This document shows, in pieces, positions 1 through 64,000 of a stretch of 64,000 nt of DNA. Location: contig LYSV01000052.1 in NCBI GenBank assembly GCA_001657315.1, positions 1 through 64,000 of the forward strand. Direction: 5' to 3'. Origin of the DNA: Flammeovirgaceae bacterium BBD 1991-12. GTDB taxonomy: Bacteria > Bacteroidota > Bacteroidia > Cytophagales > Cyclobacteriaceae. The position numbers and the translations under genes are program-made. The notes beneath the pieces are model-generated. The model made no database searches. It saw only the letters and a list, made by a program, of their open reading frames with translations, and had not been told where the DNA came from. Positions within the stretch are counted from its first letter, which is position 1; every line of letters starts with the position of its first letter.

Positions 1-362
1 AATTTCAGAAATAGAAAACCTCAGACTTGGTCGATTATTCAAAATTTTGGGGTCTGTTCTTCGACCTTGAGTCAATAGCGTTAAGAATTTCGGCATAACG
101 CTGTATTGAGTAGATCACATTGTTTGAGCGCAGCGAGTTTGTGATCTGTGCCTGTAAGATGCTGAAATTTAGCTATTTACTCACAATCTTGATCTTTTTG
201 TTTCGTTTTTGGATCAAGCCAAAAATGAAAAAACTGAGAACATAGGGTGATAAAAACAATTTTCAGTGGCTCCCAAATTACAGTTATGAGCCAGCTACTG
301 AGGATTCAGAAAGTCCTCGTTTTCTGGTCAATGGAATGGGCCTGGTGCATGAGCTGATGGGA
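1..362. other. Gene-free left edge with two inverted repeats
   Basis: I see no supportable gene here. Two short inverted repeats are visible: AGCGTTA at 77-83 with TAACGCT at 96-102, and GATCACA at 113-119 with TGTGATC at 140-146. They could be the transcript end of a gene beyond the left edge, or simply structure. A plus-strand frame is open from about 247 into the antisense of the GH92 gene, but it resembles nothing I know. The stretch is downstream of the minus-strand GH92 stop at 363, so a terminator for that operon could lie here. No clear T-tract hairpin was found. Confidence 0.4.
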
Positions 363-2648
363 TCAGAAGTCGATCTGATCGGGCGGATAATTTTCCCTAT
401 CAATTCCCCACTTCTTATTGGGCTCACTGGTCATTTCAAAAACCAGACTCCCTCCATTTATGATCTCCTGATGAGAGATCCATGTCCTCTCCAGTAGCTG
501 ACCGTTCAGGCTGACGGATTGAACGTATCTGTTATCACCTGACAAATTACTGGCCTTAATGGTGAATGTTTTTCCATCGCCAGACCGGATCGTGGCCTGG
601 TCAAAGATTGGTGCTCCAAGGACATATACTCCACCCATGGGATTGACCGGGTAAAAGCCCAGGGAGCCAAGGATATACCAGGAGGACATTTGTCCGCAAT
701 CTTCATTGCCGCTTAGTCCGTCAGGAGTGGCGTCATAAAGCTCCGTCAGGATCTTTCTTACCTTCTCCTGCGTTTTCCAGGGTTGCCCAACATAGTTGTA
801 AAGCCACGCTACGTGGTGACTGGGTTCATTACCGTGCGCATATTGACCGATCAGGCCGGTGATATCGACTGAAACATCTTCACCTTCAATGTCCGAGCTA
901 ACATCGAAAAGGGAATCGAGCTTACTTATAAACTTTTTTTCACCGCCCATAAGTTCGACCAGTCCCTGCACATCATGTGGTACAAACCAGGTATACTGCC
1001 AGGCGTTTGCCTCCACAAAATCAGAGCGGCTGTGTGAAGAATAGGTGGGGTCGAAAGGCGCAACCCATGAGCCATCAGCTTTTCTGCCACGCATGAAACC
1101 GGACGATCTGTCAAACACATTCTTATAGGCTCCCGCCCGCTGCATAAAATATTGATGATCCTCTTCCCTTCCAAGAGCCCCGGCCATCTGCGCAATACAC
1201 CAATCGTCATAAGCATACTCAAGCGTTTTGGATACTGACTTATTCTCAAGCTCTGAAGGAATGTAGTTGTATTTTTTAAGGTGATCAATGCCAAAATGGT
1301 CCTGCATGGCACTGTTTTTCATGGCTTCATAGGCCTTCTCCACATCAAAGTCCCTGATCCCCTTGAAATATGCATCGGCAATTACCGGTACGGCATGGTA
1401 GCCGATCATGGTAAAGGTCTCCGTTCCCATCAGTGGCCATTCGGGCAGGAGGCCATACTCATCATAATGAGACAGCATAGACCGTATCATCCCGGCCACC
1501 CGCTCCTTCTGCGTAATGGTGAACAAAGGATGGGTGGCCCTGAATGTATCCCATAAGGAAAAAACGGTGTAGCGTGTGAAGCCTTCAGCCGTGTGGATCC
1601 GCTTATCGGCGCCCCGAAATTTTCCATCTGCATCTGTATAAAGGTAAGGCGCCAGATAAGCATGATAGGCCGCGGTATAAAAGATAGTTTTCTTCGCTTC
1701 ATCATCACTTTCCACCTGGATCTTTTGTAGTTCCTGCTCCCAGACAGTTTGTGCCTGTGACTTCACCTGTTCAAAGTCCCATCCTGGATTTTCGATATCC
1801 AGATTATTAAGGGCGCCTTCCTCATTTACAGGGGAAATGCCCACTTTCAGATAAATGACCTCTCCGGCCTGTGTTTCGAAGTTGAATACACCTTTTATCT
1901 GATTGCCTTTAGCTTCAGTCCTCTGCTCATCCGTCTTTCCATCGGTATTTAAGAGGCTGGATTGAAATGGCTTTGAAAATCTGGCAGCAAAATAAACATA
2001 CTGGTCCTTAGCCCATCCTGAACTCCTTCTCAGGCCTGTGATCAGTGAATCGTTTTTAATGGTCAGATACGCTTCCACTTCCTTGTCGCCCGGTCGGCCA
2101 TGGGTAAGATCAAAAAGAATATGACTTTCATCGGAAGCAGGAAATACGTAGCGATGGAAACCTGTTCGTGGAGTGACCGTAAAGGAAGCCTGAATTCCAT
2201 AATCCCGCAAGTAAACCTCGTAATATCCGGGGGAAGCATCCTCCTCTTCATTTGAGAACCTGGAACGATACCCTTCATCGGGATTTTCCCGGCTACCCGG
2301 TTCCCATTTGACCTCACCCACAAATGGCATAACCATGATATCCATCAGATCACCTCTACCGGTTCCGCTAAGATGGGTATGACTGAAGCCCATGATCGAA
2401 CTATCGCTGTCATGATAACCCGAGCACCAGTCCCAACCCCTGTTGTAGGTATCAGGGCTCAGCTGAACCATGCTGAAAGGTAAAGCAGCGCCGGGAAATG
2501 TATGTCCGTGTCCACCCGTTCCGATAAAAGGGTTGACAAAATCAGTGAGGTGCGTATCTTCCGATGAGGTACTTTCCCGGGCCTCCTGGCAACTCAGCGT
2601 TACCGCAGAGATAAAAACGGAAATGACAATTCTTTTAAATAGGCCCAC
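363..2648 (-). CDS. GH92 family exo-alpha-mannosidase-like lipoprotein
   Basis: The 761-residue protein is full length for GH92, a calcium-dependent family of exo-alpha-mannosidases. The N-terminus is a lipoprotein signal ending in TLSC (Cys20), so it is probably anchored to the outer membrane or periplasmic face. The family start motif VNPFIGTGGHGHTFPGAALP is at about 38-57. GNEPSHH (Glu608, the usual general acid) and GNEDCGQMSSWY (about 647-658, with the calcium and base acidic residues) are both intact, so it should be active. The start codon is GTG at 2648, overlapping the end of the upstream sulfatase gene by 14 bases, which suggests translational coupling. It is the last gene of the left-hand locus. 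Linkage specificity (1,2, 1,3, 1,4 or 1,6; mannose or another sugar) cannot be read from the sequence. Confidence 0.9.
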   Translation of the reverse strand: MGLFKRIVISVFISAVTLSCQEARESTSSEDTHLTDFVNPFIGTGGHGHTFPGAALPFSMVQLSPDTYNRGWDWCSGYHDSDSSIMGFSHTHLSGTGRGDLMDIMVMPFVGEVKWEPGSRENPDEGYRSRFSNEEEDASPGYYEVYLRDYGIQASFTVTPRTGFHRYVFPASDESHILFDLTHGRPGDKEVEAYLTIKNDSLITGLRRSSGWAKDQYVYFAARFSKPFQSSLLNTDGKTDEQRTEAKGNQIKGVFNFETQAGEVIYLKVGISPVNEEGALNNLDIENPGWDFEQVKSQAQTVWEQELQKIQVESDDEAKKTIFYTAAYHAYLAPYLYTDADGKFRGADKRIHTAEGFTRYTVFSLWDTFRATHPLFTITQKERVAGMIRSMLSHYDEYGLLPEWPLMGTETFTMIGYHAVPVIADAYFKGIRDFDVEKAYEAMKNSAMQDHFGIDHLKKYNYIPSELENKSVSKTLEYAYDDWCIAQMAGALGREEDHQYFMQRAGAYKNVFDRSSGFMRGRKADGSWVAPFDPTYSSHSRSDFVEANAWQYTWFVPHDVQGLVELMGGEKKFISKLDSLFDVSSDIEGEDVSVDITGLIGQYAHGNEPSHHVAWLYNYVGQPWKTQEKVRKILTELYDATPDGLSGNEDCGQMSSWYILGSLGFYPVNPMGGVYVLGAPIFDQATIRSGDGKTFTIKASNLSGDNRYVQSVSLNGQLLERTWISHQEIINGGSLVFEMTSEPNKKWGIDRENYPPDQIDF

Positions 2649-4113
2649 TCTTGATTTGGTTCAATTTTGCTTTCAATTCCTTCACTTTGGCTGATTCCTG
2701 CCCGTAGAGATTTATCTCTTCCGCCAGGTCTTCTGTCAAATTATATAGCTGACCTTCATAAACATTCAACAGCGTGTCTTTATCTGACGGCAAAAAGCCG
2801 CCCGATCCCTGAGCCTCGATGTATTTCCATTGTCCTTGTCGGATGGCAAAAATTCCGTGGGCCGAATGCTGAACGGTTTCTTTTTTGGCAAGGTCATTGG
2901 CCTGACTCAGTAAAACAGGGATCAGGTCTCTGCTGTCTTCACCTTCATCCGGTCTAAGCTGATACCCTGAAATGGCGGCGCATGTGGCCAGAATATCTGT
3001 GATCGAGATCATAAGATCCACTGTTGAGCCCGGCTTGATCTGATCCGGCCAGGAGGCAATAAACGGAACCCGGTGACCTCCCTCCCAGATGTCGCCTTTC
3101 ATTCCCAGTAATTCACCATTGGCGCGGTGATCATATTTGTGCTCCTGTTCCCGGACCCAATGGGCTCCATTGTCACTGGTAAATATTACAAGGGTATTTT
3201 CCCTGATTCCATGATGTTGCAATGTATTCATTATCTTACCAACAGTCTGATCCACCATAGTCACCATATCCCCGTAATCCCCGGCCTGACTTTTACCCCT
3301 GAATTCCTCCGTTGGGATCCAAGGCAAATGAGGGGCGGTCAACGGGAAGTAAAGCAAGAATGGCTGGTCAGGCTCATCACGTTTGCGGTCTGTGATAAAA
3401 TCTACAGCTTTGTCCGTCAATTGAGATAGCACCTGATAGTGATCGAAACCCCTTGCAGTAGGACCTTTTCGCCAGTACTCGCCTTCAAACCTGATGGGTG
3501 TACGACCTTTGCTGATACTGTCCAGCTGACCCACTACCCGGTCATTTTCCAGATAAGCATATGGAGGAATGTCCAATGAGGCTGTAATACCATAAAAATA
3601 ATCAAACCCGAGTTCATTGGGTCCTCCGCCAAAGGGCTGGTTAAAATCCACCTTATCGTCATTCCATTGCCAGTCAAGGCCCAAATGCCATTTGCCTATA
3701 CAGGCCGTTTTATAACCTTTTGACTTCAACATGGATGCCACGGTGGTTCGGTCACGCTCGATCAGGGCTGAATCATAACTCCAGGTCACCCCCTGTTTTA
3801 GCCTGCTTCTCCATGCATACCGACCTGTGAGCAAACCGTATCTTGAGGGTGTGCAAACGGAGGAATTGGAATGTGCATCGGTAAACAACATTCCGCTCTT
3901 TGCCAGATCATCGATATAAGGTGTCCTGATCTTTGATCCCGGATTATAACAGGTAGGATCACCATAGCCCATGTCATCAGCAAAAATGATAATTATATTG
4001 GGGAATGGATCAGGTGGTTGTTGGCTTTTATTACAGGAAACACACCCAACTACCAGAAGGCATAACAGGATCTTCAAAGCCTGCAAGGTCTTTATATTCG
4101 ATTTCTCTTTCAT
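2635..4113 (-). CDS. S1 family sulfatase (lipoprotein)
   Basis: This is a formylglycine-dependent sulfatase of 492 residues, in the arylsulfatase/alkaline-phosphatase superfamily. The N-terminal metal-binding motif FADDMGYGD is at about 44-52. The maturation motif C-T-P-S-R is at 87-91, followed by LLTGRY, so Cys87 would be converted to formylglycine. A lipoprotein signal precedes it (VVGC or CVSC, Cys24 or Cys27). The late sulfatase motif TSDNGAHW is also present. It sits between the transglutaminase-like gene (18-base gap upstream) and GH92 (14-base overlap downstream), clearly within one operon. The protein should remove sulfate esters from the polysaccharide or its oligosaccharides. The S1 subfamily, and therefore the position of the sulfate, cannot be assigned by eye. 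Confidence 0.93.
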   Translation of the reverse strand: MKEKSNIKTLQALKILLCLLVVGCVSCNKSQQPPDPFPNIIIIFADDMGYGDPTCYNPGSKIRTPYIDDLAKSGMLFTDAHSNSSVCTPSRYGLLTGRYAWRSRLKQGVTWSYDSALIERDRTTVASMLKSKGYKTACIGKWHLGLDWQWNDDKVDFNQPFGGGPNELGFDYFYGITASLDIPPYAYLENDRVVGQLDSISKGRTPIRFEGEYWRKGPTARGFDHYQVLSQLTDKAVDFITDRKRDEPDQPFLLYFPLTAPHLPWIPTEEFRGKSQAGDYGDMVTMVDQTVGKIMNTLQHHGIRENTLVIFTSDNGAHWVREQEHKYDHRANGELLGMKGDIWEGGHRVPFIASWPDQIKPGSTVDLMISITDILATCAAISGYQLRPDEGEDSRDLIPVLLSQANDLAKKETVQHSAHGIFAIRQGQWKYIEAQGSGGFLPSDKDTLLNVYEGQLYNLTEDLAEEINLYGQESAKVKELKAKLNQIKSGPI

Positions 4114-4131
4114 TCAGTCCACCATTTTCCA

Positions 4132-5568
4132 TTAATTATCAATATTAATGGCTTCCAGTGGAATATCAAACATGATACAGTTTCCCTTTATTTCGTTATG
4201 ATAGGCATAGTTCCATCCACCTATATTTTTAATGTAATACTTTTTACCATTCACCGCGAAGTACCAGTCCCCACCATCTTCCGGCATGGCGCGATAAAAT
4301 TTTTGAGGCACGGGTATATAGGCCCGGATATGTTTTACATCTTCCAGTGTATTGATATAAAAAGTCTGCCTGACTGCGCTTCCCTGCTCTATCACCATCC
4401 AGTTGGGCCGGTTCTCGCCGGCCGTGGTAGTTCCAAAAGATGTAAGCCACATTCTTGGGATGCTGTCACTTTTGTAGGTCAAACTCTCTTTCCGCGGATA
4501 CAGCAACCTCAATTCACGGGCGGAGCCCAAAGAAAAATCAACGTTATAGTAAGGTGCATCCTTGTACATCCCGTACAAATGAAATACCCAGTTGGCATGC
4601 AGCTCATAAAATATCTCCAGCACTCCCCTGTGATCATCGGAAAGGCAGGTAAAGTCCACATAATCCATTTTCATAGACGGGATATTGTACTTGTGCGGGT
4701 CGGTGATCATTTCCTGAAAAGAGAACGTAAACATCGGGCCTACCTCTACCTTTCTGGTCATATTCCTCAGTGAATCCAGAATAGGTACGGAGTTTTCTAC
4801 ATATCGCCACTGTCCATCGACGAACGCTTCGGCACATGTATGATGGGAGAAAGCCATTAGCCTTACCGGTATGTCTAATGTACTGCACAGCCCTGCAAAA
4901 GCATTGGCCGCCCCAACACAAAAATCTCCATGGATACAAAAATCAACAGCGTGGATATATCTTCCCCGCTTGAGTTTGGAGCTGGAGGTCTTTCGTTTCT
5001 GATAAGCATACTCGGCAAAGGCCATTACCTTGTCCCAGTCGGAAGACGACTCATCGAGTTCGGCATTTTTGAGTATCTCCTTTCTTTTTGCCACCATGAA
5101 ATTGTAATCCCTTTCGTAATCTCCAAACTCCCTGGACAAAGTGGATACGTCATTTCCTCTTTCCATCTCAGGCATCGTTAGGATATAGGAATTCGGCTTT
5201 GGAATGTTTCTGTCCCTGAGCAAAGAATATTTCCCATCACGTTTATATTCATCCGCTTTGGTATACACTACCTCCACGGGCCACCGGGGTGCTTCAGAAA
5301 GTGTCCTGCCACTGTACTTTCCGGTAGTCCCTGTCCATTCTGCTGATTCCTTTGGTTTGTAATATTTTATCTGCGGGGAAATGGGCATGGGGTTCAGTAT
5401 CACTCTGAAAAACTGCTCGCCCGGTTGATCACAGCTGAGTTCGATAACATTATTGTCTGATGCCCAATAGGGATCACCCGTATTCTGCGCCAATGATGTA
5501 TTCAACCTCAAAGAACAATCAAATACAAGCAGCAGCAGCAGGGCGGGTGTATGTCTGTTTTTTATCAT
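4132..5568 (-). CDS. Secreted transglutaminase-like protein
   Basis: An exported protein of about 478 residues with a transglutaminase/papain-like core. The Cys-containing motif HGDFCVGAANAFAGL is followed by a His motif, SHHTCAEAFVDGQWRYVEN, in the order and spacing of the family (Cys about 217, His about 243 from this start). The third triad residue, usually Asp in an lDpT-type motif, appears as YVENS, so the acid may be replaced. I chose ATG at 5568 because AAGGA lies a few bases upstream and the protein then begins with a compact hydrophobic signal peptide. A TTG at 5598 would add ten residues and overlap the GH3 gene. Transglutaminase-like proteins recur in polysaccharide loci, but their role is generally unknown. 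It might act as a peptidase, an amidase or a non-catalytic scaffold. Confidence 0.7.
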   Translation of the reverse strand: MIKNRHTPALLLLLVFDCSLRLNTSLAQNTGDPYWASDNNVIELSCDQPGEQFFRVILNPMPISPQIKYYKPKESAEWTGTTGKYSGRTLSEAPRWPVEVVYTKADEYKRDGKYSLLRDRNIPKPNSYILTMPEMERGNDVSTLSREFGDYERDYNFMVAKRKEILKNAELDESSSDWDKVMAFAEYAYQKRKTSSSKLKRGRYIHAVDFCIHGDFCVGAANAFAGLCSTLDIPVRLMAFSHHTCAEAFVDGQWRYVENSVPILDSLRNMTRKVEVGPMFTFSFQEMITDPHKYNIPSMKMDYVDFTCLSDDHRGVLEIFYELHANWVFHLYGMYKDAPYYNVDFSLGSARELRLLYPRKESLTYKSDSIPRMWLTSFGTTTAGENRPNWMVIEQGSAVRQTFYINTLEDVKHIRAYIPVPQKFYRAMPEDGGDWYFAVNGKKYYIKNIGGWNYAYHNEIKGNCIMFDIPLEAINIDN

Positions 5569-5581
5569 GCCGTTTTCCTTT

Positions 5582-7855
5582 TCATTCAAGCCATTCAAAT
5601 TTTCCGTTTAACCTTATATCTGAGGAGGAGCTGCCGATCATCAATTGAAATTCACCCGGTTCTGTCACCCATACCAAGTCCTCATTCAGCAACGCCAGGT
5701 CTGCAGCGGTCAGACTAAAGCCAACCACCCGGGTTTCGCCGGGCTCCAGCATGATTTTTCTGAACCGCTTCAGCTCTTTAACGGGCCTGGTCACACTTGC
5801 CAGCAGATCCCGGGTATATACCTGGATCACTTCTTCGCCTTTCATTTTACCCGTGTTGGTTACTTTCATTTCAAACTTCAAAGTGTCATCTCCTGTGATA
5901 GTCGTGTTCTGTATTTTCAGGTCTGAATACTCAAACGTGGTGTAGCTCAGCCCGTAGCCAAAAGGATAAAGCGGTTCATTGGGAATATCATAATACCCCG
6001 AAACCCAGCGTGAACCCGAACCATCGTCCGGACGACCGGTATTTTTATAGCCGTAAAAGATCGGGACCTGTCCCACAGCGTACGGAAAGGTCATCGGTAG
6101 TTTTCCTGAAGGGTTATAGTCTCCAAAAAGCACATCGGCTATGGCATTGCCTCCCTCAGTTCCTGGTATCCAGGCCTCCAGTATGGTGGGCACATTATCC
6201 TTGAGCCAGTTGATGGTCAACGGACGTCCATTGAAAAGGACGACGACCATAGGTTTACCTGATTTGTAAATCTCCTGTACCAGCTCAAGCTGAACCCCTG
6301 GGATATCAATGGAGGCCCTGGTGGAAGCTTCTCCACTGTGTTTATGACTTTCGCCGATGGCCAAAACAATAACTTCTGCCTGGCGGGCAACAGACAATGC
6401 CTGCTGAAAACCTGACCGGTCATCCGACTCAAAATCAGCTCCTTTTGCCGTAAGAATCCGGGTATCGGGCACTTTATTTTTAATGCCCTGCACGAGAGTA
6501 GTGACATCATTTTTGTCTCCTTCAGCTTTCCAGCGACCCATCAGTGCACGGTTATCATCTGCCATGGGACCAATGACAGCGATCGTACTCGGTGATTTAC
6601 TTAAGGGAAGTAGTCCGCCTTCATTCTTTAACAATACCATGGATTTTCTGGCCATATCACGTGCTGCCTCCCGGTTGTCAGGCGTCAGTACCTCCCTTTT
6701 CTCCCGCTCAGGATCGGTATACCGGTAGGGGTCTTCAAAAAGGCCCAGCCGGTATTTGGCCAGCAGTATCCGTTTGACGGCTACGTCAATATCAGCTTCC
6801 GAAACCCTCTGTTCATCCACCAGGCTTTTCAGATAAGTCACAAAGGCCTCGGAACCCATGTCCATATCCACACCCGCCTTTAGAGAGGCAGCGGCACCGG
6901 AAGCTGAATCCGCTGCCACTCCATGTTCCATCAGTTGGGTGATCGTACTCCAGTCCGTCACCACAAAACCGTCAAATCCCCATTGCTCACGGAGGATCCC
7001 GGTCAGTAGGAACCTGCTCACGGTGGCAGGGATGGCGTTAACTTCTGTGAAAGAAGTCATATAGGTACCTACGCCAGCATCGAGGGTGGCTTCAAAAGGC
7101 GGGAGGTGCACCTCATACAGCTCTCTCATGGAGATGTCCGTTATGCTGTACTCCCGTCCCGCCATGGGTGAACCATAACCTGTGAAATGCTTGGCACACG
7201 CCAGAATAGTGTTATTTAGACTTAAGTCATCGCCCTGGAAACCTTTTACCCTTGCGGCAGCCACAACACTACCGTACCAAGGGTCTTCTCCTGCTCCTTC
7301 CATCACCCGCCCCCATCGAGGGTCACGGGATATATCCACCATAGGCGCGTAGGTCCAGTTGATACCTGAGGCAGAGGCTTCAATGGCGGCGATCCGGGCT
7401 GACTTCTCAATGGCTTCCAGGTCCCAGCTCGCCGCTTCTGCCAGGGGAACGGGGGTGAGTGTTTTATAGCCATGGATCACATCCCGTGCAAAAAGCAGCG
7501 GAATGCCCAGCCGGGATTCTTCCACAGCTATGCGTTGCACTTCCCGGTTAAAACCAGCACCCACTACGCCAATGAGACTGCCAATATGACCCTGGCGTAT
7601 GGCCTCCGCCTTATCCGGGCCTATGCGCGTGGCCGAATCCAGATTACCATCGCGGCCCACCAGGTTGAGCTGACCGATCTTTTCTTCGAGGGTCATGACT
7701 GATAACAGGGAATCCACCCATTCTTTTTCAGGTGAGTACCCGGCCATCCCGGATGGGGGATTACATGACATTTTGATCAGACCCATGAGCAACATGATCA
7801 TGAGTTTCCCAATGTTGAAGATGTATCTATTCGTAAATGTTAGCGCCAGTTTCAT
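5582..7855 (-). CDS. GH3 family beta-glycosidase (BglX-like)
   Basis: The 757-residue protein has the standard three-part GH3 layout: an N-terminal barrel (about 45-380), an alpha/beta sandwich (about 400-620) and a C-terminal fibronectin-III-like domain (about 660-757). The nucleophile motif GFVVTDW gives Asp301. The acid/base candidate lies in the HSGEAST loop (about 507-512). KHFTGYG and the sandwich motif ENREAAR-like block are also present. The N-terminus ends in KMSC (Cys31), a plausible lipoprotein site. Family members are exo-beta-glucosidases, xylosidases or N-acetylglucosaminidases. The BglX-like length and fold favour glucosidase or xylosidase, and xylose would fit an ulvan-type substrate, but this is inference. 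It is cotranscribed with the transglutaminase-like gene downstream (13-base gap to the preferred start). Confidence 0.9.
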   Translation of the reverse strand: MKLALTFTNRYIFNIGKLMIMLLMGLIKMSCNPPSGMAGYSPEKEWVDSLLSVMTLEEKIGQLNLVGRDGNLDSATRIGPDKAEAIRQGHIGSLIGVVGAGFNREVQRIAVEESRLGIPLLFARDVIHGYKTLTPVPLAEAASWDLEAIEKSARIAAIEASASGINWTYAPMVDISRDPRWGRVMEGAGEDPWYGSVVAAARVKGFQGDDLSLNNTILACAKHFTGYGSPMAGREYSITDISMRELYEVHLPPFEATLDAGVGTYMTSFTEVNAIPATVSRFLLTGILREQWGFDGFVVTDWSTITQLMEHGVAADSASGAAASLKAGVDMDMGSEAFVTYLKSLVDEQRVSEADIDVAVKRILLAKYRLGLFEDPYRYTDPEREKREVLTPDNREAARDMARKSMVLLKNEGGLLPLSKSPSTIAVIGPMADDNRALMGRWKAEGDKNDVTTLVQGIKNKVPDTRILTAKGADFESDDRSGFQQALSVARQAEVIVLAIGESHKHSGEASTRASIDIPGVQLELVQEIYKSGKPMVVVLFNGRPLTINWLKDNVPTILEAWIPGTEGGNAIADVLFGDYNPSGKLPMTFPYAVGQVPIFYGYKNTGRPDDGSGSRWVSGYYDIPNEPLYPFGYGLSYTTFEYSDLKIQNTTITGDDTLKFEMKVTNTGKMKGEEVIQVYTRDLLASVTRPVKELKRFRKIMLEPGETRVVGFSLTAADLALLNEDLVWVTEPGEFQLMIGSSSSDIRLNGKFEWLE

Positions 7856-7902
7856 AATTTTCCCAATAACCTGTCTTTTACTTCGATTATGATCTTTTGA
7901 CC

Positions 7903-9942
7903 CTAGCGTTGAATGAGCACTTTTTTGGTGATCTCCCTTTTTTCAAAAGCCAGTTTTAGCCAATAGACTCCTACCTTCAAATGATCCATGGATATCTCAA
8001 GCTGATCACTTTCCTTTGGACGTACAACCTGTCTTTTGTAGATCATCCTCCCGGAAGAGTCAATCAGTGTCACATCAATGGAATCACCCCTTAATGAAGG
8101 CAGAGTGATCAAAAATCTATCCCGGGCCGGATTTGGGAAAACGGTAACATCTTCATAAACCAACTCATCATTCACGGAAAGCACCACCTCCGGCTCACCG
8201 ATCACTTTCCAGTTTCCAAAGTCATAAACCCGGGAGGTGTCCTGAAAGATCAATGTGAGGGTATCGTCACCTACCGTCTGCTGAACCCACGGATTCCACA
8301 TAAGAGGCCATGACGTGTAGTCAACCGTCTGATCGTCTATTTTACGGTCCCCCTGATATTGAATATCCAGCGTATAACCGTATATCGACGAATAGATCAA
8401 CCGTGGCTGGTCACCATCAACGTCTGAACCGGCAAGGCGATCCGAACTTTCTATCTCGGCCTGAAAAGAGATCAGCTCTTCCTGAGCAGTACCGGAGTAC
8501 CTGTCCGGGCTTGCCGTTTCAATGACAAATCCATTTTTCAGATGGTCCAGCCTTATGCGTTCATCCCCCTCATTCCACAAGATCTCTTTTGGTGAGATCA
8601 CAGCCAGCAGCACATTGCCATAGTGGAAATATATCTTATCAGACGTGTCAATAAATGTACTGTAGTCGTCAGAAACAAATCCTTCTGTGAAGGTGACATC
8701 GTCTGTTGCAGGAATATCGCAAACGGATACCAGCGTACGCTCGTTTTGCAGTACCTGTTCATATCGTGTGGTTCCCGCCCTGTTGCTGGAAATATCCCTG
8801 CGTCCGTGTTTGATCCAGAAAGCGCTTTTCCGGCTGTCATCATTGATGGATTCCCACACTAAACCCCAGCGGTGGGATTGTTGATTCAGTCCGGAGTTTT
8901 CACCGGGAGGTAATTCTGCCTGGCTATACAACGCGTAGCGATCTCCATCCATAAATGTGGTTTTCCGGAAGTTAAGATTCCACTCGGTGTCTACCGCATG
9001 GCTTTCCCTGTTGGTGAATTCCTCATTTTTTGCATTGGCAATATCCGATATAATGGAAGGCAGTTCATAATCCGATACTGCCATCCCAACGGAAAAACAA
9101 GCTCTGGGAAGGCTACCGAGGTTAAAATCCAATGGTGTTTTGCCTCCAAAATACAACCACAGGGCAAAGTCCGTTTCGTAATATTCATTTTGAGCATCGT
9201 AGGGAAAAAGATTTCGCAAGGATGATGAAGCCATATGCCCGTTCATCCACTCATTACCCGCATTGATCAGGATCCATTCAAAGGCAAGCCGGGCCATGTT
9301 CCTTATTTCGGGGTCCGTGGCAAGGTCTGCCAGAGACCGCATGGGACCAAGGTGGAACATAATGTAGATCGGGGAATCGTGCTCGATGATACCCTTATGT
9401 ACCCATTCGTCCATCTTGGCCAGTAAAAACTGCTTACCGGTGGGATCTCCATTGGCAAATTCAGAGCCACCTGCAAAGCTGCCCGGAGCCCATTCTTCAG
9501 AAGCAAGGTAGCGGGCAGTAGCAAGCATGATCTGGTGATTCTGGCTGGAGCCTTCATTATATCCGGTAAATGAAGTCATAAAATCCCTTGTCTCTCCTCT
9601 CTGGGACTGAGTATAGTCCGTTGCATTCCATCGTAGATATGCATCCATACAGGCCCAGTAGGCGAAGGGAGGATCCTCCGGAGTACTGTTCAGGGTTTGG
9701 TCCAGTACTGTTCTACCGCCTAAACTGTTTCGTTTGGCAAAATTGGCCTGTGCATACCAAAAACCGCATTTAGCTACATCTCCCGTAACCGTTGTAATGG
9801 CATATTCATCGATGATAGCGGCAGTCCGTTGATCAAATGTAGCCTGACCCAGTGTGACCATGCCTGTTGCCGTTGATATTGCAAACAGCAACAAGGCTCT
9901 GCGGGCAGCTTTTTTTAAGCGAGTAATCCGGTAGCTGATCAT
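7903..9942 (-). CDS. Putative polysaccharide lyase-like protein with T9SS tail
   Basis: I cannot place this 679-residue protein in a CAZy family by eye. The N-terminal half is helical and rich in aromatic residues (FWYAQANFAKRN, YWACMDAYLRWN), as in (alpha/alpha)-toroid lyases. The middle is beta-rich (SHRWGLVWESI, DKIYFHYGNVLLAV), as in the beta-sandwich that follows such toroids. The last 80 residues form a type IX secretion sorting domain (VFPNPARDRFLITLP, GVYWLKL, KKVLIQR). A signal peptide is at the N-terminus. It is a clear paralogue of the catalytic part of 11347-14565, and the two flank a GH105. GH105 acts on the unsaturated uronic end that lyases create, so a lyase role is the most economical reading. 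PL40-type ulvan lyase is a guess; a hydrolase or non-catalytic binder is possible. Confidence 0.6.
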   Translation of the reverse strand: MISYRITRLKKAARRALLLFAISTATGMVTLGQATFDQRTAAIIDEYAITTVTGDVAKCGFWYAQANFAKRNSLGGRTVLDQTLNSTPEDPPFAYWACMDAYLRWNATDYTQSQRGETRDFMTSFTGYNEGSSQNHQIMLATARYLASEEWAPGSFAGGSEFANGDPTGKQFLLAKMDEWVHKGIIEHDSPIYIMFHLGPMRSLADLATDPEIRNMARLAFEWILINAGNEWMNGHMASSSLRNLFPYDAQNEYYETDFALWLYFGGKTPLDFNLGSLPRACFSVGMAVSDYELPSIISDIANAKNEEFTNRESHAVDTEWNLNFRKTTFMDGDRYALYSQAELPPGENSGLNQQSHRWGLVWESINDDSRKSAFWIKHGRRDISSNRAGTTRYEQVLQNERTLVSVCDIPATDDVTFTEGFVSDDYSTFIDTSDKIYFHYGNVLLAVISPKEILWNEGDERIRLDHLKNGFVIETASPDRYSGTAQEELISFQAEIESSDRLAGSDVDGDQPRLIYSSIYGYTLDIQYQGDRKIDDQTVDYTSWPLMWNPWVQQTVGDDTLTLIFQDTSRVYDFGNWKVIGEPEVVLSVNDELVYEDVTVFPNPARDRFLITLPSLRGDSIDVTLIDSSGRMIYKRQVVRPKESDQLEISMDHLKVGVYWLKLAFEKREITKKVLIQR

Positions 9943-9961
9943 GATCCCATGGTTTCAATAT

Positions 9962-11236
9962 TCATTTTTGCAGCTGACGCATCCGATGTATCTCGGTTCC
10001 CGCCAGTAACGTGGACGCAAGGCCGTGTGTGTCGTTCACTGACCGGGGCCGGTTATAGTAGAAGGGAGCATTGAGCTCCACATGTGTACCCACACATATG
10101 TCCCTTACCTGGGCATCTTCTGTGATCTTTTCTTTTAGTCCCTGCCAGCCGCGTTCCGCTACTGTCCGGTAGAGGTCCGGGATCCATCCTTCATTGACTG
10201 CCCGGGCAACGGAATAGGTGAACATGGCGGTACAGGAAGATTCCTCATAGGAATCTGTACGGTTCAACACCTGATGCCATCGCCCTGAAGCACCCTGGTA
10301 ACGTACGATGCCACGGATATGACGCTGCAGGATACTGAGGAGTTCTGTCCGCTTCGGATGATCTTCCGGCAACACAGAAAGCAGCTCTACCTGAGCCATC
10401 ATGATCCAGCCGTTGGCCCGTCCCCAATAGGCCGGGGTGTGATCTTTTGTCGGAATTATAAAGGCATGATTGTATAACTGGTCTCCTTCATCGTAGAGAT
10501 ACCGCGTAAAGTTGATCACCTGGCGGGCCGCATCGTCCAGGTACTTCATCTCACCGGTCATCTTACCCATTTTCACCAGGAAAATGCATCCCATGTAAAG
10601 GTCATCCCCCCAGAGTGTCATCTCCACAGGATGATCCCGGACAAATGTTCCATCCTTGAGGCGGTGTTCTTTATTGGATATGTAATCTGCCGCTCTATCA
10701 ATGTACTCTTTAAACCGCCTGTCCTTGTTCAACTGATAGGTTTCTACCAATGCCGCGCCCATAGTACCACAGTCGTCCAGCATATTCATTTTGAAGTACC
10801 TGAACAAGGAAGGCTTTTTATTATCGGGATCTTCATACAGCTTTTTGAAATAGTCCAGCTGATCAAAGGCATAGGTATAAGTGGCGGTGACGTAATTCGA
10901 GTATTTGGGATCTTTCAGGATATCAGCCATTCTCATCAGCGCAAGCTTAAGGACACCGTTTTCATAGTGCCAGTCCACATATTTACTTTTGAGCTTTATG
11001 TCGGCAGATGTGGCCAGTCCCTTGATGTCACGATAGTTTTCGCCTGTTTTGTGATTGATCAACTGCAACGAAGTTGTTTCCAGCACCTTGTCTGCGAGAA
11101 AACGGATCGTTCCCTCCTCCGTTTTCAACGCTTTCCTGATCTGAGCAGGCGCCTGAAAGGCAAGCGCCATCATCACTGCTACGGTCAGTACTTTACTGAA
11201 TTTTATGTCTTTTGTTCTGTTCAAGACCTTCTTCAT
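9962..11236 (-). CDS. GH105 unsaturated glucuronyl/galacturonyl hydrolase
   Basis: A protein of about 424 residues with an (alpha/alpha)6 barrel of the YteR type. Hallmarks are MLDDCGTMGAALVE (Asp157 or Asp158 in numbering from an upstream GTG; catalytic Asp for hydration of the double bond), HPVEMTLWGDDLYMG, AYWGRANGW (about 272-280) and a C-terminal GTHVELNAPFYYNRP block. A signal peptide (MKKVLNRT to APAQ) directs export, probably to the periplasm. ATG at 11236 is preferred to GTG at 11245, because it gives a normal signal sequence. The enzyme removes the 4,5-unsaturated uronic acid from the non-reducing end of lyase-generated oligosaccharides. Its neighbours on both sides are lyase-like paralogues, and KduI/KduD upstream could process its product. 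Confidence 0.92.
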   Translation of the reverse strand: MKKVLNRTKDIKFSKVLTVAVMMALAFQAPAQIRKALKTEEGTIRFLADKVLETTSLQLINHKTGENYRDIKGLATSADIKLKSKYVDWHYENGVLKLALMRMADILKDPKYSNYVTATYTYAFDQLDYFKKLYEDPDNKKPSLFRYFKMNMLDDCGTMGAALVETYQLNKDRRFKEYIDRAADYISNKEHRLKDGTFVRDHPVEMTLWGDDLYMGCIFLVKMGKMTGEMKYLDDAARQVINFTRYLYDEGDQLYNHAFIIPTKDHTPAYWGRANGWIMMAQVELLSVLPEDHPKRTELLSILQRHIRGIVRYQGASGRWHQVLNRTDSYEESSCTAMFTYSVARAVNEGWIPDLYRTVAERGWQGLKEKITEDAQVRDICVGTHVELNAPFYYNRPRSVNDTHGLASTLLAGTEIHRMRQLQK

Positions 11237-11280
11237 AATTAACACTTAAATCAAAATGTAAATAGCCTTTTTACGCAGTT

Positions 11281-11311
11281 AAAAAAGGATAGGCTGGCAT
11301 ACGTCAGCCTA
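11281..11311 (-). terminator. Intrinsic terminator after lyase-like gene
   Basis: Read on the minus strand, a 7-bp perfect stem TAGGCTG/CAGCCTA with an 8-base loop (11290-11311) is followed by TCC and six T residues (11281-11286). It lies 36 bases beyond the stop of the large lyase-like gene and before GH105. It could end or attenuate transcription between the two genes and lower expression of the distal enzymes relative to SusC/SusD. Confidence 0.62.
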
Positions 11312-11346
11312 CCTTCGTTAAACCAAACAACCTAATGAAGACCTAT

Positions 11347-14300
11347 TTACTCCACTATTACCTTTTGCCTGTATTCTCCTTCTACAGTTTTTAAAATCAG
11401 CATATACAATCCTTTACCAGCTTCAGCAATATCCTTCTCTGTATGGAAATAGCCAGCGACATTTGGATAATCCTCAGCCATTACTACTTTACCCACCATG
11501 TCGATCATAGATAGCCGAACGGCTGTTCTCTGGCTTGTGTACATAGAGATATTGAGCCTGTAGGAAGCCGGATTGGGATAAACACTTACATTCATAAGAG
11601 ACCCGGACATATTGTTCAATATGGAATGATCTCCTCTTCGAACACTTGTGCCTGTACCTGACTGAGACTGATCTAGCGCTACATCATATAGCGCCACATC
11701 ATCCAATACTCCGCTGTATCTATCCGCCATTGAAGACCTGTCCAGTGCACCAGCGCTGAAGCGGTCCGTTCCGGAGATATAGGACACACTGGTGGTGGCG
11801 GTCCCTTCCAGGGTACCGTCGACATACAGTTTACGGCTTGAGCTGTTTTCAAAAACACCAACGATGCGATGCCACTGGTTATCATTAATATTGGTGCTGC
11901 CGGACAACTCATAACTGGAGGTGTTCCGCGCGGCTATCATAGCCTTGCCGCTATTAACTCCAATGGTAAAATACTGATTCCACGAGGAGCCTTTACCGAG
12001 GTACACCAGTGCCATTTTATTGGTTCCGGTGAACTTCACCCAGGCGCTTAAACTGAATGGGTATCCGTTTACCACACTGTTACCCAGGCGGATCACATCG
12101 TTGGAGCCGTCGAAATCAAGCGCATTACCGGAATGCCCCGGGACATTATTTGCACTAAAGCCAAGGCCATTAAGCAGGCTGCCGTTATTACCGTTGCCGG
12201 AGGCATCAGAGGCTGTAGTTCCGGAGGTTTCATCCAGCATCCAGTGTAAAACGGGACTTGTCCCACCGCTGGAAGAATTTACAGTAATGTCAACAACTGT
12301 TGAAGTGGTAACTGCTCCATTGTTATCCGTTGCCCTGGCAGTCAGGTTATATGAACCGGCTGAAGCATTGTTCCAATTGTAACTATACGGAGCACTGGTA
12401 TCTTCACCCAGTTTAGTAGCGCCCTGTAAAAATTCTACTTTGCTTATACTGCCGTCCGAATCCGAGGCGCTTGCATTGATGGTGATCATATCCCCCTCGG
12501 TAAAGGTGGCACCGGCATTCGGTGAAGTGATACTGACCGTCGGCGGATTGTTGGAGGTGGAATTCACTGTTACACTGATAGCGGAAGAGGTTGTTACAGC
12601 TCCATCATTGTCAGTTGCCTTTGCCGTTAGGCTGTAGCTGCCAGCCGAAATATTATTCCAGCTATAGCTATACGGCGAACTTGTATCTTCCCCAAGTTTT
12701 GTACTTCCCTGATAAAACTCAACCCTGGTCACACTTCCATCAGTATCCGAGGCATTGGCGTTAATGGTGATATTGACGCCTTCAGTAAAAGTAGTGCCGT
12801 TGGCCGGGGAAGTAATATTTACTGCAGGAGCAGTATTTCCCCCACCACCTCCTCCGGAAACAGTCCAGTTGGCAAAATTATAGGTGCGTGTCTGTCCATC
12901 TTTGTTAATGGTGAGGATGTCACCGTCATAATCCTGATCCATCCAGGGATTATTTAACAGCGGCCAGTCTGCTTCCGTGTAGCTTACCGTAGCCCCATTG
13001 ATCTTGTCAAAGTCGCGGTATTTGCTCTCCAGTAAAGTGCCATCAAGGGCGGTATAAGTGATGCCCGGGCCGGAGCTTAACGAAACCGCGTTGAATTTGG
13101 GGTCGACGGCCTGTTTGAAAGCATTCAGATCAGCATAGGCTGAGCCTGAGACAACCTCCACTACCAGCCCTACATCACTACTGGTATTTTTCTGGAAATT
13201 CTCACTGGAAGAGGACCAGCTAAAGGTTTGTGTAAGATGAAAGGCTATCATTACATTCCCATAATCCAAATACACACGACCGGTAGAAGAAGCATTGTTA
13301 ATGACAGCGTTGTAGTTGGTAGGTATCCAGCCCTTAACGTGTTTATTGGAAGCACTGCCCAGTTTATAAACACCTACCAGCGTGCCCTTATGCTGAAGTA
13401 CCTGCTCCCATTCAGTAGCACCCTTCTCGCTATTATCATGGGGATTTTTGATGAAGAAGGTACTTTTCCCACTGGCTTTTTTCCATCGAACAGCCCAGCG
13501 ATGGAACTGATGGTTCCACTTCCAGTCGCTTCCGCTCCATCCTTCATGCTGGCTATGCAGGGCCCAGTCGGGAGTCATATAGGTGACGGGATAGAAGCGC
13601 ATGGTATTCCAGCCAAAGTGAAGCTCCTTATGTGTATAGCTACCGGAGCGATCATTGGCAATATCCTTAATAATATCAATCACCCGAAAAGAGGACACGC
13701 AACCCTGCACTGAAAAGGCGTGATCCCTCCACTGAACAAAGCTGGCCGGTGATGGTCCGCCAAAATGGAGCCACAACTGCATGATGGCCCCCCGGTAGAC
13801 GTTTTGCTCAACGTAAGGCTCGTTTGACCTCTCCATACTTGCTGCCCAGTGACCGGCCAGCCACTCCGGAGCAGCAGATGCCAGCATCCACTCTGCTGTG
13901 AGGGCGGCCCTATTTTGCATGGCACCCGTAGCAAAATCCGCCACACTGCGAAGGCTCTCATAGTGAAGGACAAAGTAGGTAGAGGCGTTGTGCTCCCGTT
14001 CCCCCCTGTGAACATACTGATCTGTGATGTTGTTGAGAAAGGTCTCACCGGTGGGGTCGGATCCGCTGTAACCGCTGCCAAATGTTGAACCAGGCCATGT
14101 CTGCTGCGCAAGATAACGCCCGGAAGCCGCCATGAGCTGCTTGTTGGAAGTGTTGTGGTCATTCCATTCTGTGGATCCGGTCAGTTCGTTTTTGAACTTG
14201 TCCTTTAATCCCTGGCTCATGTGGTTATTCCATCGTAAATAGCAGTCCATGGCACCCCATAGCTGGAAGGACGGGTCATTGCCGGTTAATGCGGTTAAAG

Positions 14301-14565
14301 CAGCCTCAGCCAGTTCATTGCCTCTGGAGATATTTCCCCTGGCATAGTTGGCCTGCGCATACCAGAAGTCAAACTTGGCATTGGGGTTGCCCGGGTTGCC
14401 CTGATTTGTTGCCCAATCGAGTATTTCGTTTTTGCGATCATCAAAAGTCTGAGCCGCCACCTGCACGCAATGAACATTCCATAAAAGGAAGACGAACAGA
14501 AAACCACATGCCCAACGCCGCTTTGTTCCCTTTTCAACTGTCGGAAGTGAAGTTGGTTGATCCAT
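11347..14565 (-). CDS. Large multidomain lyase-like protein (Ig-like x2, LamG, T9SS)
   Basis: A 1072-residue secreted protein. Residues about 40-575 are a paralogue of the 679-residue protein at 7903-9942: FDFWYAQANYARGN, LWGAMDCYLRWNN, a helical half, then HQFHRWAVRWKK and a beta-rich half ending in TYNFANWTV. A glycine linker (GGGGGG at about 571-576) leads to two near-identical bacterial Ig-like modules (about 578-667 and 674-763), a LamG/concanavalin-type domain (about 773-970, starting LHWMLDETSGTTASDASG) and a T9SS sorting domain (about 1000-1072, VYPNPASYRLNISM). The accessory modules and T9SS tail indicate a cell-surface or released enzyme acting first on the polymer, whereas the shorter paralogue may act on fragments. 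Family is unresolved (PL40-like lyase is a guess). It is the first enzyme gene after susD. Confidence 0.62.
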   Translation of the reverse strand: MDQPTSLPTVEKGTKRRWACGFLFVFLLWNVHCVQVAAQTFDDRKNEILDWATNQGNPGNPNAKFDFWYAQANYARGNISRGNELAEAALTALTGNDPSFQLWGAMDCYLRWNNHMSQGLKDKFKNELTGSTEWNDHNTSNKQLMAASGRYLAQQTWPGSTFGSGYSGSDPTGETFLNNITDQYVHRGEREHNASTYFVLHYESLRSVADFATGAMQNRAALTAEWMLASAAPEWLAGHWAASMERSNEPYVEQNVYRGAIMQLWLHFGGPSPASFVQWRDHAFSVQGCVSSFRVIDIIKDIANDRSGSYTHKELHFGWNTMRFYPVTYMTPDWALHSQHEGWSGSDWKWNHQFHRWAVRWKKASGKSTFFIKNPHDNSEKGATEWEQVLQHKGTLVGVYKLGSASNKHVKGWIPTNYNAVINNASSTGRVYLDYGNVMIAFHLTQTFSWSSSSENFQKNTSSDVGLVVEVVSGSAYADLNAFKQAVDPKFNAVSLSSGPGITYTALDGTLLESKYRDFDKINGATVSYTEADWPLLNNPWMDQDYDGDILTINKDGQTRTYNFANWTVSGGGGGGNTAPAVNITSPANGTTFTEGVNITINANASDTDGSVTRVEFYQGSTKLGEDTSSPYSYSWNNISAGSYSLTAKATDNDGAVTTSSAISVTVNSTSNNPPTVSITSPNAGATFTEGDMITINASASDSDGSISKVEFLQGATKLGEDTSAPYSYNWNNASAGSYNLTARATDNNGAVTTSTVVDITVNSSSGGTSPVLHWMLDETSGTTASDASGNGNNGSLLNGLGFSANNVPGHSGNALDFDGSNDVIRLGNSVVNGYPFSLSAWVKFTGTNKMALVYLGKGSSWNQYFTIGVNSGKAMIAARNTSSYELSGSTNINDNQWHRIVGVFENSSSRKLYVDGTLEGTATTSVSYISGTDRFSAGALDRSSMADRYSGVLDDVALYDVALDQSQSGTGTSVRRGDHSILNNMSGSLMNVSVYPNPASYRLNISMYTSQRTAVRLSMIDMVGKVVMAEDYPNVAGYFHTEKDIAEAGKGLYMLILKTVEGEYRQKVIVE
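12277..12834 (-). repeat. Tandem Ig-like module duplication inside the lyase-like gene
   Basis: Two consecutive Ig-like modules with a period of about 96 codons (288 bp) share the phrases TSPxxGxTFTEG, VEFxQGxTKLGEDTSxPYSYxWNN and AGSYxLTAxATDNxGAVTTS. The near identity suggests a fairly recent internal duplication. Such modules are common spacers or binding domains in surface enzymes. Confidence 0.8.
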
Positions 14566-14609
14566 AGGTAAGTCAGGTTAATGAGTAGAAGTGATCATAT
14601 TGCTTTGCC

Positions 14610-14639
14610 AAAAAAACAAAACCTGCTCTTGAAGAGGTT
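14610..14639 (-). terminator. Intrinsic terminator/attenuator after susD
   Basis: On the minus strand the hairpin AACCTCTT...AAGAGCAGGTT (14620-14639, one bulge) is followed by TTG and a run of seven T residues ending at 14610. It starts about 55 bases after the SusD stop. Post-susD hairpins are commonly used to keep SusC/SusD transcripts far more abundant than the downstream enzyme genes, so partial readthrough is more likely than full termination. Confidence 0.6.
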
Positions 14640-14693
14640 ATTCGTTCCGTCATTCCCTGAACAACGGAACGGTTCCCTCTTGTTTATTTAAGC

Positions 14694-16193
14694 TTAATAG
14701 CCATCTGTCTGCTGCCAGCCTGTAAGTCCTATTTCCAATTCAGGTATCGGATAAAAGATCTCGTGAGGTTGATAGCCGTCTATTGCACGTTCGTCAACGG
14801 ACATTACCTGATCGAAGAGCTCCCATCTTACGAGGTTGTATCTACGCTTCATCTCATAGGCCATTTCGAAAGTCCACTCGTCCCGGATAGCCTCCCTGAA
14901 TGCATCTTGTGACAAACCGGCTAAGTCAGGCATACCGGCACGTGCTCTCAACCGGTTCACCGCGTTATAACCTCTGGCCGTTGGGTTGCCGGTGGCCTCA
15001 TTATCGGCCTCTGCCAAAATAAGGAGTACTTCTGCATAGCGATATATAGGAACATTTGCACCTGACTGTCTGCCCGCGTCGGCATATGCAGCATCATCCA
15101 CGTCATACTTGATGCAGTAAGGCTCACCGGCCAGTGGATTGTCACCTCCCCAATTTTCCAGATAGGTCACCGGAAGTCCGGTGTCCGGGTTGATGAATTC
15201 CGTTTCAAACGTAGCCTGCTTTCTCAGGTCACTATCTGAAAATTGATTCATGGTTACCTCCGAAGCCAGGAACCTTCCGGTACCCCGGGTATTCCGGGGG
15301 AGTAATTCACTGGGGCGAAAGTGACGTGTTACCCTTGAGTCTCCAATGAGTGTAGTGCTGTAATGAAAAGACAGGATGTTCTCAGGTGTCACTTCCTCAG
15401 GGGTGTCCCAATTCGTCCATAAGTCAGAAAAGTCAGACACCAGATCATACAAGCCCAAATCAATCACTTCCTGGGCTTTTTCTGCGGCCATTGCCCATTT
15501 TGAATTGTCTTTTACCGGCCAACCTGCCCAGGTAAGGTACAGTTTTGCAAGCATTGTCCTGGCCGCACCTGACGTAGGTCTCCCATCGTCAGGTCTGCTG
15601 TCCTCACCTGTCCACGTTCTGGGTGCATTTGCCTCAGCAAACAACAGATCAGCTTCTATCTGCTGATAGATCGCCTCAGTGTCTCGTACGGGTTGATAGC
15701 CCGGATCCAGCGATTGTGCAGATTCCGCTAATAAGGGAATGTTGTCACCAAACAATCTCACCAAATTGAAGTACATCCAGGCTCTGTAGAATCTGGCTCC
15801 GGCTTCATAAGGCGCACCCCATACCTGACCTTCAGAGGCCTCTATCAGGGTATTGGCCTCATTGATGACAGTAAAAGAAGACTGATAGACATCCTGGATC
15901 CGAGGATTGGTTGTTAAGAATGTATAATGATCAATATCAAACCTCACCCCATCTGCATCATCAGAGGTGGTTTCGTCGGTACTGGCCTGTGCCAGATGCC
16001 AGATGCCTTCGTCGAAATACCTTCCCGAATTCAGGTCATCATCCGCCATACCACTCAGGAAGACTTCCGCCTCTGCGGCATTGGAAGGAAAGGTGCCAGG
16101 TGCCAGAAGGCTTTTCGGATCTTCTTCCAGGAAGTTTTCACAGGAAAATGAGCTGATCAAAAGAAATACGATTAAAACTCTATATCTTTTCAT
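14694..16193 (-). CDS. SusD/RagB family glycan-binding lipoprotein (left locus)
   Basis: A 499-residue SusD-like outer-membrane lipoprotein that forms the lid of the SusC transporter and binds oligosaccharide at the cell surface. The lipobox SFSC (Cys18) is followed by ENFLEEDPKSLL, the standard SusD start. Helical TPR-type segments with AGARFYRAWMYFNLVRLFGDNIPL are visible, as is the conserved C-terminal part (VPIYRYAEVLLILAEADNEA, YNAVNRLRARAGMPDL, RRYNLVRWELF, EIFYPIPELEI). It starts 23 bases after the SusC stop and is followed by a terminator-like hairpin. The glycan bound cannot be deduced. Confidence 0.95.
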   Translation of the reverse strand: MKRYRVLIVFLLISSFSCENFLEEDPKSLLAPGTFPSNAAEAEVFLSGMADDDLNSGRYFDEGIWHLAQASTDETTSDDADGVRFDIDHYTFLTTNPRIQDVYQSSFTVINEANTLIEASEGQVWGAPYEAGARFYRAWMYFNLVRLFGDNIPLLAESAQSLDPGYQPVRDTEAIYQQIEADLLFAEANAPRTWTGEDSRPDDGRPTSGAARTMLAKLYLTWAGWPVKDNSKWAMAAEKAQEVIDLGLYDLVSDFSDLWTNWDTPEEVTPENILSFHYSTTLIGDSRVTRHFRPSELLPRNTRGTGRFLASEVTMNQFSDSDLRKQATFETEFINPDTGLPVTYLENWGGDNPLAGEPYCIKYDVDDAAYADAGRQSGANVPIYRYAEVLLILAEADNEATGNPTARGYNAVNRLRARAGMPDLAGLSQDAFREAIRDEWTFEMAYEMKRRYNLVRWELFDQVMSVDERAIDGYQPHEIFYPIPELEIGLTGWQQTDGY

Positions 16194-16216
16194 TTTAGTA
16201 AACTTTAATACAACGT

Positions 16217-19200
16217 TTAAAAGCCGAGGTTCACACCAAAAACAAGTTGCTTTGATCCGGGATATGCCCCCAGGTCGTATCCCAACAGAACATTGCGGTT
16301 CAGGTCGTTTGCATCCCCGCTACGACTGTTCACCTCAGGATCATATCCGGAATAATTCGTTATGGTGAACCAGTTGATGGCACTTGCATAAACACGCAGA
16401 TTGCTCAGGTGCAACTTGTTCAGGATGCTTCGCGGAAAAGAATAACCGAGTGATATATTCCTGAACCTGACAAATGAACCATCCTCAATGAAGCGATCCG
16501 ATATTCTGTCAAACTGTTGATCAATCCCTACCATGTCGTTAGTAGGGTTGGTAGGGCTCCAGTAATCAAGTGTTTCTCTCAAACCACTTCTGGTATCGCC
16601 CGGTCTTTCCAGCAAGGCCCTGCCAAGGAATGCGATATCATTTCCGATCGACCCCTGTATTGCTACACTCAGGTCAAAGTTTTTATAGGTCCAGGTGGAA
16701 GTAAAACCGAATATAAAATCGGGCAGGGCATTTCCTATCACGACTTTATCATCTTCGTTAATCAAGGTGTCCCCATTAATGTTTGCGTATCGTGCTCCTC
16801 CAGGTGTGGCACCATCCTGAAAAGAATCACCTGCCTCGGTCTCACTTTGGAAAATTCCGTCATAAACGTATCCAAAAAACTGACCAATAGGTTCCCCCGG
16901 TCTTATAATACCATTCGGCCTGAAATCACCTCCAACAGATGATACACTCCCGTCTAAAAAGAGTACTGAATCCTGCCCCAGTTCGGTTACTTCGTTGTTC
17001 AGGAAAGATATATTAGCCGTAAGGTCCCATCGAAGTTGCTGATCTATGACCCGAGCCTCGGTGCTCAACTCCCATCCCCAGTTGTCCATATCACCAACGT
17101 TTTGAACCTGCCTGTCCAGGCCGGCAGAAAGGGGTGGTGTTTGATCAAACAGCAGATCCCTGGTCTTTTTATAATAATAATCCGCTGTAAATGTTATTCG
17201 ATCCTCAAGAATCCCTACATCTATTCCGATGTTGGTCTGAGCCGTTGTCTCCCATCTCAATCCGCCATTGCCCAGTGTAGCCACGTTTATCTCATTGGTA
17301 AAATAATTCTGGCCAACTGTATAACCACCGTTGCCCCCCACCGATAAAGCAGAAAGCGATTGATACTCATCAATGGCCTGACTACCGGTCTCACCGTATC
17401 CGGCTCTCAACTTAAGTAAGCTCAGGAAATCCATATTTGACATGAAGCCTTCTCTTGAGATCATCCATGAGGCTGAGGCTGCAGGAAAAAAGGCCCATTT
17501 GTTATTAACCGCGAACTTGGAAGATCCATCTGCTCTGGCAGAAACGGTGAGCATGTACTTATCATCATATACATAGGCCACCCTTCCAAGAAAAGAGGCA
17601 ATGGTGCTTTCCACCAAATTTGTAGAGGGAGCCACAGCGTTTTCAGCAACAGCCAGGTTGTTAAAACCCAGTGCATCGGTAAAAAAGCCAATCCCTTGAA
17701 AAGAACTGGTATTGGTACTAAAAGACTGTGCTGTAAAGCCTACTACTGAATTTAACCGGTGTTTTTCGATTACTTTGGAGTGACTCAACGTATTTTCTAT
17801 CAACCACTCGTCACGCCTTCTGTTGTTTATATTCGATATACCACCCTCGGCACGCCCTTCCCACAGATCATCCGGAATGTATGTTTTTGTCTCCCTGTAA
17901 TTATTGATATAGGTTCCACTCACCTTCAATGTCAAGCTTGGGATGATGTCCCATTCGAAAAAGAGATTATTCAAAAAATAATTTCTGGTTCGCTCGTTTT
18001 GTCTAATATTTACTATTTCGACAGGGTTGTCCACATCACTTCCCGAAACTTCTTCATTGTATGTAAAGCCGTCCGGAGCAAAAACCGGAACTATAGGCGA
18101 CCAGCGAAGCAAATTGGTACTAAGTCCACCGCCCCTTCCGTTTTGAATGATGCCATTGGTTATTACCCGGAAGGCATTCAAACTATTACCAATCCTGATC
18201 TTATCGCTTATTTCATGATCGATATTAACGCGAACACCGATTTTTTCATAGTTAGAGCTTTTAACAACCCCCTCCTGGTCGAGATATTCTCCAAGAACTG
18301 CAAACCGTGTTTTTTCGTTGCCACCAGTCACAGACAAGTGATAGTTTTGGAAAATCCCCCTTTGGTATACTTCATCCTGCCAATCAGTACCTTCTCCACT
18401 AAGTATGGGGTTATCTATGGCGAAACTTCCTGGATTTGATGGCGAAAATACCGGAGGCACAGTGAATGCAACACTTTCATCCAGCAATTGCAGGTGTTCC
18501 CCGGCATTTAGTACATCCAGTTTATCCAGGATTTCCTGGAAACCTATAGCCGAACTGAAATTAACACTTGTCTTGCCTGATTCACCTCTTTTTGTGGTAA
18601 CTATGATCACGCCATTGGCCCCTCTGGAACCGTAGATAGCGGTAGCCGAAGCGTCCTTTAGCACCTGTACAGATTCAATATCATTGGGATTGAGTGATTG
18701 CAGGTCAGCTCCCAGCACTCCATCGATAACGATCAATGGGTTATTGTCACCCGTAAGGGAGTTATTGCCTCTGATACGAATGGTGGGCGCTGTACCGGGA
18801 GATGGATCTGAATTAGTGATCTGCAATCCGGCTGCCTTACCTGCCAGGGCATGCTCGATCCTTGGCGCGGGCATATTGGCAATGTTTTCAGTGCCAATGG
18901 TGGCTATCGACCCTGTGAGGTCTTTCTTTTGCTGTGTTCCATACCCTACTACTACTACCTCCTGCAGTGTTGAGATATCCGGAGTAAGAAGTATGCTAAA
19001 GGTGGTTTGCGATCCTATGGTCACTTCTTCGGTGGCATAGCCGATAAAGGAAAACACGACGACTTCCGCATCATCAGGTACTGACAGATTGAAGTTGCCG
19101 TCTACATCCGATACAGTACCTATAGTGGTACCTTTCACAAAGATGTTCACCCCCGGCAATGCATTGCCTGATTCGTCTGTTACTTTTCCCGTGATCACAC

Positions 19201-19696
19201 GGTCCAGTTGTAACGATCCATCAGAAGCATCGGAGGGTATACGCGCCAGCATGGTCCGGTTCCCTGCCCTGGGATAGTCGTCTTTAGCTGATTTTTTATC
19301 AAGGCGTTTCAGGCCCATCTTCTTTTTCTGAATGAGGTAATAGTTTTTGTCTATTCGTTTCATGCTCAGCCCCATGGGAGCCAAAACGTCTTTCAGCAGG
19401 GATTCGACCTGTTTCATTTTCACCCTGTCGCCTTCAGGGAATGAAAGCTCCTCCACTTTCAGGCTCTTGCCCAGGACGAGCTCGGTATCATAGCTGAGAT
19501 TGATCTCGTAGGTGGTCTCTATCCATTTCAGCAGATCGGAAAGACTTCTTTTTTCCGATACATTTGCTGAGACGAGATCAGCGGCATCATGTTGAGTCAC
19601 GGACGCAAGGCCCTGACCATGGCAAATCAAAAAGGAACCGAGAAAAGCCAAAAGCAGGCCAATGGTCCCTCCCGTTGTTCGTAAATTGTTTTTCAT
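16217..19696 (-). CDS. SusC-type TonB-dependent transporter with STN domain (left locus)
   Basis: A 1159-residue outer-membrane oligosaccharide importer. In order: signal peptide, an STN domain (about 48-125), a carboxypeptidase-D-like regulatory domain (about 168-238, VITGKVTDESGNALPGVNIF), a TonB box region (LQEVVVVGYGTQQKKDLTGS), the plug (LKDASATAIYGSRGANGVIIVTTKRG) and a 22-strand barrel ending in VFGVNLGF. The STN domain is the part that contacts a FecR anti-sigma factor in the periplasm, and a FecR gene lies just upstream (58-base gap), followed by an ECF sigma gene. Import and induction are therefore probably coupled. It forms a pair with the SusD at 14694-16193. Confidence 0.95.
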   Translation of the reverse strand: MKNNLRTTGGTIGLLLAFLGSFLICHGQGLASVTQHDAADLVSANVSEKRSLSDLLKWIETTYEINLSYDTELVLGKSLKVEELSFPEGDRVKMKQVESLLKDVLAPMGLSMKRIDKNYYLIQKKKMGLKRLDKKSAKDDYPRAGNRTMLARIPSDASDGSLQLDRVITGKVTDESGNALPGVNIFVKGTTIGTVSDVDGNFNLSVPDDAEVVVFSFIGYATEEVTIGSQTTFSILLTPDISTLQEVVVVGYGTQQKKDLTGSIATIGTENIANMPAPRIEHALAGKAAGLQITNSDPSPGTAPTIRIRGNNSLTGDNNPLIVIDGVLGADLQSLNPNDIESVQVLKDASATAIYGSRGANGVIIVTTKRGESGKTSVNFSSAIGFQEILDKLDVLNAGEHLQLLDESVAFTVPPVFSPSNPGSFAIDNPILSGEGTDWQDEVYQRGIFQNYHLSVTGGNEKTRFAVLGEYLDQEGVVKSSNYEKIGVRVNIDHEISDKIRIGNSLNAFRVITNGIIQNGRGGGLSTNLLRWSPIVPVFAPDGFTYNEEVSGSDVDNPVEIVNIRQNERTRNYFLNNLFFEWDIIPSLTLKVSGTYINNYRETKTYIPDDLWEGRAEGGISNINNRRRDEWLIENTLSHSKVIEKHRLNSVVGFTAQSFSTNTSSFQGIGFFTDALGFNNLAVAENAVAPSTNLVESTIASFLGRVAYVYDDKYMLTVSARADGSSKFAVNNKWAFFPAASASWMISREGFMSNMDFLSLLKLRAGYGETGSQAIDEYQSLSALSVGGNGGYTVGQNYFTNEINVATLGNGGLRWETTAQTNIGIDVGILEDRITFTADYYYKKTRDLLFDQTPPLSAGLDRQVQNVGDMDNWGWELSTEARVIDQQLRWDLTANISFLNNEVTELGQDSVLFLDGSVSSVGGDFRPNGIIRPGEPIGQFFGYVYDGIFQSETEAGDSFQDGATPGGARYANINGDTLINEDDKVVIGNALPDFIFGFTSTWTYKNFDLSVAIQGSIGNDIAFLGRALLERPGDTRSGLRETLDYWSPTNPTNDMVGIDQQFDRISDRFIEDGSFVRFRNISLGYSFPRSILNKLHLSNLRVYASAINWFTITNYSGYDPEVNSRSGDANDLNRNVLLGYDLGAYPGSKQLVFGVNLGF

Positions 19697-19754
19697 AAGC
19701 TCTAAATTAGGTGTCGATAATCGTTAGGATCCGTAGGATCTCCGTTGAGGCAAC

Positions 19755-20744
19755 TCAATTGTTCTCAACAATTTTCACATTATAAGTTTGGGTGAGGGCT
19801 TCTTTAAGAATGTCAATGTCATTGGCCAGAAACGTTCCCCTGAACTTTTTTCGCTTGACGGAATCGTTGGGAAACTGTATCTCAAGCCCGTAGGTATCTC
19901 TCAGGATTTGTGATATCTCGATCAGCGGAGTACCTTCAAATATCAACTGATTGTCCTTCCAGGAAGACTGCAGATCAGGCTTCTCCGTACGGTGGATCAC
20001 TGTATTACCCCTTACCTTGTCAAAGGATACCAGATCGCCCGGGATCATCAGCACTTCGGCCGTATCTGAATTCTGAGGAATGTATAGCCGGACTTTACCT
20101 GTATTCAACACCACTTCTGTCTCTTCATGCCGGCTGGTGACATTGAATGTAGTGCCTAGTACTTCTACTTCCAGTTCGTTAGTATAGACCGTGAATTTTC
20201 TTGCCTCGCCCTGATCCTTGATGTGTCTGATATCAAAAAAAGCCTCCCCTTCCAGAAATACTTCCCGGTCTGAGGAAGATTGCCAGTCGCCTGACAAACG
20301 CAATTTGCTGTTACCATTCAATGTGACCTCCGAGCCGTCAGGAAGTGTTATTTCCCTGATCTCTCCATAGGCTGATGCATAGACCCTGGTGTCGAGTTGC
20401 AGGTACAGCAAATAACCCGCGAGCATTAGCGCTCCAATGAAGACAGCGGCTGCTTTATAGTAGAAAGATGAACTGAAAGGCCTTTTGTTGCTGACCATAG
20501 GTGCAGCGGTATCCTGACGTACCTTTTTCCAAACCTCCACAAGAGCATCGTTCGCCTCAGGGTTGTTGGTAAATCCAAGCAGCAGAATCGTTTCACGGGC
20601 CTCAGCAATGATCTCATGGTGTTCAGGATTCTGCTCCATCCAGCTGTGCCAGTACTTATCCTTCTCCTTGTTGGGTTCCAGCACCCAGGATTGAAAGTGT
20701 TTGTCCAATACGAAATCCCTGACAGTATAATGGCTTTTTTTCAT
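19755..20744 (-). CDS. FecR family anti-sigma factor (left locus)
   Basis: A protein of about 329 residues with a cytoplasmic N-terminus (MKKSHYTVRDFVLDKHFQSW), one membrane span (AAAVFIGALMLAGYLLYL) and a periplasmic FecR domain (REITLPDGSEVTLNGNSKL, EVFLEGEAFFDI, LEVEVLGTTFNV, VVLNTGKVRLYI) ending in a DUF4974/STN-like segment (LIFEGTPLIEISQILRDTYG). It should hold the neighbouring ECF sigma at the membrane until SusC signals. I chose ATG at 20744, because an upstream in-frame ATG at 20927 would add 61 residues with no family similarity. Confidence 0.92.
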   Translation of the reverse strand: MKKSHYTVRDFVLDKHFQSWVLEPNKEKDKYWHSWMEQNPEHHEIIAEARETILLLGFTNNPEANDALVEVWKKVRQDTAAPMVSNKRPFSSSFYYKAAAVFIGALMLAGYLLYLQLDTRVYASAYGEIREITLPDGSEVTLNGNSKLRLSGDWQSSSDREVFLEGEAFFDIRHIKDQGEARKFTVYTNELEVEVLGTTFNVTSRHEETEVVLNTGKVRLYIPQNSDTAEVLMIPGDLVSFDKVRGNTVIHRTEKPDLQSSWKDNQLIFEGTPLIEISQILRDTYGLEIQFPNDSVKRKKFRGTFLANDIDILKEALTQTYNVKIVENN

Positions 20745-21075
20745 GGCTTTTGCGCTAATTCTTGTTTTCCAAGATCCCCGAAGGACATGATCGGTTCCTT
20801 CGTGTTTCTCTTCACTGACAAATGAGATAGGAAAATCTAATCGCTGTTGTAAAAAAAATTTTGGAACATACCAGTATATGCCTCGCCTCATTCGGTACAC
20901 AGGCAAGGGAAGGGGATGAATATTCAATACGCAATAGAGTGTTGAGGATAGTCTGTGAGGATACAGACCATAGATAAGAGAATTAACCCTATAAAGTAGG
21001 TCTCAGGACCGATCGCCTGACCTAAGACCAGTGCCTTATCAGTGCCTGTGTTGCAGGATGTATGTGCCTCTATGG
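20745..21075. other. Sigma-FecR spacer, no gene seen
   Basis: Between the FecR start at 20744 and the sigma stop at 21076 there are 331 bases. An open frame continues upstream of fecR but encodes nothing recognisable. An imperfect hairpin (GGTC, then TCAGG paired with CCTGA, then GACC) lies at about 20998-21028. It has no T-tract, so its role is unclear. A fecR promoter may be here. Confidence 0.4.
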
Positions 21076-21729
21076 TTAAAAACCAGGAAACAAAAGCGCG
21101 ATAATAATCCCGGCCAGACTATTACGAAGACGTTTTACAGCCCTGGAAACAAGGTTATAGGTAGAGTTGATATCGAGGGATAATTTGTTGGCGATCTCCT
21201 GGTTGGTACAGTTGTGATAAAACTTTAGTTGAAGCGCCTTTCTTTGGCGTTTGGTGAGCATGTCCAGGGCTGCTAAAATACGATCTTTCTGCTCTTTTAC
21301 GGATTGGTGGTTAATAATTTCACGTTCCCTGGAGATGCTGATTGGTATATCCTGGTCCTCGAAAAATATGCCCTGAGGACTTATCTTTTTTGAGCGATTA
21401 AAATAATTGATCAGCTTTCTTTTAAGAGCAATAAGGAGGTATCCCTTTATGCTATCCACCGGCTTCAATTGCTCTCTTTTATTCCATAGATCAACGTAAA
21501 GGTCATGAATGCAGTCTTTTACTACTTCTTTTTGAGGACTGATCTTTAGTCCATACCTATAGAGGTCCATGAAGGTTCTTTGATACATCATGGCAAAGGC
21601 GCCTTCACAGCCCTCACGGAATTCATCCCAAAGAACCTGGTCCTGGTCACCGGCTGCGGAAGGGTTTTTAGTGGTGACGGTCAACGGAGCATCTTCCAGG
21701 TCATCTTTGTTGTGTGAAATATAGTGCAT
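21076..21729 (-). CDS. ECF-type RNA polymerase sigma factor (left locus)
   Basis: A 217-residue sigma-70 family protein of the Bacteroidetes extracytoplasmic-function type. Region 2 is visible (AFAMMYQRTFMDLYRYGLKI, KDCIHDLYVDLWNKREQL, SIKGYLLIALKRKLINYF), as is region 4 with its helix-turn-helix (LTKRQRKALQLKFYHNCTNQ, EIANKLSLDINSTYNLVSRA). It precedes fecR and susC/susD, the usual order for a trans-envelope signalling unit. It lies 61 bases after kduD on the same strand, so it may be partly cotranscribed with the catabolic genes. Confidence 0.93.
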   Translation of the reverse strand: MHYISHNKDDLEDAPLTVTTKNPSAAGDQDQVLWDEFREGCEGAFAMMYQRTFMDLYRYGLKISPQKEVVKDCIHDLYVDLWNKREQLKPVDSIKGYLLIALKRKLINYFNRSKKISPQGIFFEDQDIPISISREREIINHQSVKEQKDRILAALDMLTKRQRKALQLKFYHNCTNQEIANKLSLDINSTYNLVSRAVKRLRNSLAGIIIALLFPGF

Positions 21730-21790
21730 GGCTGTTTGGATTTATCATGATCAATGTCCTATTCCATTATCCAACTCATTTTTATTTATT

Positions 21791-22558
21791 TCAACGTCCC
21801 ATCCATCCACCATCAACTGTGATAATACTGCCATTCATATAGTCTGAGGCTTTGGATGAAAGCAGTATAGCCGCACCTTTCAGATCATCAGGGCTGCCCC
21901 ATCGCCCCTGCGGTATCCTTTCAAGGATCGCCTTGCTTCGTTGGGAGTCATCACGCAAAGCCTGGGTATTGTCGGTAGCGATATAACCGGGAGCTATGCC
22001 GTTAACGTTTACTCCCAGAGCCGCCCACTCGTTGGACAAGGCCATGATCAGCTGACCCACTGCACCCTTGCTCGCGGCATAACCCGGTACGGTGATCCCT
22101 CCCTGAAAGGTCAGTAGTGAGGCTATGAATACGATCTTGCCAGAGCCGTTGGTGATCATCTGCTTCCCCACCTCGCGGCTGATTATGAATTGAGAATTAA
22201 GATTTACCTCTATCACCTTGTCCCAGTATTCGTCCGGATGTTCCACAGCCGGTTTTCTCATGATCGTGCCGGCGTTATTGACCAGTATATCAATATTGTG
22301 ATGCGCCAGTACATCGGTAAGGAAGCGATACAGCTCCGACCTGTCCGAAAAATCACATTGATAAGCGCTGAAGTTTCTCCCCAAGGCGGAAACCTGCTTT
22401 TCTACATCGCTACCTGAAAGTTCCAATGATGCCGACACACCCACAATGTCTGCTCCTGCCTCAGCCAGGCCAATGGCTATTGCCTTGCCGATACCTCTCT
22501 TGCAACCGGTGACCAAGGCTTTTTTACCGGTTAAATCGAATAGTTCTGATGCTAACAT
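21791..22558 (-). CDS. kduD: 2-deoxy-D-gluconate 3-dehydrogenase (KduD)
   Basis: A short-chain dehydrogenase of 255 residues, normal length for KduD, which reduces 3-deoxy-D-glycero-2,5-hexodiulosonate to 2-keto-3-deoxygluconate using NAD(P)H. The start LFDLTGKKALVTGCKRGIG contains the cofactor motif TGxxxGIG (17-24). NNAG is at about 94-97, the catalytic Ser is about 147, and YAASK gives Tyr160 and Lys164. The C-terminus is YMNGSIITVDGGWMGR. It is directly downstream of kduI. Together they process 5-keto-4-deoxyuronate, the spontaneous product of unsaturated uronic acids freed by GH105. No 2-keto-3-deoxygluconate kinase or aldolase gene of the standard route is adjacent. Confidence 0.93.
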   Translation of the reverse strand: MLASELFDLTGKKALVTGCKRGIGKAIAIGLAEAGADIVGVSASLELSGSDVEKQVSALGRNFSAYQCDFSDRSELYRFLTDVLAHHNIDILVNNAGTIMRKPAVEHPDEYWDKVIEVNLNSQFIISREVGKQMITNGSGKIVFIASLLTFQGGITVPGYAASKGAVGQLIMALSNEWAALGVNVNGIAPGYIATDNTQALRDDSQRSKAILERIPQGRWGSPDDLKGAAILLSSKASDYMNGSIITVDGGWMGR

Positions 22559-22642
22559 AACATTAAGTTATTTGGGTGGTTGATGATTAAATTATTTGGT
22601 AATTGCGTGACTTCATCATTGATTGTTTAAACACATAATAAC

Positions 22643-23479
22643 TTATTTGAATGTGTTTAGATCAACCGGATCCATATCAGTGAATGACTGGTTCTCACCT
22701 GCCATCCCCCAAACAAATGCATAGGCAGCAGTACCGGCACCGGCATGTATTGACCATTCCGGAGATATCACCGCCTGTCCGTCTTTCATTACAAGGTGAC
22801 GGGTCTCTTCGGGCTCACCCATAAAATGCATCACCAGTTGATCACCCAGATCAAAATAAAAGTACACCTCCATCCTTCTGAGGTGTGTATGCGGGGGGAA
22901 AGTGTTCCAGACGCTTCCCGGTTTCAACTCTGTGAATCCCATGACCAGCTGGCAGCTTTGAATGCCATCTTCATGAATATACTGGAATATAGTCCTTTCA
23001 TTGCTGGTTTCTGCTGAACCAAGATCCACCCGGTTGGCATCGGAAAGGGTGGCCTTCACCGTTGGGTATTCATGGTGCGCAGGAGAAGAATTGATGTAAA
23101 ACTCCGCAGGTGTGTCTGACTGAGCACTTTGGAATATAACTTCCTTTTTCCCCATGCCTACATAGAGGCATTCCTTTTTATCCAGCTCGTAAACGGTATC
23201 ATCTACCGTTACTGTTCCTTTTCCACCAATATTGATTACCCCCAGTTCTCTCCGTTGCAGGAAATACTCAGACTTTGTCAGGTCTGCAAAGGCCTCCAGT
23301 TGAACAGGGCGATTAACTGATCTGATCCCTAGTATTATCATCCTGTCAAACATGGAATAAACAGCCCGGGTCTGATCATCCTCAAAAACATTTTCGATCA
23401 GAAAATCTTCCCTGAGCTTTTCGGTGGTATAGTGCCGAACATTTTTCGGGTCGGAGGCATATCTTATCTCACTCTTCAC
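22643..23479 (-). CDS. kduI: 5-keto-4-deoxyuronate isomerase (KduI)
   Basis: A 278-residue cupin-fold zinc isomerase converting 5-keto-4-deoxyuronate to 3-deoxy-D-glycero-2,5-hexodiulosonate in the cytoplasm. The metal ligands are all present: His197 and His199 in PPHTHLRRMEVY, Glu204, and His245 in WSIHAGAGT. Length and spacing match the family. It lies 84 bases upstream of kduD and 41 bases downstream of the DUF4861 gene, forming a uronate catabolic block at the head of the left locus. Its presence is strong evidence that a lyase-type, uronic-acid-containing substrate is used. Confidence 0.96.
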   Translation of the reverse strand: MKSEIRYASDPKNVRHYTTEKLREDFLIENVFEDDQTRAVYSMFDRMIILGIRSVNRPVQLEAFADLTKSEYFLQRRELGVINIGGKGTVTVDDTVYELDKKECLYVGMGKKEVIFQSAQSDTPAEFYINSSPAHHEYPTVKATLSDANRVDLGSAETSNERTIFQYIHEDGIQSCQLVMGFTELKPGSVWNTFPPHTHLRRMEVYFYFDLGDQLVMHFMGEPEETRHLVMKDGQAVISPEWSIHAGAGTAAYAFVWGMAGENQSFTDMDPVDLNTFK

Positions 23480-23520
23480 TTTTTCAATAGGTTTAAATAA
23501 TTAATTGTTTTCGTTATCGG

Positions 23521-24837
23521 TTATTTGTTGACTGTTATTTTAACAGGTTCGGATAGTTTAAGCGATTCAGCTTCCAACGCTTTCAGGAACTGTTCCTCGC
23601 TGGCAAATTTTTTGTCCTCCAGCTCCCAGCCGGTATAAAACCAGAACCTGAATCGACCGCCATCACTTTTTAGCGCCATGTAGTCGGTAAGGGTAATTCC
23701 ATCCCCCTCTTTGGGGGCGCTTCCAAAACCGGCAAGTTGATCTTTGGGAACCAGTAGAGCCATCCCCATCATGTCCTTGTTCTCACTTTGCCTGCCATGG
23801 TTGGCCAGCACCTCCATAGAGGAAAAGGTTCTTCTGGCCGGCGTGATATCAAACATATTCACAATCCCTGTAACCAGTGTATCGGACGAAGATCCTTTGA
23901 GAGCCACCTCGTCCTGATACCATCTCTTCCCTCCCCAGATAGTGATTACCTCCTCTACGTCGTAGTTGTTATTATCCACCTGCCAATCGCCAAAGCTCAG
24001 CTTAATGATGGCCCGTACTGGTCCGTCAGCTATTTTTTGAAAGGTAGAGGAGGAGGTCTGCCCCAGCCTGTAGAGTGAATCCTTTTTGAGCATAGCGAGG
24101 GAGCCTGCACCCAGCGAATTGCCTACCTTCAGCACATCCATACCCCAGGGCTGAAGCTCATGATAATTTTCTCCCAGTCCTATAGAGTCCAGGAATGTAC
24201 CTTTTCTGGTTTTCCCGAAGATATCCTTGCCATTGCGTTTATCGAAGTATATCCGGTAGGCGACGAGATCACTTTCCCAGCCCGGGCCTTCGAACTGGTA
24301 AAGATAAGGCCAGCTCTGGGGTTCATGATCTTCAGGTCTTTCGTTGTGATCAACGGACCCAAAGTCTCCCTCCCGGGTAGGGCGATAGCCAAGGTAGGCG
24401 TGGGCACGCGAGGCAAAGGCCGTTTGATCATTGCGTTCATCGGTCCAGTGAAGAACAACTTCCACCTTTTCCTTTTGCTGCAATGAATATTGAAAGGCCA
24501 GCTCATCCCATTCACCGTCTCCGTTCAGATCATCCTGCTGACTGGGAAGTACCTTACCCGACTGATCTTTTACAACCAGGAACTGCCCCGGTTTTGCCTG
24601 ATCAGACCAAACACCCAGGTCGGCTCTCTTCAGGACAATCGGTGCATCAGGTCTGTCAACATCCAGCGTGTTTTCCAGTACTACCTTCACCCCCGGATCG
24701 GATGAACAGGCATTCATAATCCCTATCAGGATCAGGAGTTTGATTTGGGTCAAGGGGGTTAAAATAGTGTAGATCCTACCTCCGGGGCCGGTTTCCAGCC
24801 CTGTGACCATGGGTTTATTGTTAGTTTCTTTTCGCAT
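23521..24837 (-). CDS. DUF4861 family lipoprotein
   Basis: A 438-residue protein that I recognise as the DUF4861 type (VVLENTLDVDRPDAPIVL, DDLNGDGEWDELAFQ, then a long beta-rich body with VAYRIYFDKRNGKDIFGK and ELQPWGMDVLKVGNSLGAG). The hydrophobic N-terminus ends in MNAC (Cys43), so it is probably a lipoprotein, although the first 30 residues look unusually polar for a signal and the true start could be internal. The family occurs with uronic-acid catabolism. I recall an oligosaccharide dehydratase being described for ulvan degradation in marine Bacteroidota, but I cannot confirm that it is this family. Here it is the first gene of the kduI/kduD block and faces a LacI-type regulator across a palindrome. 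Confidence 0.75.
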   Translation of the reverse strand: MRKETNNKPMVTGLETGPGGRIYTILTPLTQIKLLILIGIMNACSSDPGVKVVLENTLDVDRPDAPIVLKRADLGVWSDQAKPGQFLVVKDQSGKVLPSQQDDLNGDGEWDELAFQYSLQQKEKVEVVLHWTDERNDQTAFASRAHAYLGYRPTREGDFGSVDHNERPEDHEPQSWPYLYQFEGPGWESDLVAYRIYFDKRNGKDIFGKTRKGTFLDSIGLGENYHELQPWGMDVLKVGNSLGAGSLAMLKKDSLYRLGQTSSSTFQKIADGPVRAIIKLSFGDWQVDNNNYDVEEVITIWGGKRWYQDEVALKGSSSDTLVTGIVNMFDITPARRTFSSMEVLANHGRQSENKDMMGMALLVPKDQLAGFGSAPKEGDGITLTDYMALKSDGGRFRFWFYTGWELEDKKFASEEQFLKALEAESLKLSEPVKITVNK

Positions 24838-24901
24838 CTGTCAACCGAATATTGCTTGTATTGTACGGCTTGTAAAAATGAAATTACGACAATATTCCGA
24901 A

Positions 24902-24919
24902 AATACAATCGATTGTATT
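24902..24919. promoter_or_regulatory. LacI-type operator: 18-bp perfect palindrome
   Basis: AATACAATCGATTGTATT is a perfect palindrome centred on CG, the usual form of LacI-family operators. It lies in the 116-bp gap between the DUF4861/kduI/kduD block and the divergent LacI-type gene, 34 bases before the regulator start. Immediately after it is TAAGATTTG, close to the Bacteroidetes -7 consensus TAnnTTTG but with one extra base. Binding there could control both directions, including autoregulation. A second, looser inverted repeat (GAATATTG at 24847-24854 and CAATATTC at 24890-24897) is in the same gap. Confidence 0.65.
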
Positions 24920-24953
24920 AAGATTTGTTGTAAGTTTATCTTTAATTGCAGCC

Positions 24954-25991
24954 ATGAAAAAGGGACAGGTCACCATCCACGACATTGCCCGTCATTTAAA
25001 TCTCGACAGTTCTACCATATCCAGAGCTTTGAATGACAGCCCCAGGGTAACGGTCAAGACGAGGGAGCGGATCAAGGAGGCGGCCCGGGCACTGGGCTAT
25101 CGACCCAACCTTATTGCTGCCAACCTGAGGACCCGTCGCTCCAAAACCATAGGTGTTATTTTACCGTGGGTCTCACGTCACTTTTTTTCTTCGGCTGTTG
25201 CCGGTATTGAGCAGGTTGCCTATAAAGAGGGCTACAATGTGATGATCTGCCAGTCGCATGATGAGTATGAACGGGAGGTCACCAATGCAACAGCCCTGTT
25301 CAACAATCGTGTGGAAGGGGTTTTGACTTCCGTGGCCATGGATACCTTGAAATTCGATCATTTTAAACAATTTACAGAAGAAAGCACACCTATTGTTTTC
25401 TTCGACAGGTACAATCCGGAAGTGCAGGCATGCCGCGTGGTGATCGATGACTTTGAAGCGGCGTACCAGGTCACCGAACATCTGATCAGGGAGGGACACC
25501 AAAGGATTGCGCATTTCTGCGGTCCGCGAACTCTCAACATCTATGAAAAACGATTTAGCGGGTATGAAAAGGCGCTTAAGGATCATGGCCTGGAACCTGA
25601 TCCAACGCTGGTCTTTGAATGCCGCCTTTTGGCCAACGACGGAATTGAGGGAATGAAATACCTGCTCTCACTTCCACACAGACCCGACGCAGTTTTTTCT
25701 GCCAATGACCTCGCTGCTATTTCAGCGATGCGCTACCTCCAGCAGCACAGTGACCTGTCAGTCCCTGAGGATATGGCCATTGCCGGCTTCAGTAACTCCC
25801 CCAGTGCCTCGATCATATCACCTGGTCTGACCACGGTGGATCAGTCTGGGGAAGAAATAGGTAAGGCTGCGGCGAAACGACTCATTGCGGAGATCCGTGG
25901 GGAGATTGACCGGGGTACGGACGAGGTGATCACCATCAACTCTCAATTGATCGTACGGGAGTCTTCGCTTGGAAGAGCTTCCCACCTGTGA
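24954..25991 (+). CDS. LacI family transcriptional regulator
   Basis: A 345-residue repressor with an N-terminal helix-turn-helix (VTIHDIARHLNLDSSTISRA, then RIKEAARALGYRPNLIAANL including the hinge helix) and a periplasmic-binding-protein-like sugar sensor domain (KTIGVILPWVSRHFFSSAVA, FFDRYNPEV, RPDAVFSANDLAAISAMRYL, TTVDQSGEEIGKAAA). It is the only plus-strand gene between the two large minus-strand loci and faces the DUF4861/kduI/kduD block. It probably senses a uronate catabolic intermediate and represses that block and itself through the palindrome at 24902-24919. Control of the symporter and lactonase genes on its other side is possible but less direct. Confidence 0.95.
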   Translation: MKKGQVTIHDIARHLNLDSSTISRALNDSPRVTVKTRERIKEAARALGYRPNLIAANLRTRRSKTIGVILPWVSRHFFSSAVAGIEQVAYKEGYNVMICQSHDEYEREVTNATALFNNRVEGVLTSVAMDTLKFDHFKQFTEESTPIVFFDRYNPEVQACRVVIDDFEAAYQVTEHLIREGHQRIAHFCGPRTLNIYEKRFSGYEKALKDHGLEPDPTLVFECRLLANDGIEGMKYLLSLPHRPDAVFSANDLAAISAMRYLQQHSDLSVPEDMAIAGFSNSPSASIISPGLTTVDQSGEEIGKAAAKRLIAEIRGEIDRGTDEVITINSQLIVRESSLGRASHL

Positions 25992-26019
25992 CCATCATGG
26001 CTAAATCCGTGGGTTCCCA

Positions 26020-26040
26020 AAAGCCTGGAAATAAGGCTTT
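26020..26040. terminator. Possible bidirectional terminator between convergent genes
   Basis: AAAGCCT (26020-26026) and AGGCTTT (26034-26040) form a 7-bp stem with a 7-base loop in the 54-bp gap between the LacI-type gene (plus) and the lactonase gene (minus), which converge here. On the minus strand four T residues follow the stem. The T-tract is short, so this is a weak candidate. Confidence 0.4.
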
Positions 26041-26045
26041 ACCCC

Positions 26046-27104
26046 CTAACTCCTGTTTTTCCTGACGGCTATCGTAAATGCTTCCATAGGATTTCTGATC
26101 AGCAGCAGATCGATTTCATCCTGAGAAAATCCATTGTCTCTCATAAGGGGTAACAGGTGGCTGAACAGCGTGGTATGACCTCGGTATTTACTTCCTTTTT
26201 CTTCTCCGGGCCGGTACCATCCGGCATCGTGCGAAAGCAGTATCCGGTTCAGGTGCCCGTGTTCCTTCAGATTTTGCAGCATGGACAAGTACCGGTCCAG
26301 CTTCTTTACCCGGATGCCATCCAGGCTGATCCATGTCCCCATTTCAGCAGCCTTTATATGGTTTGTAAAATCCTTTTCGTTTTGGGCGTGCGTCCAGACA
26401 AAGGCACCGGGGTGTACTCCATTCTCTTTCAGAAGCTCAATCTCCTGCAATGCAGGCTCAGCCGGGCCGGTATGCGAAGCTATCGTCAGTCCTGTCTTCA
26501 AATGGGTAAGGGCGGCCGCCTTTACCAGTTTTTGATGCAATTCGGATAACGGACCAGGATTGACCCCAATTTTGATAAACCCTGGTCTGATGTTCGTTCC
26601 CTGCATGCCTTTCCTGAAATCCCGTATCCAGCGGGCGGCGAGCTGCTTAGCCGACTCATCCCAGGCATGTGCTGGCATATACTTATTGTTAACCGCACCG
26701 TAATAACCTGTATTGGTGATGATATGGAGTCCGGTAGCATTTGCCAGCTCCTGCAGCAGCCGGACATCTTTACCAATATAGCTGGGGGTAAACTCAAAAA
26801 AGGTCCTGCAACCAAATTCTTTAACTTCTTCCAGGTAAGGTAGCACAATGGATTTAACCTCTTCGCGGTCCCACCAGATCTCGCCTGTGGCCCCTTTGAT
26901 GAAATCCACCAACACGTGCTCATGAGTAAGCGCCAGACCCATTTCTGAAGGTTTAATCTTGCCCTTTACGGTCATGATATAACCCTTATTGGCCAGGGAA
27001 TGTACAACACCCGCCGGTAAAGCGGAGAGTCCAATGGAAGCAATAGCCGTGTTCCTAAGAAAATTCCTTCTGTTTGTCTTCATGCAACGAAGTTCATAGT
27101 TCAA
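26046..27104 (-). CDS. Phosphotriesterase-like lactonase, Tat-type signal
   Basis: A metal-dependent amidohydrolase of 352 residues. All binuclear-site ligands are visible: His61 and His63 (LTHEHVLVD), Lys178 (GFIKIGV), His211 (SHTGP), His239 (WTHAQ) and Asp293 (LSHDAGW). The N-terminus NRRNFLRNTAIASIGLSALP is a twin-arginine export signal. The ATG at 27104 overlaps the symporter stop by ATGA, suggesting coupling; an ATG at 27083 would give a tidier Tat signal. Relatives hydrolyse lactones or phosphotriesters. Next to a sugar-type symporter in a polysaccharide locus, a sugar-lactone substrate is the sensible guess, not shown. Confidence 0.85.
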   Translation of the reverse strand: MNYELRCMKTNRRNFLRNTAIASIGLSALPAGVVHSLANKGYIMTVKGKIKPSEMGLALTHEHVLVDFIKGATGEIWWDREEVKSIVLPYLEEVKEFGCRTFFEFTPSYIGKDVRLLQELANATGLHIITNTGYYGAVNNKYMPAHAWDESAKQLAARWIRDFRKGMQGTNIRPGFIKIGVNPGPLSELHQKLVKAAALTHLKTGLTIASHTGPAEPALQEIELLKENGVHPGAFVWTHAQNEKDFTNHIKAAEMGTWISLDGIRVKKLDRYLSMLQNLKEHGHLNRILLSHDAGWYRPGEEKGSKYRGHTTLFSHLLPLMRDNGFSQDEIDLLLIRNPMEAFTIAVRKNRS

Positions 27105-28702
27105 ACATTGGTCAAGTGTTGTTTCATCCTGTTCCTTGAAGGGAGCAGGGAAACCACAACATAGCTTACCAGGCCTACCAGCATTCCAATGTAAATTTCA
27201 TGCCATCCGGTCCAGCCAAAACGTTTCAGGAAGAACCAGACGGTGACGGAAACTGCGCCCGTAAGCATACAAGTCAGCGCTGCCGTGGCTGTTCCTCTCC
27301 AGAATAAACCCACGATCATCGTGGGCACAAAGCAGGCTGCATAAACTGAGCCTGCGAAAGCCGTCACTTCAACTATACCGGCAAATGGATTCACCGCCAG
27401 CAACATGCTGGCCAGGGAGATCATGATCAGCCAGGGCCGTTGCCGCCTGACTGCCGGAGCATTGATCATCTCCATAAAACTTGACTGATACCTTTCAAAT
27501 TCGGTTTTTGTGATACCATCCTGGAGTGCTTCTTTAAACTGATCCAACGTCCGGAACCTACGACCTTCAAGTTCTTCCACCTTCCTCTGCAACGACTCAG
27601 CAATACGATGCTTCCTCTTCCAGTCTGATACGGATCTTCTCGTCAGCCGTTCTCCATTGATCAGCAGATCCTGATCCGCCACTGAGGCCACGACCAACAG
27701 TACCGAGTCCAGTGTAGACATAGCAGCAGAGATCAGCACCAGCAGCAACAGGGAACCAAAAACACCGAGTATCTCCGCCTGTCCGAGCAGATAGGGCATT
27801 ACTTCATCAGAATCTGCTATCTCCCCCACCGGGATCAAGGTTCGGGCGAAGGCCCCCACCGGTAAAAGGCAAATATAGGTGATAACAATGAGCAGGGTAG
27901 CGATGATTCCGGCTTTCATGATCTCTTTACTATTCCTAAGCCCATAAAAACGGGAGATCTGACGTGGATCCACCATCATTTTGATACCGCCCGCTATGGC
28001 GAGACCCGTTATCTCAATAAAAGGCATTTTACCCTTCCAGGACACAAGGTCAGGGTCCTGGGTACGCAGATCAGAAATAATATTGGATATACCTCCACCG
28101 TTGATGAGGACAGCGACGAAAACAGCAATCCCCCCAACGGCCAGAAACATACCCTGCCAGACATCGGTCTTCACCACAGCGCCAAAACCTCCGGTGTAGG
28201 TATAGGCCGTGACAATGACGAAAATCACCAGCAATGAGGTGGTGTAGTCAAAGCCAAAGAACTTCTGAAAACCAAGAGATGCCGCCTTATAGACCGCTAC
28301 CAGGTAGAGGATGGAAGCCAGTATGATAATGGCCGCGGCTACTCTGCGAACAGGAACTGAATTGTAATGGTACCCCAAAAAATCAGCCACCGTACGTGAA
28401 CCGTACTGCTCCTTCTTTTCAAAGAACCGTGGAGCAACAATAAACCACGCCAGACTGATAAAGATAATATAGGCCACCAGCTTCATATACCATATCAGTC
28501 CTATGTCCCAGCTTTTTCCAGCATGACCGATGAAGGAATTCGTACTCACGAAAGTGGCAAAAAAGGAAACAGCTATAGCCCAATACGGCATTTTCACCGC
28601 ATCAAAGCGTGTCCCACGGCTATTCCAAGCATGGTGAGCGAGAATACCCAGATAAGCAATGACAAACAAGGTTTCCAGCCAGTGTTGATGTATCCACGTC
28701 AT
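27101..28702 (-). CDS. Sodium/solute symporter (SSF family)
   Basis: A 533-residue inner-membrane protein with about 13-14 hydrophobic spans. The N-terminal SSF signature is AVSFFATFVSTNSFIGHAGK, and later segments include AYTYTGGFGAVVKTDVWQG, LAIAGGIKMMVDPRQISRFY and ISAAMSTLDSVLLVVASVAD. A soluble loop of about 60 residues (RRSVSDWKRKHRIAESLQ onward) separates the last spans. SSF members import sugars, sugar acids or sialic acid with sodium. In this locus it probably carries the monosaccharide or uronate products into the cytoplasm, since no other inner-membrane importer is present in the window. It overlaps the lactonase gene by four bases. Confidence 0.92.
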   Translation of the reverse strand: MTWIHQHWLETLFVIAYLGILAHHAWNSRGTRFDAVKMPYWAIAVSFFATFVSTNSFIGHAGKSWDIGLIWYMKLVAYIIFISLAWFIVAPRFFEKKEQYGSRTVADFLGYHYNSVPVRRVAAAIIILASILYLVAVYKAASLGFQKFFGFDYTTSLLVIFVIVTAYTYTGGFGAVVKTDVWQGMFLAVGGIAVFVAVLINGGGISNIISDLRTQDPDLVSWKGKMPFIEITGLAIAGGIKMMVDPRQISRFYGLRNSKEIMKAGIIATLLIVITYICLLPVGAFARTLIPVGEIADSDEVMPYLLGQAEILGVFGSLLLLVLISAAMSTLDSVLLVVASVADQDLLINGERLTRRSVSDWKRKHRIAESLQRKVEELEGRRFRTLDQFKEALQDGITKTEFERYQSSFMEMINAPAVRRQRPWLIMISLASMLLAVNPFAGIVEVTAFAGSVYAACFVPTMIVGLFWRGTATAALTCMLTGAVSVTVWFFLKRFGWTGWHEIYIGMLVGLVSYVVVSLLPSRNRMKQHLTNV

Positions 28703-28748
28703 AAGCTAATGCTCTTTGAATATTGAGGTTAATGAGACACTTATACTG

Positions 28749-30092
28749 TTAATCATTGATAGCTCCATAAATAATTGCTGTCACTCTTCCATAAAATTCC
28801 TGATGGTAACGTGGTATGGCCTGTGACATGCCCACAAATATCAATTCCTCCTCAGGATCCACGAAAAACTTTGAGCTAAATGAACCTCCCCATTCATAGC
28901 TTCCCGGGCTTTTGGGATCTGTACCGGTTGCTGTGGTGAGTGCTACACCCAGGCCATGTGATACCCCAACTTTCCTGTTCATTCCTTTACTCAGCGCATT
29001 AAGTCTGACAAACTGATCAGAGACCATCAATGCCAGAGTTTTGTGACCAAGGAGGTGATGATCATTTTGGATCAGATTATCAGCATCTGCATAGTTTTCC
29101 CGTCCTTTGGTTGTGGACAGCAGGGATTGAAGGAATTTAGCATAATCCAGCGTTGTCGAAGAAAGTCCACCGCCACCAAAATATGCCCGGGCATTCTTAA
29201 ATTCTGGATAGTCCCTGGATACTTTTAACTCATCGTTTTCCCTGTACATCACCATTTGATCTTCCACATAGTCGTGCACAGGCACCAGCCTGTCATACTT
29301 GTCTTCAGGCAGGTAAAAATGTGTATCCGACATCCCCAGGGGAGTGAAAATGTTCTGTTCAAAATAATCGCTTAAGGTCATCCCGGAAACCACCTCGATC
29401 ACTCTTCCCAACACATCCATATTCAGGCCATACAGGTATCGATCTCCCGGATGAAAGGCGAGAGGTAGCCGGGCAATCCTGTTGGCCAGCTCCTCCGTGG
29501 TCCAGTAGGGATGCGACAAACCGCTGCCTCCATGAAAACCCAGTTTGGCATAAGCTGCGAAAAGATCCCCGGCCTGCGATTTTCCATACCCCAGGCCGGA
29601 AGTATGGGTGAGCAGGTGACGAATGGTGATCTTACCACCGGCCGGAAAGGAGGTATAGGCAGAGTCCCGGGGATTAAACTTATCCAGAACATGGGCCTTG
29701 TCAAAGGCTGGAATGTATTTCGAAACAGGGTCGTCAAGTCCCAGCCTGCCCTGCTCATACAACTGCATGGCTGCCACAGCGGTGACCGCCTTGGTCATCG
29801 AGGCAATCCTGAAGATATCGTCTTTTTGATAGGGCTTTCCGGTATCCAGTGATCGGTTACCCAGGTTTTTATAGTATACGATCTTTCCGCGGCGGGCTAC
29901 CAGGAAAACCCCTCCGGGAAATTTATTTTCGGACACATATTGGCTAACCAACGAATCGATCCGGGATAGTTTGACGGTTGATATCCCGGAAATTTCAGAG
30001 GATGTCTGTGGCATTTTTTGTTGACTGCCTTCAGGCATACAGGAGGCAAAACAGATGGAGATGAGTAAAGCAATAAATGTCTTTGTATACAT
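28749..30092 (-). CDS. Beta-lactamase-fold serine hydrolase (lipoprotein)
   Basis: A 447-residue protein of the class C beta-lactamase/DD-peptidase/EstB superfamily. The lipobox FASC gives Cys18. The catalytic SxxK is Ser98-Met-Thr-Lys101 in IASMTKAVTAVAAMQLYEQG. The Tyr motif is in YLYGLNMDVLGRVIE. The usual KTG/HxG strand appears as WGGSFSS, typical of esterase members rather than true beta-lactamases. In polysaccharide loci such proteins are often carbohydrate esterases, but the substrate is not evident. It lies 46 bases before the symporter gene and is preceded by a gap holding a palindromic repeat. Confidence 0.88.
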   Translation of the reverse strand: MYTKTFIALLISICFASCMPEGSQQKMPQTSSEISGISTVKLSRIDSLVSQYVSENKFPGGVFLVARRGKIVYYKNLGNRSLDTGKPYQKDDIFRIASMTKAVTAVAAMQLYEQGRLGLDDPVSKYIPAFDKAHVLDKFNPRDSAYTSFPAGGKITIRHLLTHTSGLGYGKSQAGDLFAAYAKLGFHGGSGLSHPYWTTEELANRIARLPLAFHPGDRYLYGLNMDVLGRVIEVVSGMTLSDYFEQNIFTPLGMSDTHFYLPEDKYDRLVPVHDYVEDQMVMYRENDELKVSRDYPEFKNARAYFGGGGLSSTTLDYAKFLQSLLSTTKGRENYADADNLIQNDHHLLGHKTLALMVSDQFVRLNALSKGMNRKVGVSHGLGVALTTATGTDPKSPGSYEWGGSFSSKFFVDPEEELIFVGMSQAIPRYHQEFYGRVTAIIYGAIND

Positions 30093-30174
30093 AGATTATG
30101 AGGTTTTTCTCACCAAATGTGCCTTCGAGAGTGAGAGTATTTTTGAAAAAACACCTGAAGTGGAATGACGTGTG

Positions 30175-30267
30175 TCAACTCACCCCCATTCCACTGAGGG
30201 TGGAATATCCCCTCTCTAAGCTTAGAGAGGGGAATGTTCAAACTTCGTTTGAACGCGGGTGAGTTGA
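30175..30267 (-). repeat. Palindromic intergenic repeat, copy A
   Basis: A 93-bp element bounded by 11-bp inverted ends TCAACTCACCC and GGGTGAGTTGA. Internal structures: ATTCCAC/GTGGAAT hairpin near 30188, a perfect 24-bp palindrome at 30209-30232 with half-site CCCCTCTCTAAG, and the hairpin TTCAAACTTCGTTTGAA at 30237-30253. It is in inverted orientation relative to copies B (35881-35985) and C (47144-47249). It sits 71 bases after the sulfatase stop in the 245-bp gap before the serine hydrolase gene. No coding capacity is seen, so it is a MITE- or REP-like element that may also affect transcript ends. Confidence 0.85.
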
Positions 30268-30337
30268 TATACATAAATATAAAAACCAGTAAAACATCGA
30301 TAATCCATACATTATAAAAACACGTCATAGGCCGAAA

Positions 30338-31816
30338 CTAATATTGACAAAGTTTTAGCATGTCTTTTTCCATTTTGCTGTTTCGGAGGTAGTAGTCATC
30401 ATGTTTTTCGGCATAGTCCTTTAACTGATTCGCCAGTTTACTTACCACTCCTTTGTTTGGGGCCTCATCAATGTAGTTAACTGTTTCATCAGGATTCATT
30501 TCCAGATCCAGTAGCCATGGCGGATCATTTTCTGACAGCACCAGTTTGTAGCGCTCCGATACTGCGGCGATCCATTTTTCGTTTTTGGGCGAGCTACGGA
30601 TCACCGTGAAATCCTGCACATCAATAAGGTTTTCAGGGTTCAGGATAAGTTCTGAGAAATCAGTGCCGTCCATTTCCGGTTTATCCCCCAGGCCCATGAA
30701 GCTCAGGATAGTAGGGGCAAAATCAACCGTATTAAAAGGATTATCCACCCTTACTCCTTTCTGCCTGAGTGAGGCGGTGCGAATAATAAAAGGGACCATG
30801 GCCGAGGCTTCCAGCGGCACCCCCTTGTTCCGCCGGTAATGCTCTCCGCGCAGGTCCCCATGATCAGAAGTAAAAATAACAATGGTATTTTCGAGTAATT
30901 TGTTTTTCCTTAAGGTTTGGATCAGCCTGCCTATGTTATCATCTATGCATTTGACCATCCCAAAATACTGTGACTGGTCAACCTCTTCTTCCTTTTTACC
31001 AGCCCATGAGGGAACGTCCGTATCAGACTTAAGACTGGTACGGGGTGGCTCAAACTTCATATGGGTATATAGCGTGTCATAGGGTGGCCGCACAGTATCC
31101 GGCCCATGAGGGTCTGGGTAACTCAGCATATAGCAAAACGGACTTCCCCTGTTTTGCTCAATGAATTCAATGGCTTTATCAGTCAGAAAGTCGGTAGCAA
31201 ACGTCGTGTGATCTGCACCGTTCAGATCGTAGCTGAGATTGCCTGCACTGTCCTTTGCGGCTACCACCGGGCCATCCGGTGTATCGGCAAATTTTTTCCA
31301 GTGGCCCCGGTTGAACATATAGCGGTTGTCGGAGAACCCGAATTTTCGCTCGGGGCCCCATTGCGGCTTGCCTTCACCATCCAGATGCCATTTTCCGGCG
31401 TAGCCCGTTGCATATCCGTTTTTTCTCAGCACCTCAGCAAATGTGATCACTTCGTCAGGTAAAGGGATATCATTCATTTCGACCCCCGTTTTCTGCGGGT
31501 ATAGCCCGGAAACAAAAGCAGCTCTTGAGGGAGTACAGATTGGTGTCACAGCGTAAAATCTGGAAAAAAGAACCCCTTCTTCTGCCAGAAAATCAATATT
31601 GGGTGTTTTAACCTCCAACCCTTCTCCCCAGACATATGCCTGTTCTACCGGCAAAATATCACGGTAGCAACCCAGTGTGCGGAAGTTATGCTCATCAGTC
31701 ATGATGATCAGCAGGTTGGGCCGGCTTTTTGTTTCCTCCCTGGAACGCTGGGAAGGAGAACAGCCTGTCGCGCAGACAATGATGACCAGGCTAATTAAAT
31801 TGATTCCTCGTTTCAT
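30338..31816 (-). CDS. S1 family sulfatase (lipoprotein)
   Basis: A 492-residue formylglycine sulfatase. The lipobox ATGC gives Cys19. The metal motif is LLIIMTDEHNFRTLGCY (Asp41). The maturation motif is C-T-P-S-R at 94-98 in TPICTPSRAAFVSGLYP. FTSDHGDLRGEHY is the C-terminal metal site. TDEH in place of the usual ADD is typical of choline-sulfatase/iduronate-sulfatase-like subfamilies, which differ from the other three sulfatases here. Its start overlaps the GH28 stop by ATGA, so the two are translationally coupled and probably act on the same oligosaccharide. Confidence 0.93.
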   Translation of the reverse strand: MKRGINLISLVIIVCATGCSPSQRSREETKSRPNLLIIMTDEHNFRTLGCYRDILPVEQAYVWGEGLEVKTPNIDFLAEEGVLFSRFYAVTPICTPSRAAFVSGLYPQKTGVEMNDIPLPDEVITFAEVLRKNGYATGYAGKWHLDGEGKPQWGPERKFGFSDNRYMFNRGHWKKFADTPDGPVVAAKDSAGNLSYDLNGADHTTFATDFLTDKAIEFIEQNRGSPFCYMLSYPDPHGPDTVRPPYDTLYTHMKFEPPRTSLKSDTDVPSWAGKKEEEVDQSQYFGMVKCIDDNIGRLIQTLRKNKLLENTIVIFTSDHGDLRGEHYRRNKGVPLEASAMVPFIIRTASLRQKGVRVDNPFNTVDFAPTILSFMGLGDKPEMDGTDFSELILNPENLIDVQDFTVIRSSPKNEKWIAAVSERYKLVLSENDPPWLLDLEMNPDETVNYIDEAPNKGVVSKLANQLKDYAEKHDDYYLRNSKMEKDMLKLCQY

Positions 31817-33384
31817 CTATTTACAATGTTTCCATTTAAAATCATTTCTGTTTTGGATGCACCATCCCTGACCTCAAATACCTGACCTACACCCATGAGA
31901 TCACAATTATCCACAATAATCTTTTTGGTCTTGTCCCCTTCTACTGACAGCAATGTATTTACAGGAATGCTGCTGTGATAATCCGAAAAGCGAATGTTTT
32001 GGGACTGGATGATCCTGAAGAGCGGTTGATCATCTGTGGGTATATCCGCCTGTATGTTTTTAAAGGATGAGTTTTTCACATCATCAAAAACGATGGCTGC
32101 CCTGGCATCAGGATTTCTCAGCAGTAACCTGAAATTCTCAAACTGTATCCCCTTAGCGTGTCTGACGTAAAACCCATGGGCCGGCAGGCTGGCCCCATAC
32201 ATCCTGTTTTCAGGATATCCCTTGTTGTTTTCCGGTACATTTTTATCTGTATGTTCCAGTATGCCTGTTCCCTTACTATTGAAAATGACATCCCGTATGG
32301 TCACGTTCTCCACATAGCTGCCGGGTATACCGGTGATGGAGCTGGTGATACGGCTTTCGTTGGTGGCCGTAATGTTACTGATGATAACATTTTTCAGGCT
32401 ACCGACCCCGTCCCGTTCACCCAAACGAATAAAAATGGGGGTCTGAACACCACGCATGGAGATATTGGATATGGTCACCTGGTCCATGAAGCCACCGTCG
32501 ACCACTTCAAGGGCTATGCCCGATATTACTGTGGGCTGCCGGGTGATCCCTTCCATTCTTTCATGCCATGGTGTACGCACATTGTCCTCGGCGGCCTCGG
32601 TGATGACGCAGTTGGCTATGGATATATTCCGGAAACCTACGGCACTCCAGGTCCCGAATTTGATGGCGTTGCAATTGGAAGCGATACGGCAATTACTTAT
32701 TGCAACATTTTCCACCACAAAATCCGGGGTCCAGCTTTTGAAAACAATAGCATCATCATCACAATCGATGATGGAATTGCTGATCACTACGTTCTTTGCG
32801 TCTATGTCTATTCCATCATTATTGGTGTTACTGTGAGAGTAGATGTCAATATTGTCGATGGTGATCCACTCAGACTTCTTTAGCCGGATGACCCACATTG
32901 GAGCATTCCGAAGCCTGATACCGGTTATTTTAACAAACCGGGAATCCCTTACAAATATCTCGTAGGGACGGCTAACCTTTACTTTTCTTCCCCTGTTGTT
33001 AAAATTCTGATGCCAGCCCTGTCCGTCGATGGTTCCGGTGCCGCTGATGGCCACGTTTTTCACTCCCTTGACCAGCACTAATGCACTGTCACGGTAATCG
33101 GCTGGATTGTTGGTGCTGCCCAACAGGGTTGCATTGTGGGCAAGGTATAATTCAATGTTGTCCCAGAGCTGGACGGTCCCGGTCAGAAAAGTGCCGGCAG
33201 GAACGGTGACACGCCCTCCCCCTGATTCAGCACAGGCGTCAATGGCTTTTTGAAGCGCCGCTGTATTCAGGGTTTTACCGTCGGGAACTGCCCCATAGTC
33301 CGTGACCACCACATCTTTTGCGGCAGTGCTTAAGACACTCAGTATGAATATGGAGAGAAATATGTTCTTCATGATTGTGAGCAT
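31813..33384 (-). CDS. GH28 family polygalacturonase-like protein
   Basis: A 523-residue exported right-handed beta-helix enzyme (signal peptide MKNIFLSIFILSVLSTAA, using the ATG four codons into the frame). GH28 landmarks: TDYGAVPDGKTLNTAALQKA near the start, SNTNNDGIDID (185-195), DCDDDAIVFKS (207-217, the catalytic Asp pair) and IFIRLGERDG. The third classical motif, GHG, is replaced by SNCNAIKFGT (236-245), a variant I associate with exo-acting or non-pectin subgroups. It could cleave galacturonic acid or a related sugar from the target. It is cotranscribed with the esterase upstream and the sulfatase downstream. Confidence 0.88.
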   Translation of the reverse strand: MLTIMKNIFLSIFILSVLSTAAKDVVVTDYGAVPDGKTLNTAALQKAIDACAESGGGRVTVPAGTFLTGTVQLWDNIELYLAHNATLLGSTNNPADYRDSALVLVKGVKNVAISGTGTIDGQGWHQNFNNRGRKVKVSRPYEIFVRDSRFVKITGIRLRNAPMWVIRLKKSEWITIDNIDIYSHSNTNNDGIDIDAKNVVISNSIIDCDDDAIVFKSWTPDFVVENVAISNCRIASNCNAIKFGTWSAVGFRNISIANCVITEAAEDNVRTPWHERMEGITRQPTVISGIALEVVDGGFMDQVTISNISMRGVQTPIFIRLGERDGVGSLKNVIISNITATNESRITSSITGIPGSYVENVTIRDVIFNSKGTGILEHTDKNVPENNKGYPENRMYGASLPAHGFYVRHAKGIQFENFRLLLRNPDARAAIVFDDVKNSSFKNIQADIPTDDQPLFRIIQSQNIRFSDYHSSIPVNTLLSVEGDKTKKIIVDNCDLMGVGQVFEVRDGASKTEMILNGNIVNR

Positions 33385-33452
33385 TTGACTTTTGAGTGTT
33401 TTAAGGAATCATACCATACATACAGGATCCATCGGATAGGGTCATACAACAT

Positions 33453-34442
33453 TTATCTCTCATTTGGATCCGCATTTAGATTTTCAGAAATAAACTTCAG
33501 GCCTTCATAGATGCCTGTCCGCCAGTATTGCCAGTCATGCCCTCCCTGTCGTACACGGTATTCATGGGGAATGCCTGCTTCCAGCATACGCAGGTGAAGT
33601 ATGGAATTTCCCTTTGTTCGTAGGTCATCATCTCCGCAGTCCATGTAGAACCGAACAGCCCTAAGTTTTTCCTCCGGAATAGTTTGGACAAGGTCGAGCG
33701 GATTGTGAGACTTCCAGGTCTCTGTGATCCGTGCCTCACCTTCGAGATCTTCACCATAGATCGCACCCCAGTAGCGATCGTACTTTTCTTTTGGTCTAGC
33801 TGCCAGGTCTTCATCGGCACACAATGCCGCGCCGAGAGCAACGCAGGTGGAAAAAACATGGGGATGGTTCATGGCAAGCATGAGCGCTCCGTACCCTCCC
33901 ATGGATTGTCCGGCAATTGCCCGGGATTCCCAAGCTGATATGATGCGGTATTTTCGCTCTATCCATGGGATGAATTCCTTAATGAACATATCACGCCATG
34001 GCCGTTTATGTCTGTAGTCATTGCAATACCGGGTATCAGCCCCGTCCGGCATGACCAGTATCATCTCTGTCATATCCCCGTTTTGGATACCACGGGCCAG
34101 TATATCCTGAAGGCCTCCTGTACGTAGCCATGTGGTCTCATCATTGGTATAACCGTGCAGAAGATAGACCACAGGGTAGGACCGGCCCGAGGTTTCATAA
34201 TTAAAAGGAAGAGCTACAGAACAGTTGACCGTATCTTTCAGAATGGCACTTACAAAGCTCAGACTTTCTATTGCTTTTCCCTGTTGTGCGAAATTGTATG
34301 AGGTGGCAATAAGAAGGACTGCGATCGTGGCCAACTTTCTCACCGATTCTGTACATACAGGTGATTTGTGTGCGTTCAGCTTGCCACAAAGGCACAAAGG
34401 CACTAAGAAACCACTAAGGACGTATGGTATTGTTTTGTTCAT
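33453..34442 (-). CDS. CE1-like carbohydrate esterase
   Basis: An alpha/beta hydrolase of the esterase D/feruloyl-esterase (CE1) type. It has YPVVYLLHGYTNDETTW (oxyanion region), the nucleophile elbow IAGQSMGGYGALML (Ser180), an Asp in FYMDCGDDD and the His in QGGHDWQYW. Two starts compete. The ATG at 34442 overlaps the upstream stop codon by one base (TAATG) but gives 33 odd residues that run through a CACAAAGG tandem repeat. A GTG at 34343 gives a clean signal peptide, RKLATIAVLLIATSYNFAQ. I list the coupled ATG but consider the GTG at least as likely. It should remove acetyl or aromatic ester groups from the glycan. Confidence 0.85.
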   Translation of the reverse strand: MNKTIPYVLSGFLVPLCLCGKLNAHKSPVCTESVRKLATIAVLLIATSYNFAQQGKAIESLSFVSAILKDTVNCSVALPFNYETSGRSYPVVYLLHGYTNDETTWLRTGGLQDILARGIQNGDMTEMILVMPDGADTRYCNDYRHKRPWRDMFIKEFIPWIERKYRIISAWESRAIAGQSMGGYGALMLAMNHPHVFSTCVALGAALCADEDLAARPKEKYDRYWGAIYGEDLEGEARITETWKSHNPLDLVQTIPEEKLRAVRFYMDCGDDDLRTKGNSILHLRMLEAGIPHEYRVRQGGHDWQYWRTGIYEGLKFISENLNADPNER

Positions 34443-35488
34443 TATTCCTTCAACCTTGCATCAAAAATCAGTTTCACGAGACTTCCAAAGTCTTCTTTGG
34501 ACACTGCATTTCCTTCCCTGAAAGTATCTACCCTATGTACGATGACCATGTTGTATTCCGGTACCACCAGCAGATGATGGCCTCCGCGTCCACGGGCGGA
34601 ATAGGAGCCGTCCGGGATATCTACATTGGGATAGTGGGGATACTTGTTGTTCTTTTTCACCACCCACCACATGTAACCATAGCCATCGTTAAAGGAACGT
34701 GTAGCGTCGGAATGATAGGTGGTGCACTCTTCTATCCATTCGACAGGCACTACCTGTGCGTCGTTCCAGATACCCTTGTTCAGCATCAGCAGGCCAAACC
34801 GGGCAAGGTCTCTGGCTGTGATCTTCAGGGGATAGGAAGGATGTATGGAAGCCTCTCCGGTCATTTTCCATCCATCACCGGCGGAGAAATCTTCCATCTG
34901 TATAGGCCGTGCGATATCTTCTTCCATGAGCCGGAAGATGTCTGTTCCAGTGAACTGTTCCAGAATAGTCCCCAGGACGTTAAAATCCCAGTTGTTGTAA
35001 AGAAAATGGGTGCCCGGCGGCAGCTTCAGGTCCGGAGGACCCTTGGCTTTTGATCCTTCCCTAAGGACACAATCATGATAAACACAGGAACGGGCTTTCA
35101 GACAGTCACGTATGGTGGCAGATTTCTCCCGTTCAGTTAGCTTCGGTACATCATCGATCCCTATGTCTCCCATGATTTGATCAATATCAATGATCCCCTG
35201 CTCTACATAATTGCCGAAAAGGATGCTGACCATACTCTTTCGTACGGAGTGTGCCAGGTATTTTTTCTTCACCTCACCCCATTCATGAATGATCACGCCA
35301 TCCACCACTACGATAGCAGCAGCGGTATTCAGCCCATTGGCAAAATTTTCGGCTCTTTTCAACCGCTCCAGAGAATAACCGTAATCTTCCGGACTGGAGG
35401 CAATTTGCCATTCTTTACCTGGAAAGACCTGAGAGTGGACCGTCAGGGGCATTATAATGGCAATGAATATGAGTGTTTGCTTCTTCAT
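34442..35488 (-). CDS. Beta-lactamase-fold serine hydrolase
   Basis: A 348-residue exported serine hydrolase (signal MKKQTLIFIAIIMPLTVHSQ). SxxK is Ser81-Val-Arg-Lys84 in AHSVRKSMVSILFG. The Tyr motif is FLYNNWDFNVLGTILE. The last motif region is GYGYMWWV with ARGRGGHHLLVVPEYN. It belongs to the 6-aminohexanoate-dimer-hydrolase/EstB branch of the class C superfamily. Only distantly like the protein at 28749-30092, so this is not a recent duplication. A glycan esterase role is plausible. It directly follows the remnant genes at 35492-35832 and is coupled to the CE1-like gene. Confidence 0.85.
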   Translation of the reverse strand: MKKQTLIFIAIIMPLTVHSQVFPGKEWQIASSPEDYGYSLERLKRAENFANGLNTAAAIVVVDGVIIHEWGEVKKKYLAHSVRKSMVSILFGNYVEQGIIDIDQIMGDIGIDDVPKLTEREKSATIRDCLKARSCVYHDCVLREGSKAKGPPDLKLPPGTHFLYNNWDFNVLGTILEQFTGTDIFRLMEEDIARPIQMEDFSAGDGWKMTGEASIHPSYPLKITARDLARFGLLMLNKGIWNDAQVVPVEWIEECTTYHSDATRSFNDGYGYMWWVVKKNNKYPHYPNVDIPDGSYSARGRGGHHLLVVPEYNMVIVHRVDTFREGNAVSKEDFGSLVKLIFDARLKE

Positions 35489-35491
35489 TCT

Positions 35492-35740
35492 TTAAAAATT
35501 CACGGCTGCTCCACCATCAACAGGCAGGATCACTCCGGTAATGTAGCGGGCCGCTTCAGAGCTTAAAAAGACGGCCGCATGCCCTATATCCTCAGGTTTA
35601 CCAAAGTGATCCATAGCTATCCTGCTGATGATCTTTTGTTTCCTTTCCTTATCCTGGTCAATCGCATTCAGGATATGTTGGATTCGATCCATCCGGGCAC
35701 ACATATGTTGCTTCTGGAATGGGACGTCTTTGTCAGGCAA
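35492..35740 (-). pseudogene. Short-chain dehydrogenase, C-terminal remnant
   Basis: About 80 codons encode only the end of a short-chain dehydrogenase: [20 protein letters not shown] then [20 protein letters not shown] and GGAAVNF. The Rossmann cofactor motif and the YxxxK site are absent. The frame begins with TTG at 35740 exactly where the remnant of another gene enters in a different frame, so it looks like a deletion junction rather than a small gene. The same type of enzyme oxidises 2-keto-3-deoxy sugar acids in non-phosphorylating fucose or rhamnose pathways, but the fragment is too short to name. Confidence 0.75.
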
Positions 35741-35832
35741 TAGCTGGCATCTGAGATCGGCTTTTCCAGCTTTGTTTGTGTACGGTAGAGTTTTACTTCC
35801 CGTATTTGTAACTCTTTTGGGGTGTTTGTCAT
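35668..35832 (-). pseudogene. Enolase-superfamily dehydratase, N-terminal remnant
   Basis: From ATG 35832 the first 31 codons read like the N-terminal capping domain of a mandelate racemase/muconate lactonizing enzyme relative: [12 protein letters not shown], then [11 protein letters not shown]. Similarity then stops, and the frame closes at a TGA at 35668-35670 after 23 more residues with no family likeness. The adjacent dehydrogenase remnant takes over in another frame. Such enzymes dehydrate sugar acids (for example L-fuconate or L-rhamnonate). The call rests on pattern recognition of a short segment. Confidence 0.5.
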
Positions 35833-35880
35833 TTCAGGTTTTATTGGTGTACTGAGATCATATTTTTTGATTGTGTGGTT

Positions 35881-35985
35881 TCAACTCACCCCTCGTTCAA
35901 ACTTCGTTTGAACTTTCCCCTCTCTAAGCTTAGAGAGGGGATATTCCGCCCCTCCGATAATTATCGGAGGATTGGGGTGAGTTGA
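35881..35985 (+). repeat. Palindromic intergenic repeat, copy B
   Basis: A 105-bp element with ends TCAACTCACCC (35881-35891) and GGGTGAGTTGA (35975-35985). Inside: TTCAAACTTCGTTTGAA hairpin (35896-35912), the same 24-bp palindrome as copy A at 35917-35940, and a perfect 20-bp palindrome CCTCCGATAATTATCGGAGG (35951-35970). It begins 19 bases after the stop of the large GH-A gene and 48 bases from the dehydratase remnant. Confidence 0.85.
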
Positions 35986-36004
35986 CGCATATCCAAACTC
36001 TACA

Positions 36005-39000
36005 CTATTCCTTTATGATCCGTCTGATCACGTTCTCACCCTCGGACCTGATCATGATATAGTAAACTCCGTTTTGCAGGCCTGACAGGTCTATCTCATT
36101 CCCGGCTCCCGGTGATACCTGTATGACCATTTGCCCTACTGTATTGTACACGCTGAGGTCCGCATTGCTGACGCCAGCTATTTTTATGGTACTCCTCGTA
36201 GGATTAGGATAAACCGCTATATCCTGAGATTGCTGTTCATCGATGTTATTGAGGTCATTCCTGACGCTCTGTCGTGCATTCGATGCAGCACTGCTCTCAA
36301 GGGTAATATTATCAATGTTGAATAAACCACGATCGATATGCAGCCGCATGATCTGTTTGCCTACCGGAAGATCCACATTGTTTACCGATACTGTTCGCCA
36401 CCTTTGCCAGCCCCATGTTCTTGGCACATCGATAAGGCCTGTTTTGTCCTCACCTTCAAATTCAATATGGAATTTTCCGCGCCTTGACCAGCTTGCTACT
36501 TCAAGGTTAATATCGTACACTCCGGCACTTTCCACCACTATAGTATATTCCAGCCACTCATCTTCCCATGTCCAGCCCACGTAATATTCGTCCTCCGAAC
36601 CCCGGACAGACCGAATATCTACCCCTTCGGTTGGCCTGTAGGCACGTCCAATGTTGTAGGGATGCCTGTCATGATACGCCAGGCCTTCACCTCCTTCATC
36701 AAAATCCTCTGCTTCGATCGTGCCGGGTATGGACCATGGTACTCCTCCAAATGGGGTTTGGCCATTGGGACAAAGCCGGGTCCTTGCCTCATTTTCGTTG
36801 GAATAGTCAGAGATACCTCCGGCATTGAATGCAATGATTCGATAACTGTAGGCCGTTTCACAACTGAGAGCCGTATCCGAATAATAAGTGGTATTGGCAT
36901 CAACCCACCCGACAGGCATGAACACGCTATCCGGTACCAATCTCCTTTCTACCACAAAACCTTCTTCATTGGAAGCCTGGTCATTCCATGACAGATCTAT
37001 CCGGGTATCGGAAAATGTCGTTGCCACCAGACCATCGGGCGCATCCGGAGGGTCAGGAAGCATAGTGATCACCAATTGAGGGCGCACAGTAAACGGACTA
37101 CTTTCCCTTGAATAATATTTAATGGAAGTGTTATTACTCGCATTCAGTAAAAATGATATGATGTCATCACCTATGGCTTCGTTCTTTACCTGATCCGTTA
37201 CATCATATTCTATCCACTGATCAGGTTCCGGAGCCGTTGTTACACTTATCTCTGAAAACGAAGGAGGCTTGGTATCCCAGGTAACTACATTTTCCTGCCA
37301 GCTGTCATCAGTGCCCACATAAAGTGTATGGTCAGGATCACCGGAGCGGTCATCGTCGTCGAGTACACGAAGCCTTATGCGGGCATCAATCACGTCTCGG
37401 GAAATGTCTGAAAGATCAAACTTTAGCAGCGTCTCAAACTTAAAATGCACACCGCCACGTTTTACCGTCAATTCCGGTGCATTACCGTAGTTTTCCGTAC
37501 TGTGCCTTCCACTCCTGACATAGGTATCTTCAACAGGCTCCAGAAAAATGATATCCGGATCAACAACCGATGTAAAGATCCCTTTGGATCTTTTCACTTC
37601 TCCATTGGCATTGGTGGCTACTGCTGTCAATAAATAATGACCGGCAGGTGGAGACTGCCAGGTATAGGTATAAGGTGCCTCTGTGCTTTCTCCCAGTTTA
37701 TTGTTATCCTCAAAGAATTCCACTTTAGTGATCGCACTGAGTGTATCAATAGCCTCTACATCGATAACAATATCAGAGCCCACTGCATATTGGGCACTGT
37801 CTTCAGGGGTTGTAACAGCCACTTGTATACTGATCCTTTTCAGTTCGATATATGCAGCATTGAACGGACTGCTCTCTTTGGAATAAAATCTGGTATCAAG
37901 GCCAGAGCTTTGGGGCAATAGCATAAAGGAAATCGCTTTGTCACCACTCAGTTGTTCATTGACCAGTGAAGTGATGTCTACTCTGGACCAGTTGCCATCG
38001 CTTGCCGGGTCAAAATCCGAAACCTTGATGGTAGCTTCGGGTTTATTGTCCCCGGTCAGGGTGTTCTCATCCCAGTTGTCATCGTCCACAAAATTGACAT
38101 CAATTGTCCTTAACCCTTTGCGGTTAACCCTCAAAAACAGATAGGCGGAATCCACCGAGCCATAGTCAAGTTCCGTAAGGTCAAACTTGAAATAGGCTTC
38201 ATACTGATCTCTCAACTTGTTGGGGTTCGCCCTGGTTTCCACGGTAGTTTCCTGACCGTAATTGATACCCGAATTTTGTTCTCCTCTTACATGGGCATCG
38301 TCTGTTGCCCGGATAAATTCACCGTCAGGCTCCACTACTACATTTACAGTACCAACATTAAATCCTCCATGTTCATCGCGTGCTGTTACAATTATCTCTG
38401 TACTACCTACGGGCAGACCTTCCAATGTGATTTCATAAGGTGGAGCATGTTTTTTTTCCAGGAAGCTCCTGTCCAAAAAGAACTGTACTTCTTCTATTCT
38501 GCTATCGGTATCTGTAATACCTGCTGTCACCTGTATTGATTCACCTTCTTTGAATACCTGACCGTCCTGTATACTGGTGATCGTAATTTCAGGATGGGCA
38601 TTAAGCTCACTCCCCTGATACAACATAAACATATAGCACTCTTCTTCCGGCAGATCACTGACGGTATAGGACGTTTCCCCGGACAAGCTGATCGATCGAT
38701 AAGGATCCGGGATACCGCCATGCCCTCCATGCAACTGGATCCATGAATCATACCTGAACACCTCCAGTTTTGTTGTGGAAACCGGAATATCGTCAATTGT
38801 AAAAGTTGAACCAGGATGGTCCGTCCATCCCACTGCATTCTGCCATACTACCAGTTTGCGGTTGTTGCCTTCCAGCACAAACTCTCCCTTCCCCCGAGGG
38901 TCAAGGGCGGTAAACTGCATACCTGCTGTCAGCCTGGATACCATCTGATAGATACGTCCTTTGCCGTTGCCTTTCCACAGCCAATCATTTTCAGCCATAC

Positions 39001-39940
39001 TGAACTGATCATGGTCCGCATTGGTGATGGTATACAGGTAAGGAGCAATATGCCGGGTCACCGGTTGGCCGTTGTTGCCGACTACACCTAAATGGGACCA
39101 GGTGTGCATGAGGAAATACCGTGCCTTGTCGATCTCCTCATCCGCCTTGGGCATGTACTCCGTCACATGATAGTAAATGTCTGCCGTGATACCCCAGTAG
39201 CTCTTTACCGTATCAAAAACCGCCTGAGAGTTAAATTCATAATCCATACGCCAAGGCCTGTCCCTTCGTGTATCATTGTACAAATGAAAGGTAAGCCCGT
39301 CCAGACTGCCATCATTGAGCAGCGGTGTGATGGCTCCAATCAGTGGATTTCTATCCGGAAGTAAGTAAGTAGGCATGCCACCGGGAGCCACGATAAAATC
39401 AGGATTAACGGAGTGAACACCGTCTCCAAGGCCGTCAAGGCAGTTTTTAAATACCTCAGGGTCCCAGTTCTTGCTGTTATGCCAGGGCTCGTTAAATGCC
39501 ATGAATGTAGTAGCTCCCCTGCCAGTGTATCCCTGCGATGCCAGCCATGCACTGTTTTTGCCAAACCGTGTGGCAAAGGCCTGTCCTATGGAAAACCATT
39601 TATCATAGCCTCCAGGGTCGCCATCCGCTTCCAGGTAATGGATAAAATAAAATACCAGATCTTGTCCGGCGCTGTGAGATTGAAGCACTATGTTATCCAA
39701 AGTTTCCGGAGTTGCACGGTTATTTGCTTTGTCCCAGTACCGGTTAGGATATACGCTAAGGCGTGGATTGGTGACACCGCTTACATTGGAACTGCTAAAA
39801 CTGTTGATAAAGGTTTCATCACTTCGGTTGGTATTACCGGCTACTCCACCCATTACGGATGGAATATCCTGGGCCGACAACAAGACGCAATTGCTCAAAA
39901 CAATTGCCAGCACGATAAAGGTTAGTGTTGGATTTTTCAT
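36005..39940 (-). CDS. Multimodular clan GH-A hydrolase (CBM96-like x2, FN3, CBM6, T9SS)
   Basis: A 1311-residue secreted enzyme. The catalytic barrel (about 28-340) shows MAFNEP with Glu151 as acid/base candidate and YYHVTEY with Glu261 as nucleophile candidate, typical of clan GH-A. GH39- or GH86-like is as far as I can go. After a beta domain come an Ig-like module (ITSIQDGQVFKEGESIQVTA), a DNRLRE/CBM96-like module (ATDDAHVRGEQNSGINYGQE), a second Ig-like module, a second CBM96-like module (EDTYVRSGRHSTENYGNAPE), a fibronectin-III domain, a CBM6 (IPGTIEAEDFDEGGEG) and a T9SS sorting domain (YPNPTRSTIKIAGV). CBM6 and CBM96-type modules suit algal galactans or uronates. Probably the endo-acting surface enzyme of the right locus, paralogous to 47349-49601. 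Confidence 0.8.
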   Translation of the reverse strand: MKNPTLTFIVLAIVLSNCVLLSAQDIPSVMGGVAGNTNRSDETFINSFSSSNVSGVTNPRLSVYPNRYWDKANNRATPETLDNIVLQSHSAGQDLVFYFIHYLEADGDPGGYDKWFSIGQAFATRFGKNSAWLASQGYTGRGATTFMAFNEPWHNSKNWDPEVFKNCLDGLGDGVHSVNPDFIVAPGGMPTYLLPDRNPLIGAITPLLNDGSLDGLTFHLYNDTRRDRPWRMDYEFNSQAVFDTVKSYWGITADIYYHVTEYMPKADEEIDKARYFLMHTWSHLGVVGNNGQPVTRHIAPYLYTITNADHDQFSMAENDWLWKGNGKGRIYQMVSRLTAGMQFTALDPRGKGEFVLEGNNRKLVVWQNAVGWTDHPGSTFTIDDIPVSTTKLEVFRYDSWIQLHGGHGGIPDPYRSISLSGETSYTVSDLPEEECYMFMLYQGSELNAHPEITITSIQDGQVFKEGESIQVTAGITDTDSRIEEVQFFLDRSFLEKKHAPPYEITLEGLPVGSTEIIVTARDEHGGFNVGTVNVVVEPDGEFIRATDDAHVRGEQNSGINYGQETTVETRANPNKLRDQYEAYFKFDLTELDYGSVDSAYLFLRVNRKGLRTIDVNFVDDDNWDENTLTGDNKPEATIKVSDFDPASDGNWSRVDITSLVNEQLSGDKAISFMLLPQSSGLDTRFYSKESSPFNAAYIELKRISIQVAVTTPEDSAQYAVGSDIVIDVEAIDTLSAITKVEFFEDNNKLGESTEAPYTYTWQSPPAGHYLLTAVATNANGEVKRSKGIFTSVVDPDIIFLEPVEDTYVRSGRHSTENYGNAPELTVKRGGVHFKFETLLKFDLSDISRDVIDARIRLRVLDDDDRSGDPDHTLYVGTDDSWQENVVTWDTKPPSFSEISVTTAPEPDQWIEYDVTDQVKNEAIGDDIISFLLNASNNTSIKYYSRESSPFTVRPQLVITMLPDPPDAPDGLVATTFSDTRIDLSWNDQASNEEGFVVERRLVPDSVFMPVGWVDANTTYYSDTALSCETAYSYRIIAFNAGGISDYSNENEARTRLCPNGQTPFGGVPWSIPGTIEAEDFDEGGEGLAYHDRHPYNIGRAYRPTEGVDIRSVRGSEDEYYVGWTWEDEWLEYTIVVESAGVYDINLEVASWSRRGKFHIEFEGEDKTGLIDVPRTWGWQRWRTVSVNNVDLPVGKQIMRLHIDRGLFNIDNITLESSAASNARQSVRNDLNNIDEQQSQDIAVYPNPTRSTIKIAGVSNADLSVYNTVGQMVIQVSPGAGNEIDLSGLQNGVYYIMIRSEGENVIRRIIKE

Positions 39941-40018
39941 GGTAAAATTCTTTCATTCAGGAAATATGGTTGTTTATAGGTTTGTTAGTTCATTCCGATG
40001 TGCCGACAGTGTCGGCTT

Positions 40019-41563
40019 TCAGTCTCCTGCTTCACTCCATCCCGGTCGGCTTGCTTTCTTCTTTATTCGTTCTATCTCTTCCTTCATTTTCCTTACCCTT
40101 TCAGGGTATTCCGCTGCCAGATTTATCTGCTCTCCCGGATCCTTTTCGAGATTGTATAACTGGTCCTCCAAAAGAAGGCCTGATTCGATTTTCTTGATTT
40201 CCTCCACCCAGGTTGAGTGACCCTCTTCTGCCGGAAAAATGTACTTCCATACTCCGTCGCGAAGGGCAAGGGTCTGGGCCTGCTCCAGCATGACCCTCCG
40301 GCCTGTCTTGCTTTTGCCCAGCCAGGCAGAGAGATAATCGAAGCTGTCCGGAGCATCTTTTGTTCCCAGATCCTGACCCACCAATGTGGCCAGGGAAGCA
40401 TACAAGTCCACCTGGGTCAGGAGTGCATCACTTTCCGCAGGTTTGACCATATCTGGCCAGTAAACAATAGTGGGAACACGGGTACCAGCCTCAAAAGCAC
40501 TGTACTTTCCGCCTCTGAACGGACCTGCAGGGTTATGGTCACCTATCCGCTCAACCGCCTCGTCAGCATAGCCATCATCGAGAACCGGGCCATTATCACT
40601 GCTGAAGATAATAAGAGTATTCTCCGCCAGCCCCTGCTCTTCCAGTGCTTTGGTGATCTCACCAACACACCAGTCCATCTGGGCTATGGCATCCCCCCTA
40701 GGGCCCATTTCACTGGCACCCTCAAATCTTGGATGAGGTACCCTGGGCACATGAATGTCATGGAAGGAGAAAAACAGGAAGAAGGGTTCATCTCTTTGAT
40801 CCTGAATGAAGCCTTTTGCCTTTTCAGTAAGGATGTCGGCAAAATCCTCATCCTTCCAGCGGGCTGCATTCCCGCCACTCATGTATCCGATACGGCTCAC
40901 GCCATTGACTATGGTTTCACTGTGCTGATCATCTGCCTGTTGTTTTAGCATTTCAGGGTGTTCCCTCCCGATAGGGTCGGAGCCAATACGCTCACGGTAG
41001 CTCACCGTAATCGGATCATCCTTTTCCAATCCCACGACATGGTGATCCTCCACAAAAACACAGGGCACCCTGTCACCGGTAGCAGGAATGATGAAGGAAT
41101 AATCAAATCCTACCTCCAACGGACCCGGCCTGATGGCCTCGTTCCAGTCAATATCCCCAATCCCTAGTCCAAGGTGCCATTTCCCAACAACGCCTGTCTT
41201 GTACCCCGCCTTTTGTAGCATGGAAGGCAGGGTCCCTGCATCAGGATCGATCAGTAGGGGAGCGTCTCCGGGAAGTACAGCGGCATTACTTCTAAAGGCG
41301 TAGCTGCCGGTCAGCAACGAATACCGTGAAGGTGTACACGTAGCTGCCGAACAATGTGCATCGGTAAACCGAAGCCCCTCGTTCGCGAGGCGGTCGAGGG
41401 CCGGTGTTTTCACACCTTTTGCTCCGTAGCTGCCCAGGTCCGCATATCCTACATCATCAGCATAGATCAGTACAATATTGGGTTTCAGGATCTCGTTGTC
41501 CTCTTCCTTCGATCTGCAGGAAAAGACAAGTACAAGGCTTAATAGTATAAAAAGATCTCTCAT
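40019..41563 (-). CDS. S1 family sulfatase (lipoprotein)
   Basis: A 514-residue arylsulfatase-A-type enzyme. The lipobox VFSC gives Cys16. The metal motif is IVLIYADDVGYADLGSYGAK. The maturation motif C-T-P-S-R is at 76-80 in AATCTPSRYSLLTGSYAFR. FSSDNGPVLDDGY supplies the later metal ligands. It starts two bases before the GH92 stop region ends (one-base gap), so the pair is coupled. A short interrupted palindrome GCCGACAGTGTCGGC (40002-40016) lies immediately after its stop and could stabilise the 3' end of the upstream message. Confidence 0.93.
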   Translation of the reverse strand: MRDLFILLSLVLVFSCRSKEEDNEILKPNIVLIYADDVGYADLGSYGAKGVKTPALDRLANEGLRFTDAHCSAATCTPSRYSLLTGSYAFRSNAAVLPGDAPLLIDPDAGTLPSMLQKAGYKTGVVGKWHLGLGIGDIDWNEAIRPGPLEVGFDYSFIIPATGDRVPCVFVEDHHVVGLEKDDPITVSYRERIGSDPIGREHPEMLKQQADDQHSETIVNGVSRIGYMSGGNAARWKDEDFADILTEKAKGFIQDQRDEPFFLFFSFHDIHVPRVPHPRFEGASEMGPRGDAIAQMDWCVGEITKALEEQGLAENTLIIFSSDNGPVLDDGYADEAVERIGDHNPAGPFRGGKYSAFEAGTRVPTIVYWPDMVKPAESDALLTQVDLYASLATLVGQDLGTKDAPDSFDYLSAWLGKSKTGRRVMLEQAQTLALRDGVWKYIFPAEEGHSTWVEEIKKIESGLLLEDQLYNLEKDPGEQINLAAEYPERVRKMKEEIERIKKKASRPGWSEAGD

Positions 41564-41564
41564 A

Positions 41565-43802
41565 TCATTTGTCCGTTACGGAAGGAGGAAATGATTTCGG
41601 ATCAGTGCCCCAGTCCGAAGGTGTGGGACCCATGATCAGTTCCAATACAGCTCCTTCCATTATTTCCCTATGCCTGAACCATGTCCGCTCCAGAGGCTGC
41701 CCGTTCAGGCGGGCTTTTTGTACATAAATGTTTTTATCACTCAGCCCCTGGCATTCAATGGTAAATGTTTTTCCATCGCCCATATCCAGGGTACTCTTTT
41801 CAAACACCGGCGTGGTGATCAGATAAACATCCTGACCGGCCAAAGGGAAAAAGCCCATGGCATGAAAGACCCACCAGGCAGACATGGCTCCTGAATCATC
41901 ATTTCCGGGGATCCCGTCCGGCGCATCTGACCAGGACTCATTGCTGATCACCTTGATCCTTTCGGCTGTTTTATCGTACCGGCCGGCCCACAAATAGAGA
42001 CAGGGTGTGAGGAAATCCGGCTCATTGGTCACATTGAAGTACTTTTTGTCAAAAAAATGATCAAGCCTACGGATAAAAATGTCCTCTCCACCGCATTTCC
42101 GGATCAGTCCACGAACATCATGTGGTACGTAAAAGGAATAGTCCCAGGCAGTGCCCTCATACATCTGTACATCCCAGTAGCCCCATTCCATGGGATCATG
42201 ATCTTCCTTCCACTTTCCATCCCGGAACCGGGGCCAGATGAATCCGGTGAATCCGTCATGCTCATATGGCCGCCAGAGATTTTCCCAGTTCTCCGACCTT
42301 TTCAGATATTTCCGGTAGTCTTCATTTTTTTCCATGGCCTTTGCCAGGTTGGCTATGGCGTGATCATTGGCACAGTACTCTACTGTGCGGGAGGCAGATC
42401 GGTAATGTTCACAGGGCACATAACCGATATTCTTATAATCGTCTATCCCTCCCCGGCCTTTTTGTTCATGATCATCCCCCGGGTCTACTTCAGCATTTTT
42501 TATCATGGCTTCATAGGCCAATTCATAGTCAATGCCTTCTATCCCCTTGAGGTAGGCCTCCGTGATGAGCATATCACAATTGCTCCCCCCCTGTGTACGT
42601 CCGGTGAAGTTGCCTGACCGTGCATCCGGCATATACCCCTCATGGCGGTAGATATCGACAAGCGAACGGATCATGTCCCGCTGGCGGTCTCTCATGATGA
42701 GGGTAAAGAGTGGATTGGTGGTACGGTAGGTATCCCAGATGGCGTAGAAATCATCATAGTAAGGTTCCTCAGAATCCCACAGTGGATTTTCACCGTTACG
42801 GTCGGTGGGCATGAGCATGGTATGATAAAGACCTGTATACAGGATCTTCTGCTGGGTTTTGGTACCTCCTTCCACCATGACCCTACCCAGCAACTCATTC
42901 CACATTGCACGGCTATCTGATATGGTTTTTTCAAAATCCCAGTGCGGGATCTCCTGTGTTGCGTTCATTTTTGCCTTTTCTATACTAATGAATGAAATAC
43001 CCACCTTCGCCTGTATGGCCTGATCCTTTGAGGTGTTGAAGGAAAACCAGGCACCGGCACCTTTTCCCCCCGCCATTTCTAGGGTATTGCCGTCATTGAT
43101 CTTCCTGCTATCGTCCCATGTCCCGTATTGTTTGGCAGGTGTATCAAAAACAGTATGAAAATATACCGTGTAGGCAGGACCAAGATTCCAGCCTCCTTTC
43201 ACCCGCGTGTATCCGGCTATTTCGGTAGAAGACAGGATATGCACTTCGCTGCCCACAAGATACTGAGCCTCTCCAAACCGGTACCTGTCCCCACCATATT
43301 CGCGGCCGGTGTAGAGTAAATGACCAGCATCCAAAAGAATGTGAGCCTCACCCTGCGGGAATGTGTATTTGTGAAAACCGGTACGACGGCTGCTGGTAAG
43401 ATCTACCTGTACGCGGGCATCTTTCAGGTATACACTGTAATGACCGGCAGTACAGGTCTCTTTTTCACGCGACGAAGCATAATCCTGAACATTAAGAGTT
43501 CCGGATTGAGCGGTAAGCAATACATTGCCATACTTGGCGCCACCTCCTGTACCACTGGTGTGGGTATGACTGAAACCTTCTATTCGTCCCTCTTCACGAA
43601 ACCCTGAATTGGAGTGCCCTTCATAATCCGGGCCGAGCTTCACCATACCAAACGGCTGGCAGGCTCCAACAAAAACATTACCACCCCCCTGTGAACCAAT
43701 AAATGGATCCACATATTGTGTGTAATGCTGAGCCTCTTGTGCAGTAACGATCAGCGGGATTAGTAGTGAGCCAAAACCTGTTATCAATGTCTTTATTTTC
43801 AT
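41565..43802 (-). CDS. GH92 family glycosidase (divergent active-site loop)
   Basis: A 745-residue GH92 protein with a cleavable signal peptide (to about TAQ at 20-22). Family blocks: VDPFIGSQGGGNVFVGACQP, FSHTHTSGTGGGAKYG, YAIWDTYRTTNPLF and GIPGNDDSGAMSAWWVFHAMGFF. The acid motif is present as TNEPDF (Glu594), but the two histidines that follow it in the other GH92 here (NEPSHH) are replaced by DFLTP. Those histidines help shape the sugar-binding pocket in characterised mannosidases, so this paralogue may have a different linkage or sugar preference. It lies between GH2 (upstream, 21-base gap) and a sulfatase (downstream). Confidence 0.9.
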   Translation of the reverse strand: MKIKTLITGFGSLLIPLIVTAQEAQHYTQYVDPFIGSQGGGNVFVGACQPFGMVKLGPDYEGHSNSGFREEGRIEGFSHTHTSGTGGGAKYGNVLLTAQSGTLNVQDYASSREKETCTAGHYSVYLKDARVQVDLTSSRRTGFHKYTFPQGEAHILLDAGHLLYTGREYGGDRYRFGEAQYLVGSEVHILSSTEIAGYTRVKGGWNLGPAYTVYFHTVFDTPAKQYGTWDDSRKINDGNTLEMAGGKGAGAWFSFNTSKDQAIQAKVGISFISIEKAKMNATQEIPHWDFEKTISDSRAMWNELLGRVMVEGGTKTQQKILYTGLYHTMLMPTDRNGENPLWDSEEPYYDDFYAIWDTYRTTNPLFTLIMRDRQRDMIRSLVDIYRHEGYMPDARSGNFTGRTQGGSNCDMLITEAYLKGIEGIDYELAYEAMIKNAEVDPGDDHEQKGRGGIDDYKNIGYVPCEHYRSASRTVEYCANDHAIANLAKAMEKNEDYRKYLKRSENWENLWRPYEHDGFTGFIWPRFRDGKWKEDHDPMEWGYWDVQMYEGTAWDYSFYVPHDVRGLIRKCGGEDIFIRRLDHFFDKKYFNVTNEPDFLTPCLYLWAGRYDKTAERIKVISNESWSDAPDGIPGNDDSGAMSAWWVFHAMGFFPLAGQDVYLITTPVFEKSTLDMGDGKTFTIECQGLSDKNIYVQKARLNGQPLERTWFRHREIMEGAVLELIMGPTPSDWGTDPKSFPPSVTDK

Positions 43803-43823
43803 CTTTTTCTTTTTAACTGTTCA

Positions 43824-47348
<3,525 letters not shown>

Positions 47349-49601
47349 TCAGTCAAAACTTAAGATAGGGGCATTCAACGGATGCGATTCCCTGCTGAAA
47401 AAACTCACATGGGTACGATTGGGCTTTTCCAGCCGGAAAGAAACCTGCCCGGTGCTTTCCTTTTTTTCCTTTATAACTGACGTTACGTCAAACGCAATCC
47501 ATTCACCCGGAGGAGGCACCGCAGCTATTGAGAGACTGTCTTCTTTCGGTGGAGCATTATCCCAGGATATCTCATTTTCAGTCCATGAGTGATCATCTAT
47601 CGTATATAGGATACATTTATTGCCAAGATGATCACTGTTCCGGTCTACCTTAAGTCGTAATTCACATTTGCTGAATGCCTGCGGTATTTCTTCCAGATCA
47701 AATTTGAGATAAGCATGCCGAATGGCTTTGTTGCCTCCTACCTTGGTTTCCAACACAGGCAATGAACCAAAATTCTTACTGCTGTAACGCTTGTGAAAGC
47801 CTCTGATGTAGGCATCTTCGGAAACCACACTGTATGCCTGAGTATGTGGCACCATGATCTCCTGCTGAACCGTGCTAAACACACCAGCATCATCCATAGC
47901 CGTAATCCGGACGATATTCAGCCCTGACGGAGGATCATTCCACGAATAGCTTGTGGCACCCTCCGCCGGAATTTCAGCCAGCAGGTTGGAACCGTTATAA
48001 ATCCTGCTCACCTGGATATTCCCGACTCCTGTATTCACGTTACCGGCAATGACTATTTTACCTCCCTCATAAGTCAATGGCCCAAGGCTTATCTGCGGAG
48101 GGATACGCTTTTGCTCATTGCTCCATATCATGAAAAGGTAGGTCTGATCTTTCTCCAGGTTCCTGATAGTAACAGACTGACCGCCATTCAGGGAATGAGT
48201 CTTCATGGGCTTTGGCACTCCACTGGACCCAGGTCCGCTTTGCCATGAAAGCGCATCAAATACGTCCAGTTTTTTAGCGCCTGCGGGAAGATCATTAATG
48301 GTAAAGGTATCACTGGCTATGGAAGACCATCCCTCCCAGTTTTGCCAGACAATGAGTCGATTGCCACTCCCTTCCAGTTTAAACACTTCCTGATCATGGT
48401 CGATATCAGTGAAGGACATACCATTGGTCAGCCAGAAATTCATCTGAAGCACATTGGCGGCCAACCTGCCCTCGTAGGGAGCCTTGCTTTTGGCCAGGCC
48501 CCAGTTCCGGTTGCCCAGGTAGGTTGTGAGTGGCTCCCAGGCCAGCACATAATCCGCTACGGGCTGGCCTTTATTGCCTGTCACCGTCAGGTTATCCCAG
48601 AGTGCGGCCATCATGCCATAGGCCTTGTTCTGCTCGGACTCCTCACCATAGTGTTCTGCCATATTGGCTGTTTGGTCCACTCCCTGTACATCATCCGTTT
48701 GATTATCTGACACATAGGAACCTGCAAAACAGAACTCCAGCACAGCGAAATGGATATCCCGCGTAATACCAAGGGTCTCTTTTGCACGATCAAATATCCG
48801 CTGGGCTGATCTGCTCTTTTTGAAATCCCGACGATTGACATAGGGATGTAAATACAGGGCATGCAGTGTACCATCATTGTACAATGGCACAATTTCCCTG
48901 ATCAGGTCAATAGCTCCGAGGTCAGGCGGATCTGCAAGTACGCTTTGCCATAGAGGAAATGTGAAGCCACCGGGGCTTACCTTTAAGGCAGGATCTACCG
49001 AATGAACGCCATCGGCCAGGCCATGGAGTGCACTACGGTAGGCTGCAGCAGGCATAGTACCAGGATGTCTTCTTTCGTGCCACTGAGGCTCATTGAATGC
49101 CATGTATTCCGTTATGCCCCAGTCCTTTATTCCTTTTGAAAGAAGAAAACTGCTGTTGGGACGAAAGCGCTCTGCAAAGGCCCTGCCTATGGCAAACCAT
49201 TTCTCATAGCTTCCCACCGGATGGGCCGAATCAGGATAGTGATTAAAGAGCAGTAAGGGCTTAACACCGTATTTGTACCAGCCCAGGACCCTATCCAGCT
49301 TGTCGGTAACAGGCACTCCGTTCTGCCAGTATTCATGATGATTCAGATTACCGCGGGCGGCACCGTAGCCAAGGATATTGGCAGCTTCATAAATATTGAT
49401 ACTGGCGGGGTTGTCAAAGACCGCATTATTGGTGGAACCTCCTCCCAATCTACCAGCAATCCCCTGACGGAACGGTACAAGATTTATAACATTTTGCTCT
49501 GTTTTTTGCTCATCGTCTGAGCTATTACAACTGTCGAATACCAGTAAACATGCAATGGCAAGAGTTAAAACCGATATCCGATATATTTTTATTATTTCCA
49601 A
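47349..49601 (-). CDS. Clan GH-A glycoside hydrolase with CBM96-like module (lipoprotein)
   Basis: A 750-residue lipoprotein (FDSC, Cys25) sharing its catalytic domain with 36005-39940. EYMAFNEPQW gives Glu171 as acid/base candidate and FAVLEFCF gives Glu289 as nucleophile candidate. GLADGVHSVDPALKVSPGG and VTGNKGQPVADYVLAWEP are shared landmarks of the pair. A beta domain (to about 500), one Ig-like segment (ISLGPLTYEGGKIVIAGNVN) and a C-terminal DNRLRE/CBM96-like module (SEDAYIRGFHKRYSSKNFGS) follow. Family assignment is unresolved (GH39- or GH86-like). Anchored at the membrane, it may process fragments made by the larger secreted paralogue. It lies 17 bases downstream of GH110. Confidence 0.8.
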   Translation of the reverse strand: MEIIKIYRISVLTLAIACLLVFDSCNSSDDEQKTEQNVINLVPFRQGIAGRLGGGSTNNAVFDNPASINIYEAANILGYGAARGNLNHHEYWQNGVPVTDKLDRVLGWYKYGVKPLLLFNHYPDSAHPVGSYEKWFAIGRAFAERFRPNSSFLLSKGIKDWGITEYMAFNEPQWHERRHPGTMPAAAYRSALHGLADGVHSVDPALKVSPGGFTFPLWQSVLADPPDLGAIDLIREIVPLYNDGTLHALYLHPYVNRRDFKKSRSAQRIFDRAKETLGITRDIHFAVLEFCFAGSYVSDNQTDDVQGVDQTANMAEHYGEESEQNKAYGMMAALWDNLTVTGNKGQPVADYVLAWEPLTTYLGNRNWGLAKSKAPYEGRLAANVLQMNFWLTNGMSFTDIDHDQEVFKLEGSGNRLIVWQNWEGWSSIASDTFTINDLPAGAKKLDVFDALSWQSGPGSSGVPKPMKTHSLNGGQSVTIRNLEKDQTYLFMIWSNEQKRIPPQISLGPLTYEGGKIVIAGNVNTGVGNIQVSRIYNGSNLLAEIPAEGATSYSWNDPPSGLNIVRITAMDDAGVFSTVQQEIMVPHTQAYSVVSEDAYIRGFHKRYSSKNFGSLPVLETKVGGNKAIRHAYLKFDLEEIPQAFSKCELRLKVDRNSDHLGNKCILYTIDDHSWTENEISWDNAPPKEDSLSIAAVPPPGEWIAFDVTSVIKEKKESTGQVSFRLEKPNRTHVSFFSRESHPLNAPILSFD

Positions 49602-49618
49602 GCCTCTGTCAGATTGTG

Positions 49619-51481
49619 TTAATGCCCGTTTTCGGGTTTATCCCTGAACCCTTTGTTGTTCTCTACTCTACCGGAAGCCCTGCTGCCCGCATCCATTGCA
49701 ATATCTGCTTCAGGTTTTCCCACATAATGATTATCCGCTATACTCACGTTCTTACAGTTTTCAATCTCAATCACCGGTAGGTCAGGCGAAAGCGGCTCAA
49801 AAGTTGTAGTCCTGACTAAGGTATTGTTCTCAAACGCCAACCCGTCTACTGAAAAGGCATAAAGAATACCCCGGTCAAAGGTTCTGATCACATTGTCAGT
49901 GATCCTGATGTTGTGATTGTAATATTCCGGAGAGCCGGTTTGAGGCTGCTTTGCCTGGGGGCGGATAACGATCACAGGAAATCCTGCGCCTACACGGCAC
50001 AGATCAATAAACTCATTATGGCTGATCAAAACATCGTTGACATTTCCGGATTCGTAAAACCAGATCATGTCCCCCCAGTTTCTCACCCCCTGCATGGAAG
50101 AGTAGAATTTGTTATGACTTACCACGGACTTACCCGGGGTTTTCACCAATACACTCCGGGCCCAGTTTTTCCCTACAGAACATCCCGTCATTTCCAGCTG
50201 AGCGGTCCATGAAATGTTATCCAGACCCATTTCGGGCAGTACCCCCTCGAGTGGCTCCTGTGCCACTATCTCGAAATACTGATCGTTAACATGACGAATG
50301 CCCCTGACCATAATATGCCCACCTGTAGGCAGCAATGTCTTTTTGTCGATAAGCCGTAGGGTATCTCCGGGGAAAGCAAAAGCGTAGCCTGTTTGCTGGC
50401 GATGCATCATTCTGCCTGTCAGTGTATATTGATCACGCTGCCCCTCTACCTCCGCATAGTTGCCGTGAATATTCAGTCCATCATCCAGTTGGCTTTCAAG
50501 GACGCAGTTCTTTAGCACCACCTTCCCCCTGCAGTTGACAAAATGGGTGGCATCTGCCGTCACAGAGACCACTCTATCGGTATCCGGAGTAGGTACGACC
50601 TTTACACTGTCCAGTGTAATATCACTGCTGAGCTCACCTATTATGCCCATACCGGCCGCGGAAAAGACGCTGACATTGGACAGTAAGATCCGGGATGATT
50701 GATTTATGTGTATACCCGGTGCCGATCGGTTTATCCTGTATTCGAGGTTCCTCCACTTGGCAATGAAATCCCATCCCGGCTGCGGCAAGGGTTCTATCCT
50801 GTTCTGCACGCGTATGACATGGTTTCCAAGATCCTCGATCTGATAGTGCTGTTCCCCTTTGGTGTTCCAATGCTTTGGTGTGATCCCAATCAGGTTATAA
50901 ACGGGAAAGCCATTAACAGGGTCAAACCAAAAATTTTTGGAGATCATGTATTCCCTGCCATGGCTTTTGAAAAGAATATCATTTTTTACCACCCGGTATT
51001 CCACCTCATCCGTGAATTTCAGATCAAATGACTGCTCCTCAGGGTCGACGGCTATTACCTTACCCTGTGCATAAAAGGGTTTATCCCAATCGAATTCCAG
51101 GTTTTTGATGGTGATGTTCGTGGAGTTTTCAATAACGCTGCTCATCATCACCCCATGCAGAATGATACGGGAGCCTTGTCCATCGATCTCCAGGTTATGT
51201 TGATCTATGACGGGCAGTGCTATTCGCTTGATACCATTTTCATTGTTACTTATGGCCAGGTATTTCTGAAATGCCTTATCGGGGTAACAGTGATAGGTAG
51301 ATTTTGGAATTACAAGCTTGCTGGCCTTCTGCTCCCTGCAGGCCTGCAAGGCTTTGTAAAATGCAAGACTTGCATCATCATACGTGGAGAGATAATACTC
51401 AAACTGGATGGTTTTCTGTGCAAATGCCACCTGACAAAAAGCAAACAGAAAGACCGATACCCATAAACAAACCGATTTCAT
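49619..51481 (-). CDS. GH110 family alpha-1,3-galactosidase
   Basis: A 620-residue right-handed beta-helix protein with a signal peptide (MKSVCLWVSVFLFAFCQVAF). GH110 hallmarks are the opening DDASLAFYKALQACREQKAS, LVIPKSTYHCYPDKAFQKYL, AISNNENGIKRIALPVID, LEIDGQGSRIILHG and SQLDDGLNIHG (Asp333, Asp334, candidate catalytic acids). Family members are inverting exo-galactosidases for alpha-1,3-linked galactose, known from gut and marine bacteria. As the first enzyme after susC/susD in the right locus, it says that the target carries alpha-1,3-galactose caps or backbone units, complementing the beta-galactosidase further down. Confidence 0.9.
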   Translation of the reverse strand: MKSVCLWVSVFLFAFCQVAFAQKTIQFEYYLSTYDDASLAFYKALQACREQKASKLVIPKSTYHCYPDKAFQKYLAISNNENGIKRIALPVIDQHNLEIDGQGSRIILHGVMMSSVIENSTNITIKNLEFDWDKPFYAQGKVIAVDPEEQSFDLKFTDEVEYRVVKNDILFKSHGREYMISKNFWFDPVNGFPVYNLIGITPKHWNTKGEQHYQIEDLGNHVIRVQNRIEPLPQPGWDFIAKWRNLEYRINRSAPGIHINQSSRILLSNVSVFSAAGMGIIGELSSDITLDSVKVVPTPDTDRVVSVTADATHFVNCRGKVVLKNCVLESQLDDGLNIHGNYAEVEGQRDQYTLTGRMMHRQQTGYAFAFPGDTLRLIDKKTLLPTGGHIMVRGIRHVNDQYFEIVAQEPLEGVLPEMGLDNISWTAQLEMTGCSVGKNWARSVLVKTPGKSVVSHNKFYSSMQGVRNWGDMIWFYESGNVNDVLISHNEFIDLCRVGAGFPVIVIRPQAKQPQTGSPEYYNHNIRITDNVIRTFDRGILYAFSVDGLAFENNTLVRTTTFEPLSPDLPVIEIENCKNVSIADNHYVGKPEADIAMDAGSRASGRVENNKGFRDKPENGH

Positions 51482-51554
51482 TTAGTTGAGTTTTTTAAGA
51501 GGTGCCATTACTGTTCCTCAAAGACCTGGTTATCATCCCGAAGAAGTAAGATCA

Positions 51555-51586
51555 TATCCGGCTTAAACATGGGTTTAAGCCGGATA
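51555..51586 (-). promoter_or_regulatory. Strong hairpin between susD and GH110
   Basis: A 14-bp perfect stem with a 4-base loop: left arm TATCCGGCTTAAAC (51555-51568) pairs with 51573-51586. It begins 15 bases after the SusD stop and has no T-tract after it. It is better read as an RNA-processing or 3'-end-stabilising structure that favours susC/susD message over the enzyme genes than as a classical terminator. Confidence 0.7.
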
Positions 51587-51600
51587 GAGATCTTTCAGTT

Positions 51601-53214
51601 TTATTGATACCCAGGATTTTGACCAAGGTTTGCATTCAGATCTCGTTCTGATTGCGGAATTGGAAAATATTCATCTTTGTTGGGGTTCCATACCTGAGTA
51701 ACGACCGGTGAGCTTCTGAAAACCACTGATCCACCTGAGATCTGGACACCCATCACCTCAAAGCCGTCCCGATCTTCTATCAATCCCCACCGCTTGAAAT
51801 CCCAATATAGCCATCCTTCCAGTGCCAGCTCGCGAATACGCTCGTCATAGATGGCTTGTAATAGTTCTTCTTCTGTTGTGAAGGAGGCAGGCGTATAAAG
51901 AGGAAGTTGATCAGAAGCCCTGGCACGCACCCGGTTAACGGCATCCAGTACAGCCATGTCTCCTACAGCCGATCCACTTTGCTGTACTCTTGCTTCCGCC
52001 CAATGAAGCAGGGCATCGGCGTATCGGAACACAATGAAATTTAAGGGTGATGCATCCCTTCCTGGTCTGCTACCGTCACCGGGTATTACATATTTACGTG
52101 AATGCAGGCCAGTTTGCGAATGTGTGTAATTCCTTACAAATGGGTATAACAGGTCCTGACCTCCTGCACCGATGAAGTGGGCTCCCGGACGAATAATGTT
52201 GGCGTCCATGCGTGGGTCTCTACCCTCAAAGTAATCATACATTTCAGTCGGAATTCGTGTATCTTCTTGTACGTAGGGCGGATTCGGATCTATGATCTCA
52301 TATTTATCGACCAGCCATAACCCTGGATTCACCCAGGAAAGACCGTTATTGGAAGAAAATCTACCTGAATAAGCGTCCTCAAACGTATTCCCTTCTTCGA
52401 TATCATTGTCAGCTATACCCTGGATATCGAAAATCACTTCAATGTTATTTTCGTTTTCCAATGTAAAAATACCTGCATAATCCGGATAGAGATCATGAAC
52501 TCCAAGATCAAAGATGGCTTGTGAAGAAGATACGGCAGTATCCCAATCCTCCTCGAAAAGAGCTACTTTTAACTGCAGCATATAGGCTGCAGATTTCGCC
52601 GCGCGTCCCGGATCTTTGGGTGTATCAGGCAATTTATCGATAGCTATAGCCAGGTCCTGCTTAATACTTTCAATAATCTCAGCCTGAGATGTTTTAGTAA
52701 CCTCAGTCGCCTCCAGTCCGGGAACATCATCGAAGTAAGGGATATCCTGCCATATCATAGTAAGTGAAAATAGATACATTGCCCTCAAAAACCTGCCTTC
52801 TCCTATAACATGATCCTTTCTTTCGGCATCTTCAAACGGGATATCATCGATGTTCACCAGCAAATCGTTCGTTCGTATAAGACCTCTGTATTGTGCACCC
52901 CAAGCCGACTCCAAAAAATTAGTAGTAGGAGTAATTGTACTGGTAGAGGCGCTTCTCACCTGTCCATTTCTGCAAGTACCCATTTGTGTCAGGAGATCAA
53001 ACAGTCCCCAACGTTCCCATGTAAAGGCCATACGTTCTCTTGGTGCTCTTAAGGCATCGTAGCAAGCCACCAGCCCAGCTTCGGCATCGGTAGAGGTTTG
53101 CCAAAAGGTGGTTTCGGCAATGACATCTACGGGCTGTTCGTCCAGCAGATCTTCGCAGGAAACTGCGATCATTAAATATCCTATGAGTATATATTTTGCT
53201 AATTTCATTTTCAT
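51601..53214 (-). CDS. SusD/RagB family glycan-binding lipoprotein (right locus)
   Basis: A SusD-like protein of about 537 residues. The lipobox AVSC is followed by EDLLDEQPVDVIAETTFW. Conserved helices include GEGRFLRAMYLFSLTMIWQD and IPYFDDVPG, and the C-terminal block has FIVFRYADALLHWAEARVQQ, VNRVRARASDQLPL, WLYWDFKRWGLIED and EYFPIPQSERDLN. I place the start at ATG 53214 (MKMKLAKYILIGYL), 29 bases after the SusC stop. An earlier ATG at 53247 overlaps susC and gives a poor signal. It pairs with the SusC at 53244-56711. Confidence 0.95.
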   Translation of the reverse strand: MKMKLAKYILIGYLMIAVSCEDLLDEQPVDVIAETTFWQTSTDAEAGLVACYDALRAPRERMAFTWERWGLFDLLTQMGTCRNGQVRSASTSTITPTTNFLESAWGAQYRGLIRTNDLLVNIDDIPFEDAERKDHVIGEGRFLRAMYLFSLTMIWQDIPYFDDVPGLEATEVTKTSQAEIIESIKQDLAIAIDKLPDTPKDPGRAAKSAAYMLQLKVALFEEDWDTAVSSSQAIFDLGVHDLYPDYAGIFTLENENNIEVIFDIQGIADNDIEEGNTFEDAYSGRFSSNNGLSWVNPGLWLVDKYEIIDPNPPYVQEDTRIPTEMYDYFEGRDPRMDANIIRPGAHFIGAGGQDLLYPFVRNYTHSQTGLHSRKYVIPGDGSRPGRDASPLNFIVFRYADALLHWAEARVQQSGSAVGDMAVLDAVNRVRARASDQLPLYTPASFTTEEELLQAIYDERIRELALEGWLYWDFKRWGLIEDRDGFEVMGVQISGGSVVFRSSPVVTQVWNPNKDEYFPIPQSERDLNANLGQNPGYQ

Positions 53215-53243
53215 TGGATTTAAGTTTTCAAGCATTCGAATCA

Positions 53244-56200
53244 TCAAAATGTGATATTGGCCCCGAATACAACGGTGCGTACATTGGGTATTCGAACATC
53301 AAACTGATTGGGTGCTCTTTCAGGGTCCCACCCCCACTTGCGGGTGAATTCCGAGAAAGTGGCCAGGTTATCCACACTGGTGTATACTCTCAAACGGCTG
53401 ACACGCAGTTTTTCCAGAAGGTGAGAAGGCAGATTATATCCGAGTGTGACATTTTTTATTCTCAGAAATGAGTTGTCCTCTACGAAGAATGATGAAGGTA
53501 ACTCATTTTGAGAATAAGCAGCATTGGAAACAATCCTTGGCAGCTCACCACTGGGATTTTCCGGTGTCCACCGATCCAGCCAAACCTCATGGATCTGTCC
53601 TCTATCTTCCTTTTCGAGTGGCCAAAATGCTCCTGATAAGCCGGTCCATGTATCCACGTCAAATACTCCCTGAAGGATGATCGACAGATCAAAGTTTTTA
53701 TAGCCGAAGGCGAAATTGGCTCCGAACAGATACTTAGGGACCTGGTTGCCAATGATGGTCCTGTCATCATCGTTGATCAAACTGTCAGGTACTCCTGTCA
53801 ACGTACCTTCACCACTTCTCCCGTTGTTATCTTCAAAAATCAGATCGCCGGGAGAGGGATCCTGGTTATATTGTGGTCCATTGGCAATTTGAGCGGAGTC
53901 CTGGTAAATGCCTATGTTTCTATATCCATAAAATGCATTTATCGACTGTCCCTCCTGTAACACGGTAATTACACCGGAGTTGCTTGAAATGAACGGGACA
54001 TCGCTGAGATAATCCGTTAGCTCATTATTCTGCATCGTGAAGTTGGCGCCTATCTGATAGGAGAAATCCCCAACATTATTGCGGTGAGACAGGTCAATTT
54101 CAAAGCCATCATTGACTACAACAGCCAGGTTCTCAAAAGGAGCCCTTTTATCCCCCAGATAGGCGGGTATCTCCTGTCTTACCAGTATACCATCGGTTTC
54201 GCGATTAAAGTAATCTGCAGACAAATTGATCTTACCCTCCAATAATGAAAGGTCCAGCCCTATATTCCAGGTAGTAGTGGTTTCCCATTCTATGTCAGGA
54301 TTGGCAATATCAGTCTGGGCGATACCAAGGGCAACGTTTCCTCCAAAGCTGTAGGTCTCATTTACTGAATAGACCGCCTGGTAAGGATAAGCATTGATCT
54401 GTTGATTACCCAATTCACCCCATGAGCCCCTTAGTTTAAGTTCATCAAGGAATGTTGCTTCCTGCAGGAAGGGCTCTTCAGAAATACGCCAACCTGCTGA
54501 AAACGATGGAAAGGTACCCCACTTTTTCCCTTCTCTGAACCGTGAAGAACCGTCCAGGCGTACATTGGCCTCCAGGAGGTACTTTTCCTTGAAATTATAG
54601 TTGAAACGACCAAAGTAAGAAAGTAACGCCCATCTTGTAATCGTTTGATCTACTCCAGGACTTTCCAGGCCTGCTCTTAATACCCGTGTACTATTGCTGG
54701 CAAATTCCCTAATGCTGCCTTCCATATTTTCTCCTCGGAACTTGTCCAACTGGTATCCTCCCAACACAGAAAAGTTATGTCCATTGCCAATGGTTTTATT
54801 GTAGGTGAGTGTTACGTAGTTGGTTAACAGGGTGGTGGTATTTAACCCGGAATATGCACTTTCTCCTCTGTCTGTAGGGGCACCGATCTCATTACGAAAG
54901 TCCCACTCACTTCCTGTGGGAATAAGTCCTACGAATTGGTTTCTACGGTTGTTGTTGTAATTCAGCGCTACTCTTCCATCAAGTTGAAGGCCCTCCACGA
55001 TATTCCAGGTGGCATACAACTGTCCCTGGGCATTCTGTCGTTCAATTTGATCGTCAATCACAGAGGCAAGGGCCACCCAGTTGGTCGTGGTTCCTGCCCC
55101 GTCTACCTGTGGCCCTCCCCAGCGACCATCCGGAGCTTGAATGGTGGGTATCACTGGCATATTTTGCATCCCCATATGTTGAAATCCTCCCTGCTGAGTA
55201 TTGACATTACTCACTTCTCCTTCGACGATCGGCACAATATCCGACCACGCCACGAACAGGTTGGTACCCAACGTAAAGTTATCGGACAGATCGTTTTCAT
55301 TGTTGATACGAAGACTGTACCGGTCCATTTCATTATTCAATCCAATACCATCCTGATTGAGGTAGTTGAATGAAGTTCTGATCCGGCTTTTTTCCGTACC
55401 TGCATTGATGGTAAACGTATGTGACATCATGAAAGCCCGATCACCTACCAGTTCATCAAACCAATCCGTTTCAGGGTATCTGAGCGGATCTGTGCCACGG
55501 TTCGCTCTAAAGTCGTCAATATCGGCCTTACTAAAGAGTGGATTAAGTCCCCCATTGGTCCGTCCCTCATTTTTCAACTCCATCCAAAGTACGGGGTCGG
55601 TAACAAGATCTGGCCTGGTGCCTACCTCCTGATAGCCTGCGAAGGAATGATAATCAATCTTTAATCCTGACTGAGCACTTTTGGTGGTAATAAGTATTAC
55701 TCCGTTCGCAGCCCGTGAACCATAAATGGCTGCCGCCGAGGCATCTTTTAAAATGGATATGTTTTCAATATCTGTCGGATTAACATCTGTGATGGATGCG
55801 GGCGTTCCATCCACAAGGATCAAAGGGTCTGCATTATTTAGAGTGCCTACTCCCCTTAATCGGATAATGGGATCATTGCCACCGGCTATACCCCCGGAAG
55901 TCTGAGTGGCTGAAAGGCCCGGCGCCAAACCTGCCAGAAGGTTAGTAGCGTTGGAGGCCGGTCTTTCCTCCAGCAAATCCGTAGAAATGGTGCTGACCGC
56001 TCCGGTAAGATTTGCCTTTTTCTGCTCACCATAACCCACTACGATGATCTCCTGAAGCGTTTCTATATCCGGTGTCATGGTCACGTCGATCACAGACCTG
56101 GAACCTACGGCAATCTCCTCGCTGAGATAGCCGATAAAGGAAAAACTGAGAACAGCATTCTCATCGCTTACCACCAGACTATAGTTGCCGTCATAGTCCG

Positions 56201-56711
56201 TAATGGTCCCATTTGTTGTTCCTTTTTCCAGCACAGACGCTCCTGGAAGGGGTTCATTGTCCTCTCCCGTCACTTTTCCGGAAACGCTGTGACTTCGTAC
56301 CTCAGTGGTTTTCATTTCATCCACCGGTTTTTCATTCCCTACACGTGAGTAGATATGAATGTTGGTGTTGATCCGCCTGAATTTGAGTTGTGTTTGCCTG
56401 GAGATCTTTTCCAGTATGATACCCAGAGAATTTTTGCCATCAATACTGACCAACCTGTTGGGGATCATTATTTTGGAATTGTATGCAAAATGGAATTCGG
56501 TTTTGCTCTCAATGATATCAAACACTTCCAGGATTGGGGTATTTGAAACCCTAAGGTCCAATTGGATATCGTAGATGCTTTTCTTTTGGGCGTTGGATTC
56601 ATTTGCCAAAATCAATGACGCTGTTACAGACTGGATTACCATTAAAATGAAAACAAATCTTGTCATCGCGGCAATTGTTGATAGGATCTGACTTCGTATA
56701 TGTTTTTTCAT
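53244..56711 (-). CDS. SusC-type TonB-dependent transporter with STN domain (right locus)
   Basis: A 1155-residue outer-membrane importer. Order: signal peptide with a long hydrophobic core (AAMTRFVFILMVIQSVTASL), STN domain (about 45-127, ILEVFDIIESKTEFHFAYNS), carboxypeptidase-D-like domain (about 140-205, GKVTGEDNEPLPGASVLEKG), TonB-box region (LQEIIVVGYGEQKKANLTGA), plug (LKDASAAAIYGSRAANGVIL) and barrel ending VVFGANITF. STN plus adjacent fecR and sigma genes indicate trans-envelope induction. The barrel differs clearly from the left-locus SusC, so the two probably import different oligosaccharides. Its leader overlaps a predicted antisense RNA. Confidence 0.95.
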   Translation of the reverse strand: MKKHIRSQILSTIAAMTRFVFILMVIQSVTASLILANESNAQKKSIYDIQLDLRVSNTPILEVFDIIESKTEFHFAYNSKIMIPNRLVSIDGKNSLGIILEKISRQTQLKFRRINTNIHIYSRVGNEKPVDEMKTTEVRSHSVSGKVTGEDNEPLPGASVLEKGTTNGTITDYDGNYSLVVSDENAVLSFSFIGYLSEEIAVGSRSVIDVTMTPDIETLQEIIVVGYGEQKKANLTGAVSTISTDLLEERPASNATNLLAGLAPGLSATQTSGGIAGGNDPIIRLRGVGTLNNADPLILVDGTPASITDVNPTDIENISILKDASAAAIYGSRAANGVILITTKSAQSGLKIDYHSFAGYQEVGTRPDLVTDPVLWMELKNEGRTNGGLNPLFSKADIDDFRANRGTDPLRYPETDWFDELVGDRAFMMSHTFTINAGTEKSRIRTSFNYLNQDGIGLNNEMDRYSLRINNENDLSDNFTLGTNLFVAWSDIVPIVEGEVSNVNTQQGGFQHMGMQNMPVIPTIQAPDGRWGGPQVDGAGTTTNWVALASVIDDQIERQNAQGQLYATWNIVEGLQLDGRVALNYNNNRRNQFVGLIPTGSEWDFRNEIGAPTDRGESAYSGLNTTTLLTNYVTLTYNKTIGNGHNFSVLGGYQLDKFRGENMEGSIREFASNSTRVLRAGLESPGVDQTITRWALLSYFGRFNYNFKEKYLLEANVRLDGSSRFREGKKWGTFPSFSAGWRISEEPFLQEATFLDELKLRGSWGELGNQQINAYPYQAVYSVNETYSFGGNVALGIAQTDIANPDIEWETTTTWNIGLDLSLLEGKINLSADYFNRETDGILVRQEIPAYLGDKRAPFENLAVVVNDGFEIDLSHRNNVGDFSYQIGANFTMQNNELTDYLSDVPFISSNSGVITVLQEGQSINAFYGYRNIGIYQDSAQIANGPQYNQDPSPGDLIFEDNNGRSGEGTLTGVPDSLINDDDRTIIGNQVPKYLFGANFAFGYKNFDLSIILQGVFDVDTWTGLSGAFWPLEKEDRGQIHEVWLDRWTPENPSGELPRIVSNAAYSQNELPSSFFVEDNSFLRIKNVTLGYNLPSHLLEKLRVSRLRVYTSVDNLATFSEFTRKWGWDPERAPNQFDVRIPNVRTVVFGANITF

Positions 56712-56712
56712 T

Positions 56713-56720
56713 TAACTTTG
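56713..56720 (+). promoter_or_regulatory. Candidate -7 element for antisense RNA
   Basis: TAACTTTG matches the Bacteroidetes -7 consensus TAnnTTTG on the plus strand, starting two bases upstream of the minus-strand susC start codon. A convincing -33 TTTG at the right distance was not found, so the call depends on the terminator about 90 bases downstream. An ACTTTGA-containing direct repeat follows at 56715-56743. Confidence 0.4.
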
Positions 56721-56727
56721 AATTAGA

Positions 56728-56835
56728 GTTGAACTTTGATTTAGCTCGTCTCTCGTGTTGTTCGCGCACTGTCGCCAAACTGAGCATTGAACAAGATGAG
56801 AGATCCACGGCCAGGACTTGTTCCTGGCCTTTTTT
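56728..56835 (+). ncRNA. Predicted antisense small RNA opposite the susC leader
   Basis: Between fecR and susC (148 bp, both minus strand) the plus strand carries a -7-like motif (56713-56720) and a canonical terminator (56809-56835). A transcript starting about 7 bases after the motif would be about 108 nt and complementary to the susC 5' leader. No open frame explains the terminator. Established knowledge: Bacteroides loci with sigma/FecR control often encode a small RNA (DonS type) antisense to the susC leader at this same place, and it represses the locus. The equivalent gap in the left locus (58 bp) has no such structure. Start point is approximate. Confidence 0.5.
56809..56835 (+). terminator. 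Canonical plus-strand terminator between fecR and susC
   Basis: GGCCAGGA (56809-56816) pairs with TCCTGGCC (56822-56829) across a 5-base loop and is followed at once by six T residues (56830-56835). All neighbouring genes are on the minus strand, so this terminator serves no annotated gene and implies a plus-strand transcript. Confidence 0.7.
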
Positions 56836-56859
56836 ATCCTGAATCGAAAACAATCTTTT

Positions 56860-57903
56860 TCATAGGCCTGAATTAGTCTGTTTGTTGATGATTACCTTTT
56901 TTCCCTTTATCTGAAATTTAAAGCCCGAGGCATAGCTCAGGCCGTTCAAAACTCCTTGTAGTGAGGCATTCTCATAACGTCCGGTGTACCGGCCGGACAA
57001 CAAGCTCTCATCAGCCACCTCAAACTCAACGCCGTACCACTTTTTCAGGTAGCTCAGCACTTCGGGAACGGGTGTATTATCAAAAATGATCAAACCATCT
57101 TTCCATCCGATTACTGCCTCTCTTGAGAAAGGTGTGACAAACAGTCTTTTTTCTCTGGAATTAAAAACGCCCTGCTGATCGGGTACCAATGATGCCTCAT
57201 GACCGCTGTGGTCTGAAACCAGCACCTTTCCGGTTATCACTGAGATTGAGGTTTCTGGTTCATCAGCATACGACCTGATATTAAAAGAAGTGCCAATCAC
57301 TTTCGTAGTGGTGTGCAACGTATGTATGAAAAAAGGTCTGGCAGGATCCTTTTCAACTTCGAAAAAAGCTTCACCAGAAAGGTAAACCTCTCTGTTCACG
57401 GCAAAAGAATCGGCATAGCTAATCTCACTTTCAGCATTCAGAATGACCTTTGAGCCGTCCGGCAATCTCATGGTAAGCTTTTGCCCTGATTCGGTAAATT
57501 TTCGGACCAGCTCAGTCCTCGCTTTTTCAGCGGGCGGAGATAATGAGTTTTCCTTGAGCAAAACCGAGCTTACGATCAGCGCGAGAATGACAGCAGCAAT
57601 TCCGGAGATTCGGTAAAATGTCCGGGTTTCCCAAAAGTGCAGGGATTGTGATTTTTTTTGCCTGTTATAATCCACGATTCCGGATAGGATCCGGTTATAA
57701 TCCTGATCAGGCAGCTGGAAAGTGTTTTTGTATTGGGTGGATAAAATAACCTGCCGGGCCCATTCTACCTCCTTTTTGCGTTCCGGATGGGTCAGAAGCC
57801 ATTTTGACCAATAGTGATCTGTTTCGGTGTTCGGATGCACCACCCAGCGGACAAAACTTTCGTTTCCTATTAAATCCAAAATCTGATCTTTATGATCCTC
57901 CAT
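56860..57903 (-). CDS. FecR family anti-sigma factor (right locus)
   Basis: A 347-residue inner-membrane protein. The cytoplasmic N-terminal part (FVRWVVHPNTETDHYWSKWL) resembles that of the other FecR. One membrane span follows (ISGIAAVILALIVSSVLL), then the periplasmic FecR domain (LTMRLPDGSKVILNAESEIS, EVYLSGEAFFEV, TTKVIGTSFNIRSY, SVITGKVLVSD) and a C-terminal DUF4974/STN-like segment (FDNTPVPEVLSYLKKWYGVE). It should restrain the ECF sigma encoded upstream and respond to the STN domain of the neighbouring SusC. Confidence 0.93.
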   Translation of the reverse strand: MEDHKDQILDLIGNESFVRWVVHPNTETDHYWSKWLLTHPERKKEVEWARQVILSTQYKNTFQLPDQDYNRILSGIVDYNRQKKSQSLHFWETRTFYRISGIAAVILALIVSSVLLKENSLSPPAEKARTELVRKFTESGQKLTMRLPDGSKVILNAESEISYADSFAVNREVYLSGEAFFEVEKDPARPFFIHTLHTTTKVIGTSFNIRSYADEPETSISVITGKVLVSDHSGHEASLVPDQQGVFNSREKRLFVTPFSREAVIGWKDGLIIFDNTPVPEVLSYLKKWYGVEFEVADESLLSGRYTGRYENASLQGVLNGLSYASGFKFQIKGKKVIINKQTNSGL

Positions 57904-58169
57904 GCAGTTGAGGGATTACCTTTTTCCAGAATAGAGGAATAAGCAACTGAAATGACCATACCTTTCTAAAATATTTACAGAATATCCGGCTTTCTACTTC
58001 AGAAATTTGTTGATTTTTAAAAAACGTAGGTTTTTATTGAAAATTTGTCAATGAACGACGGGATGAAGATCGGGCTTTCACCTGCCTTTATTGCTTCAAC
58101 AGATATTGAACCTCACAACGGTATGGAAAAACTGGTATGGTAGAAAATCCGGGATATACCGGCAGGGCT

Positions 58170-58823
58170 TTACATCTGACCCGACATAAAAAGCAGGAGC
58201 ACGGATAAAACTCGCTTGTAGGGAGATAACTTTTTGGTCAGTGATTTTAGCGCCCGATAGGTGAGTGCCCTGGCTGATTTCACTTTGATGCCCATAATAT
58301 CGGCTATTTCCGTGTAGGACATACCTTCGTAGAAATGCAATAAAATAACTTCTTTCTGTTGAGCCGGTAAGCGATTCAGTTCTTTTTCTATGATGGCATA
58401 GTCTTCCTTTTCAAGCGTTTGTGAGAGTGAAATACTGCTGGCAAAAAATCCCAGTTCCAATCCTCCTTCCATCAATTGAAACTGTTCTTCCTTTTTCAGT
58501 CCTTTAAAAATCCTTCTTTTCAACGAGGAGAACAGGTAGGCCTTGACCGAGCGTACCTCTGACAATCTCTTTCGACGATCTATTAACTCATAAAACAGCT
58601 CCTGCACACAATCACTGATATAGTCTCTTCTTGTGGTAAACTGGCATCCATAGTTATAGAGAATATCAGCATACTTCCGATATATGTATATAAGGCTCTG
58701 CTCATCACCCCTTTTGAAAAGCTCCCAGATAATGTGCTCATCTCTTTCATGAAGATGACCTGAAGTTGCTTCTTTTCCCATCTCGGGATCAGCGGATTTG
58801 GATATATATTTATCGCTCTTCAT
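58170..58823 (-). CDS. ECF-type RNA polymerase sigma factor (right locus)
   Basis: A 217-residue sigma factor. Region 2: SLIYIYRKYADILYNYGCQF, SDCVQELFYELIDRRKRLSE, SVKAYLFSSLKRRIFKGLKK. Region 4: LPAQQKEVILLHFYEGMSYT and EIADIMGIKVKSARALTYRA. It heads the right locus and is separated from fecR by 266 bases in which I see no gene. It has the same length as the left-locus sigma but little sequence identity, as expected for independent signalling units. Confidence 0.93.
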   Translation of the reverse strand: MKSDKYISKSADPEMGKEATSGHLHERDEHIIWELFKRGDEQSLIYIYRKYADILYNYGCQFTTRRDYISDCVQELFYELIDRRKRLSEVRSVKAYLFSSLKRRIFKGLKKEEQFQLMEGGLELGFFASSISLSQTLEKEDYAIIEKELNRLPAQQKEVILLHFYEGMSYTEIADIMGIKVKSARALTYRALKSLTKKLSPYKRVLSVLLLFMSGQM

Positions 58824-59265
58824 TCACTATCAGGAAGTTAGGACAATATTAAGTTGGTTCAAAAATCTTAACAAACCAAATTTAAAGCTCTCATAATCAG
58901 CCGGATAAGGATGATCTTCTTTGAGATTTGCTCTTTTATCAAGGGCTCTTTACGTAACATTCAGCGCCATGCAGGACCAGCACGATTAAGTTAACTTTAA
59001 TTATTTCCAGGCTTAAAATCAAGGCGCCCGCTGAAAACTTTGAAAAAACAACGCCGTTCCTTATCGGATTTGTGAAAATGCTGTTAAAAGATTGGATAAA
59101 TTCATTTTCAATTCGGTGGACACCTCTTTCCTGCAATCTGATACAGAACCAAGGAAGCTACTTTCAATAAGCATAGACTTATGGCCAATTTCCCTGGCTG
59201 AATAATACTTTTCTCCACCTCCCCTGTGAATGATAATAGAAATCACAGGCTTACCCTTGGCAAAA
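58824..59265. other. Divergent intergenic region
   Basis: A 442-bp gap between the minus-strand sigma gene and the plus-strand BNR gene, expected to hold promoters for both. It is AT-rich near 58850-58890. Short minus-strand frames are open here but look like noise. No repeat copy or clear palindrome was found. Confidence 0.5.
58877..58884 (-). promoter_or_regulatory. Candidate -7 promoter element for the right-locus sigma gene
   Basis: Read on the minus strand this is TAAATTTG, a full match to TAnnTTTG, ending 53 bases before the sigma start codon. A matching -33 TTTG was not seen. Confidence 0.33.
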
Positions 59266-60552
59266 ATGAAAAAAACTTCCAGACGAAAATTTATCAGAAA
59301 AACCGCTGGTCTGACACTGGTCTCTACCTCTACAGCACTATTGGGCCTGGACGGTAACAGACTTAAGGATTCTTTTTATACAAATACAGAGGGGTTATCC
59401 GGAGAAAAATCACCCATAACGAATAACTGGGGAAAGGTAAAGGGGAAAAAGATCAGGGCGGAGCATTCCTACATTCATAAAGGAGATGAGCAGGCGGCAT
59501 ATCATCATCACCATCAGATTACTTCACTGAATGGTCGTTTGTACGCATCTTTCTCCCAGGGCTTTAAAGATGAAGATCAGCTCGGGCAAAGGGGAATGTT
59601 CGCTACTTCGGATGACCTGGGGGGTACATGGAGTAAGGCCAGACCCTTCATTGACCGACAGCCCGGCAGAAGAGAACACGGTGTGGTAACACCGGAAGGA
59701 ATCCATGTACATAATGGCAGGCTGATTGGCTACTATGGCTATATAGACCTTTCCAGGCCAGGGCTAATGATGTACTACGCTACAGGGGGCAACGGACATT
59801 TTTATTATATGTCAGAACGATCCTATCAAAACACCCATACCGGCATTATGGTCTCCGATGATGAAGGGAAGACCTGGGTAAATACCGGGCAGAAGATCGA
59901 CCGGTTTTTCCCCAACCTCGGCCCGTTCAAAACCTCAAAAGGAAGATTGATCATGCCTGGCAACGTTTCGTTCTGTTATACGGACGATCCTTATGGCATT
60001 GAAGGTTGGACAAAAGTGGACCTACCGGGACTTTCCGATAATTTCATTGACGACCCCAACGGGATCCGCTTTGCGGGGGAGGAACTTAACCTGGGGTATG
60101 AGGTCATGGAGGGCTCCGGCTATGAGCTGGATGACGGTACCCTTCACATGATGCTACGTACAAATAAGCGGATGCTGGCCGTATCCGAAAGCAAAGATCA
60201 CGGGGAGTCATGGTCTACCCCAAAAATGACGTCATACACGGATTGTAATTGCCGCTTTCATTTTGGCCGGCTGCCTGACGGCAGGTATTTCGGCCTGAAC
60301 TGCCCTGACCCGGATTCCGTAAGGACACCCATGATCCTGGCCACCAGTAAGGATGGATTTAACTTTGACCAGCACTATATCCTGGGCGATGAACCCTATA
60401 CGTTATTCAGAGTACCGGGCAATCACAAATATGGAAGATACGGTTACCCCTACGTGTACTTTCTGAAAGATACAGCGTACGCAATTTATTCAGTAAATAA
60501 GGAGGATATTGGCTTATGCAGGTTTAAATTGAGTGAGCTGAGCCAGCCTTGA
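59266..60552 (+). CDS. BNR-repeat beta-propeller protein, Tat-type signal
   Basis: A protein of about 428 residues with a twin-arginine signal (SRRKFIRKTAGLTLVS). Asp-box motifs (SDDLGGTWS, SDDEGKTWV, SKDHGESWS) mark a six- or seven-bladed propeller, so automatic annotation would say sialidase. The sialidase FRIP motif is not near the N-terminus. Instead there is a histidine cluster, YHHHHQITSLNGRLYASFSQ, also found as NHHPQITSYRGRL in the related protein at 62901. PL24/PL25 ulvan lyases are propellers using His and Tyr residues, so a lyase role is conceivable but unproven. ATG 59266 is preferred to ATG 59230, because it starts the Tat signal. First gene of the plus-strand cluster. Confidence 0.7.
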   Translation: MKKTSRRKFIRKTAGLTLVSTSTALLGLDGNRLKDSFYTNTEGLSGEKSPITNNWGKVKGKKIRAEHSYIHKGDEQAAYHHHHQITSLNGRLYASFSQGFKDEDQLGQRGMFATSDDLGGTWSKARPFIDRQPGRREHGVVTPEGIHVHNGRLIGYYGYIDLSRPGLMMYYATGGNGHFYYMSERSYQNTHTGIMVSDDEGKTWVNTGQKIDRFFPNLGPFKTSKGRLIMPGNVSFCYTDDPYGIEGWTKVDLPGLSDNFIDDPNGIRFAGEELNLGYEVMEGSGYELDDGTLHMMLRTNKRMLAVSESKDHGESWSTPKMTSYTDCNCRFHFGRLPDGRYFGLNCPDPDSVRTPMILATSKDGFNFDQHYILGDEPYTLFRVPGNHKYGRYGYPYVYFLKDTAYAIYSVNKEDIGLCRFKLSELSQP

Positions 60553-60578
60553 GATATAATCCCGTTAAGGATCCAACC

Positions 60579-61400
60579 ATGAATAATAATGAATTTGTAA
60601 CCGCTCTGAAAACGGGTGGGAAGGTTTTTGGCACTTTGATCACTTCCAACGCTCCCAGCTGGCCTGAGGTGGTAGCATCCACCGGACTGGACTTTGTATT
60701 CATTGATACGGAGCACGTAGCCCTGGACCGTAGCGAGGTAAGCCATATGTGTCACAGGTACAGGGCTTTGGGTCTGGCCCCGATGGTGCGCATATCCTCT
60801 CCTGATCCCAACGAAGCTTCCAGGGCTCTGGATGGTGGTGCATGTGCCATTGTAGCTCCCTACATTGAAGATGCCGAACAGGTAAGACAGCTGGCCGGGG
60901 CTATAAAACTGAAACCTCTAAAAGGCAAGAGATTACAGCAAGCGTTGAAAGACAAGGATTCGCTGGAGCCGGAACTTTTGAAATACCAGGAAGAACACCA
61001 GGCAGACAAGGCGCTGGTGGTAAACATAGAAAGTGTTCCTGCTATGAGGGCACTGGATAAGATCCTGACAGTCGAGGGGCTGGACGCCATTTTGATCGGG
61101 CCGCATGATCTGTCCTGCAGCCTGGGGATACCGGAGCAGTATCGAAGCGAAAAATTTACAAATGCGGTGAATGAGATCATTTCCAAAGGATTGGAAAAAC
61201 AAGTGAGCGTGGGCATCCATGTTACATACCATTCCGGGCTGGAGCAGGAAATTGAATGGGCCGGAAAGGGTGTTAACCTGATCATCCATAGTGCTGATGT
61301 TATTGCATTTAGAAATACGATGAACAGTGAGATCCGCCGAATCAGGGAAGCGGTGGGCTCTTCGGACACCAACACGAACCTGAAGAATATCAATATATAG
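60579..61400 (+). CDS. HpcH/HpaI family aldolase (2-keto-3-deoxy sugar acid type)
   Basis: A class II pyruvate aldolase of about 273 residues resembling 2-keto-3-deoxy-L-rhamnonate aldolase (RhmA/YfaU). Landmarks are [20 protein letters not shown], the catalytic-site Arg in [20 protein letters not shown], metal ligand Glu in [10 protein letters not shown] and Asp in [14 protein letters not shown]. An insert of about 30 residues ([20 protein letters not shown]) follows [15 protein letters not shown] 60579 has AAGGA 8 bases upstream and is preferred to the TTG at 60549 that overlaps the previous gene. It would split a 2-keto-3-deoxy acid into pyruvate and an aldehyde, giving an exit route for rhamnose-, fucose- or uronate-derived acids. 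Confidence 0.85.
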
Positions 61401-61404
61401 CAAT

Positions 61405-62877
61405 TTGAAAACCACTGGCACTTACAGATCCTTCCTGTTACTCACCGTATTTGGTATACTGATAATTTCCGGTGGCTGCGATCCTGAAAAGGAGAGCAAT
61501 GCTGCCCCGCGGCCAAACATTGTACTGTTCCTGTGTGACGATCTTGGCTATGGAGATCTGGCATCCTACGGACACCCACACATTCTGACTCCAAATCTGG
61601 ACCAGATGGCGGCTGAAGGAATCCGGCTTACCTCGTGCTATTCGTCCTCCCCTGTATGCTCGCCTTCCCGGGTAGGGTTGCTCACTGGTAGAATCCCCAA
61701 CCGGGCCGGCGTTTATAACTGGATCCCGGATGCAAAAAATGAAAGAGAAGATCATTGGGATCTGGTGCATATGCAGGATCAGGAAGTTACCATCCCCCAG
61801 CTATTGAAGGGAGGCGGATATCAAACGTGTCTGGCGGGAAAATGGCACTGCAACAGCAGATTCAATTCATCGCAACAACCACAGCCGGATCATTTTGGTT
61901 TCGACCATTGGTTTGCCACACAGAACAATGCTGCCCCCAGCCATGAGAACCCCGTGAATTTTGTTCGCAATGGGGTACCGGCTGGCCAGACAAAAGGTTT
62001 TAGCGCTCAGCTTGTCGTGGAAGAAGCCATCGGATGGCTGGATTCTGTAAATAGTCAAGAACCCTTTTTTATCAAGGTGGCTTTTCATGAACCACATGAG
62101 CCTGTAGCTTCCCCTGCCGAGCTGGTTCGGAAATACCTGGCCGTAACGGACAATGAGGATCAGGCCCAGTACTTTGCCAATGTTGAAAACATGGACCACG
62201 CGGTGGGCAAAATGATGACTGCACTAAAAGAAAGGGGTCTGGAAAAAAACACACTGGTGATCTTTACCTCTGACAACGGCCCGGAAACGCTGAACCGGTA
62301 TCCACGTGCCGGCAGATCCTATGGCTCTGCGGGTGATCTGAAAGGAATGAAGCTATGGACACATGAAGCGGGATTCCGCGTACCGGGGATCATCCACTGG
62401 CCTGCCGGGATCAAAAATCCCAAGACATCCAACACGGTTGTTTCCGCCCTGGACCTGCTCCCCACCTTCTGCCATTTGGCGGGCATACCCGTCCCTGACC
62501 ATGAATTGGATGGCGTAAACATTTCTCCACTGTTTGACGGAGGCACGTTTGAAAGAAAGAAACCACTGTTATGGTGCTACTACGATGCCATCAATGAACA
62601 CAGAGTGGCTCTCCGGCATGAACAGTGGAAAATTATGGCCACGCTGTCAGTTGACAGTACGACGCTGGACCAGTACAATAATATTTACGAGGGAAACAAG
62701 GACGTGATAAGGAACGCCACTCCTACTGATTTTCTGCTGTTCAGACTGGATGAGGATATCTCAGAGACAAAGGAGATCGGTTCGGAATATCCTGAGGAAC
62801 TTGAGCGTATGAAATCATTATTGCTGAAAGGCTACAATGAGCTGGTTGAAGATTCGCATGTATGGACACGGGATTAG
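61405..62877 (+). CDS. S1 family sulfatase (lipoprotein)
   Basis: A 490-residue formylglycine sulfatase starting at TTG 61405, four bases after the aldolase stop. The lipobox SGGC gives Cys25. The metal motif is [20 protein letters not shown]. The maturation motif is C-S-P-S-R at 85-89 ([20 protein letters not shown]), the only one in the window with Ser after the Cys. [20 protein letters not shown] gives the later metal site. It lies between the aldolase and a second BNR gene, all on the plus strand and tightly spaced, so this cluster also handles a sulfated glycan. Confidence 0.92.
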
Positions 62878-62900
62878 TACGTTACAAAAAAGGATGCTGT

Positions 62901-64000
62901 ATGAAAACATTTATCTCTGTTTTGATTGTAATCCCCGCATTATTGTTTTGTCCTGGATGTACTAAATCCAAAAGCACACAAAACACAGAAGAAAGCACGG
63001 ACAGTGATCCGGTGATTTCCAACCATTGGGGGAACGCGGAAACAAAAAACCTTGAACTGGAGGAATTCAGGGTCTTTACGGCCAGGGAGGGTTTTGCCTA
63101 TAATCATCATCCTCAAATCACCTCTTACAGAGGTAGGTTGCTGGCTACGTGGTCCAGTGGGATATTCAACGAAGATGAACCCGGGCAGGTCATGATGCTG
63201 GCATTTTCTGATGACGATGGAAATACCTGGTCTGCTCCAATCACTCTGTTTGACAGGAAAAAGGGAAAATACAATGATCTTGTGCACACAAGTGAAGGCA
63301 TCCTGCTGCTGGGCGATACACTCTACGCCTTCTGCGGGGTTGATGATTATGAAGCTCCGTACACCATATTGCAGGACTCGATTTTCCCTGATCTGACAAA
63401 AGGCAGGAAACTGCCTTATCAACTCGTCAAAACCGATGAGTACCGCACCGAGATCAAAACTTCCGTTGATGGAGGTATAAGCTGGTCTGAGGCACATGTT
63501 GCCATCAGGGATTTCATTCCGAACCTGAAACCTGTAATGACCAGCTCCGGTCGACTGATCATACCCGGAAATATGTCTTTTCCCTACACAGACGGTAGCC
63601 CTGTAAGTGGGGAATGGAAAATGAGCCAGGTGGAAGGTCTACCGGATCAATTCATTGATGCTCCCAGACGCTTCGGTGAAGTTCAGAGAGAGGCTGGCTT
63701 CCCGTTTGAGTTTTGCGAGGCTTCCGTGGTGGAAATGGAGGACAAAACGCTCAGGGCGCTGTTCCGGACCAAGCATTTCGTGCTTGCCATATCCGAAAGC
63801 AGGGATAATGGAATAAACTGGTCTGCCCCGCGTTTGACAAAGTTTACTGACGCGGAAAGTCGTTTTGAACTGGGACGTTTACCTGATGGGAGGTACTTCG
63901 TTTTGAGCTGTCCGAAGCCTCGTTCTGCACGAACGCCTCTGATTTTAGCCGTAAGTGAAGACGGGATAAATTTTGACCGGCACTTTGTACTCGGAGACAA
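62901..64000 (+). CDS. BNR-repeat beta-propeller lipoprotein (cut by window end)
   Basis: A frame starts at ATG 62901, preceded by AGGA at 62891, and stays open to the window edge, giving at least 366 residues. The signal MKTFISVLIVIPALLFCPGC suggests a lipoprotein. Asp boxes SDDDGNTWS, SVDGGISWS and SRDNGINWS are clear. It is a paralogue of 59266-60552: shared landmarks are the His motif YNHHPQITSYRGRLLATWSS, GRLIIPGNMSF (first copy GRLIMPGNVSF), FRTKHFVLAISESRDNG and GRLPDGRYF. This copy is lipid-anchored, whereas the first has a Tat signal. As with the first copy, sialidase is the naive call and a lyase is an alternative. The 3' end is missing. Confidence 0.72.
   Translation, partial: MKTFISVLIVIPALLFCPGCTKSKSTQNTEESTDSDPVISNHWGNAETKNLELEEFRVFTAREGFAYNHHPQITSYRGRLLATWSSGIFNEDEPGQVMMLAFSDDDGNTWSAPITLFDRKKGKYNDLVHTSEGILLLGDTLYAFCGVDDYEAPYTILQDSIFPDLTKGRKLPYQLVKTDEYRTEIKTSVDGGISWSEAHVAIRDFIPNLKPVMTSSGRLIIPGNMSFPYTDGSPVSGEWKMSQVEGLPDQFIDAPRRFGEVQREAGFPFEFCEASVVEMEDKTLRALFRTKHFVLAISESRDNGINWSAPRLTKFTDAESRFELGRLPDGRYFVLSCPKPRSARTPLILAVSEDGINFDRHFVLGD

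Follow-up and report, generated by a model that had tools for sequence, protein, structure and literature searches.

A small antisense RNA is very probably encoded opposite the start of a susC-like gene in the DNA analyzed here, a stretch of 64,000 nucleotides from Flammeovirgaceae bacterium BBD 1991-12 (contig LYSV01000052.1; hereafter the window). We consider it likely that this is a DonS-like cis-antisense RNA of about 111 nt, read from the plus strand of the gap between fecR and susC and repressing susC, and the predicted folds suggest that repression probably proceeds through loop contact.

The fecR-susC junction in the window

The host genome comprises 8.59 Mb on 282 contigs. For the four genes of the locus, Pfam calls sigma70 regions 2 and 4, FecR/FecR_C, TonB plug/barrel, and SusD. 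The features relevant for the argument are the following:

58170-58823, minus strand: ECF-type sigma factor gene (Pfam Sigma70 r2 and r4_2)
56860-57903, minus strand: gene of the FecR anti-sigma factor (Pfam FecR and FecR_C), with its stop codon at 56860-56862
56861-56867, minus strand: GCCTATG, a motif enriched on the sense strand close to the fecR stop
56809-56835, plus strand: intrinsic terminator of the predicted antisense RNA, with the stem-loop at 56809-56829 and six T at 56830-56835
56773-56778, plus strand: CGCCAA in the central loop, a candidate kissing loop complementary to 5'-UUGGCG-3' of the susC leader
56748-56804, plus strand: long central hairpin of the predicted antisense RNA (MFE fold), with the same predicted fold but other stem letters in the orthologous locus L039
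56727-56746, plus strand: small 5' hairpin of the predicted antisense RNA (MFE fold)
56725-56835, plus strand: predicted antisense RNA of ca. 111 nt, its start placed from a box at -12 to -5
56713-56720, plus strand: antisense -7 box TAACTTTG, a TAnnTTTG match adjoining the susC start codon
53244-56711, minus strand: gene of a susC-like TonB-dependent receptor (Pfam TonB plug and barrel, TIGR04056), with its ATG at 56709-56711; the putative antisense target

Genes of these kinds are numerous in the genome, which holds 44 FecR_C matches (42 of them above the Pfam cut-off); SusC matches number at least 56, a lower bound as scoring covered the best 56 of 173 candidates. Six of the FecR_C matches sit in frames of 900-1200 codons and are probably the first domain of susC genes. 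Downstream of susCD, the region 41565-51481 encodes GH92, a GH2 beta-galactosidase, CBM96, and a GLAA-B-type beta-helix protein; this locus may be a polysaccharide utilization locus (PUL) for galactose- and mannose-containing glycans.

The preliminary description of this DNA had singled out a plus-strand terminator with an 8-bp GC-rich stem and six T between fecR and susC, preceded at about 90 bases by a TAnnTTTG match, and both elements are present as described. The terminator stem GGCCAGGA/TCCTGGCC has 8 bp, six of them G-C, and encloses a 5-nt loop. When a terminator is strictly defined as an unbroken stem of 8 bp or more with 6 or more G-C pairs, followed by 5 or more T, the window holds no second one on either strand, and none arose in 60 dinucleotide shuffles. 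A looser scanner found 11 terminators versus 9.4 expected in 10 kb, i.e., it worked at chance level, so that its hits are informative only through the strength of the one at 56809-56835. The box TAACTTTG lies 88 bases from the stem. Matches to TAnnTTTG are fewer in the window than expected by chance (18 versus 38), and the box alone therefore proves nothing; the argument must rest on comparison. If the box occupies positions -12 to -5, as given for this promoter element in the available part of PMC9723704, the antisense RNA would start near 56725 and thus 13 nt short of the susC AUG.

The plus-strand RNA of 56727-56835 is predicted to fold with a minimum free energy of -40.9 kcal/mol (z -4.57), and its central hairpin contains three plus-strand G-U pairs, which are A-C mismatches on the mRNA strand. 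Neither the window nor any of 20 related loci contained an Rfam family at the gathering cut-off. The minus strand of the same segment also folds better than its shuffles (-35.8 kcal/mol, z -3.12) and the terminator hairpin begins 30 nt past the fecR stop, which would both agree with a different reading, namely that these hairpins act on the sense strand, either by stabilizing the 3' end of the sigma-fecR message or as an attenuator in the susC leader, and that there is no antisense RNA. On its minus-strand side, however, the hairpin at 56809-56829 is followed by no T-run, and a sense-strand terminator at this place would cut off susC.

A second fecR-susC pair in the window (fecR 19755-20927, susC 16217-19696) had been said to lack such an element. 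This holds true: its gap measures 58 nt and contains neither a strict terminator nor the sequence CAAAnnTATG, the form in which the box is found at other gaps (see below). On the antisense strand of this locus, TAAGTTTG is present at 19783-19790 (plus strand) within the 3' end of fecR, where there is no strict terminator.

Antisense signatures at other fecR-susC gaps

For comparison, two sets of gaps were compiled. The discovery set started from 99 fecR loci, of which 93 were parsed (six failed), 60 of them with a gap in the range of 60-260 nt; 10 of 17 loci from named genomes were added, while the other seven were left out where no long frame ended close upstream or where its end was not FecR-like by eye. 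Removal of five near-duplicates left 65 gaps, i.e., 22 from the genome itself, 15 at the level of the genus, 21 at that of the phylum, and seven from named relatives. For the replication set, a separate draw was made from four families, some gaps of which were already part of the discovery set; 103 loci were taken, 99 parsed, and 85 fell into the length range, giving 80 non-redundant gaps. The next gene was defined as any open frame of at least 100 codons, so a few may not be susC. The loci L173, L174, and L278-L301 (24 loci) stayed outside all counts, as did further susC relatives, of which 8 of 14 could be parsed; the box was present in two of these, and L311, one of the two, duplicates the L093 junction.

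Under a simple terminator rule, 13 of the 22 gaps of 60-260 nt in the genome itself had an antisense and five a sense terminator, and the corresponding fractions among the 70 gaps first collected were 40/70 and 9/70, the latter being a point in favor of sense-strand hairpins. Stricter readouts gave a more one-sided picture. We found 53 strong hairpins in the discovery set (6.7 in shuffles) and 66 in the replication set (7.1 in shuffles), and scored a T-tail where at least six T occur in the 8 bases past the hairpin or, for the antisense strand, at least six A in the 8 bases upstream. The preliminary description had proposed comparing the gaps of relatives for a plus-strand terminator, and this comparison gave antisense to sense T-tails of 19:0 in the discovery set and 28:0 in the replication set, with no sense-strand tail among all 119 hairpins. 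Wobble positions lean the same way: among 81 in the discovery set, G-U pairs fell on the antisense and sense strands at 73:8 (323:170 in pooled shuffles), and in the replication set at 88:16 (311:193 in pooled shuffles), which makes 161:24 for both sets against shuffle ratios of 1.6-1.9:1. We had also considered the stability of the whole gap as evidence for one strand, and rejected it: the antisense strand is favored in 93% of the 145 gaps and in 90% of shuffles, since the two strands differ in composition.

The strand bias of wobbles and tails indicates that it is mainly the fold of the putative antisense RNA that is kept. Hairpins that serve the sense strand, whether at the end of the fecR message or in the susC leader, fit poorly with this bias and with the missing sense tails, and we regard this explanation as very unlikely. 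Conversely, the RNA of roughly 100 nt in the position of DonS that had been predicted from the window gains support from the antisense T-tails, the G-U wobbles, and the fixed -7 box at other gaps.

This box takes the exact form CAAAnnTATG, overlaps the T of the susC ATG, and occurs in a single register in 47 of 145 gaps (1.7 in shuffles), that is, in 24/65 discovery and 23/80 replication gaps, including 10 of the 22 in the genome itself; the box of the window is displaced from the common register by two bases. On the sense strand, the last 60 bases of the 145 gaps contain no box, compared to 3.4 in shuffles. We also looked for a conserved -33 element (TTTG) upstream of the boxes and did not find one. 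Box and antisense-terminator hairpin (here with at least five A of 8) occur together in 25 gaps, the box alone in 22, the hairpin alone in 38, and neither in 60, a weak association that is not significant (p 0.11); the Fisher tests assume independent pairs and gaps and are thus optimistic.

The same features are scarce at other junctions. Among 66 other codirectional gaps of the genome, one of which (L012) is actually a fecR-susC gap, antisense to sense T-tails were 0:2 and wobbles 18:25, and the exact box was present in three, all of them at unrelated genes. A further control comprised susC genes of the genome without fecR, meaning that no FecR_C match adjoins them (34 of 35 loci parsed, taken from the 56 best of 173 SusC candidates); here the box was found at 0/34, tails were 2:0, and wobbles 14:10. 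Directly before other start codons the box occurred in 1 of 200 cases, and at neighbors of fecR with gaps below 60 nt in 0 of 40 (13 + 17 + 10). L151 and L161 are susC loci without a recognized fecR upstream that nonetheless have an A-run followed by a hairpin resembling an antisense terminator. Within the family f23, which lies outside the class of the window, neither box nor hairpin with six A was found in the 11 replication gaps; on visual inspection, a bulged hairpin missed by the hairpin rule follows an A-run in L114, L116, and L175.

These controls also bear on the possibility that CAAAnnTATG serves FecR-controlled susC genes as a signal for translation start or as a site for protein binding, and not as a promoter. 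The A-rich context seen at the 200 other starts, the lack of a conserved -33 element, and the weak link between box and hairpin would all agree with this, and since the box sits in such an A-rich start context, a partial role in translation could exist. Against it stand the absence of the box from the 34 other susC starts and the 40 close neighbors of fecR, and the match of the 47 boxes to TAnnTTTG at one exact register. We judge this explanation unlikely and continue to read the box as the probable -7 element of an antisense promoter.

Another motif near the end of fecR lies on the sense strand. GCCTATG is present in 20 of 145 stretches of 330 nt each in this region (ca. 5.7 expected from genome background) and in none of them on the reverse strand, and in 19 of the 20, the frame that starts at its ATG runs for nine codons or fewer to a stop (raw count). 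The motif may contribute to the susC promoter or be a very short leader frame.

Apical loops and a possible course of repression

Certain short sequences recur in the apical loops of the hairpins. TTGGCG is found in 12 gaps versus 1.9 expected; it occurs 13 times in all, 12 times within an apical loop, compared to a baseline of 12%; TTGGGG lies in such a loop in 7/7 cases. Enrichment of the complementary CGCCAA is weaker than that of TTGGCG (11 gaps versus 4.8 expected; 8/12 in apical loops), and CCCCAA lay in an apical loop in neither of its two occurrences. These motifs were picked after viewing the discovery set, so that the replication set is the fair test, and there the loop patterns TTGNNG and CNNCAA were counted eight times each, against 0.03 and 0.05 in shuffles.

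According to the predicted fold, the loop of the susC leader in the window is UUUGGCGA, which contains the YUNR of U-turn kissing-loop systems and is shared in this genome by the locus of the window (L005) and L011. In the part of PMC4485353 that we draw on, loop-loop systems are described as ubiquitously having a YUNR U-turn in one of their two loops. A second loop class, TTGGGGA, is present in six gaps (L004, L007, L012, L023, L045, and L249) versus 0.85 expected, with differing stems; the first four are from the genome itself and have UUGGGGA in common.

Among the 17 loci listed from named genomes, the closest susC is that of Agaribacillus aureus (Cytophagales) with 74% identity. In this orthologous locus (L039), the loop CTGTCGCCAAACTGAG is kept while the stem arms differ in sequence and remain paired according to the predicted fold; the box has the same offset from susC as in the window. 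Similarly, the pair of L011 and L093 retains a loop of its own on partly changed stems. The predicted terminator stem of L039 is broken up by a nested palindrome in the region L039:3775-4000. The palindromic piece resembles the end of an insertion element.

Conserved loops matter for another explanation, in which the plus-strand terminator merely ends stray antisense transcription coming out of susC and the resulting short RNA has no regulatory function. Antisense transcription is indeed pervasive in a flavobacterium, where 287 antisense transcripts were reported and offered as a possible start for functional studies (PMC9723704, available part), and a -33 element is not conserved at our boxes. 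However, stray transcription would leave unexplained why apical loops are conserved and why a second hairpin is retained in orthologues, and such signals are rare at susC genes of the same genome without fecR (two A-run hairpins and no box in 34). We find it quite unlikely and favor a regulatory antisense RNA.

From these patterns, we infer transcription of the antisense RNA, repression, and a kissing step. Transcription would begin at the sigma-A-type -7 box beside the susC ATG and stop at 56809-56835, and the RNA would pair with the susC leader as far as the border of the ribosome site, ca. 13 nt before the AUG, sparing the AUG itself. First contact would be made between apical loops, UUGGCG of the leader with CGCCAA of the antisense RNA, and the duplex may then extend toward the start codon, where it would block translation or expose the message to RNase and decay. 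SusC would thus stay low until transcription driven by the sigma/FecR pair outruns the antisense RNA; as sigma-driven transcription of susC would also cross the antisense promoter, this could sharpen the switch.

Known antisense RNAs and wider implications

DonS and the PUL-associated cis-antisense RNAs of Bacteroides are said to have been described by Cao et al. in 2016. In the excerpted text of PMC7366714, DonS is one of a family of RNAs of 78-128 nt encoded opposite susC homologues, with ten more in B. thetaiotaomicron, and a canonical sigma-A promoter precedes 52% of the cis-antisense candidates of this organism, which makes it common but not universal. The RNA predicted here would resemble this family in being antisense to, and divergently encoded from, a susC homologue and in its predicted length of 111 nt. 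Of a promoter of the sigma-A type, the window has the -7 box, and a -33 element is not conserved at the boxes. It differs in that it comes from a non-gut genome with its closest named relative in the Cytophagales and in being known from sequence alone. A 2024 atlas of B. thetaiotaomicron lists 32 such RNAs with both correlated and anti-correlated pairs and calls for functional work (PMC10994844, in the part available).

Two other systems invite comparison. The FopS sRNAs of B. thetaiotaomicron likewise act near the start codon to repress the translation of susC, but they form a paralogous family that uses a shared seed on several susC mRNAs, while the RNA of the window would be encoded opposite its own target (PMC11697453, as far as excerpted). 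Inc RNA or RNAI of I-complex plasmids exerts antisense control by a kissing loop, as predicted here (PMC10724649, available part), and a title in the reference list of the same source (Asano 1998) names the antisense target loop of ColIb-P9 as 5'-rUUGGCG-3', the very letters found in the leader of the window. Those RNAs control plasmid copy number through rep, and the likeness is limited to the loop with no claim of common descent.

Among the matches listed in a search that left most subscription journals outside, no paper dealt with antisense RNAs at fecR-susC junctions outside Bacteroides, and in the literature covered, as far as its accessible parts go, repressing PUL antisense RNAs are described only from Bacteroides. 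The kind of RNA is thus known, and the comparative description of fecR-susC gaps is new. Its results suggest that switches of the sigma/FecR/susC type frequently include such RNAs, and it seems likely that antisense control as known from gut Bacteroides is more widespread. That the antisense signatures are almost confined to fecR-linked susC genes in this genome points to antisense control as an element of the cell-surface signaling cassette and not of susC genes generally.

A bolder extension, which we put forward tentatively and consider rather doubtful, is that across much of the Bacteroidota, soil and marine members included, the sigma/FecR/SusC cassette has as a standard component an antisense RNA of the kissing-loop type, with apical loops taken from a small shared set (UUGGCG, UUGGGG, and CGCCAA), so that the RNA of one locus could make first contact with the leader of another. 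If this were true, antisense RNAs with shared loops would form a layer of cross-talk between sugar-uptake loci. The defined promoter register and loop offer a precise target for mutation in a tractable member of the Bacteroidota and would allow such RNAs to be counted from genomes.
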